Below are positions 1-59,105 of a stretch of 59,105 nucleotides of DNA, in pieces. Source of the DNA: Planctomycetota bacterium. GTDB taxonomy: Bacteria; Planctomycetota; Planctomycetia; Planctomycetales; Planctomycetaceae. Where the stretch lies: contig QWQG01000246.1 in NCBI GenBank assembly GCA_003670925.1, positions 1-59,105 on the forward strand, read 5' to 3'. How positions within the stretch are numbered: the stretch's first letter is position 1; every line of letters starts with the position of its first letter. Made by a program: the position numbers and the translations under genes. The notes beneath the pieces are model-generated. The model did not search any database. It was given only the letters and a program-made list of their open reading frames with translations, and was not told the DNA's origin.

Positions 1-751
1 AAACTGGGCACGAATGAAACTCGCCCGCTGGCCCCTTTATGGATGAATACCGGCCAACGGTGCGAGATCGGGTCGTGCAGAACGCACTTCGCCATGTGTT
101 GGAGCCGATACTTGAACGGCAGTTCGCGGAACACAGCTACGGCTTTCGTCCCAATCGGGGATGCAAAGACGCACTGCGTCGCATGATCGTCTGATCAAGG
201 CACTGCGCAAGCACGTTGCTGACAATTCGGTGATCGGATTGGTGGAGAAGTTTCTGCAGGCTCAGGTGTTGGACGGCATGGATCACTGGACGCCTGTCGC
301 GGGCGCGCCTCAGGGAGCGATTATCAGCCCCTTGTTGAGCAATCTGAATCTGAACGAGCTGGACCATCAGATGGCGGCCGTCGGCTACGAGATGACTCGC
401 TACGCAGATGACTTTGTGATTCAGTGTCGGACTGCGGAAGAAGCCGCAGCGGCCTTGGAAATGGTGCGAGAGTGGACCACAGAACGTGGTCTTACGTTGC
501 ATCCGACCAAGACGAAGATTGTCCATGTGGACATAGACGGCTTCGAGTTCCTTGGTTACCGCTTCCTCAAACACCGCCTGTTTCCCCGGCAGAAAAGTTT
601 GGCGAAGTTCAGGGAAACGCTTCGCAGCAAGACGAAACGGACCAACGGCAACAGTCTGCAGGCGATCATCGTGACCGTGAACCGGACATTACGCGGCTGG
701 TATGAATATTTCAAACACAGCGGGCGTACGACGTTTCCGGCCCTCTTGTGA
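1..751 (+). pseudogene. Decayed group II intron-type reverse transcriptase/maturase
   Basis: The reading frames together spell a bacterial group II intron reverse transcriptase. An N-terminal piece (ETRPL, then in another frame [16 protein letters not shown] and the [16 protein letters not shown] motif, about 57-187) is followed in a third frame from about 185 by HDRLI, GAPQGAIISPLLSN and the catalytic YADDFVIQ box, then GFEFLGYRF and the maturase-like RGWYEYFKHS. At least two lesions are visible. There is extra sequence between ETRPL (to about 30) and TVRDR (from 57). There is also a frame-shifting deletion near 185 that joins DALRR directly to HDRLI. By family knowledge the lost stretch carries motif A with the first catalytic aspartate, so the enzyme should be inactive. 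The frame also stops at 749-751, just after TTFPALL, before the usual C-terminal region. The 5' end lies outside the window. Confidence 0.88.
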
Positions 752-1069
752 AAGTCGATCTTGTTCCAAGTAACAATCAACTGGAGAATGACCCCTTCGC
801 GAGAGCACGAATTTCTTGACGCCGCCCCACGTTTCTTATGAGTCTCAGATACGGCAGGGGTTGTGGCTGAATCCCTTGTTTCGCCGGCTTTCCCGGATTC
901 CTACATTTGCCGGCTGGGGGCGTAGATCAAGCATAAGAGGCTCTCTTCACTTCCACAGAACGAAGGCTGCGTCTCTGAGCCGTCGGTCGACGAAAGTCGT
1001 GGCAATTTGCGGAATTGTTTGGTGGCCAGTCAGACTTTACGAAACCGAGTTTTTCAGGGTGAATGTGCC
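752..1069. other. Intergenic, possible intron 3' remnant
   Basis: No convincing gene lies here; an open frame at 816-1073 has no recognisable motif. At 977-1004 the + strand reads GAGCCGT followed by CGAC-GAAA-GTCG, a GNRA tetraloop hairpin. This resembles the first half of group II intron domain V, but the matching closing arm (ACGGTTC-like) is not present. It may be the eroded ribozyme end belonging to the reverse transcriptase remnant upstream. This is a weak call. Confidence 0.25.
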
Positions 1070-2242
1070 TTAGCAGTAGATTTCCAAGCACGTCAATTCC
1101 GGACGACAGTTCCAGCGGAGGGGCTCCTTCGCTCCAATGCCTCGTGAGACATGCAGCGTAAGTTTGTGCAGTCGAAATAATCCAGCGGCAAAGCTGACGC
1201 CGTAGATACTCGGAGCGTACACGGGACCGATGATCGGCAACACGACTTGGCCACCATGCGTGTGACCAGACAGCATCACGTCGTAGCCATTATTCTGAGC
1301 GAATCGAAAATGGTCGGGCGAATGACTCAGTAAAATTTGCAGGTCAACCCCACCGTGATTTACGGAAGGTGGAGCGGCACCAATCCATGGCAATTCCGAA
1401 CCAGCAAAAAGTACATTCCGGTCAGCCAGCTGAATCCGCTCATGCGTGCCGGCGACACATTTCCAGCCAGACGCGGCCAGTGTTGTTCGAAAATGCTCAT
1501 AGTCATAACGCCAATCGTGGTTGCCCAGAATAAAGAAGCACGGAGCGGTTTTTGTGAGCGGTCTCAGAATCTCCACCGCCGTTGCCATGAGTTCCGGCTT
1601 GTCGATTAGATCACCAGTAAAGACAATGGCATCGGCCTGCATTTCGAGGACTTTTATAACCATGAACCGATAGAAGTCGACACCGGGGCAATCGATAAAA
1701 TGCAGGTCCGAAAAATGCGCGATCCGCACGGGACGACGCAACGACGCTTGAGGATTGCTGGTTTGAATTTGTTTGACGTTGACCTCCAGCGTTAGAATTT
1801 CGTTCCATGGCCAGAAAATCAAGGGATGCCAACGGGAACCACGAATGTTGCGTAGCGTCGCGTCCTGTTGCGCAATGAGCGCGACGTCGAAGATTTCGCG
1901 TGTGGCCACTTTTGAAAACTCAAAACGCCGTTTCCACTGCCAACGAAGAATTCCCACGAACCATGGAATCGTCGCGGACATGGTGATCCACAGAATGGTT
2001 TGCCAAAATGCTGTCTGCTCGGATAGCAGGCCGCCAGTCAAAAGTCCGCGGCGGCCGAGACCACAGTTCCATAACAGCAACCATGGAAACAGAACAATCA
2101 GGAGTTCATGCAGCGTGCGAAAAATCCGCAGGTGAGTCGCGTTGAGTGAAAAAGCATGCGAACGGTTGACGACCATCACCCATAATTCGGTGTGGCCAAT
2201 GCAGCTCAGTAAAAAAATGAACCACCCTATGAGCTGTTGCAT
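1070..2242 (-). CDS. Membrane-anchored calcineurin-like metallophosphoesterase
   Basis: This 390-residue protein has an N-terminal membrane part (hydrophobic stretches near residues 2-17, 43-60 and 80-98) and a C-terminal metallophosphoesterase domain. The family's metal-binding blocks appear in order: HFSDLHF (about 177-182), TGDLID (209-214), GNHDWRYD (240-247), LLSHSPD (about 310), and SGHTHGGQ (about 335). This layout is that of the YkuE/YaeI-like phosphoesterases, some of which act on lipid-linked substrates at the membrane; the substrate here cannot be told. It lies 95 bp downstream of rdgB on the same strand, so co-transcription is possible. The ATG start is the first in frame and precedes the first membrane segment directly. 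Confidence 0.88.
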   Translation of the reverse strand: MQQLIGWFIFLLSCIGHTELWVMVVNRSHAFSLNATHLRIFRTLHELLIVLFPWLLLWNCGLGRRGLLTGGLLSEQTAFWQTILWITMSATIPWFVGILRWQWKRRFEFSKVATREIFDVALIAQQDATLRNIRGSRWHPLIFWPWNEILTLEVNVKQIQTSNPQASLRRPVRIAHFSDLHFIDCPGVDFYRFMVIKVLEMQADAIVFTGDLIDKPELMATAVEILRPLTKTAPCFFILGNHDWRYDYEHFRTTLAASGWKCVAGTHERIQLADRNVLFAGSELPWIGAAPPSVNHGGVDLQILLSHSPDHFRFAQNNGYDVMLSGHTHGGQVVLPIIGPVYAPSIYGVSFAAGLFRLHKLTLHVSRGIGAKEPLRWNCRPELTCLEIYC

Positions 2243-2337
2243 TTACTGTTCGTCCATGAACCTAGTTGTAATTTTAACTCGTCTTAACTTGAGTAAGTTA
2301 GCGTCGGACTTTTTCCCATTGTGTTCAGACGTTTTTT

Positions 2338-2949
2338 TCAGAACTCGCCCCAGATGCCTTGCAGCAATGGGATGAATTTCGCAAACGCCCGCGCTCGGTG
2401 ACTAAGACGGTGCTTCACGACAGAAGTGAGTTGTCCGAATGTCAGATGGTATTCGGGAATCAGAAAATACGGATCGTAACCGAACCCTCCCTCGCCATTT
2501 GCCTCATGCAGGATTCTCCCGCGACAGGTGCCTTCACAGGCGATCCGAATTTCGCCATCGGGATTGGCAAGGGCCACACTACAAAGATACCCTGCTCCAC
2601 GTTTTTCGTCAGGTATGCTAGCGAGGTCCGCAAGCAGTTTCGCATTGTTTTTTTCGTCGGTGGCGCCTAGACCACTGTAACGCGCAGAATAGATTCCTGG
2701 AGCCCCGTTCAGGGCATCAACGATCAAGCCACTGTCTTCACCGATGACCCACTGCTTCAATTGTCGTGCGACCTGTGATGCTTTCTTTGCGGCATTTTCA
2801 GCAAATGTCTGACCATCTTCCTCAACGTCTGGCACGTCTGGGAAATTGGTCACTGGAATCACGGAGAACCCAACCGCAGCGAGGATCTCTGTGACTTCTT
2901 TTGTCTTCTTCCGGTTACGGCTGGCAAGCACAATCGTGTGGGATGACAT
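2338..2949 (-). CDS. rdgB: XTP/dITP diphosphatase (RdgB/HAM1 family)
   Basis: This is a house-cleaning pyrophosphatase that hydrolyses non-canonical purine nucleotides (XTP, dITP, ITP) to monophosphates and keeps them out of DNA. The 203-residue protein begins IVLASRNRKKTKEV, the N-terminal substrate-binding block of the family. It also has FAENAAKKA, GEDSGLIVDALNGAPGIYSAR with the catalytic aspartate, GGFGYDPYF, and the closing SHRARA motif. Length fits the family (about 195-205 aa). The frame is open upstream to 3021, but the start at 2949 (MSSHTIVLASR) places the family N-terminus correctly and is preferred; MSQN at 2991 is the alternative. The metallophosphoesterase gene lies downstream on the same strand. 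Confidence 0.93.
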   Translation of the reverse strand: MSSHTIVLASRNRKKTKEVTEILAAVGFSVIPVTNFPDVPDVEEDGQTFAENAAKKASQVARQLKQWVIGEDSGLIVDALNGAPGIYSARYSGLGATDEKNNAKLLADLASIPDEKRGAGYLCSVALANPDGEIRIACEGTCRGRILHEANGEGGFGYDPYFLIPEYHLTFGQLTSVVKHRLSHRARAFAKFIPLLQGIWGEF

Positions 2950-3509
2950 AGGACGCTGGCGGGATTGAGGACGAAAAAGATTTTGCGACATGCCGGAGTG
3001 TATCATAAGTCCGACAAGCACAAGAAACGCAGGAATGAAGCCGCGGAAAATTTTCCATCGGATGAGTTATCCCCGCGCGGACACTAGGGGCATTTTACCG
3101 GATTCGCACGAACTCCGAGATATGCTGGATTCACGAACGGAGTCTGAGGAATTCGGCGACAACAAAACATCGCAAGCAAACCCACGCTGAGGAGCGAATG
3201 ATCTCTAATTTCCATGTCACTCTCCGCGGCTGAAGGAATGGGTGGTTCTAGTAGTTTGGGAGGAGTTAGTTTCAGGGGAAAACTCTTGTCTACACTTACG
3301 CCAGCCACAAATTTGCTGACGGGCCAAAGGAAAGATGCTCATATTTGAGCATCATCGTCCTTGCTGGAATCTCCATTTTGTGATCTGGCATATGCCTTGC
3401 TGTAACAGCGATCGTGTGCGACTATTCATCAGGATCGAATAGCCGTCTTCCCGCCTGGATTGCAGTCAACCATTTTCTCGCACTGCATCTTCAAAGTACT
3501 GGTTTATCC
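2950..3509. other. Intergenic, divergent genes
   Basis: This gap separates rdgB (minus) from the lipoprotein gene (plus) and should hold both promoters. An open frame on the minus strand at 3084-3308 has no motif and is not supported. No tRNA, repeat or clear terminator was seen. Confidence 0.4.
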
Positions 3510-4367
3510 GTGCCCAACGACTCCACTTCCGGAAATCATTTGCAGCATCGTGTCCTGCGCAAGGGCATGGCCTTCTTCTGTCTTGCGGGCTTGGCCATGT
3601 TTTTTAGCGGATGTCATGTAACACCGAAGACGACATACTCGACAGACTTGCCGTCCCAGCACTCCGTGAATTCAAAGCACTTTATCATTCATAGCAATGT
3701 GAAGCTGGATTCCGATAACGTGCTAGTGCAGGAACTGCAAGAACTGCGGGAACGACTGTTTGCAACTTTACGCCTTCCGGAACAACGCGATCCCGTCAAT
3801 GTTTATCTGTTCAGCGATGAGGCTTCATATCGTTACTACATGAATACCACATGGCAGAATCTTCCTCCGCGGCGCGCCTACTTTGTGGGAACCACGCGGG
3901 AGTTGGCCGTCTACTCCTTTTTGAGTTCAAAGGTGCAGGAAGATCTGCGTCATGAGTTTACCCATGGATTGCTACATGGCAGTCTGAAGACGGTCCCACT
4001 TTGGCTGGATGAAGGCCTTGCCGAATACTTCGAAGTCGATCCTCATATCCCCGACGCTGTCCACGCTGAGCATGTCTTGGAATGGGAAACAGCAAAGCAG
4101 GACAACTGGAGCCCGAATCTGTTTCGGCTTGAAATGCTGACAGATTTTCGTGACATGACTCAGCGGGATTACGCAGAAGCATGGGGCTGGGTGCATTTCA
4201 TGCTGCAAACTTCGGATCAAACGGCGGAGGTGCTGCTCAAGTATCTTGCAGGTCTTGAAACTACAAAAACGCCGCCGCGACTCCTCAGATCGCTCGAAAC
4301 CGCCTCGCCAAATTATTTCAACGATGTGCAGTCACATGTTGTTAAGATGAGTAGTCTTCAACCCTAA
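3510..4367 (+). CDS. DUF1570-type putative metallopeptidase lipoprotein
   Basis: A predicted secreted lipoprotein with a zinc-peptidase-like core. A hydrophobic stretch (MAFFCLAGLAMFFSGC) ends in a lipobox whose cysteine is preceded by FSG, suggesting lipid anchoring after signal peptidase II cleavage. The C-terminal half carries HEFTH, an HEXXH zinc motif, about 20 residues before WLDEGLAEYFE, whose glutamate would be the third ligand as in gluzincins. This arrangement is that of the DUF1570 family, common in planctomycetes. The frame is open from a GTG at 3414. A GTG at 3510 gives a normal lipoprotein signal with a basic n-region (HRVLRK); the ATG at 3567 would leave no positive charge. No Shine-Dalgarno decides the start. 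Its substrate is unknown. Confidence 0.72.
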   Translation: MPNDSTSGNHLQHRVLRKGMAFFCLAGLAMFFSGCHVTPKTTYSTDLPSQHSVNSKHFIIHSNVKLDSDNVLVQELQELRERLFATLRLPEQRDPVNVYLFSDEASYRYYMNTTWQNLPPRRAYFVGTTRELAVYSFLSSKVQEDLRHEFTHGLLHGSLKTVPLWLDEGLAEYFEVDPHIPDAVHAEHVLEWETAKQDNWSPNLFRLEMLTDFRDMTQRDYAEAWGWVHFMLQTSDQTAEVLLKYLAGLETTKTPPRLLRSLETASPNYFNDVQSHVVKMSSLQP

Positions 4368-4672
4368 GGCGCATCCCTCGTCCACTATTTTGAGCATAAC
4401 CTTTGAACCAAAAAGGAGCTCGATCAAAAATGACAGCGCAACCAACGCCCCTCAACGCCTCAGGCCAAAGCCAAATTTGATTATGTTGGCGGGCTAGAAT
4501 TCGTAGGGGAGGCGAAAAGACTCGACGCTGATTTCCACGGGGCTCGGAGCCGCCATTTCAAAGAACGTCATCCTCTTGCTTGTGCCTATCACATCCGGCT
4601 CACTACGTCGCCGGAATGCCGGCTTGACCGGAGGGATTTGGACGATCCCATCCGATCTAGCAATGGTCTGTC
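4368..4672. other. Intergenic, convergent genes
   Basis: This stretch lies between two convergent genes. A 16-codon ORF (start ATG about 4430) follows an AAGGAG at about 4413, and a longer frame without a good start stays open to 4853 over the next gene. Neither resembles a known family, and no terminator hairpin was recognised. Confidence 0.35.
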
Positions 4673-7234
4673 TTATTCATCCCGGCGTTCGTCAGGATTG
4701 ATACCATATTCTCGCCAGATGGCTTTTTCCCATTCCAACGCCGTTGGACCGGCGATGTCACTCTGGATCACGGTAGCTACGGCACCGCGTGAGAATCCAA
4801 ACTGCTTGCCTTCCGTTAGGAATTGCTGCCGCAGGATGTCTTCGCCATTTTGATCTGCCGGCGTGCGATCAAGAACTTGGACAACGTAGTAGCTACTGAA
4901 ATCCTCGTTTGGGACGACAGCTACGTCGTTATTGCCAAGTTCCTCAAACACCTCCTGCATAAATTTTGGTCCGGCGTAACGAATGGTTCCAGCAATCTCA
5001 TCGGCAAATCGAATGCTCGACAATCTCGCAGTTGGCTGTTGCATGAAATTCATTTGCGGCGTCATGGATTGTTCCATCCACGAAAACGGGAGTGTCTGAC
5101 GCATTGCCAACGCAGGTGAACCTTCCGTTCCCAGCACCGTCAAGGCTTCGAGAGTTTCGGACATCGTCTTCTTTTCACCTTCAGGCTTTTCGAGCCCCGT
5201 TTTAATGGCTTGTACAAGTTCTTCCCCACGATTTTTTGCAATTTCGCGTGCCTGTTTGCGTTTGAAAGCTAGGACCACTTGGTCGCGAATTCCCGGATCG
5301 TCAAGTGTCGGTATAAACGTGGGCGCGTATTCGGTGATGACCCATGCGTACTGCGTCTCACCGCCGTCGGGGTCAACTGAATTTTTTACCCCACGTTCGC
5401 CTACAAAGAGCGTCGTATCATTCGTGACGTCCTCCGGGAACTTAGAAAATACGTGCTGCGCGACCGTAGCGCCCGCAGGAACTGTCGCAACTCCGATTGG
5501 ATACGACTCTCCTTCAACCAGTTCGGCGTAACTCAATAGCGGTGTTTCAACAAGCTCAAACTTGTGTTCCGGAGCCAGAGCCTTGAATGCGTCAAGTGTA
5601 TTGGAGGATGCCTCCCGCATTTTTTCGTACAAGTCGTCCTTTGAAATATCCCGTTGTTTTTCGAAAAGCGAAAAACGGTAGCCACGCCGCTTTTCTTCGA
5701 GTTTCTTCACTGCGATCATAACGGCATTCATTCGGTCGTCTAGAGCCGTACGAACCTTTCCATCCAGCATCTGTTCGCGAATCTCTGCTTTCAATTCATC
5801 GTCCAGGGGCTTGTATTCGACCTGAGGAATGACAAATTCTGGAGAATCTGACTTACCTGATGCTGTTGCCGTAGATTCATCTACGATCGCGGGTCCGTCA
5901 GCGGGATTTTCATCAGATGGTTGAGCAACTGACTTTTCGTCGAGAGCTGCTGCTGCAGCCGCCTCAGGCTGGGCCTCACCCTGCTCGTCAGAGACCGGAA
6001 AACATTCTTCAGGTTTTGGTTCTTCAGGTTTTGGCTCTTCAGGTTTTGGTTCTTCAGGTTTTGGTTCTTCAGGTTTTGGTTCTTCAGGTTTTGGTTCTTC
6101 AGGTTTTGGTTCTTCAGGTTTTGGTTCTTCAGTTGGAGTTTCTGCCGGAGTCGCAACACCGGAAGTTTCAGGGACTACAGCAGGTGTAATAACTGGAGGG
6201 GCAGGCGCTGGTTCCGCTGGCTTGCGATAGAGCTTATCTTGATTGTCCTTGTAGAACGCTTCAATTTCAGCATCGGTCGGCGGTGTCAGGCTGGCTTCGA
6301 CGTTCTTGTAGCCAAGCTCTAGGTATGCGAGCTTAGCCTTGCTGAATTGACGGAAACCAGGCGAGCCAGGTTCCAATTCATTCGGGAACCGCAATCGCCC
6401 TTCTTGGAAAAGCTCGGCAATTTCTGCATCCGATGGTTCGGGTACCTGGGATAAGAATGCATCGACATCCAGTCGTACGGTATTCAATCGCTCACGAACT
6501 TTTGTCCGCTTAAATGTGGCAAAGTAAACGTCTGGTCCCTGCGGTAGACTGGATGGTTGGGGGCGCAGAATTTGGTAAGCCATGAGGGCTTTGATCTCAC
6601 TCCGGAAGCAGTCCAGTAACCGCTTTTCAGAGATGACATTCGGTCCAAAATTAAGGTCTTGGCGAATTTCGGCGAACATCTCGCGCGAAAGTTTTTCCTG
6701 CGTCTGTTTATTGATCCAGTCCGACACCATTTTGTCGGTCACTATAATCCCGAGATCATTCGCTTCGGCCCGCATCATTTCAGCGAACGTCAGATCATCC
6801 GTGCCGGCTTCGTGTCCGAACCCGAATTGTGGCGCGTACATTGCGGTACCGGGCGCGATGGCTTTCTCGAAGGCAAACTGCATGAACGTGTTCGGGATAT
6901 TTCGCTGTAACTGAAGGTCCATTATCCGTTGTTCGTCAAACGCCCCCAGTGCTGAATCCTCAAAAAATCCGGTCGATGGTGTCAAGATTTTGGGAAATAC
7001 GAAACCACAAACGGCACCAAGGACGCCACCGGCAATACCAAATTTAATCCATTGCCCCCGGCTGATGCCGAAGAATGAGAAAACCAAGGCACCGACCAAG
7101 AGGCCCAGCAACACGAAATGTGTGCCGCGATCGCTAAACACAGTGTCGAGTGTAAAGGCGAGCATGGACAGAATCACAACCGCCACCATGGTGACTTGCT
7201 GATTGCGGCGAAAGAAAGTGAATGCGGAACTCAT
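4673..7234 (-). CDS. SurA/PpiD-like membrane protein with PKPEE repeat
   Basis: An 853-residue protein that starts MSSAFTFFRRNQQ. Three hydrophobic segments (about residues 14-30, 38-56 and 66-84) put the N-terminus in the inner membrane, and the rest probably faces the periplasm. The middle contains helical SurA-N-like stretches such as PSDAEIAELFQEGRLRFP and PTDAEIEAFYKDNQDKLYR, typical of PpiD/SurA-type peptidyl-prolyl isomerase-chaperones. A canonical parvulin catalytic domain was not clearly recognised, so isomerase activity is uncertain. Residues about 368-410 are a perfect EEPKP repeat, followed by an acidic, alanine-rich linker. The C-terminal half has coiled, charged segments. Related N-termini (FFRRNQ plus membrane segment) occur in planctomycete proteins annotated as peptidylprolyl isomerases. 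It is transcribed alone, divergently from topA. Confidence 0.7.
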   Translation of the reverse strand: MSSAFTFFRRNQQVTMVAVVILSMLAFTLDTVFSDRGTHFVLLGLLVGALVFSFFGISRGQWIKFGIAGGVLGAVCGFVFPKILTPSTGFFEDSALGAFDEQRIMDLQLQRNIPNTFMQFAFEKAIAPGTAMYAPQFGFGHEAGTDDLTFAEMMRAEANDLGIIVTDKMVSDWINKQTQEKLSREMFAEIRQDLNFGPNVISEKRLLDCFRSEIKALMAYQILRPQPSSLPQGPDVYFATFKRTKVRERLNTVRLDVDAFLSQVPEPSDAEIAELFQEGRLRFPNELEPGSPGFRQFSKAKLAYLELGYKNVEASLTPPTDAEIEAFYKDNQDKLYRKPAEPAPAPPVITPAVVPETSGVATPAETPTEEPKPEEPKPEEPKPEEPKPEEPKPEEPKPEEPKPEEPKPEECFPVSDEQGEAQPEAAAAAALDEKSVAQPSDENPADGPAIVDESTATASGKSDSPEFVIPQVEYKPLDDELKAEIREQMLDGKVRTALDDRMNAVMIAVKKLEEKRRGYRFSLFEKQRDISKDDLYEKMREASSNTLDAFKALAPEHKFELVETPLLSYAELVEGESYPIGVATVPAGATVAQHVFSKFPEDVTNDTTLFVGERGVKNSVDPDGGETQYAWVITEYAPTFIPTLDDPGIRDQVVLAFKRKQAREIAKNRGEELVQAIKTGLEKPEGEKKTMSETLEALTVLGTEGSPALAMRQTLPFSWMEQSMTPQMNFMQQPTARLSSIRFADEIAGTIRYAGPKFMQEVFEELGNNDVAVVPNEDFSSYYVVQVLDRTPADQNGEDILRQQFLTEGKQFGFSRGAVATVIQSDIAGPTALEWEKAIWREYGINPDERRDE
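6006..6131 (-). repeat. 15-bp tandem repeat, eight copies, coding EEPKP
   Basis: On the plus strand the unit is AGGTTTTGGTTCTTC, starting at 6011, 6026, 6041, 6056, 6071, 6086, 6101 and 6116. Only one base differs (T to C at about 6035). On the coding strand it gives Glu-Glu-Pro-Lys-Pro. The near-perfect DNA identity suggests recent expansion by slippage or recombination. Such proline-rich charged rods commonly act as periplasm-spanning spacers. Confidence 0.95.
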
Positions 7235-7643
7235 GGAGGAAAACTCGTTACCGGCTGGTTGTTTTTGGACCCGCTTCGCAAGTCGTTTACTTGCCTGAAG
7301 TCGGAAGAATATTGATCCCTAATGTACGTAAACACGGTGGCAGGCGTGGATTCTAGCCGTCACCGTTCGTCAGACAAGGTCAACTGTGATTTGCCTTTGA
7401 GGCGGATTTCATGTGCCTTGCCTTTTGCTCACGGTAAGAGTATTGTCGGAATTCGGAATATTTCAGTGGTCAGATCCTGTCTTGTGCCCAAGTCATTCCA
7501 CCTTTCGTGTTCTTCACCCAGCCAGCACCCGGCTGCGGCGCGCCCTTCTCAAATTCAGGCAGAAATGTCGTTGACTGGCGACCTTTACTAATTTCTGATT
7601 TCCTGTATTTTTCAGTCATTTACGCATCCTGAGTCAACTCTTC
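7235..7643. other. Divergent promoter region upstream of topA
   Basis: This 409-bp gap lies between the divergent PpiD-like gene and topA and presumably contains both promoters. A TTGACT at about 7572 is the nearest -35-like hexamer before topA, but no convincing -10 follows at proper spacing. An open frame at 7322-7591 shows no motif. No terminator or RNA gene was seen. Confidence 0.35.
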
Positions 7644-10337
7644 ATGGCATCTCTTAAAAAGGCACTGGTGATCGTCGAATCACCTGCAAAAGCAAAAAAA
7701 ATCGCCGGATTTTTGGGCGACGATTACATTGTCCGCGCCAGCATGGGGCACATTCGGGACTTACCATCCAGCGCGGCTGAAATCCCGCCGGCAGTCAAAA
7801 AAGAACCGTGGTCAACGCTCGGAGTGAACGTAGAGAATGACTTTGATCCACTTTATGTGGTTCCCGCAGAAAAGAAAAAACTCGTCACCGAACTGAAGGA
7901 TTGCTTAAAAAAAGTCAGCCAACTCATTCTGGCGACGGACGAAGACCGCGAAGGTGAAAGTATTGGCTGGCATCTTGTTCAGGTTCTGAAACCCAACGTG
8001 CCAGTCAGCCGCATGGTGTTTTCAGAAATCACCAAGCCTGCCATTCTGGACGCTATCCGCAATACTCGGATGCTGGATGAGAATCTGGTTCAGGCTCAAG
8101 AGACCCGTCGGGTTGTCGATCGACTCTATGGGTACACGCTCAGCCCGCTGCTGTGGAAAAAGATCGCCCGTGGGCTTTCGGCGGGACGCGTGCAAAGCGT
8201 AGCTGTACGTCTTTTGGTTGCGCGGGAAATTGAGCGAATGAAGTTCCGGAGTGGAACATTCTGGGACTTGAAGGCTGTCCTGCAGGGAAAAGTTGGCGAG
8301 TCGTTCGAAGCTGTGTTGCAGACTGTCGGTGGACGGCGCATTGCTGCGGGGCGTGACTTTGACGAAAACACTGGCCGCCTTAAAGACGGATCTGATGTTC
8401 TCCTCTTGGAAGAGAAGCGGACGAAGGAGCTTCTGGAAAAAGTCCGGACGCAGCCGTGGACGATTACCAGCATCGAGCAGAAGCAGCAGAATCGTAAGCC
8501 CTATCCGCCATTCACGACGAGCACGTTGCAACAGGAATCCAATCGCAAGCTAAGCATGACAGCTCGGCAGACCATGCAGACTGCTCAGCGATTGTACGAA
8601 GACGGTCACATCACTTACATGCGTACGGACAGTGTGAGTCTCAGCGGCGAAGCAATCACAGCGGCCCGCGGGCGAGTTGATGAATTGTACGGCAAGGATT
8701 ACCTCAGCCCTGCCCCTCGTCAGTTTACGACAAAATCGAAAGGCGCACAGGAGGCGCACGAAGCAATTCGACCGGCTGGTACGGAGATGAAAACAGCTGA
8801 CGAGTTGGGGCTGTCAGGAGCGGAATACAAGCTCTACCAGATGATCTGGAAACGCACGATGGCCACGCAGATGGCTGAAGCCATTTTGCGATTCGACACG
8901 GTAACGATTAAAGTTGATGATGCGGAGTTCCGTGCGTCCGGACGCACGGTCGAATTTGCGGGTTTCTTCCGCGCCTACGTCGAAGGCTCCGATGATCCGG
9001 AAGCAGCGATTGAAGATCAGGATTCCTCACTGCCGCCGTTGTCAGAGAAGGATGTGCTGCAGTGTCAGAGTGTGGACGCGATCTCGCATGAGACGAAGCC
9101 GCCTGCGCGTTTTACCGAAGCGACACTTGTCAGAACACTGGAAGCGGAAGGCATTGGTCGTCCAAGTACGTATGCCAGCATTCTGAGTACGATTCAGGAT
9201 CGCGGCTATGTGCGGAAGAACGGTAATCAGCTTGTGCCGACGTTTACAGCGATGGCGGTGACTAAGTTGCTTGAGAATCATTTCCCAAACCTCGTGAATC
9301 TCGGATTCACGGCAGGCATGGAGCAGACTCTGGACGACATTGCGACGGGTACGGCAGATCGATTGCCATACCTTCGGCAGTTTTATACAGGTAGCGAAGG
9401 ACTCGACGAGCAGGTTAAGCATAAAGAAGGAAATATCGATCCACGCGAAGCGTGTACGCTGTCGATCGATGGCCTGGATGCATCCGTTCGCGTCGGCCGC
9501 TACGGGCCGTATTTCGAAAAAATGAATGGTGAAGAAAAGCTGACTGCGTCCATCCCCGACAACATTGCGCCGGGTGAGATCACGAATGAAGTCGCGGATC
9601 GACTGATTGAAGAGAAGCAAAAGGGACCGCAGTCGCTGGGAATTCATCCGGAAGAAGGTCTTGCCGTCTACCAGATGCGTGGCCCCTTTGGGCCGTATCT
9701 GCAACTCGGTGAGATGAAGGACGATGGTACGAAGCCTAAGCGCTGCAGCATCCCCAATTGCTTCGATCCTTCGAACATCGATCTGCCAACAGCCATCGAA
9801 CTGCTTTCATTGCCGCGCAGAATCGGAAAGCATCCGCTCACCGACAAGGTGGTGAATGCGGGCGTTGGCCGATTCGGACCGTATGTGACGCACGACAAGG
9901 TGTTCGGCAGCTTTGAAAAGAAAACGCATACGTATGAATTCGGTGTTGAGACGTACAACGTCCTGAATATCACCATGGACGCCGCAGTTGAATTGCTGCG
10001 GAACACGAAGAAGCGAGCCGCACCAACGCCCTTGAAGGAACTGGGCAATCATCCTGAGGATGCGGCACCTGTGCAGATTTTTGAGGGTAAATTTGGCCCG
10101 TACGTCAAGCACGGGGCGACCAATGCCACAGTTCCCAAAGACACCGACATTTCAACGGTGACAATGGAAGAGGCCGTGTCGTGGCTGGCAGATAAAGTGG
10201 CCAAAGGCGGCGGCACGAAAGCCGGTGGCCGAAAAGCGACGGCAAAAAAAACGGCGGCGAAAAAGACGACCACAAAGAGTGTCGCGAAGAAAACGCCAAA
10301 AAAGTCGGGTAAGAAGGCTTCGAAGAAGGATGCATAA
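7644..10337 (+). CDS. topA: DNA topoisomerase I (type IA)
   Basis: The enzyme relaxes negatively supercoiled DNA by single-strand passage. The 897-residue protein opens with the Toprim block VIVESPAKAKKIAGFLG and has ATDEDREGESIGWH with the metal-binding acidic residues. The type IA core follows, with LSAGRVQSVA and ITYMRTDS; the tyrosine in the latter (Tyr325) is the nucleophile. From about residue 590, instead of zinc-finger cysteines, there are repeated topoisomerase C-terminal repeat motifs (VRVGRYGPYFEK, RGPFGPYLQLGE, VGRFGPYVTHD, EGKFGPYVKHG). The last 50 residues are almost only Lys, Ala and Thr (KKTAAKKTTTKSVAKK), resembling histone H1, and probably bind DNA non-specifically. The ATG at 7644 directly precedes the conserved N-terminus. 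Confidence 0.97.
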   Translation: MASLKKALVIVESPAKAKKIAGFLGDDYIVRASMGHIRDLPSSAAEIPPAVKKEPWSTLGVNVENDFDPLYVVPAEKKKLVTELKDCLKKVSQLILATDEDREGESIGWHLVQVLKPNVPVSRMVFSEITKPAILDAIRNTRMLDENLVQAQETRRVVDRLYGYTLSPLLWKKIARGLSAGRVQSVAVRLLVAREIERMKFRSGTFWDLKAVLQGKVGESFEAVLQTVGGRRIAAGRDFDENTGRLKDGSDVLLLEEKRTKELLEKVRTQPWTITSIEQKQQNRKPYPPFTTSTLQQESNRKLSMTARQTMQTAQRLYEDGHITYMRTDSVSLSGEAITAARGRVDELYGKDYLSPAPRQFTTKSKGAQEAHEAIRPAGTEMKTADELGLSGAEYKLYQMIWKRTMATQMAEAILRFDTVTIKVDDAEFRASGRTVEFAGFFRAYVEGSDDPEAAIEDQDSSLPPLSEKDVLQCQSVDAISHETKPPARFTEATLVRTLEAEGIGRPSTYASILSTIQDRGYVRKNGNQLVPTFTAMAVTKLLENHFPNLVNLGFTAGMEQTLDDIATGTADRLPYLRQFYTGSEGLDEQVKHKEGNIDPREACTLSIDGLDASVRVGRYGPYFEKMNGEEKLTASIPDNIAPGEITNEVADRLIEEKQKGPQSLGIHPEEGLAVYQMRGPFGPYLQLGEMKDDGTKPKRCSIPNCFDPSNIDLPTAIELLSLPRRIGKHPLTDKVVNAGVGRFGPYVTHDKVFGSFEKKTHTYEFGVETYNVLNITMDAAVELLRNTKKRAAPTPLKELGNHPEDAAPVQIFEGKFGPYVKHGATNATVPKDTDISTVTMEEAVSWLADKVAKGGGTKAGGRKATAKKTAAKKTTTKSVAKKTPKKSGKKASKKDA

Positions 10338-10446
10338 AACAACCCTCGAAATATCTTAACAAGGCACGGGCTTTGTATCCAAACGATGAGGGATTGCATG
10401 ACGAGACGATTTTCACGACAACGGATAGCCACTTGTCGGCCGATCC

Positions 10447-11073
10447 GTGGCGCTGCATCCTGAGTGTTCGACTGACCGTCCAATCGCGTTCACTGCGCCA
10501 GCTGCCGCTTCCCTTGCCGTGTTTCGTGAAATGTTTCCGCAGGAAATACTGGCTGCCGGGCTGATCGTTTCGGTCACCAATATTACGCTGCTGATGACGG
10601 AAATCTGCGGCAGGAATGAGTTGTATCAGTCGCTGGGTGATGGTCAGGCGTTCGGACAGATCTACACCCGACTGCAGGACGTCGATGAGACGATCAGGTC
10701 TCACGGAGGAGCGATCGTGAAGATCGTGGGTGACGGAGTCTTGGCGACCTTTCAAAATCCTGAATCTGCATGAGCTGCGTGCACCGTCATGCTGTTAGCA
10801 AAAGAGGATACTCCCGCATTGCGAATGGCGTTGCATCGCAGTTCGGCTCTGGTCACGACGATCAATGATCGGCTGGACGACTTTGGTGAAGCGCTGCATT
10901 TGTTGCGAACCATGCTTCACATGGCGGAGGCAAATGAGTTGATCCTGACGGCAAGTGTGCTCCCCATTCGTGACGCCGCAGGAGGTTTTAAACTGAATGG
11001 CCTGCAAGCCGTCCCCTTGGAACAGATCGTCGCCGATTCTGCCACGATCACGTATCGCTGCCAGCCCGTTTAG
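10447..11073 (+). pseudogene. Broken class III adenylate/guanylate cyclase domain
   Basis: Two open frames in the same phase (to 10773, and from 10789) are separated by an in-frame TGA at 10771-10773. Read through it, they resemble a class III nucleotide cyclase. SVTNITLLMTEI corresponds to the usual VRNLTLLFTDI, where the metal-binding Asp is here Glu. GGAIVKIVGDGVLATF matches the GAV-K-GDAVMA-F block with the second Asp kept. NDRLDDFGEAL matches the NRLDYFG-TVN block. An in-frame stop at 10426 cuts off any upstream domain. The loss of the start, the internal stop and the eroded motifs mark it as a decayed gene. It lies 3' of topA and could come from a larger planctomycete cyclase whose N-terminal part is missing here. 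Confidence 0.65.
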
Positions 11074-11189
11074 ACTGGACGCCATCAGCCTGAGCGTTTC
11101 TCCAATGACATAGGCGAGCCGCTGCGGTAAAAATCAGCACACGCCAGACTCGCTGGCGAGTTATCTTTTAAGAATAAGGTGAGTACCCG

Positions 11190-12614
11190 ATGCCGCAGCA
11201 GGATCTGACATTGGATGACATGAACTCATCCTCACGGCGCAAGTTCGTGGCCAATGCCGGAGGCGGCTTTGCGGGGCTAGCGTTGGCGCAATTGTGCGCG
11301 CGGGATGCGCCCGCCGATGCCGTGCAGCATCAGCTGCCAAAGGTCAAGCGTGTCATTCAGCTGTTTATGACGGGCGGTGCTAGCCCGATGGATACATATG
11401 ACTACAAGCCGGAACTGGCCAGACTTCACGGGCAGATGCTGGGACCAAAGGAGAAACCTGAAGGGTTTGTCGCACCTGCCGGTGCGATCATGAAAAGTCC
11501 TTTTGAATTTGCGCAGCATGGCGAATCGGGACGTTGGGTCAGCAGCATGTTTCCCGAACAGGCAAAGCTGATCGACGAGATGGCTTTCCTGATGGCCATG
11601 ACGACGAAGACCAACGTGCATGGTCCCGGCACCTACATGATGAACAGTGGTTTTTTGTTGCCAGGATTTCCGTGCATGGGTGCGTGGATCTCCTACGCCC
11701 TTGGCAATCTGACGGACAATCTTCCGACATTTGTCGTATTGCCGGATGCTAAAGGGTTACCGTACAACCAGCGAGGTTGTTTTTCATCCGGCTTTCTACC
11801 AGCCGTGCATCAGGGAACAACGATCAATGCCGCCTCAGCGCAACCGGTTCCGGACCTGTTTGCGTCTTCAAAGTTTGCGTTTGCAAATCGTAACGGCGAC
11901 GCTGCGGGACTCGCGTTGCTGGACAAGATGAATCGCCAGCACGCAGCACAGCATCCGCATGACTCACGGCTTGAAGCGCGGATCGCCAGTTATGAACTGG
12001 CAGCCAAGATGCAACTCTCCGCTCCGGAAGCATTTGATGTGAGTCGTGAACCGGAATCTGTGCATAAAAGCTATGGGCTGGACGACAAAGTTACTGAAGA
12101 CTTTGGCCGTCGTTGTTTATTGGCAACTCGATTAATCGAACGGGGAGTGCGGTTTGTGCAGGTCTGGAGCGGGCCTCAGGGAGCGACTGGTAACTGGGAT
12201 AACCACGGCAATATTCTTACGGAACTTCCGCCGATGGCAAATAGTGTGGACCGTCCGATCGCAGCGCTGCTGCGCGATTTAAAATCACGCGGACTGGACA
12301 AAGACACCTTGGTCATCTGGACGACGGAATTTGGACGCACGCCGTTTGCTCAGGGAAGTCTGGGCCGGGATCACAACGGCGGCAGTTTTGTGAGTTGGCT
12401 GTGGGGGGCCGGGATTAGGCCCGGCATCGCGCACGGTCGCAGCGATGACTGGGGCTATCAGGCGGTTGAGAACAAGACATATTGCTACGACCTGCACGCG
12501 ACAATTCTGTATTTGCTGGGGATTGATCACGAGAAACTCACCATGCGCCAAAACGGCATTGACCGTCGTTTAACCGATGTGCATGGGCATGTCATTGCAG
12601 AAGTGCTGGCATGA
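11190..12614 (+). CDS. DUF1501 family protein, Tat-exported (orphan)
   Basis: A 474-residue member of the DUF1501 family, distantly related to the sulfatase/alkaline phosphatase fold and strongly expanded in planctomycetes. The N-terminus carries a twin-arginine signal (SSRRKFVANAGGGFAGLALAQL). Typical family blocks are present: RVIQLFMTGGASPMDTYDYKPEL, MTTKTNVHGPGTYMMNSGF, ERGVRFVQVWSG, WDNHGNI, DTLVIWTTEFGRTPFAQG, GRDHN and the closing LLGIDHEKLT block. The usual DUF1549/DUF1553 cytochrome partner is not adjacent, so this copy is an orphan. Exact function is unknown; export to the periplasm follows from the signal. It converges on the HD gene with only 8 bp between the stops. Confidence 0.88.
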   Translation: MPQQDLTLDDMNSSSRRKFVANAGGGFAGLALAQLCARDAPADAVQHQLPKVKRVIQLFMTGGASPMDTYDYKPELARLHGQMLGPKEKPEGFVAPAGAIMKSPFEFAQHGESGRWVSSMFPEQAKLIDEMAFLMAMTTKTNVHGPGTYMMNSGFLLPGFPCMGAWISYALGNLTDNLPTFVVLPDAKGLPYNQRGCFSSGFLPAVHQGTTINAASAQPVPDLFASSKFAFANRNGDAAGLALLDKMNRQHAAQHPHDSRLEARIASYELAAKMQLSAPEAFDVSREPESVHKSYGLDDKVTEDFGRRCLLATRLIERGVRFVQVWSGPQGATGNWDNHGNILTELPPMANSVDRPIAALLRDLKSRGLDKDTLVIWTTEFGRTPFAQGSLGRDHNGGSFVSWLWGAGIRPGIAHGRSDDWGYQAVENKTYCYDLHATILYLLGIDHEKLTMRQNGIDRRLTDVHGHVIAEVLA

Positions 12615-12622
12615 AGCCTAGG

Positions 12623-13957
12623 TCAGGGGTTCTTGAGAGCATCTAGGACAAGTTCGTCCACGGACAGACTTGCTGGAATTAAATCACGAATTTCGGGAGA
12701 AACAAAGATTCGAACTTTTTTCACGCAATCGTCGAATTGCGTCTTCGCCATGGCATCGACGATCGGCGAGACTTCACGCAGAGGCCGATATTCCTTGCTC
12801 GAACGAAACCAGACATCGACACGAAATTCGACTTCGCGATGCTGCGGTGGAGCGTCGATCAGGACATCCATGGGTAAGAGTTTTCGTCCGACGACAGCAC
12901 CGAGTCTTTCGGTCAATCCTGACGAACATCCGGCCAGTTGCGTGGCTGTGAGCAGTCGCAGGGCCCGGTACAGCGGTTCCCGATGATAGATGCTGTATTC
13001 CGCAAGTCGTTTGTGCAATCTGCGGCGTTGGCCGAACAAGCCATCGGTGAGCGCTGCGACATCTGATCCGCTCGCAGTTGTGCATAGACATCGAATCAGT
13101 TCAGGCTCCGACATGCGAAATAGTGAACTCAGATCGAGTTTCGGCATCAACTCCAGAAACGATCGCGCGAACATCGTCGTTGCCGACCGTACGGCGTGAT
13201 GCCAGTACACCTCAGTGAACATCACGTATCTCGCAAAGACCATCATTTCAGCAGCCGTGCGTCCTTTGGATGTGATCGCAAGTCCATCGCCAGCTTCGTT
13301 TACGATCAGCGAATTGATCAGTCGATTACGGTCGAAGTGGCGACCGTAGGGAACTCCGCAATGCTGACTGTCGCGGGCCAAGTAATCCATTTTGTCGATA
13401 TCGATAGGCCCCGACAAAATCGATCGCCGCAAACGGTTGCTTGGCGAATTTGATTTCGCCACCAACACATCGAGGACTTCAGCGGCGCTGACGTTCCACT
13501 GCGATTCAAGCACCTTTGTCAGCTCACCGTCAGGCCTCAGAAATTCCTTGGCGAAGACTTCATGCGGCGGCATTTGCGGCAGTTCCATGTCCTCAATCGG
13601 GTGACAGAACGGCCAGTGCCCAATGTCGTGCAGTAAGGCGGCGACGATCAGGACTTCTGCATCGTGCCGCGAAACAATCGCGGCGAATTTCGCGTCACTG
13701 CCAAGCTGCCACAGATACCTCAACGCATTGTGATAAACGCCCAAAGCATGTTCAAACCGCGTATGTGTGGCACCAGGATAAACATGCGATGCGAGGGCCA
13801 GTTGTGTCACCTGCCGCAGGCGCTGGAACTCCGCCGTATCAACAATGGCACGGACACGGCGCGTAAACGGCACGTCCTGTTCGGTCGGAATTCGGATCAC
13901 TCCGAACGAATTACCGGCCTGTGCGAGTTCTGAAATATCTGAATACGGGTGGCTCAT
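12623..13957 (-). CDS. HD-domain phosphohydrolase (dNTPase-like)
   Basis: The 444-residue protein contains an HD phosphohydrolase domain with the metal ligands in order: THTRFEHALGVYHN (His70), AALLHDIGHWPFCH (His110-Asp111, His114) and IDIDKMDYLARDSQH (about residue 190). VRAIVDTAEFQRLRQVTQL just before is the N-terminal signature of the YdhJ/SAMHD1-like group, which also includes dGTP triphosphohydrolases. It is probably a cytoplasmic nucleotide hydrolase; the substrate cannot be assigned from sequence. The start MSHPYSDISEL at 13957 is the first ATG. It is convergent with the DUF1501 gene and divergent from infA. Confidence 0.85.
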   Translation of the reverse strand: MSHPYSDISELAQAGNSFGVIRIPTEQDVPFTRRVRAIVDTAEFQRLRQVTQLALASHVYPGATHTRFEHALGVYHNALRYLWQLGSDAKFAAIVSRHDAEVLIVAALLHDIGHWPFCHPIEDMELPQMPPHEVFAKEFLRPDGELTKVLESQWNVSAAEVLDVLVAKSNSPSNRLRRSILSGPIDIDKMDYLARDSQHCGVPYGRHFDRNRLINSLIVNEAGDGLAITSKGRTAAEMMVFARYVMFTEVYWHHAVRSATTMFARSFLELMPKLDLSSLFRMSEPELIRCLCTTASGSDVAALTDGLFGQRRRLHKRLAEYSIYHREPLYRALRLLTATQLAGCSSGLTERLGAVVGRKLLPMDVLIDAPPQHREVEFRVDVWFRSSKEYRPLREVSPIVDAMAKTQFDDCVKKVRIFVSPEIRDLIPASLSVDELVLDALKNP

Positions 13958-14254
13958 TTCCCGTATTATCGCTAGCTAGCACACTTTTCACAAGCGGCCG
14001 GGAGCCAAACAAAGACGTCCCAAACAATGCAATTGATCTCCATAAATCCATTTCCGGGTTGAGTTTCCGCCGCAACCTTGTCACGATGCTGAGCCCACCG
14101 CTGACGTCGTCTACGTCGCACGAACTGATCTTCCAATTCACCCCGGTCGGCTACAATCAGTGGGTCGACAACTTGAGGTGTAGTGTTGAATGGAAAAATC
14201 TTCGTTCAATTCGGTTTGGGTGATCATCAAAAAACGGCGAAAGCAGAATTCGGA
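13958..14254. other. Divergent intergenic region before infA
   Basis: This 297-bp gap should carry promoters for the HD gene (minus) and for infA (plus). The infA frame is open for 24 codons upstream of its true start, to 14183, but this extension has no similarity to the family. No terminator or RNA gene was seen. Confidence 0.35.
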
Positions 14255-14473
14255 ATGGCGAAGGAAGAATCAATTCAGGTCGAAGGCAACGTTGTCGAAG
14301 CACTCGCGAATACTCAGTTTCGCGTGGAGCTAGAAAATGGCCATCAGGTCATGGCACATGTTGCTGGAAAAATGCGTAAACACTTTATCAGGATTGTGCC
14401 TGGTGATCGGGTTGTGGTCGAAGTTTCTCCGTACGATCTGAAACGCGGTCGGATCGTGTATCGCGAACGGTAA
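14255..14473 (+). CDS. infA: Translation initiation factor IF-1
   Basis: IF-1 binds the A site of the 30S subunit during initiation. With the start at 14255 the protein is exactly 72 residues, the standard length. It reads [20 protein letters not shown], then [40 protein letters not shown] and RIVYRER. This is an S1-like OB fold with the conserved GKMR and PGDRV motifs. An upstream ATG (14183) would add 24 residues with no counterpart in the family. The rnhA start follows after 7 bp, so the two are probably co-transcribed. Confidence 0.97.
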
Positions 14474-14480
14474 TTCGGCG

Positions 14481-14960
14481 ATGACCACCGAAACATCCTC
14501 TCTGCCATTTGTCCAGCTCTTTACCGACGGTGCCTGTAAAGGCAATCCTGGCCCGGGAGGTTGGGGCTGTATCCTCCGTCATCCTGCCACAAAGACTGAA
14601 AAAGAATTCAGCGGCGGCGAATCGTTGACGACAAATAACCAGATGGAACTCCAAGCCGTAATCGAAGGCCTGAAAATCCTGACGCGAAAATCACGTGTGG
14701 AAGTCGTGACAGACAGTTCGTACGTTGCTAAGGGTTGCAAAGAATGGTTGCCTGGCTGGAAGAAAAAAGGCTGGAACCGCAAAGACGGCAGCAAATTGGT
14801 GCCGATCAAGAACATTGAACACTGGAAGCAACTCGATGAGTTGCTCAGCAAACACCAGATCACGTTCACGCTGATTAAAGGCCATGCTGGCCACGTCGAA
14901 AACGAACGATGCGATGTGCTTGCCGTCGATGCCGCCGAACGAGCGAGGTATTCGAATTGA
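14481..14960 (+). CDS. rnhA: Ribonuclease HI
   Basis: The enzyme cleaves the RNA strand of RNA-DNA hybrids. The 159-residue protein has all catalytic blocks: LFTDGACKGNPGPGGWG (first Asp), TTNNQMELQAVIEGL (Glu), VVTDSSYVAKGCKEWL (second Asp), the basic handle region GWKKKGWNRKDG, and KGHAGHVENERCDVLA (His and last Asp). The length is that of E. coli RNase HI (155 aa). It begins 7 bp after infA. Confidence 0.97.
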   Translation: MTTETSSLPFVQLFTDGACKGNPGPGGWGCILRHPATKTEKEFSGGESLTTNNQMELQAVIEGLKILTRKSRVEVVTDSSYVAKGCKEWLPGWKKKGWNRKDGSKLVPIKNIEHWKQLDELLSKHQITFTLIKGHAGHVENERCDVLAVDAAERARYSN

Positions 14961-15094
14961 GCGTGGCTGTACGCTTAGTGAAAGCGTGAACCGCGCTGCA
15001 AGTTTTCAGCCCTGCTGTTTCCTGGGGAGCACACACAACGTGACATGGGCAAACCGTGCCGCGAGGAGGCTCTTTTACATGGCCCCAATAGGCT

Positions 15095-16942
15095 TCAACA
15101 CACCCCGTGCAGTGGTCCACCTCGAGCGGCCAGTGCATCGACTCTGCGGCAGATTATGGGATCGGTCTCCAGCGCCGGTGCCATGTGCGTCTTGATCCGA
15201 GCGTCGATGATCATTGGGCCATGGCAACCCCAGTGTTTCTGTTCCATGAATGCATCCACGCCAAAGATATCCGCCGCCGGATTGCTGCGCGTGAACGTCA
15301 CCCACAAAAAATTACTCAACGACGCACTGCAAAACGGTGCATCATCGACGAGCACAATCATGGGGAAACCGGACAAGATGGTCGGAGCGATGTGCTGCAA
15401 CGCAGCGCATAAAATCGGTGGTGCAGGATCAGATGCGTGAGGCCCAACAGACCACTTTGGCCCGGTGATTGCCAGAATTCCTCGCTGACAGACAGTTGGT
15501 GCAGAAAATCCGTCCGGTAGTCGAAGCCCTGCAGGCACAGCAGTCCCCAGCGTCCTCCGCACTGGCCCGGCGGCGGCAATCACCAATTTTGATCCGCAAT
15601 TTAGGGCGTTGCCGCTGTAGTCGAGCGTATCGATGGTTGTCCGGGTCTGAAAATGTAAATCTCGCGTGAGATCAATCCGCTGCAGGACATGTCGCAGGAA
15701 GGCCGCTTTGTCGTGAATGTCCAGTTGCCGGTCATCTTCCTTCGCCGCGATTATCAGGTATTTAGCGAGCGACAATTGTCCCTGTCCCAGAATCGCGTTG
15801 GCATTTGTCAGTAACTCCTGCGGCAGACGCTCAGCACCATACGGCACATAGCGTTCACTGCCAATTGCAAGCAGGAGTGGATGCACGCCCGCCTCATCGA
15901 CAGCATGAACCGCATGCACACCAGGGAGCACGGCGGGGATTGCTGGCCCCGTGAGTTCATGAATCAGTGCGCCAAAGATAGAATCTTCCTGAGGCGGCCG
16001 ACCGACGACAGTAAATGGCCAGATTGCGGCGCGTCGATGATAGACGGCATCGACATTCACCACCGGGAAATCATGCGTCAGGCTGTAATATCCCAGATGA
16101 TCACCAAACGGACCTTCCGGAAGCACACGCTCCGGATCAATCGTGCCGGAAATACAAAAATCTGCATCCGCACAGATCATCGGCCCTTGACTCTGGCGAA
16201 CCATGCGGAGGGCGCGGCGTGACAACGCGCCAGCGAAAGCAACTTCGGGAATTCCGTCCGGCAACGGCATCACTGCGGCGACAGCTAAGGCTGGTGGCCC
16301 GCCTACCAAAATGTTGACTCGGAGTGGCTGACCCTTTTGAATTGCAGCGGCATGATGAAATCCGATGCTGCGATGGATCTGATAATGCAGTCCGACTTCT
16401 TTGTCAGCTTGGTACTGATTGCCGCTGATCTGAACGCGATACATGCCGAGATTCGAATGCATGTAACCCGGTCGATCGGGATGCTCCGTGTAGACCTGCG
16501 GCAATGTAATAAACGCTCCTCCATCCTGCGGCCAGCATTTCAGCTGCGGCAGTTTACTGAGCGATGTTGAGCACTCCATCACAGGGCCGGACCGCCGCTG
16601 TGCGCACCGCATGGAAATCAGCGTCCGCAATGTGGACGGAATTCGCAGCGGATTTCGCAGCACAAACAGCGGGTCTTTCTTGGACTGCACGAGAGCTTCG
16701 ACGCCGCGCAGAGCATCGCGAAACATAAACTTAGCACGGTCCAGTGTGCCGAAAAGATTACTGACCATCGGAAATTGGCAACCGACGACATTTTCAAACA
16801 GAATTGCCGGGCCGCCACGTTCACAGATGCGCCGATGAATCTCGGCTGCCTCCAAATCGGCATTTATCGGAATCTTCAACCGCAAGAGCTGGCCGTGTCG
16901 TTCCAGATCGTGGATACATTCCTGAAGACTACCATATCCCAT
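15095..16942 (-). CDS. UbiD-family prenylated-FMN decarboxylase
   Basis: A 615-residue member of the UbiD family, which removes or adds carboxyl groups on aromatic or unsaturated acids using prenylated FMN. The N-terminus (GYGSLQECIHDLERHGQLLR, ICERGGPAILFENV) and the blocks GMYRVQISG, VGLHYQIHRSIGFHH, PEVAFAGALSRRALRMV and DPERVLPEGPFGDHLGYYS are diagnostic; the last carries the Arg and Glu of the catalytic E-R-E set. Planctomycete homologues are usually annotated as menaquinone biosynthesis decarboxylase, which would fit quinone synthesis, but no ubiX or men/mqn gene lies in the window. Its stop precedes the YceH-like gene order: that gene ends 4 bp upstream of this start, so the pair is one operon. 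Confidence 0.88.
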   Translation of the reverse strand: MGYGSLQECIHDLERHGQLLRLKIPINADLEAAEIHRRICERGGPAILFENVVGCQFPMVSNLFGTLDRAKFMFRDALRGVEALVQSKKDPLFVLRNPLRIPSTLRTLISMRCAQRRSGPVMECSTSLSKLPQLKCWPQDGGAFITLPQVYTEHPDRPGYMHSNLGMYRVQISGNQYQADKEVGLHYQIHRSIGFHHAAAIQKGQPLRVNILVGGPPALAVAAVMPLPDGIPEVAFAGALSRRALRMVRQSQGPMICADADFCISGTIDPERVLPEGPFGDHLGYYSLTHDFPVVNVDAVYHRRAAIWPFTVVGRPPQEDSIFGALIHELTGPAIPAVLPGVHAVHAVDEAGVHPLLLAIGSERYVPYGAERLPQELLTNANAILGQGQLSLAKYLIIAAKEDDRQLDIHDKAAFLRHVLQRIDLTRDLHFQTRTTIDTLDYSGNALNCGSKLVIAAAGPVRRTLGTAVPAGLRLPDGFSAPTVCQRGILAITGPKWSVGPHASDPAPPILCAALQHIAPTILSGFPMIVLVDDAPFCSASLSNFLWVTFTRSNPAADIFGVDAFMEQKHWGCHGPMIIDARIKTHMAPALETDPIICRRVDALAARGGPLHGVC

Positions 16943-16945
16943 GAT

Positions 16946-17722
16946 TTATACGCCAAGATCTCGTTCGATTCGTGCTAACCGCTGTTCCATGGCATCCAGT
17001 GCATTCTGGAGGCTAGACATGTGCGACGTAATTTCACGCAATTGTGTCTGTAAGCCGTGCAGCAACGCAGAGTCGATCGTTGGAACCGCGGCGGCGGGAG
17101 TCTGGGGCAGGACAGCGATTGCTGGTCGCGTTGGAATAGCGACAGGAGTAGGGGCGAATACGGCAACTTCATCATCCGCCGCCGAATTCTTCGCCGTCAT
17201 TGTCATGTTTTCTTTGGGCAAGTAGAACGTATGATCAACTTCAACTCCACGACGTTCGAGATTTCCATCGCTCTGCACGAAGGCCTTTGACTGCAGGGAA
17301 AGCAGATCGGCTTTCAGGTGATCTTGGCTGTCAATGCGGACCATGCGACTCGCCCGCGTTCGCAATTCACCGGGCTGTTGCCGCCCACGTAGCAACAATT
17401 CACAGAGAACCGCAAGCTGTGTTTCCGTAAAATCAAATTTGTGTCGAATGTAATGACGATATCGGGGCGCTCGCCCACCATCGGTGAAAACTTCCGCGAC
17501 AAGACCCAGCGTTCGCAACTGCTCCAAAGCGTCAGCAATTTCGGCTTCTGAGTACTCGGTGACCGGATCGCGGTTACTCTTTTGGTTGCAGCCTGTGGTA
17601 GCACCTTTGAGTGTCATTGGATACTGGTCTGGAGTCGTAAATCCTTTTTCCATGAGTGTCCCGAGAACTCGCCGCTGCAAACGCGTCAGTTGTCGGATTT
17701 GGTTTTTTTCTTCGTCACTCAT
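16946..17722 (-). CDS. YceH-like DUF480 winged-helix protein
   Basis: A 258-residue DUF480 (YceH) protein. It has LTRLQRRVLGTLMEKGFTTP, QYPMTLKGATTGCNQKSNRD and the second half LLLRGRQQPGELRTRASRM, the two tandem winged-helix modules of the family. The C-terminal 80 residues are unlike E. coli YceH: an Ala/Pro/Val linker, then a coiled-coil tail (LREITSHMSSLQNALDAMEQRLARI, given here in part as LQNALDAMEQRLARIERD). Function is unknown; DNA binding or envelope-stress roles have been suggested for relatives. The frame is open to a TTG at 17776, but the ATG at 17722 (MSDEEKNQIRQL) is preferred. Only 3 bp separate it from the UbiD gene. Confidence 0.82.
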   Translation of the reverse strand: MSDEEKNQIRQLTRLQRRVLGTLMEKGFTTPDQYPMTLKGATTGCNQKSNRDPVTEYSEAEIADALEQLRTLGLVAEVFTDGGRAPRYRHYIRHKFDFTETQLAVLCELLLRGRQQPGELRTRASRMVRIDSQDHLKADLLSLQSKAFVQSDGNLERRGVEVDHTFYLPKENMTMTAKNSAADDEVAVFAPTPVAIPTRPAIAVLPQTPAAAVPTIDSALLHGLQTQLREITSHMSSLQNALDAMEQRLARIERDLGV

Positions 17723-17804
17723 GTCACACTTTTCTGTTGGTGCAAAAATCTCGTGATGGCCTGAAGTTAAGTCCAAGCAATAAACAGGATGTCTCTCAAG
17801 AATC

Positions 17805-18710
17805 TTAGTCGGCCGAGGGACTGAGCGACGTAGCTGCAGGATTGTAGAGCATTGGGAAAAACTGTCCTCCCAACGCCTGCCCCGCAGGAATTACGGGAAT
17901 TCCAGCTAAAAGCGGTTCATCTGACTCACTGCGCACACCATCGAGAATCGAATTGATGACGACCGCGCGGCGAGGATTTTGGGTGCGGTTTTCGAATGAG
18001 CCGTGAATGGTGAGCGGATGATGAAAAACACATTCCCCTGCCTTCAGTTCCACCGGCACATGCCGCTGAAATTGCCGCCATTGTGCTGAATTTAGAACAT
18101 TTTTAATCGCATCCATGTCGCCCGCAAGGCCTGTGATGGGCAACAGATCCCAGTGATGGCTACCTGGCACGTAGTGCAGGCATCCGTTATCGATTGTACT
18201 GTCGTCGAGGCCGATCCAACATGTCAGGTGTGCCATGGGTTTCGTGCGTGTCCAGTAAGAATAATCCTGATGCCATGCGACCACCCCGCCATGCATGGCC
18301 GGTTTGCAGAACAATTGATCGTGCCAGAATCTGACTGCACCACCGAGCAACTGCGCCGCGGGGGTCGTGAAGGCCACGTTCCAGAGCACATCATGAAACG
18401 CCGGAGTCATGCGCCACGCGCCGAGCGCATGAAACAGAATTCGAGTAGGGTCCGGTGATTCATTTGAATTGTATTCGTACCAAAATTCTGAGCCGGGATG
18501 ATTGGGTTCGGTGAGTGTCTCCAATTCCATTCGCAATTGCTTGAGCTGTCTGTCCGTCAGAATCTTTGGCCCGACAACGTAGCCGTGTTCGTGGAAAAAC
18601 GTCATCTGTGCTTCGGACAATTTCCACTGCTCGCGTGCCTGCTCGGTTGCCAACGACACAAACAAATCATTGATTGGTTGATGAAACTGCGACAGATCCT
18701 GGCCACTCAT
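17805..18710 (-). CDS. Phytanoyl-CoA dioxygenase (PhyH) family protein
   Basis: A 301-residue Fe(II)/2-oxoglutarate-dependent oxygenase of the PhyH family. [19 protein letters not shown] is the usual N-terminal block. [11 protein letters not shown] supplies the HxD iron ligands, [13 protein letters not shown] is the typical family segment, and [18 protein letters not shown] supplies the distal His and the 2-oxoglutarate-binding Arg. The substrate is not known; planctomycetes carry many such enzymes. It stands between yceH (downstream, same strand) and the divergent alcohol dehydrogenase. Confidence 0.87.
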
Positions 18711-18950
18711 TCTACATCTCGCACAAGCTGTTGACTTTCAAAACACGCGGTTGCAGAATTCTATCGAAGTTTTTCGCTGCTGCGACCCCACCGCCACGCG
18801 ACTTATTAAGTTGAGTTGTGATCCGCCAATAATCCCGATGTTCGACAATCCTCAGCAAATTCAGATGATCGCTTGCCGAACACAGCCAACTCTACCAAAA
18901 TCGGGGACGCGAAATTTTTGAATCCAGCCCGTCTCTGAAGGTTTTCTGCA

Positions 18951-19988
18951 ATGAAGGCTATGTTGTTAACGGAATACAAGAACTTGACTGTGACGGAATT
19001 TCCCAAGCCGGAGATTTCTGCAAACGATGTCCTCGTGCAAGTCCGTGCCTGCGGCATCTGCGGCAGTGATATTCATGGCTACGACGGCAGCACCGGTCGT
19101 CGGATTCCGCCCTTAGTGATGGGACATGAAGCGGCAGGTGTGATCACGGAAGTCGGCGACCAAGTGACTGCGTTTAAGGTTGGTGATCGCGTCACTTTTG
19201 ATTCGACAGTATCGTGTGGCCAGTGTTTCTTTTGTCGTCGTGGTGACATCAACTTGTGTGACAACAGAATGGTGTTGGGTGTGTCGTGCGGAGAATACCG
19301 AAGGCATGGAGCCTTTGCGGAATATGTCTCCGTTCCGCAGCATATCTGCTACCGACTTCCGGAAGGCCTGCCATTTGAACATGCGGCTATGATTGAAGCG
19401 GTTTCGATTGCCGTCCACGCTGCCAACCGGACACTCGTTTCACTGGGTGACACGGCGGTAGTCGTCGGGAGCGGCATGATCGGGCTGCTCGTGATTCAGG
19501 CAATGCGACTTGCGGGTTGTGGCCAGATCATCGCTGTCGATCTCGAAGAAAACCGCCTCCTGAAAGCCAAAGAACTCGGCGCAGATATCGGACTTAAAGG
19601 CGATGCAGTCGATGTGCCGGCTGAAGTCAGAAAACTCACCGGGGGTCGTGGAGCCGATGTCGTCCTCGAAGTCGTCGGTGTCGCCGCCACTGTGAATACA
19701 GCCATCGCGTGTGCGCGAAAAGGTGGCACCATTACGCTGGTCGGTAATCTAGCACCGAAGGTTGAGATGCCGCTGCAGGCGATCGTCACGAAAGAACTGA
19801 CAATCCACGGCAGTTGTGCTTCGCGCGGTGAATATCCAGCGTGCATTGAACTGCTGGAACGCCGAGCAATCCGTGTTGATCCTTTAATCACGGCCACGAT
19901 ATCGCTGCAAGACGGCCCGGCATGGTTCCAGCGACTCTACGCTGGTGAACCCGGCGCAATGAAGGTGATCGTTGATCCAACGCGATAG
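18951..19988 (+). CDS. Zinc-dependent medium-chain alcohol dehydrogenase
   Basis: A 345-residue MDR-superfamily dehydrogenase related to sorbitol, threonine and galactitol-1-phosphate dehydrogenases. Catalytic zinc ligands are in RACGICGSDIHGYDG (Cys) and VMGHEAAGVI (His-Glu). The structural zinc loop has four cysteines in CGQCFFCRRGDINLC. The Rossmann motif is VVGSGMIGLLVIQA, and IIAVDLEENRL ends the second strand with Asp, which favours NAD over NADP. It probably oxidises a polyol or sugar alcohol; the exact substrate cannot be read. It is a single gene that converges on cmoB. Confidence 0.9.
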   Translation: MKAMLLTEYKNLTVTEFPKPEISANDVLVQVRACGICGSDIHGYDGSTGRRIPPLVMGHEAAGVITEVGDQVTAFKVGDRVTFDSTVSCGQCFFCRRGDINLCDNRMVLGVSCGEYRRHGAFAEYVSVPQHICYRLPEGLPFEHAAMIEAVSIAVHAANRTLVSLGDTAVVVGSGMIGLLVIQAMRLAGCGQIIAVDLEENRLLKAKELGADIGLKGDAVDVPAEVRKLTGGRGADVVLEVVGVAATVNTAIACARKGGTITLVGNLAPKVEMPLQAIVTKELTIHGSCASRGEYPACIELLERRAIRVDPLITATISLQDGPAWFQRLYAGEPGAMKVIVDPTR

Positions 19989-20019
19989 ATCCGCTAAGGC
20001 TCGGCAGAGCGAATCACGA

Positions 20020-20994
20020 CTAATTCTTGCGTGCCACGAGCATCGCGCGGACGGGTGCGGGGTGACCTTCTAAAGTGCGATTTGCATTGACTGGATCCAA
20101 AAAATCGGCGAGCGATTCAAAGGTCATCCAAGCGGTTTGTCGCTGCTCATTAACCGTTGTCGGAGAAACATCGATCACCTGCACCTCACAGAATCCCGTG
20201 CGTTGCAGCCAAAGTTTTAACATCGGGATGGATGGTAGGAACCAGACATTCCGCATTTTGGCGTAGCGATCTTCCGGAACGAGACAGGTGCGATCCTCTG
20301 ATTCGACGATCAGTGTTTCGAGGACAAGGGTGCCCCCCGGTCGCAGTGAATGCCCCAGCGACAGCAGATGCTCAATTGGACTGGTCCGGTGATACAGCAC
20401 TCCCATCGACAGCGTTACATCAAACGCGTTCAATCGTGCGGGAATGGCCGCATCCGTCAACGGCAACACATAATGCGCAACTGCAGGGTCGGCATACCGT
20501 CGCACAACTTCAAACTGCATCAGGAAGAGCAGAAAGGGATCAAAACCAAGAACCAGACTTGCACCGGCTTGGATCATGCGCCAGCCGTAGTATCCGTTGC
20601 CGCAACCGACATCTAGGACTTTCCGCTCGCGGAATTCAACGTGTGGCGCAAGGCGATCCCATTTGAGGCACGAACGCCATTCGGTATCGATCGGCACGCC
20701 AAACACTTCAAACGGCCCTTTGCGCCATGGGTGAAAGGCCATTAACTTCTGCCGCAGGGATGTTTGTGCCTCAACGGTCAGCGCGCCCTCAAGTGTTATG
20801 GCGTCGCGATCCGCAATCAGTTTCGCGTTCTGCGCATGCGGCAACTGCTCCCAAACGTCAATCCAATTCTGCAGATTTCCATGCCCTTCTTTTGTCAACG
20901 ACTGCTGTGTCTTTGAGCGCAGCTCAGCGGCCCAGTAACCGTGACCTTCGTCGGTCAATCGCGTGAATAGTGGGGCGTGTGCGAAGAGTGTCAT
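20020..20994 (-). CDS. cmoB: tRNA U34 carboxymethyltransferase CmoB
   Basis: CmoB transfers a carboxymethyl group from carboxy-S-adenosylmethionine to 5-hydroxyuridine at the wobble position of tRNA, giving cmo5U. The 324-residue protein (E. coli CmoB is 323) matches closely: HPWRKGPFEVFGVPIDTEWR, LDVGCGNGYYGWRMIQAGA, LSMGVLYHRTSPIEHL, LVPEDRYAKMRNVWFLPS, and ESLADFLDP near the end. The cofactor is made by CmoA, whose gene is not in this window. The start is the first ATG. It diverges from the transporter gene at 21194. Confidence 0.93.
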   Translation of the reverse strand: MTLFAHAPLFTRLTDEGHGYWAAELRSKTQQSLTKEGHGNLQNWIDVWEQLPHAQNAKLIADRDAITLEGALTVEAQTSLRQKLMAFHPWRKGPFEVFGVPIDTEWRSCLKWDRLAPHVEFRERKVLDVGCGNGYYGWRMIQAGASLVLGFDPFLLFLMQFEVVRRYADPAVAHYVLPLTDAAIPARLNAFDVTLSMGVLYHRTSPIEHLLSLGHSLRPGGTLVLETLIVESEDRTCLVPEDRYAKMRNVWFLPSIPMLKLWLQRTGFCEVQVIDVSPTTVNEQRQTAWMTFESLADFLDPVNANRTLEGHPAPVRAMLVARKN

Positions 20995-21193
20995 GTGTGA
21001 AGTTCAATCATGCAGTGCCGGGGATGCTCATGCAGCCTGGCCCGCCAGGGGCTCTGGATCGAGAAACATATGGCGAGAATTACAACTGTTTTCGGCTTTC
21101 ACCGGACCCAGAACTCCCTCAATTTGCTCCAATCGCACAGAATATCGTGTCGCTGAATTAAAGTCATTTGTGACGAAGCTAGGTGAGGTCATC

Positions 21194-22087
21194 GTGTCCA
21201 ATTGGCATCTGCTGTTTCCACTATTCTCAAGTTTTACGTTCGTATTTGGGATGATGTTTGCCCGCAAAGCCATCATGCGCGGGGCCAGTGCATGGACCGG
21301 CACATTTTACGGCAATTTCTGGCTGGGAATTATCTGGCTGCTGGTCGGCATCTGCCGGTGGGACATCATCCCCGTTGACGAATGGTGGCATGCTGTGATT
21401 GTGGGACTGCTGTTCTTTTTGGGGCAGTGCTGCACATATATGGCATTTCATTACGGGGATGTTTCGGTGGCAACGCCCGTCTTTGGTGTCAAAATTTTAT
21501 TCGTAGCCGTCCTGTCGTCTTTACTGATGGGCCAGAGCATTTCGCCGGCCGTCTGGATCGCAGCGTTGGTGGCAACGGCGGGCATAATTCTGGTGCAGTA
21601 CGGAAGCGGCACAGGGCTCCGACAAGAGAAACAACGAGTCTTACTGACTGTGGTGACAGCCCTGACTGCGGCGGGTTGCATGTCGTTGTTCGACGTGTGT
21701 CTGCAACGCTGGGGAGTGATCTCCGGGGCGCTGAAATTCCTGCCAGTGATGTTCGTTTCAGCCTCCTTATTTTCATGCATCCTGTTGCCATGGGTAGATC
21801 GCTTGCCGCATCTAAAGTCGATTCACACCCTACAGCCCATGATTATTGCCACCGTGTTAATGGCACTGCAGTCCATAGGAATGACGGTCGCCTTGTCACA
21901 GTTTGGTAATGCAACGCGCGTCAACATTGTGTACGCCCTGCGTGGCTTGTGGGCGATCTTGTTTGCTTGGTTGCTAGCGGGATCATTTGAAGGCGGAGAA
22001 CGTCATGCCAGCCTCGCCGTAATGCTCCGCCGAGCGGCCGGTGCGTTGCTGCTCACAGGGGCTGTGATCGTATCTATGCTGAAGTAG
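21194..22087 (+). CDS. DMT-superfamily (EamA-like) membrane transporter
   Basis: A polytopic protein of 297 residues with about ten hydrophobic segments, in the EamA/DMT size class. Recognisable stretches are WHLLFPLFSSFTFVFGMMFA at the N-terminus and the late VNIVYALRGLWAILFAWLL, typical of the second EamA repeat. The frame stays open upstream to 20963, but the preceding 77 codons are polar and implausible. The GTG at 21194 follows AGGTGAGG (21181-21188) at good spacing and opens directly into the first membrane helix. The transported solute is unknown. Its stop lies 3 bp from the convergent purC stop. Confidence 0.8.
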   Translation: MSNWHLLFPLFSSFTFVFGMMFARKAIMRGASAWTGTFYGNFWLGIIWLLVGICRWDIIPVDEWWHAVIVGLLFFLGQCCTYMAFHYGDVSVATPVFGVKILFVAVLSSLLMGQSISPAVWIAALVATAGIILVQYGSGTGLRQEKQRVLLTVVTALTAAGCMSLFDVCLQRWGVISGALKFLPVMFVSASLFSCILLPWVDRLPHLKSIHTLQPMIIATVLMALQSIGMTVALSQFGNATRVNIVYALRGLWAILFAWLLAGSFEGGERHASLAVMLRRAAGALLLTGAVIVSMLK

Positions 22088-22090
22088 CGT

Positions 22091-22969
22091 TTAAAACGGC
22101 AAACCCGTCAGGAGTTCATACGCTTCGATATAGCGGGATGACGTGAGTTGCACAACATCGTCAGGCAATCCGGGTGGAGGGCTGTTCTTGTCCCAACCTG
22201 ATTTCTCCAGCCAGTCGCGGACAAACTGCTTGTCGTAAGATGCTTGGCTGCGGCCGGCTTCGTACTGCTCCGCCGGCCAGAAGCGTGAGCTGTCAGGAGT
22301 CAGGACTTCGTCAATCAGGATGATCTCGTCACCCATGAGACCGAATTCAAATTTCGTATCGGCAACGATGATTCCTTTGGTACGCGCATGCGCACATCCC
22401 TCAGAATACACCTGCAGACTGATGTCGCGCAACCGCTGGGCGAGATCGTCACCAACCACCTTACACATCTGTTCAAAGCTGATGTTCTCATCGTGGCCCG
22501 ATTCGGCTTTGTTCGCTGGCGTGAAGATGGGTTCAGGCAAGCGGCTGCTTTCCTTTAATCCGGTTGGCAACTTAATTCCGCACACCGTGCCGGACTGGCA
22601 GTATTCTTTCCAGCCCGATCCTGCAAGATACCCACGCACGACGCATTCAACGGGAACAACAGCAGTCTTCATGACCACCATGCTGCGACCAGAGAGTGAC
22701 TGCACATCGGTGCCGGCCGGAAGCGGAAGTGATGCCAAGTCACTTGTGATCAAATGATGACGTACCGTAAGGCGGCTAAACCAGAATTGGCTGAGTCGCG
22801 TGAGGACTTCGCCTTTACGGGGAATACCGTTCGGGAGAATATAGTCAAATGCACTAATTCGGTCAGACGCAACGAAAAGTAGCCGTTCGCCGAAATCATA
22901 AACGTCCCGCACTTTTCCGTGGTGAACAGGAATTTCTGGCAACGAACTCTGCAGCATCACAGCCGACAT
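22091..22969 (-). CDS. purC: Phosphoribosylaminoimidazole-succinocarboxamide synthase
   Basis: PurC joins aspartate to CAIR in purine synthesis, forming SAICAR with ATP. The 292-residue protein is of the longer, yeast ADE1-like type (E. coli is 237). Blocks seen: [82 protein letters not shown] and [16 protein letters not shown]. The start at 22969 is the only good one. No other pur gene is adjacent. Confidence 0.96.
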
Positions 22970-23175
22970 GCAACACCAACGGTTAAAAAAATTACAAACT
23001 TTGTGGCCCTACCGGAGTCTACAGTGGCCCGAGCATTTGAACAATGCATCCGACACTGCTTAAGATACGCAGCGGAAGAAAGGAACACAGCTGAGGGATT
23101 TGTCACGGCAGTGACGATTACTACATATCTAATTGTTGCGAAACGCACGAAGGATGTGTGCTGACGGGGAAATTC

Positions 23176-24609
23176 ATGGGGGTCATTCAGTTTCGTGTCG
23201 AACGCCCGGACCTGCTGTCAGGAGCGCCAGAATTGTCGTTGATCGACTTTCTGATGTATGACGGTCGCGTGATTCCTGCGCGGACGCACCTTGCAAACGG
23301 CATGCTGTACTGCGAACGTCACTTGTCAGAAAGTGGACAGATGCGATTGCTCTGGCCACGCTTCGACGGTCGTCGGCAAGTCGTGCATACAACGAGTCTG
23401 AGGGAGCAGTTGGCACCGTATTTGTTGGAACTGGAACTTGCACGCGGCCAGTTGTCACGGCTGCGGAATCAATTCAATTCGTGGTCGGGTGCCGGATTAC
23501 AGTCGTCGCGTCCTTTGGCAACGATGATTCAGGACTCGCATCGGTCATTTCGGACTGCGGCGTTACGGTCCGAATCTCCAGAGACGGCAGTTGCGGCCGC
23601 GATCCTTTCCATCGATGCCTCTTCCCGCGCAACGGATTTGCTCTGCCAGCATTATGTGGAACAGCGCATCGGATTTCGCCGCAGTCGCTCCGCTCGTTTG
23701 CCCGTGTTTTTGGGTTGTCGTCTGAATCAGATTCCCACAGACTCGGCGGCATTTTGTCGAGCCTTCAACGCCGTGCAATTAGACATCTCGTGGAAAAACT
23801 TGGAACAGAACGATGGGGAGTATGAATGGGATCATCTTGATGAGCTTGTCGCATGGGCTCAAGAACAAAAATTGTTTGTGCTGGGCGGGCCGTTGCTGGA
23901 TTTGTCGGAAGACAGCCTGCCGGAATGGCTGAAGACATGGACTGGTGATATGGTCAACATGCAGAGCTTCATTGCAGGCTTTGTGGAAACCGTCGTGGGC
24001 CGGTATGTGGGCCGAGTTCGCCACTGGGAAGTTGTGACCGGTGCCAATCGGGGTGGTGTGGCATCACTGGATGAAGAGCAGCGCATGAACTTGGTGGCCC
24101 GCGCAGTCGAAGCCGCACGGCAGGTTGATGAACATACTAATATCAGTCTTCGCGTGCTTCAGCCGTGGGGCGAATATCTCAGCCAGACAAAAAATCGCCT
24201 GTCACCGATTCAATTCGTCGACACGCTGCGACGCTGCGGTGTGCGTTTTGCCGAGGTCAATTTGGATCTGCGCATCGGCGATTATCCGGCAGCAACGCTC
24301 TGGCGAGATAGCCTGAGTCTGTCGCATTTGATCGATCAATGGTCGCTGCTACAGGTCCCGATCAATATCATGCTGACCGTGCCAGCGGCCCCGGTGGGAA
24401 AAGAATCGCAATTTGAAGCCATCCAAGTCCAATGGCTGGAAGATACAGTGCGAATGTGCCTCGCAAAGGAACGGGTGGTCGGAATTTATTATTCGAACTG
24501 GAACCAGCACAATGCAGGTCTTCCGCAAACCGCACTCGTGAATGCCGATGATTCACCGCGAGCGAGTTTAAATCTGTTGCAGTCGATGTCGAATCAGTAT
24601 TGGGGATAA
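23176..24609 (+). CDS. GH10-like (endo-xylanase-related) protein, catalytic residue altered
   Basis: A protein of about 477 residues without signal peptide. The N-terminal 150 residues ([15 protein letters not shown], later [16 protein letters not shown]) are of no known fold. The C-terminal part resembles a glycoside hydrolase family 10 barrel: [20 protein letters not shown] matches the strand-loop [28 protein letters not shown] matches the Y-G-W-DVVNE block, and [13 protein letters not shown] the TELDI nucleophile block. In VVTGAN the usual acid/base Glu (VVNE) is missing, so ordinary xylanase activity is doubtful. Starts: GTG 23158 or ATG 23176; the latter is preferred. kdsA begins 10 bp downstream. 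Confidence 0.7.
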
Positions 24610-24619
24610 GGAAGTATCG

Positions 24620-25459
24620 GTGTCTGGAAATTTAGTGACGATTGGTGACTACAAGGTCGGAGATGGACAACCGCTGCTGTTCATTCTTGGCCCTTGCGTG
24701 ATGGAATCAGAAGCTCTTGTACTGCAGGTTGCAGATCGGCTCGTCGAGTTGCGTGACCGTTTAAAGCTTCAGATTGCGTTCAAGTCTAGTTTCGACAAAG
24801 CGAATCGCACAAGCGTCGACAGTTATCGTGGGCCTGGGTTGGAAGAAGGCTTGCGAATGTTGGATCTTGTCCGCCAGAAAACGGGACTTCCGACCACGAC
24901 CGACATTCACGAAGCAGCCCATGCGGTTCCGTGTGCTGAAGTCTGTTCCATCCTGCAGATTCCGGCATTCCTCGCGCGTCAGACAGACCTGATCGTGGCT
25001 GCGGCTGATGCTGCAGTCGCACGGAACATCTGTGTGAATGTTAAGAAGCCCCAGTTCGTTGCACCTGAAGATACGATTCACGCCGTCAATAAATGCCGAG
25101 CCCGAGGACTAAAAAATGTCATGCTGTCCGAACGCGGATCTACATTTGGTTACGGTCGCCTCGTGAATGACTTTCGTTGCGTGCCCATTATGCAGTCTTT
25201 TGGTGTCCCTGTTGTCTACGATGCGACTCACAGCGTGCAGCTGTTGGGTGGCCCAACGACCGGCGGGCAACGCGAGATGGTGCCCCCGCTGGCGCGAGCG
25301 GCCGTCGCTGTCGGCTGCGACGCCGTATTTTTGGAAACTCATCCAGATCCCGACAAAGCGCAAAGCGATGGGCCCAACATGGTGTTCCTCGACCAGCTAG
25401 AAACACTGCTGATGCAACTAACCCGCCTGCGTGAAACAGTGTTGTCGTTTGCTCGCTGA
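24620..25459 (+). CDS. kdsA: 3-deoxy-8-phosphooctulonate synthase
   Basis: KdsA condenses arabinose-5-phosphate and phosphoenolpyruvate to KDO-8-phosphate, the first committed step for the KDO of lipopolysaccharide; its presence supports an LPS-bearing outer membrane. The 279-residue protein has [104 protein letters not shown] and [18 protein letters not shown]. It starts with GTG at 24620, with AAGGAAG (24608-24614) as Shine-Dalgarno overlapping the stop region of the preceding gene. The two are probably co-transcribed. Confidence 0.96.
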
Positions 25460-25664
25460 TCGGATTTTAGACGCAGTGTCGCAATTTGCATGCATGCGGC
25501 CCGGGCGACGATTCTTGGGCGCATCCAAAATACGTTCCCCGAAATCGCAGCGACGAATGCCTGTTCTTCCATGACAGCGGTCGCTGCGTTATGTTAAACT
25601 TGGGGCTCGCCAATTTTGTATTTGCTGCGTTCCTGCCTTTTTTCCTCCTACTGCGACTGCCGCC

Positions 25665-27893
25665 GTGAATTACCGACGTTCGCTCCTGTTGCATTCGTCA
25701 GCCGTCCTTCTGTTGACCGGAGTGGTCATGCAGTCGATGGCTACCAAGACGGTACGCGCGGACGATGCTGCCGCAACTTCAATCGTTGATTTTCAAAACG
25801 ACCTGCAACCAATTTTTACGAGGCTGGGATGCAATAGCGGACCTTGTCATGGGAAGGCGCGCGGCCAAGGAGGTTTCCAGTTGTCGCTGTTGGGCTTTGA
25901 TCCGCAGCAGGACTATGACGCGATTACCAAAGAAGGCCGAGGGCGACGCATCTTTCCTGCCGCTCCAACGCACAGTCTGCTGCTTGCCAAACCGGCAGGT
26001 ACAGTTCCTCATGGTGGCGGACGACGACTGGGTGTGAACGGTCCTGAGTACCAAACAATGCTCAATTGGGTCCGCCAAGGGATGCCACGAAAGGCTCCTC
26101 ATGCACCGACATTGAAATCGATCACTGTCGCACCGTCGGCGATTGTTTCTGCTCCGCAGCAGACGCAGGCGCTTATTGTCACGGCACAATTCTCAGATGG
26201 CACAGAACGCGATGTGACGCGCCTGACAGCGTTTCAATCGAACGAAGCACCGATTGCGGCAGTGGATGAAACGGGACTTGTCACTGCAGGACAAATCACG
26301 GGTGGCGCGGCAATTATGGCGAGGTTCATGGGACAGATCGCAGTCTGCAACGTCTTGATTCCGCGGACGGAAACTATCGCGGCTGAAGTCTACGCTCAAC
26401 TGCCTCGCAACAACTTCATCGATGAACTGGTTTGGCGCAACCTTCAACGCTTGAATATCACACCGTCACCGGTCTGTGACGATCACACTTTTTTGCGACG
26501 CGCCACCACAGATATCTGTGGACGCATTCCGGACCCTGCTGAAGTGACTGCATTCCTTGCGGACTTGGCGTCTGACAAACGTGCGCGGCTGGTGGATCGC
26601 TTGTTGCTGGAACCCAGTTTCGCTGATCACTGGGCGAACAAATGGGTCGATCTCCTGCGACCGAATCCCTATCACGTCGGAATCAAAGCGACGTTCAACT
26701 ATGACCGCTGGATTCGCGCGTCGTTTCATGCACGCAAGCCTTGGGATCAGTTCGTGCGTGAACTGATTACAGCGCGAGGTAGCACATTTCACAACGGAGC
26801 GGTAACGATGTTCCGCGACCGTCGCGAGCCTGAAGAACTCACAACGCTGGTGAGTCAGTTGTTTGTAGGTGTGCGGCTCGAATGCACCAAGTGCCACCAT
26901 CATCCATTTGAAGTTTGGGGGCAGGATGATTTCTATAGTTTTGCGGCGTATTTCTCCCGCATAAATCGCAAAGGGACGGGGATTTCAGCACCAATTTCAG
27001 GGTCGGAGGAATTTGTTTTTGCCGGAACACAGGGCAGTGTGTCACATCCTGTGACGGGAGAAGTGATGAAACCACGTCCATTATTTGGCAAAGCGCCCGC
27101 ATCCATCGAGGGAGAAGATCAGCGGGATGCGTTGGCCGCATGGATCACTTCACCACAGAATCATTTGTTTGCTCAGGTGATGGCCAATCGCGTCTGGGCA
27201 GATTTGATGACACGGGGCTTTGTAGAACCGGTCGATGACATGCGGGCAACCAATCCACCAACGAACGGGCCGCTGTTGACGGCCCTCGGTGAACACTTCA
27301 GGGATTCCGGATTTTCGCTGACCGAGCTTGTCCGCGTCATTGCCAATTCACAGGCCTATCAACTGAGTTCGCTGCCGAATGATTCCAACGTCTCCGACAC
27401 TCGCAACTATTCGCGTCACTATCGCCATCGACTACGGGCGGAAGTCCTGCTCGACGCCGTGACCCAAGTGACCGGAATGGAACCAGAATTTGCCGCGATG
27501 CCACCGGATTCGTCCGCCAAGCAACTCTGGACGCACCGTTCGGATTCTCTCTTTCTTGATACCTTCGGTCGACCCGATCCGAATCAGAATCCACCGTGTG
27601 AGCGAACAACGGATTCAACAGTAGTGCAAAGTCTACATCTGATGAATTCAGACAAGCTGTATCACGATATTGGACACGACAGTGGGAAGGCACGAATACT
27701 GGCAAACAGTGAAAAGACAGCACCAGAGGTTTCTTCAGAACTGTATCGACTGGTCTTCGGACGTGAACCGACACCTGCTGAGACGGCCTTGGTGACGGAA
27801 CAACTTGCCGCTGAAGGCGCGATCCGCCGACAGGTGATTGAAGATCTTACATGGGCTATGGTGAATTCGGCTGAGTTTGTATTTCAGGACTAA
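25665..27893 (+). CDS. DUF1549/DUF1553 protein with CX4CH cytochrome-type domain
   Basis: A 742-residue secreted planctomycete protein. An N-terminal hydrophobic signal (LLLHSSAVLLLTGVVM) is followed by a cytochrome-c-like domain with LGCNSGPCHGKARGQGGF; here the heme-type motif is CX4CH rather than CXXCH. Next is a BIG2-like domain (SDGTERDVTRLTAFQSN, about residues 180-230). Then DUF1549 follows (NFIDELVWRNLQRLNI, DFLRRATTDICGRIP-like block, LVDRLLLEPSFADHW), then LECTKCHHHPFEVWGQDDFY with a CXXCH, and C-terminal DUF1553 (NRVWADLMTRGFVEPVDDMR, DTFGRPDP). The role is unknown; a redox or polymer-degrading periplasmic system is often proposed. It starts with GTG and heads an operon with DUF1501 and PPC genes. 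Confidence 0.9.
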   Translation: MNYRRSLLLHSSAVLLLTGVVMQSMATKTVRADDAAATSIVDFQNDLQPIFTRLGCNSGPCHGKARGQGGFQLSLLGFDPQQDYDAITKEGRGRRIFPAAPTHSLLLAKPAGTVPHGGGRRLGVNGPEYQTMLNWVRQGMPRKAPHAPTLKSITVAPSAIVSAPQQTQALIVTAQFSDGTERDVTRLTAFQSNEAPIAAVDETGLVTAGQITGGAAIMARFMGQIAVCNVLIPRTETIAAEVYAQLPRNNFIDELVWRNLQRLNITPSPVCDDHTFLRRATTDICGRIPDPAEVTAFLADLASDKRARLVDRLLLEPSFADHWANKWVDLLRPNPYHVGIKATFNYDRWIRASFHARKPWDQFVRELITARGSTFHNGAVTMFRDRREPEELTTLVSQLFVGVRLECTKCHHHPFEVWGQDDFYSFAAYFSRINRKGTGISAPISGSEEFVFAGTQGSVSHPVTGEVMKPRPLFGKAPASIEGEDQRDALAAWITSPQNHLFAQVMANRVWADLMTRGFVEPVDDMRATNPPTNGPLLTALGEHFRDSGFSLTELVRVIANSQAYQLSSLPNDSNVSDTRNYSRHYRHRLRAEVLLDAVTQVTGMEPEFAAMPPDSSAKQLWTHRSDSLFLDTFGRPDPNQNPPCERTTDSTVVQSLHLMNSDKLYHDIGHDSGKARILANSEKTAPEVSSELYRLVFGREPTPAETALVTEQLAAEGAIRRQVIEDLTWAMVNSAEFVFQD

Positions 27894-27942
27894 TTTGAGT
27901 GAAGCGACGCTGGCTGTTGGAAACTTTTTCAAGAAGTGACGT

Positions 27943-29286
27943 ATGAGAAACCGACCACGATGCGATGGATTTACGCGACGAAATTCGTTGCAGCTAGGAC
28001 TCGGCGCGCTGCTTGGTACAGGCTTCGTGGACAGCCTGCGCGTTGTTGCCGAATCGAAGCATGCAGGAAATGGGCCGACAGCGAAAGCAAATCGCTGTAT
28101 CCTAATCTGGATGGATGGTGGTCCGTCCCATTTTGAAACATTTGACCCAAAACCAGATGCACCGTTAGAATATCGGGGAGAGTTTTCCGACATTGAAACT
28201 GCGGTTCCCGGAGTTGCCTATTCGGAACACATGGGCAAACTGGCTGCGAGTTTGAACGACTACGCGATGATTCGATCAATTCGCCATGATCAAGGAAATC
28301 ACGGGGCCGGCAATCACTACATGACGACCGGTGCTCCGCCACGAATTCCAGTTGGCTGTGGTGCGTTTGTCAGTTTCCACCCCAGCATGGGTTCTGTCGT
28401 GGCCAAGGAATTGGGGAAAGACAATGGACTCCCGCCTTACTTCAGTATGCCTCAGATGGCACGCTCAGGTGGGCCTAGTTTTCTGGGTGCGAAGTATGCG
28501 CCATTTGTCGTTGGGGACGATCCTAATCAAGAAAAATTCAAGGTGCGTGATGTCGCATTGCCGCGAGATCTGACCGACATAAGATTTGGTTCGCGGACAA
28601 ACCTCCGGGCGCAGATCGACAAAATGGTCCGCATCAACGATGAGGCGGCCGGTGATCCGCTGCTGGCGTTCGATGCCTATTTCCAACAGGGACATGATCT
28701 CGTTACGTCGCCCGAGGCCCAGAAAGCATTTGATATTGAGCAAGAATCGCCGGAAATCCGCAGTAGCTATGGACGAAACGGTTTTGGCCAGCGTTGTTTG
28801 CTGGCCCGGCGACTGGTTGAAGCGGGCGTCCCGTTTGTGACTGTTTACGATGGCGGTTGGGATCATCACAGCGATATCTTTGGAGCATTGCGGAAACGCC
28901 TCCCGGACTGGGACAATTCCGTGGCGGCATTGATTCGGGATTTGAAAGAACGTGGCCTCTTAGAAACCACTTTGGTTGTCGCCCTCGGCGAATTCGGTCG
29001 CACGCCAAAATTGTCAACTCTGCCTGGCTCGTCAACGTCCGGTCGTGACCATTGGGCTAATGCTATGTCCGTGTTGATGGCGGGCGGTGGAACTCCGGGG
29101 GGCATTGTCGTGGGTGCGACGGATCGGAAGGGGTTTTCGGCAGTTGACCGCGTCCTTTCTCCGGAGAATTTCGTCTCCACGATTTATCACAAACTGGGCA
29201 TCGATCCCGGCAAGATCGTGTACACGCCGGAAGGTCGACCGACGCATCTGGTCAGTGATCCGACGCCGATTACGGAGCTGATCTGA
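27943..29286 (+). CDS. DUF1501 family protein, partner of DUF1549/1553
   Basis: A 447-residue DUF1501 protein with a twin-arginine signal (FTRRNSLQLGLGALLGTGFV). Family blocks are complete: CILIWMDGGPSHFETFDPKP, EHMGKLAASLNDYAMIRSI, GAGNHYMTTGAPPRIP, GFGQRCLLARRLVEAGVPFV, DGGWDHHSDIFG, LVVALGEFGRTPKLS, GRDHWANAMSVLMAGGG and KLGIDPGKIVYTPEGRP. It follows the DUF1549/DUF1553 gene by 49 bp and precedes the PPC-domain gene by 3 bp, the normal planctomycete arrangement. The two products are presumably exported separately (Sec and Tat) and act together in the periplasm. Confidence 0.92.
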   Translation: MRNRPRCDGFTRRNSLQLGLGALLGTGFVDSLRVVAESKHAGNGPTAKANRCILIWMDGGPSHFETFDPKPDAPLEYRGEFSDIETAVPGVAYSEHMGKLAASLNDYAMIRSIRHDQGNHGAGNHYMTTGAPPRIPVGCGAFVSFHPSMGSVVAKELGKDNGLPPYFSMPQMARSGGPSFLGAKYAPFVVGDDPNQEKFKVRDVALPRDLTDIRFGSRTNLRAQIDKMVRINDEAAGDPLLAFDAYFQQGHDLVTSPEAQKAFDIEQESPEIRSSYGRNGFGQRCLLARRLVEAGVPFVTVYDGGWDHHSDIFGALRKRLPDWDNSVAALIRDLKERGLLETTLVVALGEFGRTPKLSTLPGSSTSGRDHWANAMSVLMAGGGTPGGIVVGATDRKGFSAVDRVLSPENFVSTIYHKLGIDPGKIVYTPEGRPTHLVSDPTPITELI

Positions 29287-29289
29287 ACG

Positions 29290-30882
29290 ATGTGGCGCGC
29301 AAGTGAAGTCTGTAGGATCTGTGGCATCACGATCGTATTCAGCGGAGCATCTCTGGCTGGTGATCCGCCAGCTGTCGAGCGGCTGATTCCGCCGGGGGGC
29401 CAGCGCGGGATGACGGTGAATGTGCAACTGGTTGGAAAGCCTGGTGAAGGCGATCTACGAATTGTTAGCGACGACGATTCGATCGTGTTGACACCGAATG
29501 AAAAGAAGGATGCGGCCAGCGTCACGATCAGTGAAAACGCGAGGCTAGGAGTGCATTGGTTGCGGTTCTGCAATCCCGATGGCGCGACGGAGTTGAAGCC
29601 CTTTATTGTCGGCATGATTCCGGAAATAACAGAAACTGAACCCAACGCAAAAATCGCCGAGGCTAACTCGGTAGAACTGCCGTCTGTTACGATCAACGGG
29701 GTGTTGGAAAAATCAGGCGAGGTCGAGACGTTTGCCGTCACGCTCAGCAAGGGTCAGACGATCGTCTGTGCGTTGCAGGCAAATTTCATTATCGGTTCAC
29801 CGCTGGATGCAGTGCTGCAGATTGTAGATTCCCATGGGGCTGTGCTTGCACAAAATGACGATGACCTCAGTTTTGATCCACGCGTGACCTTCACAGCGCC
29901 GGACGACGGGAAATGGTTCGTACGCACGTTTGCATTTTCTGCCGTCCCTAACAGTACGATCGGTTTTGCCGGCGGCGCAGACTTTGTGTATCGACTCACC
30001 CTGACAACGGCCGCCGTCGTGGAACACACGGAGCCTGCTATGCGGTTTGCCAAAGATAATGACACATCACTGGCCGTTTTTGGTTGGAACATCGAGACCC
30101 CTGCGACTTCTTTAAATCGCGATCAGCAGGCACTGACGCAACCATACGCACTGCCATATTTCGTCCCGCGTTGCGACATTCCATCCATCGTTGAATCACA
30201 GTTGCCGGCCGATCGAATGCTAACGCTTCCAGTCGCGGTGACCGGACGGGTGACGACAACCGACGATGTCGTGTTTCTGTTGAACGCCAGCATCTCGCAG
30301 AAGTTGAGTTTGAGTGTTCACGCCCAACGCATTGGTTCGATGCTGGATCCCGTCTTGATAGTGAAAGATAGTCAAGGCATGGTAATCCACGAGCACGATG
30401 ATCTCAGCGGCGATAACCGCGACGCTGAGTTGCATCTCACGATACCCGCCGATGGACAATATCGCGTCATTATCCGCGACCGGTTCCAAAATATGGGTGA
30501 TCGCTGTTTCTACCTGCTTCACTGCGAAGAAACCCACGCGATGTACGCCGCCACGCTGGCGGCGACAACTGGCACGCTCAATCCGGACAAGCCGCTCGAA
30601 ATTCCGATCACGTTCGAACGGAAGCACGGTTTTGCCGAACCGGTGGATATTCGAGTGGAAGGGCTTCCTGCCGGAGTGACATTTGAATGTTTGCGTTCAG
30701 AAAAAGACGGTGAGACGGCAAAGTCCGTAATCCTGAAAATCAGCGGGACAGCGGCAGCGGCGTTTCAAGGCCCAATTCGGATCGTGGCTGAATCTGCAGA
30801 ATCAAAGCACATGCAGCCGGTGACATTTCTCACTCCGGACAAAACGCAGATCGCCGAGTACTGGTTGACTGTTCCGAAGTAG
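29290..30882 (+). CDS. PPC-domain (bacterial pre-peptidase C-terminal) protein
   Basis: A 530-residue all-beta secreted protein. After a short N-terminal hydrophobic stretch there are repeated beta-sandwich modules. VNGVLEKSGEVETFAVTLSK-type strands (about residues 135-160) and DAVLQIVDSHGAVLAQNDDD are the hallmark of the pre-peptidase C-terminal (PPC) domain, and LDPVLIVKDSQGMVIHEHDD (about 350) is a second copy. The first 110 residues (IPPGGQRGMTVNVQLVG) look like an additional Ig-like domain. No catalytic domain was found. It starts 3 bp after the DUF1501 stop, and the operon ends here. It probably binds or scaffolds a substrate for its neighbours (inference). Confidence 0.8.
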   Translation: MWRASEVCRICGITIVFSGASLAGDPPAVERLIPPGGQRGMTVNVQLVGKPGEGDLRIVSDDDSIVLTPNEKKDAASVTISENARLGVHWLRFCNPDGATELKPFIVGMIPEITETEPNAKIAEANSVELPSVTINGVLEKSGEVETFAVTLSKGQTIVCALQANFIIGSPLDAVLQIVDSHGAVLAQNDDDLSFDPRVTFTAPDDGKWFVRTFAFSAVPNSTIGFAGGADFVYRLTLTTAAVVEHTEPAMRFAKDNDTSLAVFGWNIETPATSLNRDQQALTQPYALPYFVPRCDIPSIVESQLPADRMLTLPVAVTGRVTTTDDVVFLLNASISQKLSLSVHAQRIGSMLDPVLIVKDSQGMVIHEHDDLSGDNRDAELHLTIPADGQYRVIIRDRFQNMGDRCFYLLHCEETHAMYAATLAATTGTLNPDKPLEIPITFERKHGFAEPVDIRVEGLPAGVTFECLRSEKDGETAKSVILKISGTAAAAFQGPIRIVAESAESKHMQPVTFLTPDKTQIAEYWLTVPK

Positions 30883-31003
30883 CTTGACTTGTCGCTGAGA
30901 GTCAATGGTTTCTGGACGGTCGTCGTCATACACTTGGCAGCGCGCTGCTGAATGCGGTAGCTGCTGAGAAGGCCAATGACATCTTCAACGCGAAATCATC
31001 TTC

Positions 31004-31786
31004 ATGCGACCTTGGATACTTGCGGAAACAAACTTTGGACATGTCAAAGATTGCGAATACTCAGTAGCCGTGCTGCCGATGGGGGCGACTGAGCCGCATA
31101 ATCTGCACTTACCATACGGAACTGACACATTTGAAGCCGAAGCGATTGGATCGCGTGTGTGTGAAGCTGCGTGGAAGCAGGGAGCGAAAGTTGTCTTGCT
31201 GCCCACGATTCCGTACGGCACGGAAACGAACCAATCGGAGTTTCGGCTGTCGATGAACCTGAACCCGTCCACGCTAGGGCTCGTCATTCAGGATCTCGTG
31301 GAATCACTCGACGGACACGGCATCCATAAGCTCTTAATTCTGAACAGTCACGGCGGCAATGAATTCAAGCCATTGTTGCGAGAGTTGTATGGCACGACCA
31401 ACGTGCAGCTCTTCCTGTGTGATTGGTTTCGTGGCTTGTCGGCAGACGTGAAAAAGACAATCTTTGAAGAGGTCGACGATCACGCGGGCGAAGTGGAAAC
31501 ATCGCTGGCCTTGGCGTATTTTGGACATTTGGTCAACAGGCAAGCGGATGGCACGCTGATCGCTGACAACGGCGAAACTGCATCTACGCGACTCGACGCC
31601 GTCAATCAGGGTTGGGTTTCAATCACGCGTCCGTGGCACCTGCTCACGACAAACACGGGTGCTGGAAATCCGCATGCGGCCACCGCAGCAAAAGGCGAGA
31701 AATTGATGCAGACAATGGTCGAGCGTCTTTCCGTGTTTCTGGTGGATCTTGCCAAAACGGAACTCGATGAGCAATTCCCGTTTTGA
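31004..31786 (+). CDS. Creatininase-family amidohydrolase
   Basis: A 260-residue protein of the creatininase/MftE family. Metal ligands are in VLPMGATEPHNLHLPYGTDT (Glu, His, Asp), LILNSHGGNEF (His) and DDHAGEVETSLAL (Glu). Family members hydrolyse cyclic amides or release the peptide remnant in mycofactocin processing; which applies here cannot be told, and no mycofactocin genes are present. It lies 121 bp after the PPC gene and 90 bp before the J-domain-like gene, in the same direction. Confidence 0.87.
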   Translation: MRPWILAETNFGHVKDCEYSVAVLPMGATEPHNLHLPYGTDTFEAEAIGSRVCEAAWKQGAKVVLLPTIPYGTETNQSEFRLSMNLNPSTLGLVIQDLVESLDGHGIHKLLILNSHGGNEFKPLLRELYGTTNVQLFLCDWFRGLSADVKKTIFEEVDDHAGEVETSLALAYFGHLVNRQADGTLIADNGETASTRLDAVNQGWVSITRPWHLLTTNTGAGNPHAATAAKGEKLMQTMVERLSVFLVDLAKTELDEQFPF

Positions 31787-31876
31787 GGGCAACCGCGTCG
31801 CTTGTCTGCGATTCTGGGACGTGTTATACCGCACGCGGCGAAAGCTTCTTGTCCCGGCCCAATCAGGAGTCCTTGT

Positions 31877-32902
31877 GTGGCTGAAATCGACGTCTATAAA
31901 GAGTGGCTGGGAATTCCGGAAGGGACGCGTCCGCCGGATCACTACACGCTCCTGCGTCTGCTGCAATTTGAGGACGACATGGAGAAAATCCGCACGAACT
32001 ATCGCAAGCTCAACGCTCATGTGCGTAAGTATTCGATGGGACAGTACCTGCTCCAATCGCAAGAACTACTCAATGAAATGGCAAAGGCCATGTTGTGCCT
32101 GACCGACCCAGATGGCAAGCGCGAGTACGATCAGAGTCTCGGGCGTGAACCATCAGCAACAAACGATGATGAACCGCAGACGGTGCTGGAGTACCTCATT
32201 GCCAAAGCTCTCGTCAAACGCTCACAGGTGTCGGAAATCGAGCACTTTGCCGAAGCGCGCGGGTTAAATCATCGCGATGCCGTAATTCAAATGAAACTCG
32301 TGGAGCCTGTCGAAGCGACGCGTGCCCTTGCAATCGAGTTGCGGTTGCCGTTCGTCGATTTGGAAGACATGCTACCGGAAGACAGTGTGCTCGATATGAT
32401 CCCGCGTCGCGTCGTGAAGAAGCACTCCTGCTTGCCCCTGTTCGAAGATCGCGGACTGATGCTAGTCGCTTGTATCGATGAACCCAGCCCGGCATTGGAG
32501 GACGAAATTCGGATCCGCTGCGGTCACCCGATGCGCGCCGTCCTTGCAGTGCCGCGGGCTGTCAATCAGGCCATTGCAAAATACTACGCTCCCGGCATGC
32601 GCGACGAATCTACGGCGGCTGAGGAGCCAGAAGAGAAAACTTCAGCAAAAGGCAGCAAGCCAGCAAAGACAAAGGTCGAAAAGCCGAAAATTGCGGCCAA
32701 GAGCAAGTCCAGTGCGTTGTCGGCTGATGAACGCAAACAGCGGATGCAAATAAGCTTGATTGCGATTTGTTGGGCCACGATTGGCACCGTCGCTGTATTA
32801 TATTTAGCACATGGTCAAAAAAATTCGCCATGGGATATTCCTGTGGGCATTGTCGTCGGCGCAATCGTGGGGGGGATTTTGAAAGCCAGATACTGGAAGT
32901 AG
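31877..32902 (+). CDS. J-domain-like / MshEN fusion membrane protein
   Basis: This 341-residue protein combines three parts. Residues 1-90 (VYKEWLGIPEGTRPPDHYTL, IRTNYRKLNAHVRKYSMG, LLNEMAKAMLCLTDPDGKRE) follow the pattern of a J domain but lack HPD. Residues about 105-235 (VLEYLIAKALVKRSQVSEIE, LAIELRLPFVDLEDMLPED, IPRRVVKKHSCLPLFEDRGL) are an MshEN/GspE N-terminal domain, which in type II secretion and pilus ATPases binds cyclic-di-GMP or partners. After a Lys/Ala-rich linker there are two hydrophobic segments (about 294-310 and 320-334). The ORF is open from 31802, but GTG 31877 follows AGGAG (31865-31869) and is preferred. There is no ATPase domain. Confidence 0.72.
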   Translation: MAEIDVYKEWLGIPEGTRPPDHYTLLRLLQFEDDMEKIRTNYRKLNAHVRKYSMGQYLLQSQELLNEMAKAMLCLTDPDGKREYDQSLGREPSATNDDEPQTVLEYLIAKALVKRSQVSEIEHFAEARGLNHRDAVIQMKLVEPVEATRALAIELRLPFVDLEDMLPEDSVLDMIPRRVVKKHSCLPLFEDRGLMLVACIDEPSPALEDEIRIRCGHPMRAVLAVPRAVNQAIAKYYAPGMRDESTAAEEPEEKTSAKGSKPAKTKVEKPKIAAKSKSSALSADERKQRMQISLIAICWATIGTVAVLYLAHGQKNSPWDIPVGIVVGAIVGGILKARYWK

Positions 32903-33051
32903 GCGGCATGTTGCCTGTGAAATGAAAATTGTTTTATCACCTCAAAGTGTTCGTGAGCAAAAGAGGCAGACTGTGGGTGACGAAGTCAGACAGGTCGCGG
33001 GCTGTCGATTTTGCCTCGATTCTCTAAAACACCTCAACAAAGTTTTTACTT

Positions 33052-34017
33052 GTGACAGCACTGAATCCGAATGAGTTGGCATTGCGCGTCAACGAACTGC
33101 GTCAACGCGCCCTCCATGCTGTCGCGCAGGTCGTCGTGGGCCTGAACGATGTCACGGACCAAATGTTGATGGCGCTTGTCGCGGGCGGTCACGTGCTCCT
33201 CGAGGGAGTCCCCGGGACAGCCAAGACGACGTTATGTCGGACTTTTTCAACAGTACTTGGAATTCATTTCGAACGAGTCCAGTTCACGCCGGATCTCTTG
33301 CCATCCGACGTCACGGGAACGCAAGTCCTCGACCGTCAGACCAGTGACTTCGTACTCCGAAAAGGTCCGGTCTTCTGTCAGCTTTTGCTTGCCGACGAAC
33401 TGAATCGCGCCCCTGCCCGAACGCAGTCTTCACTATTGGAAGCCATGCAAGAACGTCAAGTGACGATTGAAGGCAAGACGTTGCCGTTGCCGCTACCATT
33501 TATGGTGCTGGCGACGCAAAATCCCATTGAACAGGAAGGGGTGTACCGCCTGCCCGAAGCGCAATTGGACCGATTTCTGTTTCGCATTCATGTCGGCTAT
33601 CCGGAACGTGATCAGGAAGTGGAAATGCTGGAGCTCCACAGTCGGCAGGCGGTGAAACCCACGGCCGTCACGACGGCGGGCGAGATTTTATTGATTCAGC
33701 AACAACTGGATTCTGTTTTTGGATCACGTGAGTTACAGGAATACATCATCGATCTAGTCCGCCAGAGTCGCCAGCATCCGGACCTTGCGTTGGGAGCTAG
33801 TCCGCGTGCTGCCATCAATCTGATGAAAGCCGGACGCGCTCATGCGTTGCTTTCGGGGCGAGGATATCTGACGCACGAGGACATTCAGGCCGTGTGCCTG
33901 CCGGTTTTAGCTCACCGACTGATCATGCGTCCGGAGGCAGAAATGGACGGACGGTCGGTCGCGAGCGTCATCGCTGCCATCATTCGTTCAGTTCCCGTCC
34001 TGCAGGATCGACGCTGA
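33052..34017 (+). CDS. MoxR-family AAA+ ATPase
   Basis: A 321-residue MoxR ATPase, a chaperone-like AAA+ protein that acts with DUF58/vWA partners. Walker A is GVPGTAKTT (about residues 53-61), the MoxR-specific LPSDVTGTQVL and GPVFCQLLLADELNRAPART (Walker B) follow, then VLATQNPIEQEGVYRLPEAQ with sensor 1, and SPRAAINLMKAGRA with sensor 2. It starts with GTG at 33052. Its TGA shares the final A with the ATG of the DUF58 gene (TGATG), which indicates translational coupling. It heads a four-gene operon. Confidence 0.94.
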   Translation: MTALNPNELALRVNELRQRALHAVAQVVVGLNDVTDQMLMALVAGGHVLLEGVPGTAKTTLCRTFSTVLGIHFERVQFTPDLLPSDVTGTQVLDRQTSDFVLRKGPVFCQLLLADELNRAPARTQSSLLEAMQERQVTIEGKTLPLPLPFMVLATQNPIEQEGVYRLPEAQLDRFLFRIHVGYPERDQEVEMLELHSRQAVKPTAVTTAGEILLIQQQLDSVFGSRELQEYIIDLVRQSRQHPDLALGASPRAAINLMKAGRAHALLSGRGYLTHEDIQAVCLPVLAHRLIMRPEAEMDGRSVASVIAAIIRSVPVLQDRR

Positions 34018-35723
34018 TGACGGGGCTCGCACGCTGGCTAGCGTTGCCAGGAATCGCCGGGCTGTCTCTTGGTATTCTCCGGGAACAAACCGGACTCATG
34101 CTGCTCTCACTTTCGCTCCTTGTGTGGTTGCTGGTCGAATGGCTGCTATTCACATGGCGGTTGTGGTTTGAATTGCGGCACCTGAAGTTTGAACGCAGCG
34201 TGAATGGTCGCACTGAGGACAGTGGTATCCTGTGGGCCGGACGCAGCGTCGCCGTCGAAGTGCGTGTGTCGTCATCGTTTTTTGGCATGGGCTCGATCGT
34301 GCGGATCCGCGATGTTGTACCGGAAAACATGCAAGTGTTGGATCAGGAGAATGACGTGACCATTCGGAGTCGCATTCATTCGGCCGTGTTCCGTTATCGT
34401 GCAATCGTTCTGGGCGCCGGTAAATTGCGTCTGCCGGGATTCCGCATCGTGATGCTAGATCGGCAAGGATTCTTTAGGGCCGAGCGATTCATTCCGTTCC
34501 CCCAGAGTTTTCGCGTGTTGCCTGCGTTTCAAAAAGTTGGCGATCCTCAGCCGCTTGTGAAACGTGTCAATTCCCAACCACAGCATGGGATCCATCGGTT
34601 GCAGCGGTCCGGGATGGGATCGGAGCTGCTTGAGTTGCGAGAATATGCCGCTGGCGATCCTCCGAAGAGCATCGCATGGAAGGTTTCAGCGCGCCGTGAC
34701 AAATTGATGACAAGACAGTACGAATCTGAAGTTCCTGTGCGGCTGCAATTGTTTGTCGATGGATCGATCGGGACGCGCACGGGGGGGTTTGGGTTACGAC
34801 TGCTGGATCAGATGAATTTTGTGGCTGCCAGTGTGGCGCAAGCGGCAATTTCCGCGGGTGACCCGGTCGGGGCGATGTTGTTTGATGAGCGTGGCCTGCG
34901 GCGTGTTCCGGCGGCGACAGGCGATCGTGGTTTTCATCGACTGCTGGACGCATTGTCTGAATTCAGCGTCAACCCAGCCCCGATTCCGGATCGACTTACA
35001 AATCGATTGATTGAAACCGCGTTGGGAGTTGCGGCGGACCAGTTTCCTGAACTTTTGGATGAGCGGGTCAATCACGTCCCTTTTCTGCTGTTTCCGATCT
35101 CACCATGGGCCCATCGTAGGCTCCGTGAAAGGTATCGCCTCGCGGCTGTCATCGCGTTGTTGTATGAATTATCACCTGCGAAACAATTGCAACTTGTGTC
35201 TGACGATCCGCTGATGGCCACCTATGCTCAACACTTTCTCAGTCAATCCGGAATGTCATGGATGGAGCCTGTGATCTCGATTCGCAATCGCGGTTTTCAT
35301 GACGGTATGGCACGGATGGAAATCTTGAGTTCTGCCTTGGCACGCGCCGTCTCACAAGCTAAAGACAATGAAGTGTTTGTTGTATTTGCAGACTTACTGG
35401 AATGCGTACCAAGCCTGTCGCACCTGATGCCAGCCGTCAAGATGGTACTGGCTCGACATCATCGCGTAGCGTTTGTCTGTCCGTCGCCCACATTTTTGCG
35501 GCCCACGGTAGAATCGACGGTCATCCGTTCCTTGGCTACTGAAGATTTGCTCTTGGCAGCTGAACAAATTCGCACGCGTGAATTGGCTGCAAGGCTCCAG
35601 TTCGAACTGCGACGCGTTGGGGCGACCGTCTCAATTTCCGGGGAATCTAGTGCGATCCATTTGGTCCTAGGCCAAATGTCGCTCGCCCGCACTGGCCGCA
35701 TGGCCACCGGAGGGGTGCGATGA
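34017..35723 (+). CDS. DUF58-domain membrane protein
   Basis: A 568-residue DUF58 protein, the usual partner of MoxR. Two hydrophobic segments at the N-terminus (about 12-25 and 27-43) anchor it. A beta-rich region follows (VAVEVRVSSSFFGMGSIVRI, LRLPGFRIVMLDRQGFFRAE), then the DUF58 core with GMGSELLELREYAAGDPPKS and IAWKVSARRDKLMTRQYE, and a vWA-like C-terminal half (VRLQLFVDGSIG). The ATG at 34017 overlaps the moxR stop; the longer frame from 33894 would lie inside moxR. The next gene begins in the ATGA overlap at 35720. Confidence 0.88.
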   Translation: MTGLARWLALPGIAGLSLGILREQTGLMLLSLSLLVWLLVEWLLFTWRLWFELRHLKFERSVNGRTEDSGILWAGRSVAVEVRVSSSFFGMGSIVRIRDVVPENMQVLDQENDVTIRSRIHSAVFRYRAIVLGAGKLRLPGFRIVMLDRQGFFRAERFIPFPQSFRVLPAFQKVGDPQPLVKRVNSQPQHGIHRLQRSGMGSELLELREYAAGDPPKSIAWKVSARRDKLMTRQYESEVPVRLQLFVDGSIGTRTGGFGLRLLDQMNFVAASVAQAAISAGDPVGAMLFDERGLRRVPAATGDRGFHRLLDALSEFSVNPAPIPDRLTNRLIETALGVAADQFPELLDERVNHVPFLLFPISPWAHRRLRERYRLAAVIALLYELSPAKQLQLVSDDPLMATYAQHFLSQSGMSWMEPVISIRNRGFHDGMARMEILSSALARAVSQAKDNEVFVVFADLLECVPSLSHLMPAVKMVLARHHRVAFVCPSPTFLRPTVESTVIRSLATEDLLLAAEQIRTRELAARLQFELRRVGATVSISGESSAIHLVLGQMSLARTGRMATGGVR

Positions 35724-36565
35724 ACCGACCAGATCCATCTGTGGTTACTCCGACGGTTCTCGAACCCACGCACGAAACATCACAGTTCGGCGGACTTTTA
35801 ATCATCTCCGTGCTCGCATCGGCAGCTGGAATTCTGTTTTTACTGGCCCCGCATATGGGATGGCCGCTCAGGTTTTTTTTGACAGCCATCATTCTGCTGA
35901 CGATGAAGTACTGGGGCGGTGTCATGGTATTGATCGCCGTTCAGGCGGATCTATTTTTCCGCGAACCGCCACGTAGCGCAAATTTTCAAGGCGCCACGGG
36001 ACTGCTGGCTGTCTTTCTGATTGTGACACTGTTGATGTTCATCAACCGTAATCGGGAGTTATTGAAACACGCTGCCAGCCGTCCGCTGAGCTCCATCTTC
36101 GGTTTGATTGTGTCGGCCTTCAAGGGCGAAATTGTCTTTGATTCTAGCAAAGCCGTGCGTCAGGTTCCGCAAATGCTGGGAGCGATAATTCGCGCTATTG
36201 CATTGCTGGTTGGCTGCGTGTTTGTGTCTCAGATCCTGCTCAACACGCTTCCCAATCGGCGGACTTTTAACGAAGATCTGCGGGGATGGATGCTGGATGA
36301 AACGTCCGTTCTGCAATGTTCGTTGCTGTTGAGCGGGATAATTGCTGCTTGGATCGTGTGCCATGAAATCTTTTGGCGACAACTGACCCGCGACCAATCG
36401 CGGCTTTATTTGCGCTCGGTGTTTCTGACGATTCATCACGCAGATTTGCGGATGATTGTCCGCGGCCGTCTGCATCTGCGTCAAAAGTCAGCTCTTGAAA
36501 AAAAGGAACGTGAAGCGGCCGCTTTTTCCTGCAGGACCGAAAACTTACCGGAGTTCCGTCGATGA
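35720..36565 (+). CDS. Integral membrane protein of the MoxR/DUF58 operon
   Basis: A 281-residue protein with about five hydrophobic segments (near residues 24-44, 48-70, 92-108, 152-174 and 200-222) and a basic C-terminal tail. No enzymatic motif is seen and no family was recognised. Start and stop overlap the neighbours (ATGA with DUF58, and ATG/TGA overlap with the small gene downstream), so it is made together with them. In other planctomycetes this position is often taken by transglutaminase or similar membrane proteins; here it is not one. Confidence 0.72.
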   Translation: MNRPDPSVVTPTVLEPTHETSQFGGLLIISVLASAAGILFLLAPHMGWPLRFFLTAIILLTMKYWGGVMVLIAVQADLFFREPPRSANFQGATGLLAVFLIVTLLMFINRNRELLKHAASRPLSSIFGLIVSAFKGEIVFDSSKAVRQVPQMLGAIIRAIALLVGCVFVSQILLNTLPNRRTFNEDLRGWMLDETSVLQCSLLLSGIIAAWIVCHEIFWRQLTRDQSRLYLRSVFLTIHHADLRMIVRGRLHLRQKSALEKKEREAAAFSCRTENLPEFRR

Positions 36566-36792
36566 TGTTCTGGATACGCGAAATTGTAGGCTGGGTATTA
36601 GTCGTCGCCGCGTTGGTGGTGATGCAGATGGGGCTCAACTTCGCACTAAGTTCAGGCAGCCCGAAGATTGTAGAAGCATCCGTTGTGATTTTTGCGTCAC
36701 TCGGATTGCTCCGCAGTGGCATCCTGCTGATCAGAATTTCGACTGCTGCCAGAATCTGTAAGCTTGATCGACAGCACGAGAAATCACCGTAA
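36562..36792 (+). CDS. Small two-helix membrane protein
   Basis: A 76-residue protein with two hydrophobic segments (about 8-29 and 37-54, including VGWVLVVAALVVMQMGLNFA). It is probably a membrane hairpin with both termini on the same side. The ATG at 36562 overlaps the stop of the preceding gene, which supports real translation. No family was recognised. It is the last gene of the MoxR operon, convergent with the helicase. Confidence 0.65.
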   Translation: MMFWIREIVGWVLVVAALVVMQMGLNFALSSGSPKIVEASVVIFASLGLLRSGILLIRISTAARICKLDRQHEKSP

Positions 36793-36829
36793 TCTTAGAT
36801 CGGGCGAACGACATCGACCCCGGTCAAAA

Positions 36830-38932
36830 TTAAAACGGCGGAGCTTCGAATTCGTTGGGTGCGGCCGGGGCCTTTTGCTGGATGGGACGCAGTGCCGGGC
36901 GCGGGACCAACGGTGATTGTCCGCTGCCTGGCGGGAGCGGTGCCCCGAGACCGTCATCCTCGCGGCTGATGTGCTCTTCAGGCAAGGCCTCTCCCGGTTC
37001 TAGTTGCATCTCAAACAAAAATCGCGACGGGACGGTTTCGCGACGTTTGCCCCATTTCATGCGTGACTTGGCGCGCGTGAGCGTGAGGTGGTCCATTGCA
37101 CGAGTGACGCCGACATAGGCCAGCCGGCGTTCTTCGGCAATGTCTTTTTCGGAATCGGCATCAATGCTACGTTTGTGTGGCAGGAAGCCTTCTTCCATGC
37201 CGACCAGATAGACACGAGGAAACTCGAGCCCCTTGGCCGAATGCAGCGTCATCAGCCGCACGGCATCCTTGTCCTGTTTCTGATCGCGGTCAGCTTCATC
37301 TTCGCGATCCATCAAGGCTGTCGTTTCCAGAAAGCCTGAAAGCGAAGGATCTTCTGTTCGTTCTACGTACTGGCCGATGGAATTAATGAATTCTTCGAGC
37401 ACCGTTTTGCGAGTTTCCTGCTGGGCTTCCTCTTTGTACTGTTTGATGATTTCGGCTTCATAGTTGATTTCGGATACGAGGCGACGACAAATTTCTGCCA
37501 AATGCTGCGGGGTTTCGTGCATTGCAGCGGCATAGCGTTGGAGCAGACTGCGAAATTCCGACATCGCTTTAAGAGCCTTGGCAGGGATCGCTCCAGCCGC
37601 ACTGGCTTCAGGCAGGATATCCCAAAATGAACAGCCCTTCTTGACTGCCATCTGAATTACTTTTTCTGTTGTTGTTGCTCCGATACCGCGTGCCGGAGTA
37701 TTGATGATTCGCAGCAGACTGACTTCGTCGCGTGGCTGGTCGATGGTCTTCAGGTAGGCCAGTAGGTCGCGAATTTCACGACGGTCATAAAAAGACTGGC
37801 CACCGACCAGTAAGTACGGAACCTGCTGTCGACGAAACTCCTGTTCAAAAACTCGGGGTTGTTCGTTGGTGCGAAACAGAATCGCCACCTGTTTCGCCTT
37901 AACCCCTAGTTCGCTCGTTAAATAGGCGATCTCACTCACCACATTTTCAGCTTCCGCCGTTTCATCGTCGAACACGTGGATGCGAATCGGGGATCCGAAT
38001 TTTTTGTTGGGGATCAGCGTCTTGTCGTGCCGCTGCTTGTTGTGCTTCACCAGCCGATTTGCGGCTTCCAGAATTTTGTCGGTGCAGCGATAGTTGTTTT
38101 CGAGCCGCACAACTCGAGCCCCCGGAAAATGGCCGGCAAAATTGATGATGTGCTCAACATCTGCACCACGCCACCCGTAAATCGACTGATCATCGTCGCC
38201 CACCACACACAGATTTCGATGGGGCTTCACGAGAGCTTCAATCAGTTGAAACTGAACTCCATTCGTGTCCTGATACTCGTCAATCTGGACATGATCAAAT
38301 TTGGACTGGTGCCGTTGTAATACGGCTGGGAATTCCTGAAACAGCTTAACAGTGAGGAGTAGCAGATCGTCAAAATCCACGGCTCCACAAGCGCGAAGTT
38401 GTTTTTGATAACGCTTGTAGCCCATGGCAGCAATCAGATCGAAATCCGTTTCGGTGTTGCTGCTGGCTTCGTGATCCTGAATGCCATGCATTTTCCAGCG
38501 ACTAATGCGGTTAATCAGGTCACTTGGCTTCATGGCCCCGTCGCCGAGACGAATGTCGCGCAGAGCCGTGCGCGCGGCGGATTCCTGATCGTTGCGGTCG
38601 TAGATGGCGAATTTCTTGGGATAACCTAGACAATCGATGTCTTCCCGCAACACCCGCACGCAATACGCATGAAACGTCGACACCACCGGACGTTGCTTAA
38701 ACTGGCGTCCAATCAGCTGAATGGTCCGCTCCTTCATTTCTTTGGCGGCCTTATTCGTAAAGGTCACGGACAAAATTCGATCTGGACGAATTCCGTGCGC
38801 AATCAGATTGGCCATGCGATACGTAATGACACGGGTTTTCCCCGTGCCTGCGCCGGCCAGCACCAGCAGCGGCCCCGCCAGAATTGAGGCCGCTTCACGT
38901 TGTGGCGGATTAAGTCCAGACAAATTCACCAT
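36830..38932 (-). CDS. UvrD/PcrA/Rep-type DNA helicase
   Basis: A superfamily 1A 3'-5' DNA helicase of 700 residues. Motifs: LNPPQREAA (Q motif), LAGAGTGKTRVITYR (Walker A), SVTFTNKAAKEMKER (Ia), QIDEYQDTN (Walker B), VGDDDQSIYGWRGA (III), RLENNYRC (IV), LMTLHSAKGLEFPRVYLVGM (V) and EERRLAYVGVTRA (VI). The C-terminus is extended by a Pro-rich tail (LGAPLPPGSGQSPLVPRPAL). Whether it is UvrD, PcrA or Rep in function cannot be decided by eye. The frame is open to 39076, but MVNLSGLNPPQREA (38932) or MDQCC (38950) is the likely start, placing the Q motif at residue 8. It is convergent with the MoxR operon. Confidence 0.92.
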   Translation of the reverse strand: MVNLSGLNPPQREAASILAGPLLVLAGAGTGKTRVITYRMANLIAHGIRPDRILSVTFTNKAAKEMKERTIQLIGRQFKQRPVVSTFHAYCVRVLREDIDCLGYPKKFAIYDRNDQESAARTALRDIRLGDGAMKPSDLINRISRWKMHGIQDHEASSNTETDFDLIAAMGYKRYQKQLRACGAVDFDDLLLLTVKLFQEFPAVLQRHQSKFDHVQIDEYQDTNGVQFQLIEALVKPHRNLCVVGDDDQSIYGWRGADVEHIINFAGHFPGARVVRLENNYRCTDKILEAANRLVKHNKQRHDKTLIPNKKFGSPIRIHVFDDETAEAENVVSEIAYLTSELGVKAKQVAILFRTNEQPRVFEQEFRRQQVPYLLVGGQSFYDRREIRDLLAYLKTIDQPRDEVSLLRIINTPARGIGATTTEKVIQMAVKKGCSFWDILPEASAAGAIPAKALKAMSEFRSLLQRYAAAMHETPQHLAEICRRLVSEINYEAEIIKQYKEEAQQETRKTVLEEFINSIGQYVERTEDPSLSGFLETTALMDREDEADRDQKQDKDAVRLMTLHSAKGLEFPRVYLVGMEEGFLPHKRSIDADSEKDIAEERRLAYVGVTRAMDHLTLTRAKSRMKWGKRRETVPSRFLFEMQLEPGEALPEEHISREDDGLGAPLPPGSGQSPLVPRPALRPIQQKAPAAPNEFEAPPF

Positions 38933-39429
38933 GATGCAACACTGATCCATGCCATTGAAGGCGCCAAATGTCGGCAGAATACCCGCAACTTTCGCCGCAG
39001 TGGCGAGGCAGGCTACTACGGAGTCTACTCGAACGCAATTCAGTGCCGTAGGGTTCGTCCAACTCCGGCCTGACATCGTTCCATTTCTGCAGAATCTGCA
39101 TTTCCCCCTCGCAACCGACGCGCATTAACCCTCCGTTGCGATCCTTTCTGCCGACGCGACGCCATGTGTTCGGTTGAAAATGCCGAACACAGAACATTTC
39201 CATCGAAAGCGCAAAAATCGTAGTTCTATCTGTCTGGACAGCACAAACCCACCTGCGATATCAACCGCCCGCCCCGTCAGACCGGCACACGAATCACTTG
39301 AGACGCAAATCGGTCTGACATGGTAAAAACAGGAACTCTGAGTCATGGACGATTCAAAGTTTTGAAACAACAGGTTAGCAGTGCAAAGTGTTCGCACGTT
39401 CGTTTTGCTGTCTCAATGAACCCAGATTT

Positions 39430-39446
39430 CTGAATCGCAGATTCAG
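39430..39446. promoter_or_regulatory. Inverted repeat, 7-bp arms
   Basis: CTGAATC-GCA-GATTCAG is a perfect palindrome with a 3-nt centre. The length and tight centre suit a protein-binding operator better than a terminator. It is about 380 bp upstream of the sigma factor start. The right arm GATTCA recurs in the third hairpin (AGATTCATAA). Confidence 0.4.
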
Positions 39447-39501
39447 TGACGCTGAGTTTTAAAAAAGGCAACAAGGCTTTGTCTTCGATGGAACCAGCGG
39501 A

Positions 39502-39522
39502 CTTCGGCATTCTTTGCCGAAG
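39502..39522. promoter_or_regulatory. Stem-loop, 8-bp arms
   Basis: CTTCGGCA and TGCCGAAG are perfectly complementary around a 5-nt loop (TTCTT). A T-tract does not follow on either strand, so it is probably part of an RNA structure or an operator rather than an intrinsic terminator. Confidence 0.4.
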
Positions 39523-39663
39523 AGGTTCAGTGGAAGAAACGCGACGAATATCCGCAAGGCAGAGTTACAAATAATAACAAACAGATCGAACAACACTGCG
39601 GAGTGCCGTTCGGAGCTCAAGGAATCACCACAACATCGATTGACAGGAAGCATGACTGGGGAT

Positions 39664-39690
39664 TTATGAATCTGTTTTTTAGATTCATAA
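39664..39690 (+). promoter_or_regulatory. Stem-loop, 10-bp arms, upstream of sigma factor
   Basis: TTATGAATCT and AGATTCATAA form a perfect 10-bp inverted repeat around a 7-nt loop (GTTTTTT), ending 137 bp before the sigma factor ATG. A TTGACA at 39640-39645 lies 18 bp before the left arm, whose TTATGA would fall at a -10 position (weak match). The palindrome could therefore be an operator over the promoter. The arms are AT-rich, and no T-run follows. Confidence 0.45.
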
Positions 39691-39826
39691 CATCGGTCAT
39701 CAAGATTTTTGTCGAAAGAAACTGTTGTAGCGATTTTTCTGAACTTCGATACCAGTCGGACCGATAATCAACGATACGGAATGTATCTTGAGTTTCGGGC
39801 ACTTGCTGTTCGTCACGGAGGATTGA

Positions 39827-40603
39827 ATGGCTACTAAGGTCAATGAAGACGTTACTGATGTGTGGGTTGTCTACAAGCAGGATCAGAGCAACCAAGAGTT
39901 GCGGAACCGCTTGATGGAGCGATATTTATCGCTCGTAAGATACAACGCGGAACGAGTCTGGGCAAAGTTGCCTGAAGGCGTCGATCTGAATGACTTAATG
40001 TCAGCCGGGGTCTTTGGTTTGATGGATGCCATCGAAGCCTTTGATATGGAACGCGGTGTTAAGTTCGAAACCTACTGCGTCCCTCGTATTCGAGGGGCAA
40101 TGCTGGACGAACTGCGGACGATGGACTGGGTTCCCCGGCTTGTGCGGAGCAAAGCTAGTAAGGTGGAAGCCGCACGAAAGGTCGTGGAAGCTCGTGTTGG
40201 TCGTCCGCCGACCGAAGTTGAAATCGCCGAGCAGATGGGCTTGCCGATTCATGAATTCGAGCGAATGAAATCGGACGCCAGCGCCGTAAATCTGGTGAGT
40301 CTCGAAAAGAAATGGTACGAGACGGACAGCTACAAGGATGTTCGTGAAGTCGATGTCGTGGAAGACATTAAGTGCGAAGACCCAACGGTGGGCATCCAGA
40401 AAATGGATCTGATGCGACTGGTCACGAAGGGACTCAATCGCAACGAACGCCTCATTATTATTCTGTATTACTACGAAGAACTTACGATGAAGGATATCGG
40501 CAACACTTTGGGGTTGTCTGAATCCCGCGTTAGCCAGATGCACTCCAGTATCGTCGCTCGCCTGAAAGAACAATTGGAACGCCGTCGCCCAGAATTTGAC
40601 TGA
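39827..40603 (+). CDS. FliA/WhiG-family RNA polymerase sigma factor
   Basis: A 258-residue sigma-70 family protein of the FliA/WhiG/SigB type. Region 2 is LRNRLMERYLSLVRYNAERV, then GVDLNDLMSAGVFGLMDAIE and FETYCVPRIRGAMLDELRTM. Region 3 is in ARKVVEARVGRPPTEVEIAE. Region 4 is LNRNERLIIILYYYEELTMK with the helix-turn-helix DIGNTLGLSESRVSQMHSSI. Such factors direct flagellar or developmental genes; no flagellar or anti-sigma gene is in the window, so the regulon is unknown. A strong Shine-Dalgarno, GGAGG (39817-39821), lies 5 bp before the ATG. An intrinsic terminator follows, so it is a single-gene unit. Confidence 0.93.
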   Translation: MATKVNEDVTDVWVVYKQDQSNQELRNRLMERYLSLVRYNAERVWAKLPEGVDLNDLMSAGVFGLMDAIEAFDMERGVKFETYCVPRIRGAMLDELRTMDWVPRLVRSKASKVEAARKVVEARVGRPPTEVEIAEQMGLPIHEFERMKSDASAVNLVSLEKKWYETDSYKDVREVDVVEDIKCEDPTVGIQKMDLMRLVTKGLNRNERLIIILYYYEELTMKDIGNTLGLSESRVSQMHSSIVARLKEQLERRRPEFD

Positions 40604-40637
40604 TTGTGAATTCTAGGCAGATCATGAAACACGCATA

Positions 40638-40672
40638 CGCCTAGCACAGTTTTCTGTGCCGGGCGTTTTTTT
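40638..40672 (+). terminator. Intrinsic terminator after the sigma factor gene
   Basis: CGCCTAGCACAG and CTGTGCCGGGCG pair around a TTTT loop (a six-base inner stem, one wobble and one mismatch, then four GC pairs), directly followed by seven T residues (40666-40672). It lies 35 bp after the sigma stop and also separates it from the convergent gene at 40687. Confidence 0.85.
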
Positions 40673-40686
40673 GCGCGCGGCGAAAT

Positions 40687-41127
40687 TTACTGAAACGACC
40701 CCGAGACGTCCGGGATAATCGCAGTGGGCTCTCCCAGAATTTCCAGCCATACGATGTTCAACGTCGCTGGAGATTCATGATTGGATGATCTGCATAACAC
40801 GCTCAGGAGATTGAACTCCGTAAGCCGGCCGGTAACATCGAAGGCAAATTCCGCATCCAGACTGGCAGCACACTCCACAATGTTGGTTCCATTGATCAGC
40901 ACGGTATGAGGCATTTCACTGACCTGCAATACAATCCGGAGTGTGGTTGTGCCGTCGATGCCTGTCGGGCAATGAAAACCTCGATTCAGCAGTACGCCAG
41001 CCGCACCTCGCGATTCTGAAAGCGTAAACGGCAACTGACAGCGAATCACTTCGCCGACGGGCTGGCCGTCGGTCTCAATCAATTGTGCTTCCCAAGGCCC
41101 AGCTAGGCGAATTCGGTGATTTCTCAT
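40687..41127 (-). CDS. Small beta-sandwich protein, GH2-sugar-binding-like
   Basis: A 146-residue protein without signal peptide. The pattern IRLAGPWEAQLI near the start, LLNRGFHCPTGIDGTTTLRI in the middle, and HTVLINGTNI followed by FAFDVTGRLTEFNLLSVLC resembles the jelly-roll sugar-binding domain at the N-terminus of family 2 glycosidases. No catalytic domain follows. The resemblance is by eye and weak. It ends 15 bp from the sigma terminator and starts 29 bp downstream of the redoxin-like gene, with which it probably forms an operon. Confidence 0.6.
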   Translation of the reverse strand: MRNHRIRLAGPWEAQLIETDGQPVGEVIRCQLPFTLSESRGAAGVLLNRGFHCPTGIDGTTTLRIVLQVSEMPHTVLINGTNIVECAASLDAEFAFDVTGRLTEFNLLSVLCRSSNHESPATLNIVWLEILGEPTAIIPDVSGSFQ

Positions 41128-41155
41128 AACGCAGGGTCTGCTCTGTTCAATTCGC

Positions 41156-41725
41156 TTAACTGCCGGAAATCAATTGCGTCAGGAACAATTCCGAATCCGC
41201 GATCGGTTTTGGTTTGTTGCCATCCCATTCAACAAGTCCCGTTTGTTCGATGACAAATATGGCAGGCCTGATGTCAGCGACGGATTTTGTTGAAGGCAAG
41301 ATTGCCGTACCCCACATGACTGAGCTGGAGTCCGGATATCCAGATCGCGTGTCGTGCAGCACTGGAAACGGAAAATTTTCAGCCTGCGATTTGAACTCAG
41401 GAGTCATCGGCGTCGAAATCGCAATCAGTCTGATCCCCGTCCGCTTAATCGCCGGGGCAAACTCCCGAATTCGCCGCATCAGGGGATCACCGTTAAGTCC
41501 GTGACTGGAATCAAAGAAAACCAGCACAATTCGATGCCGATGCAAATAGCTTTGCAGGTTCGCCTGTCGGCCATTTTGATCGAGCAACTGAAATGTTGGT
41601 GCGGGCCGCTCATCTACAAACATCGCAGTCACCTGCACGACATCACGCGGTGTCAAAATTCTCCACGCCGTGGCTGTGACGACCAACAGCAGCACGCTGC
41701 CAAAGAATTTTTCCCGAAGTTTCAT
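41156..41725 (-). CDS. Membrane-anchored redoxin-like protein without cysteines
   Basis: A protein of about 189 residues with an N-terminal membrane segment (FFGSVLLLVVTATAWRIL) and an AhpC/TSA-like thioredoxin fold. It has APTFQLLDQNGRQANLQSYL, HRIVLVFFDSSHGLNGDPLM, FAPAIKRTGIRLIAISTPM, and PAIFVIEQTGLVEWDGNKPK. Where peroxiredoxins and TlpA proteins have a catalytic cysteine, the sequence is FFDSSHG; there is no cysteine in the whole protein. It therefore cannot be a thiol redox enzyme of the normal kind. The ATG at 41725 (MKLREKFFG) is preferred over 41758, since it puts basic residues just before the membrane segment. Confidence 0.72.
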   Translation of the reverse strand: MKLREKFFGSVLLLVVTATAWRILTPRDVVQVTAMFVDERPAPTFQLLDQNGRQANLQSYLHRHRIVLVFFDSSHGLNGDPLMRRIREFAPAIKRTGIRLIAISTPMTPEFKSQAENFPFPVLHDTRSGYPDSSSVMWGTAILPSTKSVADIRPAIFVIEQTGLVEWDGNKPKPIADSELFLTQLISGS

Positions 41726-41734
41726 TGACCCGCC

Positions 41735-42067
41735 ATGTGTGTGATTGAATTCCGACATCGTGAGAGCAACTTGATACTCCGCAGGGGTCTAAGTGCGGCC
41801 TTTGCTTGGCGCCGAAGTCGTGTGACTTCAGCTTGCATGCTGGCAGGCCTCCGAATTCTTACGAATCAGGCCACATCTCTGTGCACCGGCCGTGAGTATA
41901 GCAACACAAGTGCAAAGGGCCATCTGTTGCCGCAAGAAATCGTACGGTACGCCACCTCTCATCTTTGCGACGGACTCAGTCAGGCACATGAGTTAGGTCT
42001 CATCCACCGGCATCTCATGCCGGCGAACGTGGGGAAGCAGAACGCTCGACTCACAACAATTCGATAA
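41735..42067 (+). pseudogene. Remnant of a Ser/Thr protein kinase
   Basis: The C-terminal part of this 110-residue frame reads LLPQEIVRYATSHLCDGLSQ followed by AHELGLIHRHLMPANV. That is the alpha-E helix and catalytic loop of a Hanks-type kinase (usually AHE-GLVHRDIKPANL). The catalytic Asp and the Lys are replaced (HRHLMPAN), and neither the ATP-binding N-lobe nor the DFG motif is present. The first 50 residues are not recognisable. The end overlaps the stop of the DUF1501 gene on the other strand by 17 bp. It is best read as a decayed kinase fragment; expression is unlikely. Confidence 0.55.
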
Positions 42068-43439
42068 TTGGGGTACCTTCGGGAAGGAGCGGGATTGGTC
42101 GACCAGCGTTCGTCACGGTGTATCGTGTTAAGTCGATTCCCAAATGTCGGTAGATGGTGGCAAGGACGTCGGTCGGCGAGACCGGGCGATTGGCGGGAAC
42201 CTCACCGTTGGCACTGGAAGTACCGATCACTTGGCCAACTTGGAGTCCACCGCCGGCAATTAAAATACTCATCAACGAGCCCCAGTGATCACGACCACCG
42301 GTAGGGTTAATGCGTGGAGTCCGGCCAAATTCTCCCCAGACAACCAAGAGAACTTTGCGATCGAGACTGCGTTCGTAAATGTCGGTGATTAAGGCTGCGA
42401 GCATCTGATCGAGCGGTGGTCCCGAAATATCCATCCCGCGTGAGGGGCCGTCAGTACCGTCAACCGGCCGGTGATCGTTGACGATATTTCGGTGCCAATC
42501 CCAACAGAGTGAGTCGGGGGCGGTGTTAAGCGTCACAAAAGTGACTCCCGATTCAACCAACCTACGAGCCAATAAACCCATTTGCCCCCAACGATGTCTC
42601 CCATAGCGATCACGTGTCGCCGTTGATTCTTCATTAAGATCAAATGCTCGGCGGGCAGTTCCACTAGTCAACATCTCCAATGCAGTTTGCATAAAACTGC
42701 CATTTCCGTCGAACGCACGAACCATCTCGGCTTGTCGTGAGAATCGGTCAAGGTTCAGTAATAGTGATCGTCTGTCGGCAACGCGTGCTAAGGTGAAATC
42801 GTCTGCAAGTGTAAGGTTCGATGTTGCACGGATAAGCTTTTCCTGCTGAAAATCAGGCTGAAACGAATCTTGCAGAATCGTGAATGGCGCGTGCTGAGAT
42901 CCCAGATACGCGGAACGCATCACGGTCGCAATTTCTGGATTCCTAGTTTGTTCTTCAGAGAGCAGGACATAGGGCGGGACTCCGGGATTGATAGCCCCTC
43001 GAAACCGTGATACGATCGAACCCGACGATGGATGCGTGCTTCGGTTGCTTTCGTTGGGATAACCTGTTGAGCACCAATGTGCACCGGAAAAATGATTGTT
43101 TGTCGCATGCGTGACCGTACGAATGATGGCTGCCCGATCAAGAACCATCGCCGTGCGCGGCAGCGTCTCACAAAATGACACGCCCGGCAACTTCGTCTGA
43201 ATTGTCGAGTATGGACCGCGGATCTCCGCAGGAGCTTCTGGCTTTGGATCAAATGTCTCAAACTGACTCGGTCCACCGCCCAACCACACTTGGATGACAG
43301 AAGTATCAGGTGTTGATTGCCCACGCGACTCAGCTTGAGCTTGAAGTTGGAGGATGTCCTCCAACGCCAGACCCACACCACCCGCAGTTAAACTTGCCTG
43401 TAAAAAATGACGCCTCGACCGTGGCATATGACTCTTCAT
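42051..43439 (-). CDS. DUF1501 family protein, Tat-exported (orphan)
   Basis: A 462-residue DUF1501 protein with a twin-arginine signal (RSRRHFLQASLTAGGVGLAL). Family blocks: VIQVWLGGGPSQFETFDPKP, THATNNHFSGAHWCSTGYP, RRWGQ-type segment GQMGLLARRLVESGVTFVTL, WDWHRNI, VLLVVWGEFGRTPRINPTGG, RDHWGSLMSILIAGGGLQVG and HLGIDLTRYTVTNAGRPIPL. The start at 43439 follows AGGGAGAAG at good spacing; a longer frame to 43481 is open. No DUF1549/DUF1553 partner is adjacent. It is the only gene on its transcript as far as can be seen. Confidence 0.9.
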   Translation of the reverse strand: MKSHMPRSRRHFLQASLTAGGVGLALEDILQLQAQAESRGQSTPDTSVIQVWLGGGPSQFETFDPKPEAPAEIRGPYSTIQTKLPGVSFCETLPRTAMVLDRAAIIRTVTHATNNHFSGAHWCSTGYPNESNRSTHPSSGSIVSRFRGAINPGVPPYVLLSEEQTRNPEIATVMRSAYLGSQHAPFTILQDSFQPDFQQEKLIRATSNLTLADDFTLARVADRRSLLLNLDRFSRQAEMVRAFDGNGSFMQTALEMLTSGTARRAFDLNEESTATRDRYGRHRWGQMGLLARRLVESGVTFVTLNTAPDSLCWDWHRNIVNDHRPVDGTDGPSRGMDISGPPLDQMLAALITDIYERSLDRKVLLVVWGEFGRTPRINPTGGRDHWGSLMSILIAGGGLQVGQVIGTSSANGEVPANRPVSPTDVLATIYRHLGIDLTRYTVTNAGRPIPLLPEGTPIIELL

Positions 43440-43813
43440 AGACTTCTCCCTACAACTGAAGTCCCATGCAAACGCGTCCAACGACCAGAGGCGTCGGCGT
43501 TGTACGTTTCAGCACCGTGTAATTTATTGCAAATAGTCAAACAGCCGATTCTGACTTCGTCGGTCTTCTTCGAGTGAACAGCTTCGTCTCTGTCGCAACA
43601 CTTCAAACACTGTAGCCCACTTTTTGTAATGCCTGCTTTCGCGCCAGCTAGGTGCGAGGGTACCAGCGACTGGAAGCCAATGCGAGAGAAGTCGCACGGC
43701 AAAATTGACCGTGATGTGGGTCGGTGGCACCATGGCGGAGTCAAGTCTCCAATCCCATCATTTGGCGGTGCTCAAGACCTGCTCCTTCAAGCCCCGAAGT
43801 CGAGTTAGACTTT
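43440..43813. other. Intergenic region
   Basis: This gap lies between two genes on the minus strand, the DUF1501 protein and the alpha/beta hydrolase. Two overlapping minus-strand frames (43436-43744 and 43524-43733) show no family motif. Apart from the DUF1501 ribosome-binding site at about 43443-43451, nothing is recognised. Confidence 0.35.
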
Positions 43814-45763
43814 TTAAGGTTTCACAATACTGTGGTTCTCCCACGTCTCGTCGAAATAGCCTGCACGCATGACTTCCTCAGGAAATACAGAGGAGGTTGG
43901 GTGCCATTGATCTGATCCGGGTAAGATTTTCAGCATGGCCCAATCGCCCAGACGCGGAAACAGCAGATAATTGAACGCCGCGAACTCCTTCTCATGGAAC
44001 GTGTGGCCGCTGTTGATGACAAGGTAGCGGTTGGTAGCGAGCGGGCTGGCACAAATGAAAACGGGCGCGTGGTGCTGCGCGGGATACGTGTCTTCGTAGA
44101 TGCTGACGTCATCGGGCGTCCAGTTGACAGGTAGATCAGGCAATGCCTTGGTGATCCACGAGTTGCTTCCGGGATCGCCAAAGAGAATCAAGTGTTTATC
44201 GCGCACATCGGCTTCGGTCACCTCGGTATCGTTCTTGACCGGCAGCTTGCCTCGCATGTAGCGCGCCCATTCATATTCGAAGCGTCGTAGGCTAGCCAAT
44301 GCCCACGCATTCACTTCAGAGTTCCATGGTTTCCCAGTACCACGCACGCATAGGAACGGTGTGCAGAAAGCATCATCAATGGGCCCTTGAAGGCCTAGGC
44401 GCTTTCCGGTGGATACCACGTCATTGCGTTCACCAAGGCATTGCCATTCACCGTTTTGCTGTGAGAAAACGAGTGCCGAATTGTGTTTCGGGAAGGCAAC
44501 CTTCATTCCCGCAATGCTCAATCCTGCGCCAGCCTTTTTCAGCATTGGTGGATGAATGGAAAACTGCGTGATATTTGTCGGAGCCGCAATCTCGATACTG
44601 CCATCATCGGCCACGTTGGCTATGATCTCCGCGCGTTCGTAGTGACGATTGATCGCGATTATTTCGAGCCAGTGACAACGGTTGTACTTCAGCGTCCAAG
44701 TGACGAAGCGAAGGTGCCGCGGTGCATGGTCGAGCCCCCTTGCGGTATATTCGGCGATGCAACGCATCTGCTCGGCGTGTGTCACAGGATCAATGACATG
44801 GCCCGTGCCCGGCGAGATCAGATTGACGAGTTGCAATTTCTCCTTCGCAAACGCTTCTCCCATAATGACGTGGGCCTGAAAGAACACGTCTTGGTCACCG
44901 ATGGCCGCGATCGTGGGCACGACACCGGCATTCGCGGCATAGTCGACCGAATCCAGCATGTGCAGCCCTCGTTCTTGGTGCTCAGGCAATGGGCCGACTT
45001 TGATGAATCCCGGAATCGGCGTCTCGGAAAAGCGATGCGTATCGACATATCCGCAATATGGCCCTAACGCGACAAAGCGATCCGGATGCTTTAATCCCAG
45101 ATGCCACGTGCCGGACGCACCCATCGACATGCCGCGGAGGACGATGCGGTCTCGATCAATGCTGTAGTTGCGACAGACCGCTTCAATCGCTTCGAACACA
45201 TCCGTCTCACCCGCCCAACGATAGCAATTCTCGACGCGACCTAGCGGATGAAGTTCGATAAAGTCGACATCCGGCGCAGGTTTGTCATGCTCATCGCCTG
45301 CGTTAAAACGGGCACCGAATCGAAGTTCGCTGATACCTACGGGTTTTGAACTGCCGTGCAGCACAACATCGAGACGCATGGGGCGGGTGCTGTCGTAACT
45401 CTCCGGTACGATTACGCCATAGGGTTGCGTTGAGCCATCGACCGCAGAAACAAAGCCCCGTACGACTTTGCCCTTCTTTGTGGTCCAGTCTGTCTTTTTC
45501 GCTGCGAGTCCTGCGGCGCGTCGCAGCCCGCTAGCGAGAGCCTGCTTCACCAACGCTTCATCGCTTGGCGTCAGCGGAGTGTCATATCGCAGGGCCCAGA
45601 CAACGCCTTTGTGAAACAACTCGACATCGGCATGTAAATCAGGATTTGCTGGATTGAGGTTTGCAAGCTTTGCCTCGAGCTGATTCGCGGTGTCCTGTAG
45701 TTCTTCGCCTAGAGCCACTGCGGCGAACAGGATAAGACTGGAGATCGTGAGCAATGTCTTCAT
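43814..45763 (-). CDS. Secreted alpha/beta hydrolase (prolyl-oligopeptidase-like esterase)
   Basis: A 649-residue secreted protein with a signal peptide (MKTLLTISSLILFAAVALGE). The hydrolase domain begins at about residue 115 (QPYGVIVPESYDSTRPMRLD, VVLHGSS). It carries RIVLRGMSMGASGTWHLGLK with the nucleophile serine in GMSMG, AIGDQDVFFQAHVIMGEAF, and TGHVIDP with the likely catalytic His. The C-terminal 280 residues (HLRFVTWTLKYNRCHWLEII) form a separate beta-rich domain found in planctomycete prolyl-oligopeptidase-like proteins. It probably acts on an ester or peptide polymer outside the cytoplasm; the substrate is unknown. The frame is open to 45811, but the start at 45763 fits the signal. 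Confidence 0.83.
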   Translation of the reverse strand: MKTLLTISSLILFAAVALGEELQDTANQLEAKLANLNPANPDLHADVELFHKGVVWALRYDTPLTPSDEALVKQALASGLRRAAGLAAKKTDWTTKKGKVVRGFVSAVDGSTQPYGVIVPESYDSTRPMRLDVVLHGSSKPVGISELRFGARFNAGDEHDKPAPDVDFIELHPLGRVENCYRWAGETDVFEAIEAVCRNYSIDRDRIVLRGMSMGASGTWHLGLKHPDRFVALGPYCGYVDTHRFSETPIPGFIKVGPLPEHQERGLHMLDSVDYAANAGVVPTIAAIGDQDVFFQAHVIMGEAFAKEKLQLVNLISPGTGHVIDPVTHAEQMRCIAEYTARGLDHAPRHLRFVTWTLKYNRCHWLEIIAINRHYERAEIIANVADDGSIEIAAPTNITQFSIHPPMLKKAGAGLSIAGMKVAFPKHNSALVFSQQNGEWQCLGERNDVVSTGKRLGLQGPIDDAFCTPFLCVRGTGKPWNSEVNAWALASLRRFEYEWARYMRGKLPVKNDTEVTEADVRDKHLILFGDPGSNSWITKALPDLPVNWTPDDVSIYEDTYPAQHHAPVFICASPLATNRYLVINSGHTFHEKEFAAFNYLLFPRLGDWAMLKILPGSDQWHPTSSVFPEEVMRAGYFDETWENHSIVKP

Positions 45764-45949
45764 CGCTGCGAGGGCTATCATGAATGTGTGACCCGTTTGC
45801 CTAGTCGTCATGGAGGTGCCTTAATGAGAAATCTCAGTCCGCAGAATTGTCGCCCCGTGAGTCGGCAATGGTGGAGCAGGACACTCTGTCGAATCGTAGT
45901 CCCGTTGAAAATGTCCACAAGCGTAGTTCTGAAATCTATGGTCGCGGCC

Positions 45950-47071
45950 TTAGCGCAGCAACGCGATTTCAACATTGAGGCCTGGGCCAAATCCGAGCAT
46001 CACGCAGGGAAGACTCGCGTTGCGCGTGCGCAGTTCGTCCAGAATGAACAATACCGTCGGCGATGACATGTTGCCACAGCGTTGGAAGACGCTGATGGAG
46101 GGGTCAATCTGGGCATCGGAAAGTTCTGCGGCTGCGACCGTAGCGGCCAGGATTCTCGGGCCACCGGGATGAATGGCCCAGCTCTTGATTTCACTCCGCG
46201 TCAGGCCATTCCGCCCCAGAAATTCATGGAGAGCGCCGGGCAGCGAACGCGTGATTACGCCGGGAACCTCGGGGGACAAAGTCATTTGAAATCCGTTGTC
46301 TCCAATTTTCCATGTCATCAGCTCGCTCGTGTCAGGAATGACAAATGAGTAGTTGTCCACAAGCCGGCCGGGAAGCTTTTGTGAGTGGCCGTCGCTGTGA
46401 GCGGTTGCGCGGCCGATGATTGTGGCGGCACCATCTGCGAAGAGTGAATTTGCCACGATCTGCTGCGGATCCCAGCCATACTGATGATGCAGCGTGCAGA
46501 GTTCCACGGCACACATAGCGACAACAGCGTGCGGGTTGGCTGCGGCGAAACTATGGGCCACGCGGAGGCCGTTCAGGGCGCCGTGACAGCCCATGAAGCC
46601 AACGTGCGTCCGCGCAACGCTCCGGGCAAATCCGAGATTCTCAATCAGATACAAATCTACGCCCGGAGCGCTGAAACCGCTGCAGGAGACGGTGATCAAG
46701 TGGGTGATTTCGCTCGGATCGATATTCGCTTCCTTGATGGCTTTGGCAGTGGCTTTCAACGCAATCTTGGGGGCCTCGATCTCGAAGCGATTCATGCGTT
46801 TGGCGGTGCTCGGTCCGCGATCTTCAGGTCCTTTGACAAATTCGAAGAAGCGTTCGGCAGTCGCTTCATCGTCCGAAGAGGATTCTAGCAGCACACTGTG
46901 ACGCGATTGGACACCAGCCCGGCGATACAACGCCTCAATCAGTCCTGTTGGATTTTTTGAACCCGTTAATTCTGGCGCAACACAGGTGGTTGCGAATGTC
47001 GCCATGCCGGCTTGTGAAATCGAATGCTCGGGCAACGCTGTGCCAAGGCCAAGTATCTCAAGACTGTGCAT
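45950..47071 (-). CDS. Type III polyketide synthase (chalcone synthase-like)
   Basis: A 373-residue type III PKS that condenses malonyl-CoA units onto an acyl-CoA starter. The catalytic triad is complete: Cys162 in THVGFMGCHGALNG, His301 in SWAIHPGGPRIL and Asn334 in RCGNMSSPTV; the GFGPG loop (LGFGPGLNVE, about 360) closes the active site. The product cannot be predicted, but bacterial relatives make alkylpyrones, alkylresorcinols or phloroglucinol. The ATG at 47071 shares its A with the TGA of the FAD-reductase gene upstream, so the two are translationally coupled. The frame is open to 47176, but the longer start has no family counterpart. Confidence 0.94.
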   Translation of the reverse strand: MHSLEILGLGTALPEHSISQAGMATFATTCVAPELTGSKNPTGLIEALYRRAGVQSRHSVLLESSSDDEATAERFFEFVKGPEDRGPSTAKRMNRFEIEAPKIALKATAKAIKEANIDPSEITHLITVSCSGFSAPGVDLYLIENLGFARSVARTHVGFMGCHGALNGLRVAHSFAAANPHAVVAMCAVELCTLHHQYGWDPQQIVANSLFADGAATIIGRATAHSDGHSQKLPGRLVDNYSFVIPDTSELMTWKIGDNGFQMTLSPEVPGVITRSLPGALHEFLGRNGLTRSEIKSWAIHPGGPRILAATVAAAELSDAQIDPSISVFQRCGNMSSPTVLFILDELRTRNASLPCVMLGFGPGLNVEIALLR

Positions 47072-48339
47072 CAAATAATTTCCAAGGCTTTTGGAACCCG
47101 ATTGATCCGGTTGACCAGATGCTGGGTTAACGACGGGAAAAATTGGCAAGTTGTCATCACTGGTGGCAGCAGCCATCGATGTCGGAGAGTTGCTGACAAC
47201 AAGCGACAGATCTTCTGCTGAGTGCGCGTGATATCATGGAAGGACGATTGCCAGCCTCTGACGAGTTCATCCGACCAGCTATTGCGAATCGCTGAGACCA
47301 CGAAAGGGATTGCGGCCGTCGCTGCCGTAAGAGCCCAGGCCATACCTTCACCAGTAAATGGTTCGACGTAGCCCGTGGAATCTCCCAGCAGGAACAGGCG
47401 ATGCCCTGCGATGCGTCGGGCGGATCGAGTCAGCGGGACCGTGCCTTTAATGGTGGCACTCCGGAGTTCCTGCGGCATTGGAACACCTGCTGAACGAAAG
47501 ATATTTGCGAGGCAATCCAGCGGCGAATTCGACTTGTTCAGGTACGAGGGATCGATTGCGGCGGCAAGATTCAGTTGGTTGTTTTCGATCTCTACAACCC
47601 CCGCATATCCCTGCGGCGCCACGGCCATCAGCACTTCACTTTGTTGGATCCACGCATCAGCAGCTGTACGAGGAAAAACGGCTCCCAGACCGATGCGGGA
47701 GCCAAGCACGGGCTCGGCGGTAAAAGATGGAAGAAGATGGAGGCTGGGATGGCCGAGCCCATCGCAGACGAGGACGATTTTTGTCGAGAGTTTCGCCTGC
47801 CGCGACGCGTGCCTGTCAGCATCGGTTTTGGGGGGGCAATTGGCAGCATGCGGATGCTGGAATCGCAGGAGAAGCGTGCGTTCTTCCGGGAGATCCAACA
47901 TGCGAGAGGCAATGGTTTTCCGGGGAATTTTATCGGATTCGATCGGCTGAACCGCTGCCGTGACTTCGTCTATGAATTGACAACCGGAAGCAATTGCTTC
48001 AGTGACAAGCCACTGATCCATTGCGCGCCGTGAAACCGCAAAGCTCGTCGGCATCGTGACATTGAGTTTGCGGCCGCGATACCGCACGGCCAGCGACGAC
48101 GTTGTCGCCGGTTGAAGTTGTCGCAGTCCGGATTCCAAGCCTGCCTGCTTGAGTAATTGGAATGCGCGGCCATTCACGCAACAACCACAGACTTTGTGAC
48201 GCGGAAAGCGGTGCCGTTCCAGCAGCACTGTTCGCAATCCCGCGCGCGAACACAACAAGCCAGCCATTGAACCGGCGATGCCCGCTCCAATAATTGCGAC
48301 ATCGTAATCTTGAGCGTCGATGGTATGACTATTCGACAT
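47071..48339 (-). CDS. FAD-dependent oxidoreductase (geranylgeranyl-reductase-like)
   Basis: A 422-residue flavoprotein of the PHBH/geranylgeranyl-reductase group. The FAD site is YDVAIIGAGIAGSMAGLLCS, followed by LLERHRFPRHKVCGCCVNGR (a cysteine-containing motif), and RLFLLGDSTGYVEPFTGEG about residue 330. It may reduce or hydroxylate the polyketide or an isoprenoid tail (inference). It is the middle gene of a three-gene cassette: it overlaps the methyltransferase by 11 bp and is coupled to the type III PKS by TGATG. Confidence 0.9.
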   Translation of the reverse strand: MSNSHTIDAQDYDVAIIGAGIAGSMAGLLCSRAGLRTVLLERHRFPRHKVCGCCVNGRAFQLLKQAGLESGLRQLQPATTSSLAVRYRGRKLNVTMPTSFAVSRRAMDQWLVTEAIASGCQFIDEVTAAVQPIESDKIPRKTIASRMLDLPEERTLLLRFQHPHAANCPPKTDADRHASRQAKLSTKIVLVCDGLGHPSLHLLPSFTAEPVLGSRIGLGAVFPRTAADAWIQQSEVLMAVAPQGYAGVVEIENNQLNLAAAIDPSYLNKSNSPLDCLANIFRSAGVPMPQELRSATIKGTVPLTRSARRIAGHRLFLLGDSTGYVEPFTGEGMAWALTAATAAIPFVVSAIRNSWSDELVRGWQSSFHDITRTQQKICRLLSATLRHRWLLPPVMTTCQFFPSLTQHLVNRINRVPKALEII

Positions 48340-49069
48340 TGACGTCGCAATCGTTGGGACGCCAAGCCATCGTGAATCGTTGCGGCCAGTGATGCTCCAG
48401 CGTGGCGAATTGAAGTCCAGCCTTTGCGGCTATGCCCAACGCCTCGTTCGAAGTAAATGCACCTTCGACAGACATTGGCCCATCAACATGAACGACATGG
48501 CATCGCGTAAGAATTCGGCAACCTAGCCACGCGAGCCAATAACCAAGCCGCGTACGTCGTAGATCATCCACGAGGACTAGTTGCGTTGCCGCCGCTCTCA
48601 TGCGTTGCAGTAACAGAATGGCATCTGCATTGTTCAGATGATGCAGAAACAAGCTGCACATCACGACATCGTATTTGGGCTGAGGAAAAGGCTGCTGCAG
48701 GGCGTCGCACTCAAAGAATCTGACGTTGTCATAATTAGCCACTGCTGCCTCGTCTGTGGCAAAAATCACAGCGGTGGGGCTGATGTCGCATCCATCGATC
48801 ATGATCGAAACGCCACATCGTTTCGCGTGACTTGCGAGGCGAATGGCAAGATCGCCACTGCCAGCGGCAATGTCCAAAATGGTCAGTGGGCCTTCACCCG
48901 GATTCAGCAAGGCCTGTTTGCGGATTTCTTTCCAGACCGTTCTGTCTGATCGACTCCAGCAGTTAATCCGTCTCAGTCCTGCCAATGCCTGATGATGAGT
49001 GGCTTCGTTCAGCGACGGATCATCCATTAATTCAGATTGGCGATTTCGAGAGGAGAGATGAGTCTGCAT
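48329..49069 (-). CDS. SAM-dependent methyltransferase (UbiE-like)
   Basis: A 246-residue class I methyltransferase. Motif I is LTILDIAAGSGDLAIRLASH (about residues 60-79). Next are IDGCDISPTAVIFATDEA, FFECDALQQPFPQPKYDVVM, and CSLFLHHLNNADAILLLQRM. The DDLRRTRLGYWLAWLG stretch after it is typical of methyltransferases next to type III PKS genes. It is the first gene of the cassette and overlaps the FAD gene by 11 bp. A C- or O-methyl transfer to the polyketide is plausible. Confidence 0.9.
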   Translation of the reverse strand: MQTHLSSRNRQSELMDDPSLNEATHHQALAGLRRINCWSRSDRTVWKEIRKQALLNPGEGPLTILDIAAGSGDLAIRLASHAKRCGVSIMIDGCDISPTAVIFATDEAAVANYDNVRFFECDALQQPFPQPKYDVVMCSLFLHHLNNADAILLLQRMRAAATQLVLVDDLRRTRLGYWLAWLGCRILTRCHVVHVDGPMSVEGAFTSNEALGIAAKAGLQFATLEHHWPQRFTMAWRPNDCDVNVE

Positions 49070-49324
49070 GATGCGACCGATATTCAGGCTAACTCTGATT
49101 TAACAATGTCAGTCAGGAGTTGCCTTAAAAGCAACAGAGGTTAAACGTTCACAACACGCGATGAATCGCGGTCTTCGGACTAGCAGAAGCGCTGCGAATC
49201 ACTGATTGAATGGTCTGTGAAGGCTTGCTCAAGATCTTCTGAGCCCTTGAGCTTGGCATGCAGAAATTTGATGTCCAGCCGTTTTCGATTGACATCATCG
49301 GCGGACGTGGCCCATGAACCCGAA

Positions 49325-50722
49325 TCATACCTCAACCAAGGTGCCAGTACTATCGGCGAAATTCTGGGTTTCGACTCCTAGACGCTGCAGCATGGTGACA
49401 AACAGATTTGAGAGTGGGATGTCCTCGCGTGTGGCGGCCTGTTGCCACGGTTCGGTGCCCCCGTCCCAAGCGCCTCCCGCTTGATCTTGACCGGCGTAAT
49501 TGAGGTACTGCCCATGCTTGAACCCCATGTTTCTGCCGCCGGTTAGAATCAACGGATAGTTGCGGGACAGGTGAAAAGCACTCGAGGCGGAACCGAATAG
49601 CAGCAGGGTGTTGTCGAGCATATTACCGTTGCCACCGGGTTCGGCAGTCGCCTTTAGCTTTTCGGCGAAGCGTCCGTATTCTTCGCTGAGGAATCGACAG
49701 TAGGTGCCAAAGTTCTGCCAGCCGCCAGGTTCCTTCGTCTCGTGTGTCAGTTGATGAGTCAGATTGAACCCCACAGCGCGAGCCAGATAGTCACTGACGC
49801 CGATGCCGTTTTCTCTGCCGATCTGGTACGTCGCAACTCGCGTAGAATCGGTCTGAAAGGCGAGGTAGATCAGTTCGAACATCGTCTGGAGATAACCCCG
49901 TGGATCTTCATGTGTGATGTCGAGTTTCAAGTGATCGACATTCACGGTGGGGAACGGAATATTGAACCACCGTTTTGCCTTTTCGACTTTGACCTCGGTG
50001 TCGCGAACCGACTGGAGATATTCGTCCAGCGACTTCTGATCGGAGGTCGACAGTGTCGTTCGCAAAGAATTTGCATCAACCAGAAGATCATCCAATGAAC
50101 TTTGACTCAGCGCGAGACGACGGGCTGCGTCATCATCGCTCTTCACAAACAGTTGGTCAAAAATCCGCTTAGGCCGATGCTCTGCGGGAATCGCTCGCCC
50201 GCTGCGATTGAACGACACGGTGTGCGTACCACGTGGGGTTCCCGTACCACCATCGGTTGACATGACGAGCGATGAAAAGCGAGTTTCCGCCCCAACGTGC
50301 GCGGCAAATTCTTGATCGAGCGAGATGGAGTTTGTGTAATCACCCGAAGGCCCTGTGGGCGCACCGGTGAGAAACTGGTCAGCATTTGAATGGCCGTGGA
50401 TGTTTCGCGCCGAGGGATGCGATAAACCTGACAAAACCGTCATCTCATTGCGAAGTGGCTCCAGTGGCTCAAGGCATTTTGTGAGCTTGAAATCCTGCCC
50501 ATTGCCATGTGGAAACCACGCCCAGTCCTGATACGCTGGGTCTTCTGCCAGCGGCATCGGCACGCCGTCAGGCATATAGAAACAGGCGAGCCGTTTTGGT
50601 GTCGCGGGCTGTTCAGCGGCACTGACGCGCTTGGCAAGGGAAGCAAACCAAGGCAGTGCGAGTGCGACTCCAGAACCGCGCAGGAACCTGCGGCGATCGA
50701 GCGATGCAAGATTGATTGGCAT
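49325..50722 (-). CDS. DUF1552 family protein, Tat-exported
   Basis: A 465-residue DUF1552 protein, relative of DUF1501 with the same fold class. The signal is twin-arginine type (LDRRRFLRGSGVALALPWFA). Blocks: LACFYMPDGVPMPLAEDPAY, LSGLSHPSARNIHGHSNADQ, SLDQEFAAHVGAETRFSSLV, LDDLLVDANSLRTTLSTSD, KSLDEYLQSVRDTEVKVEKA and TLLLFGSASSAFHLSRNYPL. It lies 57 bp after the DUF1592-type gene in the same direction. The pair DUF1592-DUF1552 is a standard planctomycete unit. The start at 50722 follows a short upstream open stretch to 50761, and the ATG at 50722 places the signal correctly. Confidence 0.92.
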   Translation of the reverse strand: MPINLASLDRRRFLRGSGVALALPWFASLAKRVSAAEQPATPKRLACFYMPDGVPMPLAEDPAYQDWAWFPHGNGQDFKLTKCLEPLEPLRNEMTVLSGLSHPSARNIHGHSNADQFLTGAPTGPSGDYTNSISLDQEFAAHVGAETRFSSLVMSTDGGTGTPRGTHTVSFNRSGRAIPAEHRPKRIFDQLFVKSDDDAARRLALSQSSLDDLLVDANSLRTTLSTSDQKSLDEYLQSVRDTEVKVEKAKRWFNIPFPTVNVDHLKLDITHEDPRGYLQTMFELIYLAFQTDSTRVATYQIGRENGIGVSDYLARAVGFNLTHQLTHETKEPGGWQNFGTYCRFLSEEYGRFAEKLKATAEPGGNGNMLDNTLLLFGSASSAFHLSRNYPLILTGGRNMGFKHGQYLNYAGQDQAGGAWDGGTEPWQQAATREDIPLSNLFVTMLQRLGVETQNFADSTGTLVEV

Positions 50723-50779
50723 GGTGTTCTCTTTCTTAATTAGACGCTGAGTTTCACCCACCCTTTGGGAGCATAGATT

Positions 50780-53536
50780 CTACTTCGATTGAAATAAATG
50801 GCTAGTCACAATCAGCGTGACCATTGTCGCAAGTCCATCCCCTTGGGTACGAAGATCGGCCGTGATTTGGTCCACACTGGACCAATCCCCAAATGTCAAA
50901 GGTCGTCCGAGTGCATACGTGGACATTTTATAGACCATGGCGCGGGCAAACTGGTCCTGTCGGTTCTCCAGCAGAAACCGTTTCAGTCCGTCGACACCGT
51001 CGAGCTTCTGACTATTAAAGAGCAAACTAGACGCATCGACTTGCTTCCCTTGAATTTGCGTTCGCCAGTTTCCCACAGCGTCAAAATTTTCGAAAGCGAT
51101 TCCCCATGGATCAATCTTGGCGTGACACGACATACAGGCCGCCTGATTTCGATGATTTTCCATCCGCTGCTTCAACGTGAGTTTAGCAATTTCGGGATCA
51201 GCAAGATCGATCACGGGAACGGCTGGCGGTGGCGGCGGTGGCGGATCGTTTAAGAGACTTTTGAGAATCCAGATGCCGCGTTTGAGCGGATGCGAATCTT
51301 TGCCGTCCGAATTCATGGCCAGCAGACCGGCTTGGGTCAGCAATCCGCCGCGATGTTGATTCGGATCGAGCGCCACGCGCCGAAAGTGGTTCCCGTCGAC
51401 GTGACTCAGTTCATAGTGATTTGCTAGTCTTTCATTGGCCATGGTGTAGTTTGCATGCAAGAAATCGAGCACACTGTGATTGTTGTGCAACACTTCTTGA
51501 AAGAAGGCGATCGGTTCCTGTTGCATCGCGTCTTTCAAGGCAGGGTCGAACTGAGGGTAGATCGTCGCATCGACGTGCAGGTAATCGAGCAACTGCATGC
51601 CTAGCCACTGACGAACAAACTGTTGTGAAAATCGTCTGGATCGTGGATCGGCGAGGAGTCGTTTGACTTGGCTCGCTAAAACATCACGATCGCTGAGTTG
51701 GCCCTTCGCCGCCAGTTCTAACAGCTCGTCATCGGGTGTGCTGCACCACAGGAACATCGAAAGACGGGTCGCTAATTCTGAATCGGACAACCGCTCGACG
51801 GTTGTGTCTCCGTTGTCTCCGTGCGGCTGGTCTGAATTAACAAGATAAAGGAACTTTGGCGAGGAGAGAACTGTCGCTAGAACTTCAAGAATCGCCTCTT
51901 GGAAGGAACTACATGCGGGGCGAATCTGCGTGAACAAGGCCAGTTTCTGGTCGACCTCTGCCACCGTGACAGGCCGCCGCCACGCTCGCGACATGAAACG
52001 TGTGAGCACTTCTTGCGCGAAGACAGACTCGTCTGCTTGATGGTCACTGTTGAAAAAGATACGCGTGTGCGAATCTGGCGGCCACTGCTCGTAAACTGGT
52101 GCCGTGATCTCCACAAAATCAAGCTGAATGTCACCGTGCGAGACCGAGCTGTTTACGAACTTCACGAACTCCGAAGGACTCGGCAAATCTCCCATCTTCC
52201 AAACTTTGCGCATCGAATTCCGGGGGTGAACTTCAGTCAGTGGAATGTCCCATTGATAAAATTGGGGTTGCCCCGGAGCAGCATCAATCACGATGTCTTG
52301 AAGACTGATCCGGACGGAGGCCTCCGAGTCGTTGCTTGCCTGCCAACCAAATTCCAGTTGCAGACTGGGACTGCGATCCTGATCGACCGACGTGCGAGAA
52401 GCACGGACGCGCACGCGAAGTGTTCCCGCGTCAGGTACAGTGTCGCCAAGTTCGATAATCAACTTTTTGCCAGGAGGGATGACCGCCACGTGATCGAAAT
52501 TTTCGGGGATGTCGCCGGGCGTTTGCGTGGGGGCCCATGCGTATTTCCCGCCACCGTAATCCCACGAGACTCCCGCGGCGCGTCCTGTACTCAGGTGCCT
52601 GTAGTGCGTCCCGTTCGGTCGGCTCTGAAAATCGGCCGTTCGTCGATCGAGTTCCTGTTTCAACATTTCAGGATCGTCTTTATGCTGCTGCCTGATCTGT
52701 TCCAGTTCTACTTCCTGAGCGGCCCAGGATTCTGTCGACGCGGCCTGCATGGAGACACCCCAGTAAATCGGGGTTGGCTGCTCACCAATCACCGTTGCTT
52801 TCTGCAAGGCACTCAGACTCAAGTCACGGTAGGCTGCAAACTGAATGGACGACATGTGCAGCATTTCAGAACTGTTCTGAAAACCGTCTTCCGATATGGA
52901 TTCTGGCGGCAAGTCTCTGGCAAAGTCATACGGAAGGCCGAGCAGATCTTGCAGCACGTAGTTGTACTCGTACCGCGTCATTCGCCGGAACGATGAATGC
53001 CCCTGCTCTGCCCGTCGCACGGCTGACGCAACTTGGATCTCCGACGAAAGCCACTCGATCAATTTAGTGCGATCATCATCCGTCAGTGTGGATTCAGCGA
53101 CAGGCGGCATTTCCCCATTACTCAAGACGGCAACAACTTCGAGCCACCAATTCACATCGCTCCCGTGCAAGAGATCGGGATTCAACGTATCGATCCGAAT
53201 GTGAGCCTCCTGCGTCTCAGGGCCATGGCATTGAACACACGCTTTTTCTAAGATCGGCCGGATGTCCTTTTGGAACGCTGCGAGTTGCGGCTCTGGTGCT
53301 TCTGTTCCGGCTGAACGCTGTTGCTGTTTTCGATAATTCGAGCGGATTGTTCCCGCCGTTTTCAGTTCTTCAAGCGTCAGAAGAGTCGAATCACGGCCTG
53401 TTTCCCGCGTCTTTTCGTGCTCCACGCTGGGGGCCGGGCCAGCGTTACCACTATTCTGTCCCGTGGCTGCTTGACTCAGGGCGCACAGCAAGGTGGTGAA
53501 CCAGAGGACGCATCGACATTCTTTGCTTGTGATCAT
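50780..53536 (-). CDS. DUF1592/DUF1588-type multi-domain cytochrome protein
   Basis: A 918-residue secreted protein with an N-terminal signal (VLWFTTLLCALSQAATG). The domains in order are: a planctomycete cytochrome c with CVQCHGPETQEAHIR (about residue 97); DUF1587 (RMTRYEYNYVLQDLLGLPYD); a beta-sandwich with a carbohydrate-binding look (about 340-480); DUF1595/DUF1592 (FMSRAWRRPVTVAEVDQKLA, LATRLSMFLWCSTPDDELLE, DPRSRRFSQQFVRQWLGMQL); DUF1588 (NQHRGGLLTQAGLLAMNSDG, ACMSCHAKIDPWGIAFENFD, with a second CXXCH); and DUF1585 at the end. A PPPPPP run sits at about residue 776. It is probably a periplasmic redox partner of the DUF1552 protein. Function is unknown. Confidence 0.92.
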   Translation of the reverse strand: MITSKECRCVLWFTTLLCALSQAATGQNSGNAGPAPSVEHEKTRETGRDSTLLTLEELKTAGTIRSNYRKQQQRSAGTEAPEPQLAAFQKDIRPILEKACVQCHGPETQEAHIRIDTLNPDLLHGSDVNWWLEVVAVLSNGEMPPVAESTLTDDDRTKLIEWLSSEIQVASAVRRAEQGHSSFRRMTRYEYNYVLQDLLGLPYDFARDLPPESISEDGFQNSSEMLHMSSIQFAAYRDLSLSALQKATVIGEQPTPIYWGVSMQAASTESWAAQEVELEQIRQQHKDDPEMLKQELDRRTADFQSRPNGTHYRHLSTGRAAGVSWDYGGGKYAWAPTQTPGDIPENFDHVAVIPPGKKLIIELGDTVPDAGTLRVRVRASRTSVDQDRSPSLQLEFGWQASNDSEASVRISLQDIVIDAAPGQPQFYQWDIPLTEVHPRNSMRKVWKMGDLPSPSEFVKFVNSSVSHGDIQLDFVEITAPVYEQWPPDSHTRIFFNSDHQADESVFAQEVLTRFMSRAWRRPVTVAEVDQKLALFTQIRPACSSFQEAILEVLATVLSSPKFLYLVNSDQPHGDNGDTTVERLSDSELATRLSMFLWCSTPDDELLELAAKGQLSDRDVLASQVKRLLADPRSRRFSQQFVRQWLGMQLLDYLHVDATIYPQFDPALKDAMQQEPIAFFQEVLHNNHSVLDFLHANYTMANERLANHYELSHVDGNHFRRVALDPNQHRGGLLTQAGLLAMNSDGKDSHPLKRGIWILKSLLNDPPPPPPPAVPVIDLADPEIAKLTLKQRMENHRNQAACMSCHAKIDPWGIAFENFDAVGNWRTQIQGKQVDASSLLFNSQKLDGVDGLKRFLLENRQDQFARAMVYKMSTYALGRPLTFGDWSSVDQITADLRTQGDGLATMVTLIVTSHLFQSK

Positions 53537-54051
53537 GCAACCAGAGTTTCTTGTGATTTACGAACCAATTCAGCAAGACCAAGTGTCGCCCCAAGCCATC
53601 ACAAAGCTGGAGTGGTAAGTATTTCGCGTGAGACTTCGAGGTGCGTCTGATGTTCTAGGCATCGTCGCAATCGGTTGTTGGTAAGACTTTCGACGCGACG
53701 CATTCGTTCCTGAGAGACAGCGTGCAAATTTAGGTCGAGGTGCAAACACTGGCGAAGTCAGCTATTTTGGAGTTGCTTGCCTCCCACGTTGCGGACAGCA
53801 ACTCAGGCATTCAGAGAATAGCCTTGCTTGATGACGTGTTGCAACCTTGTTAGCCCCCAATGCGCTTCCGTTGTCGAAAGTCTTGGAATGTGCCAAGTGG
53901 TCAGGCAATTTTTGAGCCCCTTTCGAGACGCTTTGTAACATGTACACCTGCTTTTATTGCATCGGCGAAGCTGTTGCATGCATGGCTAGGCCTCAGCTGA
54001 CAACAAGCCCATGGACTGCGGTGCGGCAGTGTGAGGGCCGTTTTACGGCGT
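53537..54051. other. Intergenic region
   Basis: This 515-bp gap lies upstream of the DUF1592-type gene and downstream of the outer-membrane-like gene. A minus-strand frame at 53762-53947 (61 codons, several Cys and His) has no recognised family. No RNA gene, repeat or terminator was recognised. Confidence 0.35.
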
Positions 54052-55416
54052 TTACCTCTTGCTTGGGCGATTGGTATCAACAAGGAATGTACCATTGTTA
54101 GCAACTGGAAGGAGTGACATCCAACGCTGCCCGGCAACGGTGGTTGAACGGGAATTCCGTTGGGGGTAGATGCAAATTCCGACCGTGAAATTCCAAGGCT
54201 CGTAATAAGGCGCTTGTTTTCCTAACCCCGCTGCAGGATGCATGTACGTAACGTTGCTGAAAACTGAGACGGCGTCGCTCAGCGGGACGCTGCTGGAGGC
54301 TGCGACTAGATAACTTCCAAGTCCACCGTCACCGGCTAATCGGCCCGTGGTGGGAGCGCCTGCCGAAACCCACGTGTCCGGTCCCCCAGCATACCATTTG
54401 TGATGCCAGTAGGCACTCAACTGATTGATGGGACGAAACGTTGTTGGCCCATAAATTTTGTTCCCAACAGGCGGGATGTTGATATGGCTTTCCAGCACAT
54501 GGGCAGTGGCAGCGATCCCGAATTCATTGCTGGCACTGAAGGCGTAGCCGAGTTGTCCCCGCAACTGGCTCATGATGGGGTTTTGCCCAAAGACTCCGTA
54601 CGTGTCATTCACGCTCCAGTCTTGCACAAGACCTGCCGTAATGCGGGAATCATCCGTGGGTTTTCGAAAAAGCCCGTAGGTGAAAAAACCTTGTACCTCA
54701 GCTCCGGCCCGATTGCGTACGCGATAGTCCGTTCCTGACCAATCATACACGCCAACGCTGCCACCAGCTTGCAGGCCGATGCCAGTTAAATCGCTGAATG
54801 AACCTAAACTGGTAGAGAAATCCAAGCCCGTGCGGATCCCGTTGTTCGACCATCCCCCGTCGGGAGTCCCCATAAAGGAGTCGTAATCAACAAACATCAC
54901 AAGATTCTGGCGTCGACATTCATCGCTGATTGGCTCTAACCCCTCGAGGCTGGCGTCCCCGCTAAACAAAGGAAGCACATCGCGGATACCTACCCGCGGT
55001 TGAGGGGCCGATCCTTTATCGGAGAACACGAGACTGTTCCGCCGATAATCATCGCTGATTGGTTCTAACCCCTTTAAGACGACGTCGCTCCTAAACATTG
55101 GCAGGCTATCACCGTGACCCACCTGCGGTTGTAGGGATTGTGAATCAGATGCCTGCTCCGGGAGAGGATGTTCCACAAGCCCTAGACGCGCCTCACCGGT
55201 CTTTTCATGGGATCGCAAGGCATCCTGCGGCGGGTAAGTCTTCTGCCGTTGGAATGACGTCAGCCAGTTTTCGGTCTTTGGCGGCGATTCCAAAGCGTCC
55301 AGACTAGGGGCCCTCAATAAATCGCTGCTAACAACCGAGTCAATCTCCGGAGCAGTTTGGGCAAAAATATTGCCAGCCACGCCAATCGACAGTCCGAAAA
55401 ACAACACGAAATGCAT
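54052..55416 (-). CDS. Planctomycete outer-membrane-like protein with duplicated segment (DUF6666-like)
   Basis: A 454-residue exported protein (signal MHFVLFFGLSIGVAGNIFAQ). After a polar region it has two similar segments: SLPMFRSDVVLKGLEPISDD and VLPLFSGDASLEGLEPISDE. The rest is beta-rich with alternating aromatic residues (GIRTGLDFSTSLGSFSDLTG, RNRAGAEVQGFFTYGLFRKP, AYWHHKWYAGGPDTW), as expected of an outer-membrane barrel. The overall pattern fits a planctomycete-specific family (DUF6666, recalled and not checked). A start at 55497 is open, but 55416 gives a proper signal peptide. It appears to be a single gene. Confidence 0.65.
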   Translation of the reverse strand: MHFVLFFGLSIGVAGNIFAQTAPEIDSVVSSDLLRAPSLDALESPPKTENWLTSFQRQKTYPPQDALRSHEKTGEARLGLVEHPLPEQASDSQSLQPQVGHGDSLPMFRSDVVLKGLEPISDDYRRNSLVFSDKGSAPQPRVGIRDVLPLFSGDASLEGLEPISDECRRQNLVMFVDYDSFMGTPDGGWSNNGIRTGLDFSTSLGSFSDLTGIGLQAGGSVGVYDWSGTDYRVRNRAGAEVQGFFTYGLFRKPTDDSRITAGLVQDWSVNDTYGVFGQNPIMSQLRGQLGYAFSASNEFGIAATAHVLESHINIPPVGNKIYGPTTFRPINQLSAYWHHKWYAGGPDTWVSAGAPTTGRLAGDGGLGSYLVAASSSVPLSDAVSVFSNVTYMHPAAGLGKQAPYYEPWNFTVGICIYPQRNSRSTTVAGQRWMSLLPVANNGTFLVDTNRPSKR

Positions 55417-55898
55417 AAACTGCTGAGTTTGCGATGGGAAAAAGCCCGTTTGCTGCCGACCGTGGGTTTTCCAACCTGCACTTCTAGTTACTAACATATT
55501 CGCCCCGAACGTGCCGATGAGTTTCTCTTATTTGCCGCAAGAATTCGATCGCGATATAAGCGTTTCGAATCAATTGAGCCCGGAATGAATCACTCGAAGT
55601 GATACTCCGCGAAGTAATAAGTGAGACCACTGGTGAGCAGGATGCGTCAGTTTGCCGGTACAAAAACAAAGTACCCGAGTGCTCACGCCGCTCCGCTCGT
55701 CAGACTGATTTCTGGCCGCGTGGAGGAGAGAACTGTCAATCTCACGGAACTTTACTTGCTGAGATGCTGGAGAAACGATCGACTGTTTTTCGATGCGTTA
55801 TTCATCTAACCCGAGGTCGGATTATCAGAAATTTCGAAATAGCAGGAAGATTCGTTACATTCTACTCAGGCATTGCAGCTTTCCAGCAATCTTCAGAT
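55417..55898. other. Intergenic, upstream of outer-membrane-like gene
   Basis: The promoter of the minus-strand outer-membrane-like gene should lie here, as well as the 3' end of the HD-GYP gene. Plus-strand frames at 55599-55976 and 55621-55809 carry no motif. No repeat or RNA gene was recognised. Confidence 0.3.
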
Positions 55899-57377
55899 TC
55901 ACGCAAAAACGGTCTCTATCGCTGCAAGTTGGCTTTCGACTCGCGACGGCACTTCATGCTTGTCGTGCCAATTTAGGACAGCTTGAACACATTCCGGATC
56001 GAATGCCTTGCCAGCGTCTTTCTCGAGGATCTGCTGGACCTGTTCCCATTTTAGGGCCTCACGATACGGTCGCATGGCCGTCATTGCTTCGGTGCAATCC
56101 GCCACGGTCAGTATGCGTGTTGCAAACGAAATTTGGTCACCTGCCAGACCGCGGTGATAACCGCGACCATCGAGCCGTTCATGATGAGCCCCCGCCACTT
56201 CGCTCAATTGTCGAAAAGCGGGTATCTGCCGCAAAATCTGTTGCGAGTATGCGGGATGTCGACGGATTTGAGCGAATTCTTCATCGGTTGGTTTGCTGGG
56301 CTTATCGAGGATGAGGTTGGAAATCGCCAATTTTCCGAGATCGTGCAGCAAGGCTGCACGGCGGATGTCCTGCGTTAAACCGGGGGAACAGCCAAACTCC
56401 CCGCAAATTCCGGCGGCGATGTCGGCGACGCATGTAGAATGCTGAAATGTCCACGGTGACTTGGCGTCTACCACGCTGGCAAAGGCGTGGGCGACGCGAT
56501 CGATGCTGTGATCGTCGGCCAGCAATATGGCGTCTTCCGGCTCCCAGCAACTGATCTCAGCGACCAAATTGGAACTGGCGAGTTGCATTAAAAGGTCTGG
56601 GATATATTCAGCCCTTAGCAGACGATCCACCAGTTCCGGATCAAACCATCGCCCACGCCGCGTGCGGGCCATGTCGCAGGCTAAAGACCATCCATGCTCT
56701 TGGTTGAAAACCTCCATTGTTTGCGCCAGACAACAGATCCGTCCCAACAGCGAGATTTCATCGCCCTTCCGTCCCAGCGGAGTGCCGCCACCATTCCAAT
56801 GTTCGTCGAGATCGAGAATGGCGGTTGCCGTAGCTTCGGGTAATTGCAGGTCCCTTGAGATTTCCGCACCTCGTTCGCAGCGGGTGCTTGCCAATTTTAT
56901 CGCCCCTTGCTGTCCGCTCCGCAGAATGCCTCCCATCTTGAGAAATCTCTTGACGGTGGATTTCTCCACAGCACAGTTTTTCCAACAGTGCTTTAACGTC
57001 TCAAAGCCGTTGGTGAAATCGATCATGCGGAAGGAGTGCTTCAGTTGGTGATCATCGGCACCAAAGAGATGTGCCATTTTTGCAGCATTGCTCGAACATC
57101 CCAAATCCTTAAACAACAGCCCATAAAACAATGCAGAACGGTCGGACTTTGAAAGCTGCAGGTCAGATGCAAGTCTCATGCCGATGATGCAGGACCGCAT
57201 GCAATGCCCCCGAGGATGCCCTTGGGTAATATCCAATGCGACCGAAAACGCCGCGCTGATTTCCGAAAACCGAATAATCGGCGCCGGCACAAGCCTTTGC
57301 TTTGTTGGCCAGTTGTCGATTGTTTGCGTTTGGATATCCTCTGGGGTATTTGGGAGCGTCATCACCATGGAGTGCAC
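55899..57377 (-). CDS. Tandem HD-GYP protein (N-terminal copy degenerate)
   Basis: A 492-residue protein with two HD-GYP-type halves. The C-terminal half is canonical: HSTCVADIAAGICGEFGCSP, then AALLHDLGKLAISNLILDKP (HD motif, about residue 344), RHPAYSQQILRQI, AGAHHERLDGRGYHRGLAGD (GYP-like GYH, about 396) and ILTVADCTEAMTAMRPYREA. Such domains hydrolyse cyclic-di-GMP. The N-terminal half keeps the outline but has lost ligands: LLFKDLGCSSNAAKMAHLFG in place of HDLG, and DEHWNGGGTPLGRKGDEISL in place of HHE-DG-GYP. The N-terminal half may be a regulatory or dimerising module. It is a single gene; no GGDEF partner is near. Confidence 0.85.
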   Translation of the reverse strand: MHSMVMTLPNTPEDIQTQTIDNWPTKQRLVPAPIIRFSEISAAFSVALDITQGHPRGHCMRSCIIGMRLASDLQLSKSDRSALFYGLLFKDLGCSSNAAKMAHLFGADDHQLKHSFRMIDFTNGFETLKHCWKNCAVEKSTVKRFLKMGGILRSGQQGAIKLASTRCERGAEISRDLQLPEATATAILDLDEHWNGGGTPLGRKGDEISLLGRICCLAQTMEVFNQEHGWSLACDMARTRRGRWFDPELVDRLLRAEYIPDLLMQLASSNLVAEISCWEPEDAILLADDHSIDRVAHAFASVVDAKSPWTFQHSTCVADIAAGICGEFGCSPGLTQDIRRAALLHDLGKLAISNLILDKPSKPTDEEFAQIRRHPAYSQQILRQIPAFRQLSEVAGAHHERLDGRGYHRGLAGDQISFATRILTVADCTEAMTAMRPYREALKWEQVQQILEKDAGKAFDPECVQAVLNWHDKHEVPSRVESQLAAIETVFA

Positions 57378-58077
57378 CTAAGTATTCAGAAGGAAATCTA
57401 TGTTCATAAGTGTACGACTGATTTTTGGCTTTTTTAAAAAAACGTAAAGATAATTACTTAGGTGGAGAACGGTGACGATTCCGTTTTTGATGCAGCACCG
57501 GCCGTGATGACCCTCTTAACCCGCGTCTGGGGACGGTATTCCGCGGAACTGAGAATGCCGAAGAAGCCGCTGTCGGGTCTATTTTTCGGGGTGTGTGTGC
57601 TTTACTGCTACGGGCTTCGCAGCGGGGTGAGCCAAACATGTCGATGTTTGGTGAAGCACATCAGCGGCATGCACCAGCAGCCTTATTATATCCGTGACGT
57701 GGTGCAGCGATCTTGAACCCAACTGGTAGAAATTGCGGCTTTTCGCAAGGAATTGCCGCGGAAGGCAGAAATCTCAAACGAGAAACACGCGTCGCTCGGT
57801 GCATCGCGGTCAATGACACGCTGCATTTCCTGATAACCGTTCGACATCTCATGAACCTGAACCCCACCACGCACTCTGCGGGGGTTCTCGGGGCGACGCA
57901 CATGCCTACTTTTGCCAGCCAGAATGCTGTTTTCACTTCAACCACGCAGGTTGCAAAAACCAAAGTCTGACTGACAAATCACAGTCGCGTGCAGCATTGC
58001 TAAGCCCCATTCCGAGGGCGGTGACTTGTTAACGCGCATCCAGAATGACGCAAACCCGCGATGGCGAAACATCGCGA
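57378..58077. other. Intergenic region with palindrome
   Basis: This 700-bp stretch separates the HD-GYP gene from the Q-rich gene, both on the minus strand. It contains a structured palindrome at 57596-57660 (separate entry) and an A/T-rich stretch, TTTTTTAAAAAAA, at about 57430. Open frames at 57462-57716 and 57713-57970 (plus) and 57661-57963 (minus) lack any family motif. No tRNA was seen. Confidence 0.4.
57596..57660. repeat. Palindromic element, possible three-way junction
   Basis: The outer arms TGTGCTTTA (57596-57604) and TGAAGCACA (57652-57660) pair over nine positions with one G-U wobble. Inside, CTGC (57605-57608) pairs with GCAG (57619-57622), and CCAAACAT (57632-57639) pairs perfectly with ATGTTTGG (57644-57651) around GTCG. 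Together they could fold as a compact three-way junction. It may be a REP-like or MITE-like repeat, or a structured RNA; copies elsewhere could not be checked. Confidence 0.5.
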
Positions 58078-59105
58078 TTACTCTTGCTCGTGCTCTTCTT
58101 CTTGCTCGTGGTGATCATCCATCGCTTCATCAGTATCTTCAGCTTCATGAGTATCTTCAGCTTCATGAGTATCTTCAGCTTCATCAGTATCTTCAGCTTC
58201 ATCAGTATCTTCAGCTTCATCAGTATCTTCAGCTTCATCCCTGGCGTCTTCTTTTTCGACTTCTATCCCGTTGTTATCGTGGCGACTACGGTCGTTCATC
58301 GAATGCTGACGTTGCTGGATCAAGTGGGTAAGATCAGCCATCTGCTCGCTGAGCTTGTGCATGTCGCGACGCAGTTGTTCAATCTGCTCATGCAGTTCAC
58401 GCAATGGTTGTGTGGCTTGACCGCTGGGGGCGATTCCGTCCCGCCGCTGATCTGTCTCATGTCGTAATTGTTGATTCTGGCGTTGTTGATTCTGGTGTTG
58501 CTGGCGGTCCCGCATTGCTAGTTCTGTCCGCTCGCGCTCTTCCCGTTGCATGCGTGCTTGTTTCTCTCCAAGTTCGCGCTCAAGTTGTCCGGCGCGTTCA
58601 CGCAGGCCATGTGCAACATCCGGCAACCCAGCTTGGAGGATACGTTCAGCGGATTCAATGAGCGCCGCAATTCGTCTGCGATCTTCTGCGAATGGTCCTT
58701 CAGGATTGTGAACTTCAGGGTGATGCATTAGTGAGCCTTGCCCTTGGTGCTGCAGCTCAGGACTTTCCATTCGCATTCCGGGCGGTCGAGAATTTCCCGG
58801 TCCAAAATGTGGGTTTCCAAAATTTGGCGGTCCATTTGGCCGGCCAGAATTTTGGTTTGGCCCATTTGGCGGTCCTCCGGTTGGTGGCTGTCCGTCAAAT
58901 GAGATACCAAAACGTGGTTGTCCCGGATGTTGAGGTCCTTCCGAACCTTGCTGTGCGTCAGCGGCAATTGCGAACACGGCGACTTCCACTTTGCTCTGAA
59001 CTCCCGGGAAATAATTCTCCAAGGTGTGCTGCAAACTTGCGGCAAAGTCCTTTGCTTGTGAATCAAGCTGTTTGGGTGACGAAGTCTCAACACCTTCCGT
59101 GCGCA
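58078..59105 (-). CDS. Q-rich coiled-coil protein with acidic 6-residue repeat, partial
   Basis: The frame is open to the right edge of the window, so the N-terminus is missing; the visible part is about 341 residues. The first 100 visible residues are rich in Gly, Pro and Asn (PPTGGPPNGPNQNSGRPNGP). A Gln/Glu/Arg-rich coiled coil follows (RRRIAALIESAERILQAGLP, GLRERAGQLERELGEKQARM, HEQIEQLRRDMHKLSEQMAD). The C-terminus is the acidic repeat (EDTDEA) ending in EEEHEQE. It resembles no family that I recognise. The leading visible residues (VETSSPKQLDSQAKDFAASL) may follow a signal peptide lying just outside. It could bind cations or nucleic-acid-associated proteins through its acidic tail (speculative). 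Confidence 0.7.
   Translation of the reverse strand, partial: RTEGVETSSPKQLDSQAKDFAASLQHTLENYFPGVQSKVEVAVFAIAADAQQGSEGPQHPGQPRFGISFDGQPPTGGPPNGPNQNSGRPNGPPNFGNPHFGPGNSRPPGMRMESPELQHQGQGSLMHHPEVHNPEGPFAEDRRRIAALIESAERILQAGLPDVAHGLRERAGQLERELGEKQARMQREERERTELAMRDRQQHQNQQRQNQQLRHETDQRRDGIAPSGQATQPLRELHEQIEQLRRDMHKLSEQMADLTHLIQQRQHSMNDRSRHDNNGIEVEKEDARDEAEDTDEAEDTDEAEDTDEAEDTHEAEDTHEAEDTDEAMDDHHEQEEEHEQE
58132..58239 (-). repeat. 18-bp tandem repeat, six copies, coding EDTDEA
   Basis: The unit on the plus strand is AGTATCTTCAGCTTCATC, starting at 58132, 58150, 58168, 58186, 58204 and 58222. Two of the copies end in CATG, which changes Asp to His (EDTHEA). The near-identity of copies suggests recent expansion; copy number may vary between strains. 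Confidence 0.93.

Follow-up and report, generated by a model that had tools for sequence, protein, structure and literature searches.

A probable hidABC-type operon of a methyltransferase, an FAD enzyme and a type III polyketide synthase in a planctomycete genome

Described alkylresorcinol operons and the planctomycete locus

Milke et al. (2024) reported an operon with a constant gene order at 58 of the 96 type III polyketide synthase (PKS) genes of planctomycetes, in a study that refers to a set of 131 described planctomycete species and that linked the operon to the cyanobacterial hidABC genes and the hierridins (PMC10896814). In C. glutamicum, the PKSs of G. maris, R. baltica, S. maiorica and 'S. 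ferox' yielded pentadecyl- and/or heptadecylresorcinols (C15/C17), and no product was detected for the A. californiensis and P. limnophila enzymes, which lie outside such operons (PMC10896814). Adding mtr and fdo of G. maris led to a single methylation, probably on carbon (PMC10896814). The planctomycete alkylresorcinol result is restated in another article (PMC12078418). Among actinobacteria, the srsABC and pkqABC operons likewise combine an alkylresorcinol synthase, a methyltransferase and an oxidoreductase or hydroxylase (PMC9927152; PMC6669644).

The window analyzed here, a stretch of 59,105 nucleotides of planctomycete DNA, carries three minus-strand genes that correspond closely to the planctomycete operon. 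The first encodes a HidA-like, class I SAM-dependent methyltransferase of 246 amino acids (48329-49069), the second a HidB-like FAD enzyme of 422 amino acids (47071-48339, with its ATG at 48339), and the last a HidC-like type III PKS of 373 amino acids (45950-47071) that is predicted to be a 5-alkylresorcinol synthase. Direct reading of the sequence agrees with the open reading frames and with the initial annotation on the strand, the gene order and both junctions: the end of the methyltransferase gene, whose stop ends at 48329, overlaps the start of the FAD enzyme gene by 11 bases (48329-48339), and one base within TGATG (47069-47073) belongs both to the FAD enzyme stop and to the PKS start. 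Although the ORF caller extends the PKS frame upstream to 47176, the alignments of its relatives begin at or very near the N-terminus of the protein that starts at 47071.

All three proteins match their own Pfam families above the cut-offs. The offsets of -11 and -1 bases are repeated at two related loci (L002 and L003), and the spacing between the FAD enzyme and PKS genes, as judged from tblastn hit starts, has a median of -1 base over the 65 complete named loci. These 65, out of 80 named loci, carry the methyltransferase, FAD oxidoreductase and PKS genes in this order on one strand with the PKS last; nine others are cut by contig ends and six differ. The order is thus conserved in relatives, and the earlier description of a single, tightly coupled unit is borne out by the overlaps together with this conservation. 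Because the Pfam matches exceed their cut-offs and the order and overlaps are seen again in relatives, the arrangement can be regarded as a unit beyond chance. Promoter-like and terminator-like sites are no more frequent at the unit than in shuffled sequences, so the case for co-transcription comes from spacing and conservation.

The same three families occur in the same order in the published planctomycete operon, with the PKS last in both and a PKS of 371 amino acids on average there versus 373 here (PMC10896814). The order is also that of hidABC from Cyanobium sp. LEGE 06113 (Costa et al. 2019, as covered in PMC10896814 and PMC8086630), and the Met that the PKS has at the position of CHS-F265 is likewise reported for the HidC clade. 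The actinobacterial operons differ in that their partner genes lie downstream of the PKS gene rather than upstream, and SrsB is named as an isoprenylcysteine carboxyl methyltransferase, whereas the methyltransferase in the window is of class I (PMC9927152; PMC6669644). No isoprenylcysteine-type family is present among its nine Pfam matches (E <= 0.01). The unit therefore resembles srsABC and pkqABC in its working but is not a member of that group, since its PKS gene is not first and its methyltransferase is not of the isoprenylcysteine type. It is a further copy of an operon on record for both planctomycetes and picocyanobacteria, with a known general product class. The expectation of an undescribed product does not hold if it means a system without earlier description, because both the operon and the class of its core product have been published for this phylum (PMC10896814).

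The initial annotation had also proposed a secreted hydrolase, encoded downstream, as a possible partner. Its gene (43814-45811, minus strand) begins 138 bases past the PKS stop, and this position on the same strand is what might suggest a different, dedicated product made with the participation of the hydrolase. However, the hydrolase has no match at E <= 1e-5 in any of the loci L002 to L100, of which L002 and L003 include 6 kb flanks on each side of the PKS gene and many others have short flanks. Furthermore, orthologues with 77-78% identity in two related genomes lie on different contigs from the PKS (C61 versus C4 in G014, and C52 versus C65 in G004). In these cases the hydrolase gene does not accompany the operon, and involvement of the hydrolase is barely credible.

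The polyketide synthase and its predicted alkylresorcinol core

The PKS matches both chalcone/stilbene synthase families of Pfam (Chal_sti_synt_N, E 2.1e-24; Chal_sti_synt_C, E 2.3e-19), and no second type III PKS was found in the 5.78 Mb genome (PF00195, E <= 0.001). It was aligned with the sequences from 79 of the 80 named loci, one having been dropped for coverage under 75%; HidC, the G. maris PKS and other experimentally tested enzymes lie outside this and the other alignments. The triad of C162, H301 and N334, which had been noted as intact, is invariant in all 80 aligned PKSs. Equally invariant is Met263, which alignments with solved structures map to the position of CHS-F265. The resorcinol-making HidC clade has been reported to carry Met at the same place (PMC8086630).

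These residues bear on whether the enzyme might instead be an alkylpyrone synthase. Its second-best match among solved structures (145.9 bits) is PKS18, an alkylpyrone synthase, and C192 of the planctomycete PKS aligns with the Cys of PKS18 that is changed to Phe in the variant entry 1tee. Met263, however, stands opposite a Cys in PKS18, and operon-borne homologues have produced resorcinols (PMC10896814). Because of this product record and the Met at the CHS-F265 position, pyrone formation is disfavored and an alkylpyrone synthase is highly unlikely. A different residue pair, Trp281 of ArsB and a Gly in ArsC, is described in PMC9927152 as a test for resorcinol versus pyrone formation. The profile for the 3,5-dihydroxyphenylacetyl-CoA synthase DpgA (NF042429) was also considered and was rejected, as the score of 155.7 bits falls far under the curated cut-off of 425.

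A quick tree of the 80 PKSs includes homologues from Cyanobium and Synechococcus and was built from sequences other than the HidC, G. maris, R. baltica and S. maiorica enzymes or outgroup clades. Placement of the PKS within a characterized clade is approached in that the product class of operon-borne homologues is known, but the characterized enzymes themselves are absent from the tree.

Judged from sequence comparison, the locus likely represents a planctomycete operon of the hidABC type that would yield a methylated alkylresorcinol core. The PKS would load a long-chain acyl thioester, probably of about C16 to C18, and add three malonyl units, after which a C2-C7 aldol closure of the tetraketide would give a 5-alkylresorcinol. 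The methyltransferase would then methylate the ring, on either carbon or oxygen, and the FAD enzyme would most likely hydroxylate the ring to give a methylated, extra-hydroxylated phenolic lipid, with the steps presumably in this order. Of the earlier proposal of a methylated and reduced polyketide lipid or pyrone, the methylated lipid is thus retained as probable, whereas the pyrone is disfavored and the label 'reductase' is doubtful.

The methyltransferase and the FAD enzyme

The methyltransferase matches Methyltransf_25 (E 1.2e-14) and, also above the Pfam cut-off, UbiE/COQ5; its score against the NCBIfam profile PRK06202 (205 bits) lies under the cut-off of 243. Its predicted structure (pLDDT 94.7) finds NovO (Z 21.1) and CouO (Z 21.0, titled a C-methyltransferase) as the top VIA matches. 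Entries for CysG(N-16), of an N-methyltransferase type, tie with these at Z 21.0, so the fold does not favor C- over O-methylation. Among the relatives, HidA is reported as O-methylating (PMC10896814; PMC8086630), in contrast to the probably C-methylating G. maris enzyme. The methyltransferase alignment covers 50 of 60 eligible loci, thinned to fewer near-copies.

The FAD enzyme matches FAD_binding_3 (E 1.6e-15), and its predicted structure (pLDDT 92.4) resembles halogenases and hydroxylases. Because flavin monooxygenases and halogenases share this fold, the enzyme is more likely to be an aromatic-ring monooxygenase that hydroxylates the ring than a reductase. For comparison across the family, 56 of 67 eligible loci were aligned after thinning to fewer near-copies. 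Only five of the 57 aligned FAD enzymes contain the DG-type motif of class A hydroxylases in full. Two-component flavin-dependent halogenases carry the motif WxWxIP. Halogenases account for several of the best fold matches, yet this motif is found in none of the 57 enzymes, and a halogenase function was rejected.

A true reductase of the geranylgeranyl-reductase type would saturate the alkyl tail and give a methylated, saturated alkylresorcinol. The best NCBIfam match, the geranylgeranyl-reductase superfamily TIGR02032 (108.5 bits), points in this direction but falls short of the curated cut-off of 158.8. Similarly, the archaeal geranylgeranyl-reductase-like structure 3oz2 appears at rank 10 of the VIA matches (Z 33.6), but halogenases reach higher scores, to a maximum of Z 37.3, and that of p-hydroxybenzoate hydroxylase is about level with it (Z 33.2). 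In addition, a heptadecenyl-methylresorcinol persisted when G. maris fdo was co-expressed, and hierridin B bears a ring hydroxyl (PMC10896814). Tail reduction is therefore unlikely. Ring hydroxylation is somewhat favored as a putative step, although no oxidation product of the G. maris FAD enzyme was detected in C. glutamicum (PMC10896814).

Hydroxylation of a methylated alkylresorcinol by the FAD enzyme could also be followed by oxidation to an alkylbenzoquinone, which would act as a membrane redox carrier as in the actinobacterial PKS-methyltransferase-oxidoreductase operons. The three enzyme roles match those of srsABC and pkqABC (PMC9927152; PMC6669644), the probable ring C-methylation reported for the G. 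maris operon is compatible with such a product (PMC10896814), and the methyltransferase resembles UbiE/COQ5 by family and yeast Coq5 by fold (VIA Z 19.7). Against this, expression in C. glutamicum revealed no quinone, and a PKS mutant of S. maiorica, whose operon is without the oxidoreductase, grew normally (PMC10896814). The methyltransferase is also unlike the type named for SrsB (PMC6669644). Furthermore, all 59 relatives have genes of the MqnA/D family (PF02621), whether or not they have the PKS, so any such quinone would be an extra carrier rather than a replacement. Overall, the quinone pathway is unlikely.

Distribution and significance of the operon

Among 59 related genomes (G000 included), strong matches at E <= 1e-15 were found for the PKS in 40, for the methyltransferase in 39 and for both in 38; in 35 of these 38 the coordinates put the two genes no more than about 4 kb apart on a single contig. 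The nearest named relatives of the copy in the window are metagenome bins. Of the 80 named loci, 18 are cyanobacterial, and 16 of these have the complete gene set in the same order. Their PKSs show 48-52% identity, a value that refers to the cyanobacterial copies retrieved here, with HidC itself outside the comparison.

The operon was also found in Gemmatimonadota, Hydrogenedentota and Acidobacteriota, in each case in several genomes from a single family, and the idea of a transfer confined to planctomycetes and cyanobacteria may thus be too narrow. A literature search on hierridin, or on type III PKSs and alkylresorcinols, together with Gemmatimonadota found no report of the operon in the text accessible; its coverage of Hydrogenedentota was incomplete. 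For Acidobacteriota there is a partial precedent: PMC12795557 mentions a type III PKS cluster from a sponge that most resembles the hierridin cluster and whose closest relative lies in an Acidobacteriota MAG.

The locus adds one more planctomycete to the carriers of a known operon, and its presence in three phyla beyond the two of the published transfer idea is a modest addition to the record. Residues of the FAD enzyme and the methyltransferase that are invariant across the family offer concrete targets for the question posed by the 2024 study, namely the role of the FAD enzyme and the nature of the native lipid. It is distinctly doubtful that the operon product is a C-methylated alkylbenzoquinone, a polyketide redox lipid supplementing menaquinone, with the FAD enzyme as the ring hydroxylase. 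If true, Planctomycetota, Cyanobacteriota, Gemmatimonadota, Hydrogenedentota and Acidobacteriota would share a second lineage of polyketide quinones, separate from the actinobacterial one.

Operon anatomy and published counterparts

The three genes under study lie on the minus strand and encode a methyltransferase (48329-49069, 246 aa), an FAD enzyme (47071-48339, 422 aa) and a type III PKS (45950-47071, 373 aa), each with its Pfam family confirmed. The tight coupling described in the initial annotation is borne out by the sequence: the first two genes overlap by 11 bases, and in the TGATG at 47073-47069 one base is common to the FAD stop and the PKS start. An upstream in-frame ATG is also present at 47176, but alignments of relatives begin at the 47071 start. 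The catalytic triad proposed earlier, C162, H301 and N334, is likewise upheld by an alignment of 80 PKSs, and this enzyme is the single PF00195 match in the genome (5.78 Mb, 99.5% complete).

Such a system has already been described, although this copy is itself uncharacterised. According to the available sections of Milke et al. (2024, PMC10896814), 131 surveyed planctomycete genomes carry 96 type III PKS genes, 58 of which form the final gene of an operon, behind genes for a methyltransferase and an FAD-dependent oxidoreductase. Six of the enzymes were expressed in C. glutamicum: those of G. maris, R. baltica, S. maiorica and 'S. ferox' made pentadecyl- and/or heptadecylresorcinols, and no product was seen with those of A. 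californiensis and P. limnophila, both of which lack the operon. Adding G. maris mtr and fdo gained one methyl, probably at a ring carbon. Deleting the S. maiorica PKS, whose operon has no oxidoreductase, left growth and ampicillin response unchanged. In these sections the authors liken the operon to Cyanobium hidABC, which makes hierridin B, discuss transfer between planctomycetes and cyanobacteria, and leave the oxidoreductase role and native product unsettled. The window unit matches both systems in its arrangement, with the PKS last; it is best classed as a further planctomycetal/hierridin-type alkylresorcinol operon, largely accounted for by published work. Its earlier billing as a candidate for an undescribed product is not supported as far as the system is concerned, the operon and core compound class having been published for planctomycetes (PMC10896814).

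Conservation and gene neighborhood

A check of the gene order among relatives, suggested with the initial annotation, found all three genes in the same order and strand at 65 of 80 loci, these being the best 80 of 312 from a contig scan and biased to near relatives. Nine others are truncated by a contig end (L006, L036, L038, L046, L051, L053, L061, L062 and L068). Six depart from the arrangement: L034 has the FAD gene and no methyltransferase match, and at L025, L059, L066, L067 and L080 the PKS lacks partner genes immediately upstream, the sole FAD-domain match at L080 being weak and 2 kb downstream. Judged by where the tblastn hits start, the median FAD-to-PKS spacing is -1 base, and the two genes overlap at 40 of the 65 loci.

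Among 59 related genomes (the window's own included), the PKS is found in 43 at E <= 0.001 and in 40 strongly (E <= 1e-15); the methyltransferase is matched in 52, strongly in 39. Strong matches to both occur in 38, and in 35 of these, on inspection of the hit coordinates, the pair shares a contig within ~4 kb (exceptions G024, G027 and G054). Two genomes have a strong PKS alone, in one of which (G005) it sits at a contig end (L087). Because kinship is ignored in the Fisher test, its p of 5e-12 is read only as strong association. Near the PKS, methyltransferase homologues in G032 (C249:15177-15887) and G053 (C1:6444716-6445423) carry in-frame TGA and TAA stops, respectively, and are perhaps decaying genes or assembly errors.

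The secreted hydrolase gene downstream (43814-45811), once proposed as a possible partner, has no match at any of L002-L100, with L002 and L003 covering 6 kb either side and many others having short flanks, and its orthologues in G004 and G014 (77-78%) lie on contigs other than that of the PKS. It is judged not to belong to the operon. The flanks (42051-43481 and 49325-53536) hold DUF1501, DUF1552 and DUF1585-1595/planctomycete cytochrome genes by Pfam; beside relatives' operons these families give only weak, family-level matches (L013, L019, L062 and L098; 24-37% identity).

Enzyme functions and likely product

The methyltransferase is class I, 39-81% identical to 50 aligned relatives, with invariants including D66, G70, D95, H143, H144, D169, R172, D196 and R231. 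Its fold is nearest NovO/CouO, level with other methyltransferases, and C- and O-methylation are indistinguishable from fold and sequence.

For the FAD enzyme, the best sequence families are FAD_binding_3 and, below cut-off, the geranylgeranyl-reductase superfamily. Its predicted model (pLDDT 92.4) matches the halogenases Bmp2 (Z 37.3) and PltA (Z 36.1), p-nitrophenol monooxygenase (Z 34.0), GGR-like 3oz2 (Z 33.6) and p-hydroxybenzoate hydroxylase (Z 33.2), a common fold that reveals no function. The halogenase motif WxWxIP occurs in none of 57 aligned FAD enzymes. Only five of them carry the complete DG-type motif (DG, 1-3 residues, SxxR), a point against their being ordinary class A hydroxylases. 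Residues invariant across the 57 include P46, R47, K49, C51, G52, D320, Y324, E326 and P327. A role as hydroxylase is tentatively preferred, mainly because hierridin B has a ring hydroxyl (PMC10896814, available sections) and the operon has a single oxidoreductase.

In phmmer alignments to solved structures, PKS residue C192 aligns with the PKS18 Cys changed to Phe in entry 1tee. Met263 stands at what we take to be the F265 column in CHS numbering, where plant EnPKS2 has Phe and PKS18 has Cys. Met263, F211 and C192 are invariant in all 80 aligned PKSs. The HidC clade also has Met at F265, as given in the available part of Larsen et al. (2021, PMC8086630), and this analogy favors a resorcinol product; of the polyketide lipid or pyrone first suggested, the pyrone is disfavored. 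Another possible product is a polyketide quinone, as three-gene actinobacterial operons with like enzyme roles make such compounds, proposed as electron carriers (PMC9927152, in the part available). Any quinone from the operon would be supplementary, since PF02621 (MqnA/MqnD family) is found in 59/59 relatives, with or without the PKS. An alkylresorcinol remains the favored product.

Distribution among phyla

By record title, complete operons among the best 80 of 312 loci number 35/43 in Planctomycetota, 16/18 in Cyanobacteriota, 6/7 in Gemmatimonadota, 4/4 in Hydrogenedentota and 3/6 in Acidobacteriota, with 1/1 for a title naming no phylum and 0/1 for a mislabelled 'Bifidobacterium'. On a quick, midpoint-rooted PKS tree, built without outgroups and with the careful search unfinished, and read for grouping rather than transfer direction, Hydrogenedentota (support 97), Gemmatimonadota (78) and Cyanobacteriota (99, the mislabelled bin inside) each form one group, and Planctomycetota and Acidobacteriota require 4 and 3 changes. 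The title of that bin, 'Bifidobacterium breve' (L036), is misleading, its PKS being cyanobacterial-type; so are the 'Candidatus Kuenenia' titles of L003, L006, L035 and L075, whose PKSs group with titled Planctomycetaceae. The five partnerless planctomycete PKSs, including that of Zavarzinella formosa (L067), cluster together (support 94), separate from operon-borne PKSs. They possibly make a different product, by likeness to the productless P. limnophila and A. californiensis enzymes.

Families were searched from seed loci L026 (Gemmatimonadota), L037 (Hydrogenedentota) and L024 (Acidobacteriota), with phyla per record titles. Among 78 Gemmatimonadota genomes, taken evenly from a larger group, 15 have a full-length PKS (E <= 1e-95, 47-51% identity) and another 8 a match at 36-39%; the remaining weaker matches in the raw tally of 56 are probably FabH-like. 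Full-length PKSs occur in 9 of 25 Hydrogenedentota genomes, plus one partial (raw tally 14), and a PKS occurs in 4 of 5 Acidobacteriota genomes. All three genes stand in order at 22 of the 24 loci fetched from these phyla, several of which are identical places to members of the set of 80; at L111 and L123 the methyltransferase is missing where the contig ends. Taking both sets together, the operon loci of these phyla are L026, L029, L041, L049, L073, L076 and L102-L110 in Gemmatimonadota (assigned from the title or the family), L037, L050, L072, L074 and L112-L121 in Hydrogenedentota, and L024, L027, L030, L122, L124 and L125 in Acidobacteriota. That the operon turns up repeatedly, in distinct genomes, speaks against a binning error.

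The hidABC-type operon reaches three further phyla, each represented by several genomes from a single family. Interest in the unit is modest and rests on this wider spread, the oxidoreductase step and the native product. Papers on the operon, in their available sections, discuss the planctomycete-cyanobacteria pair, and the three extra phyla lie beyond it.
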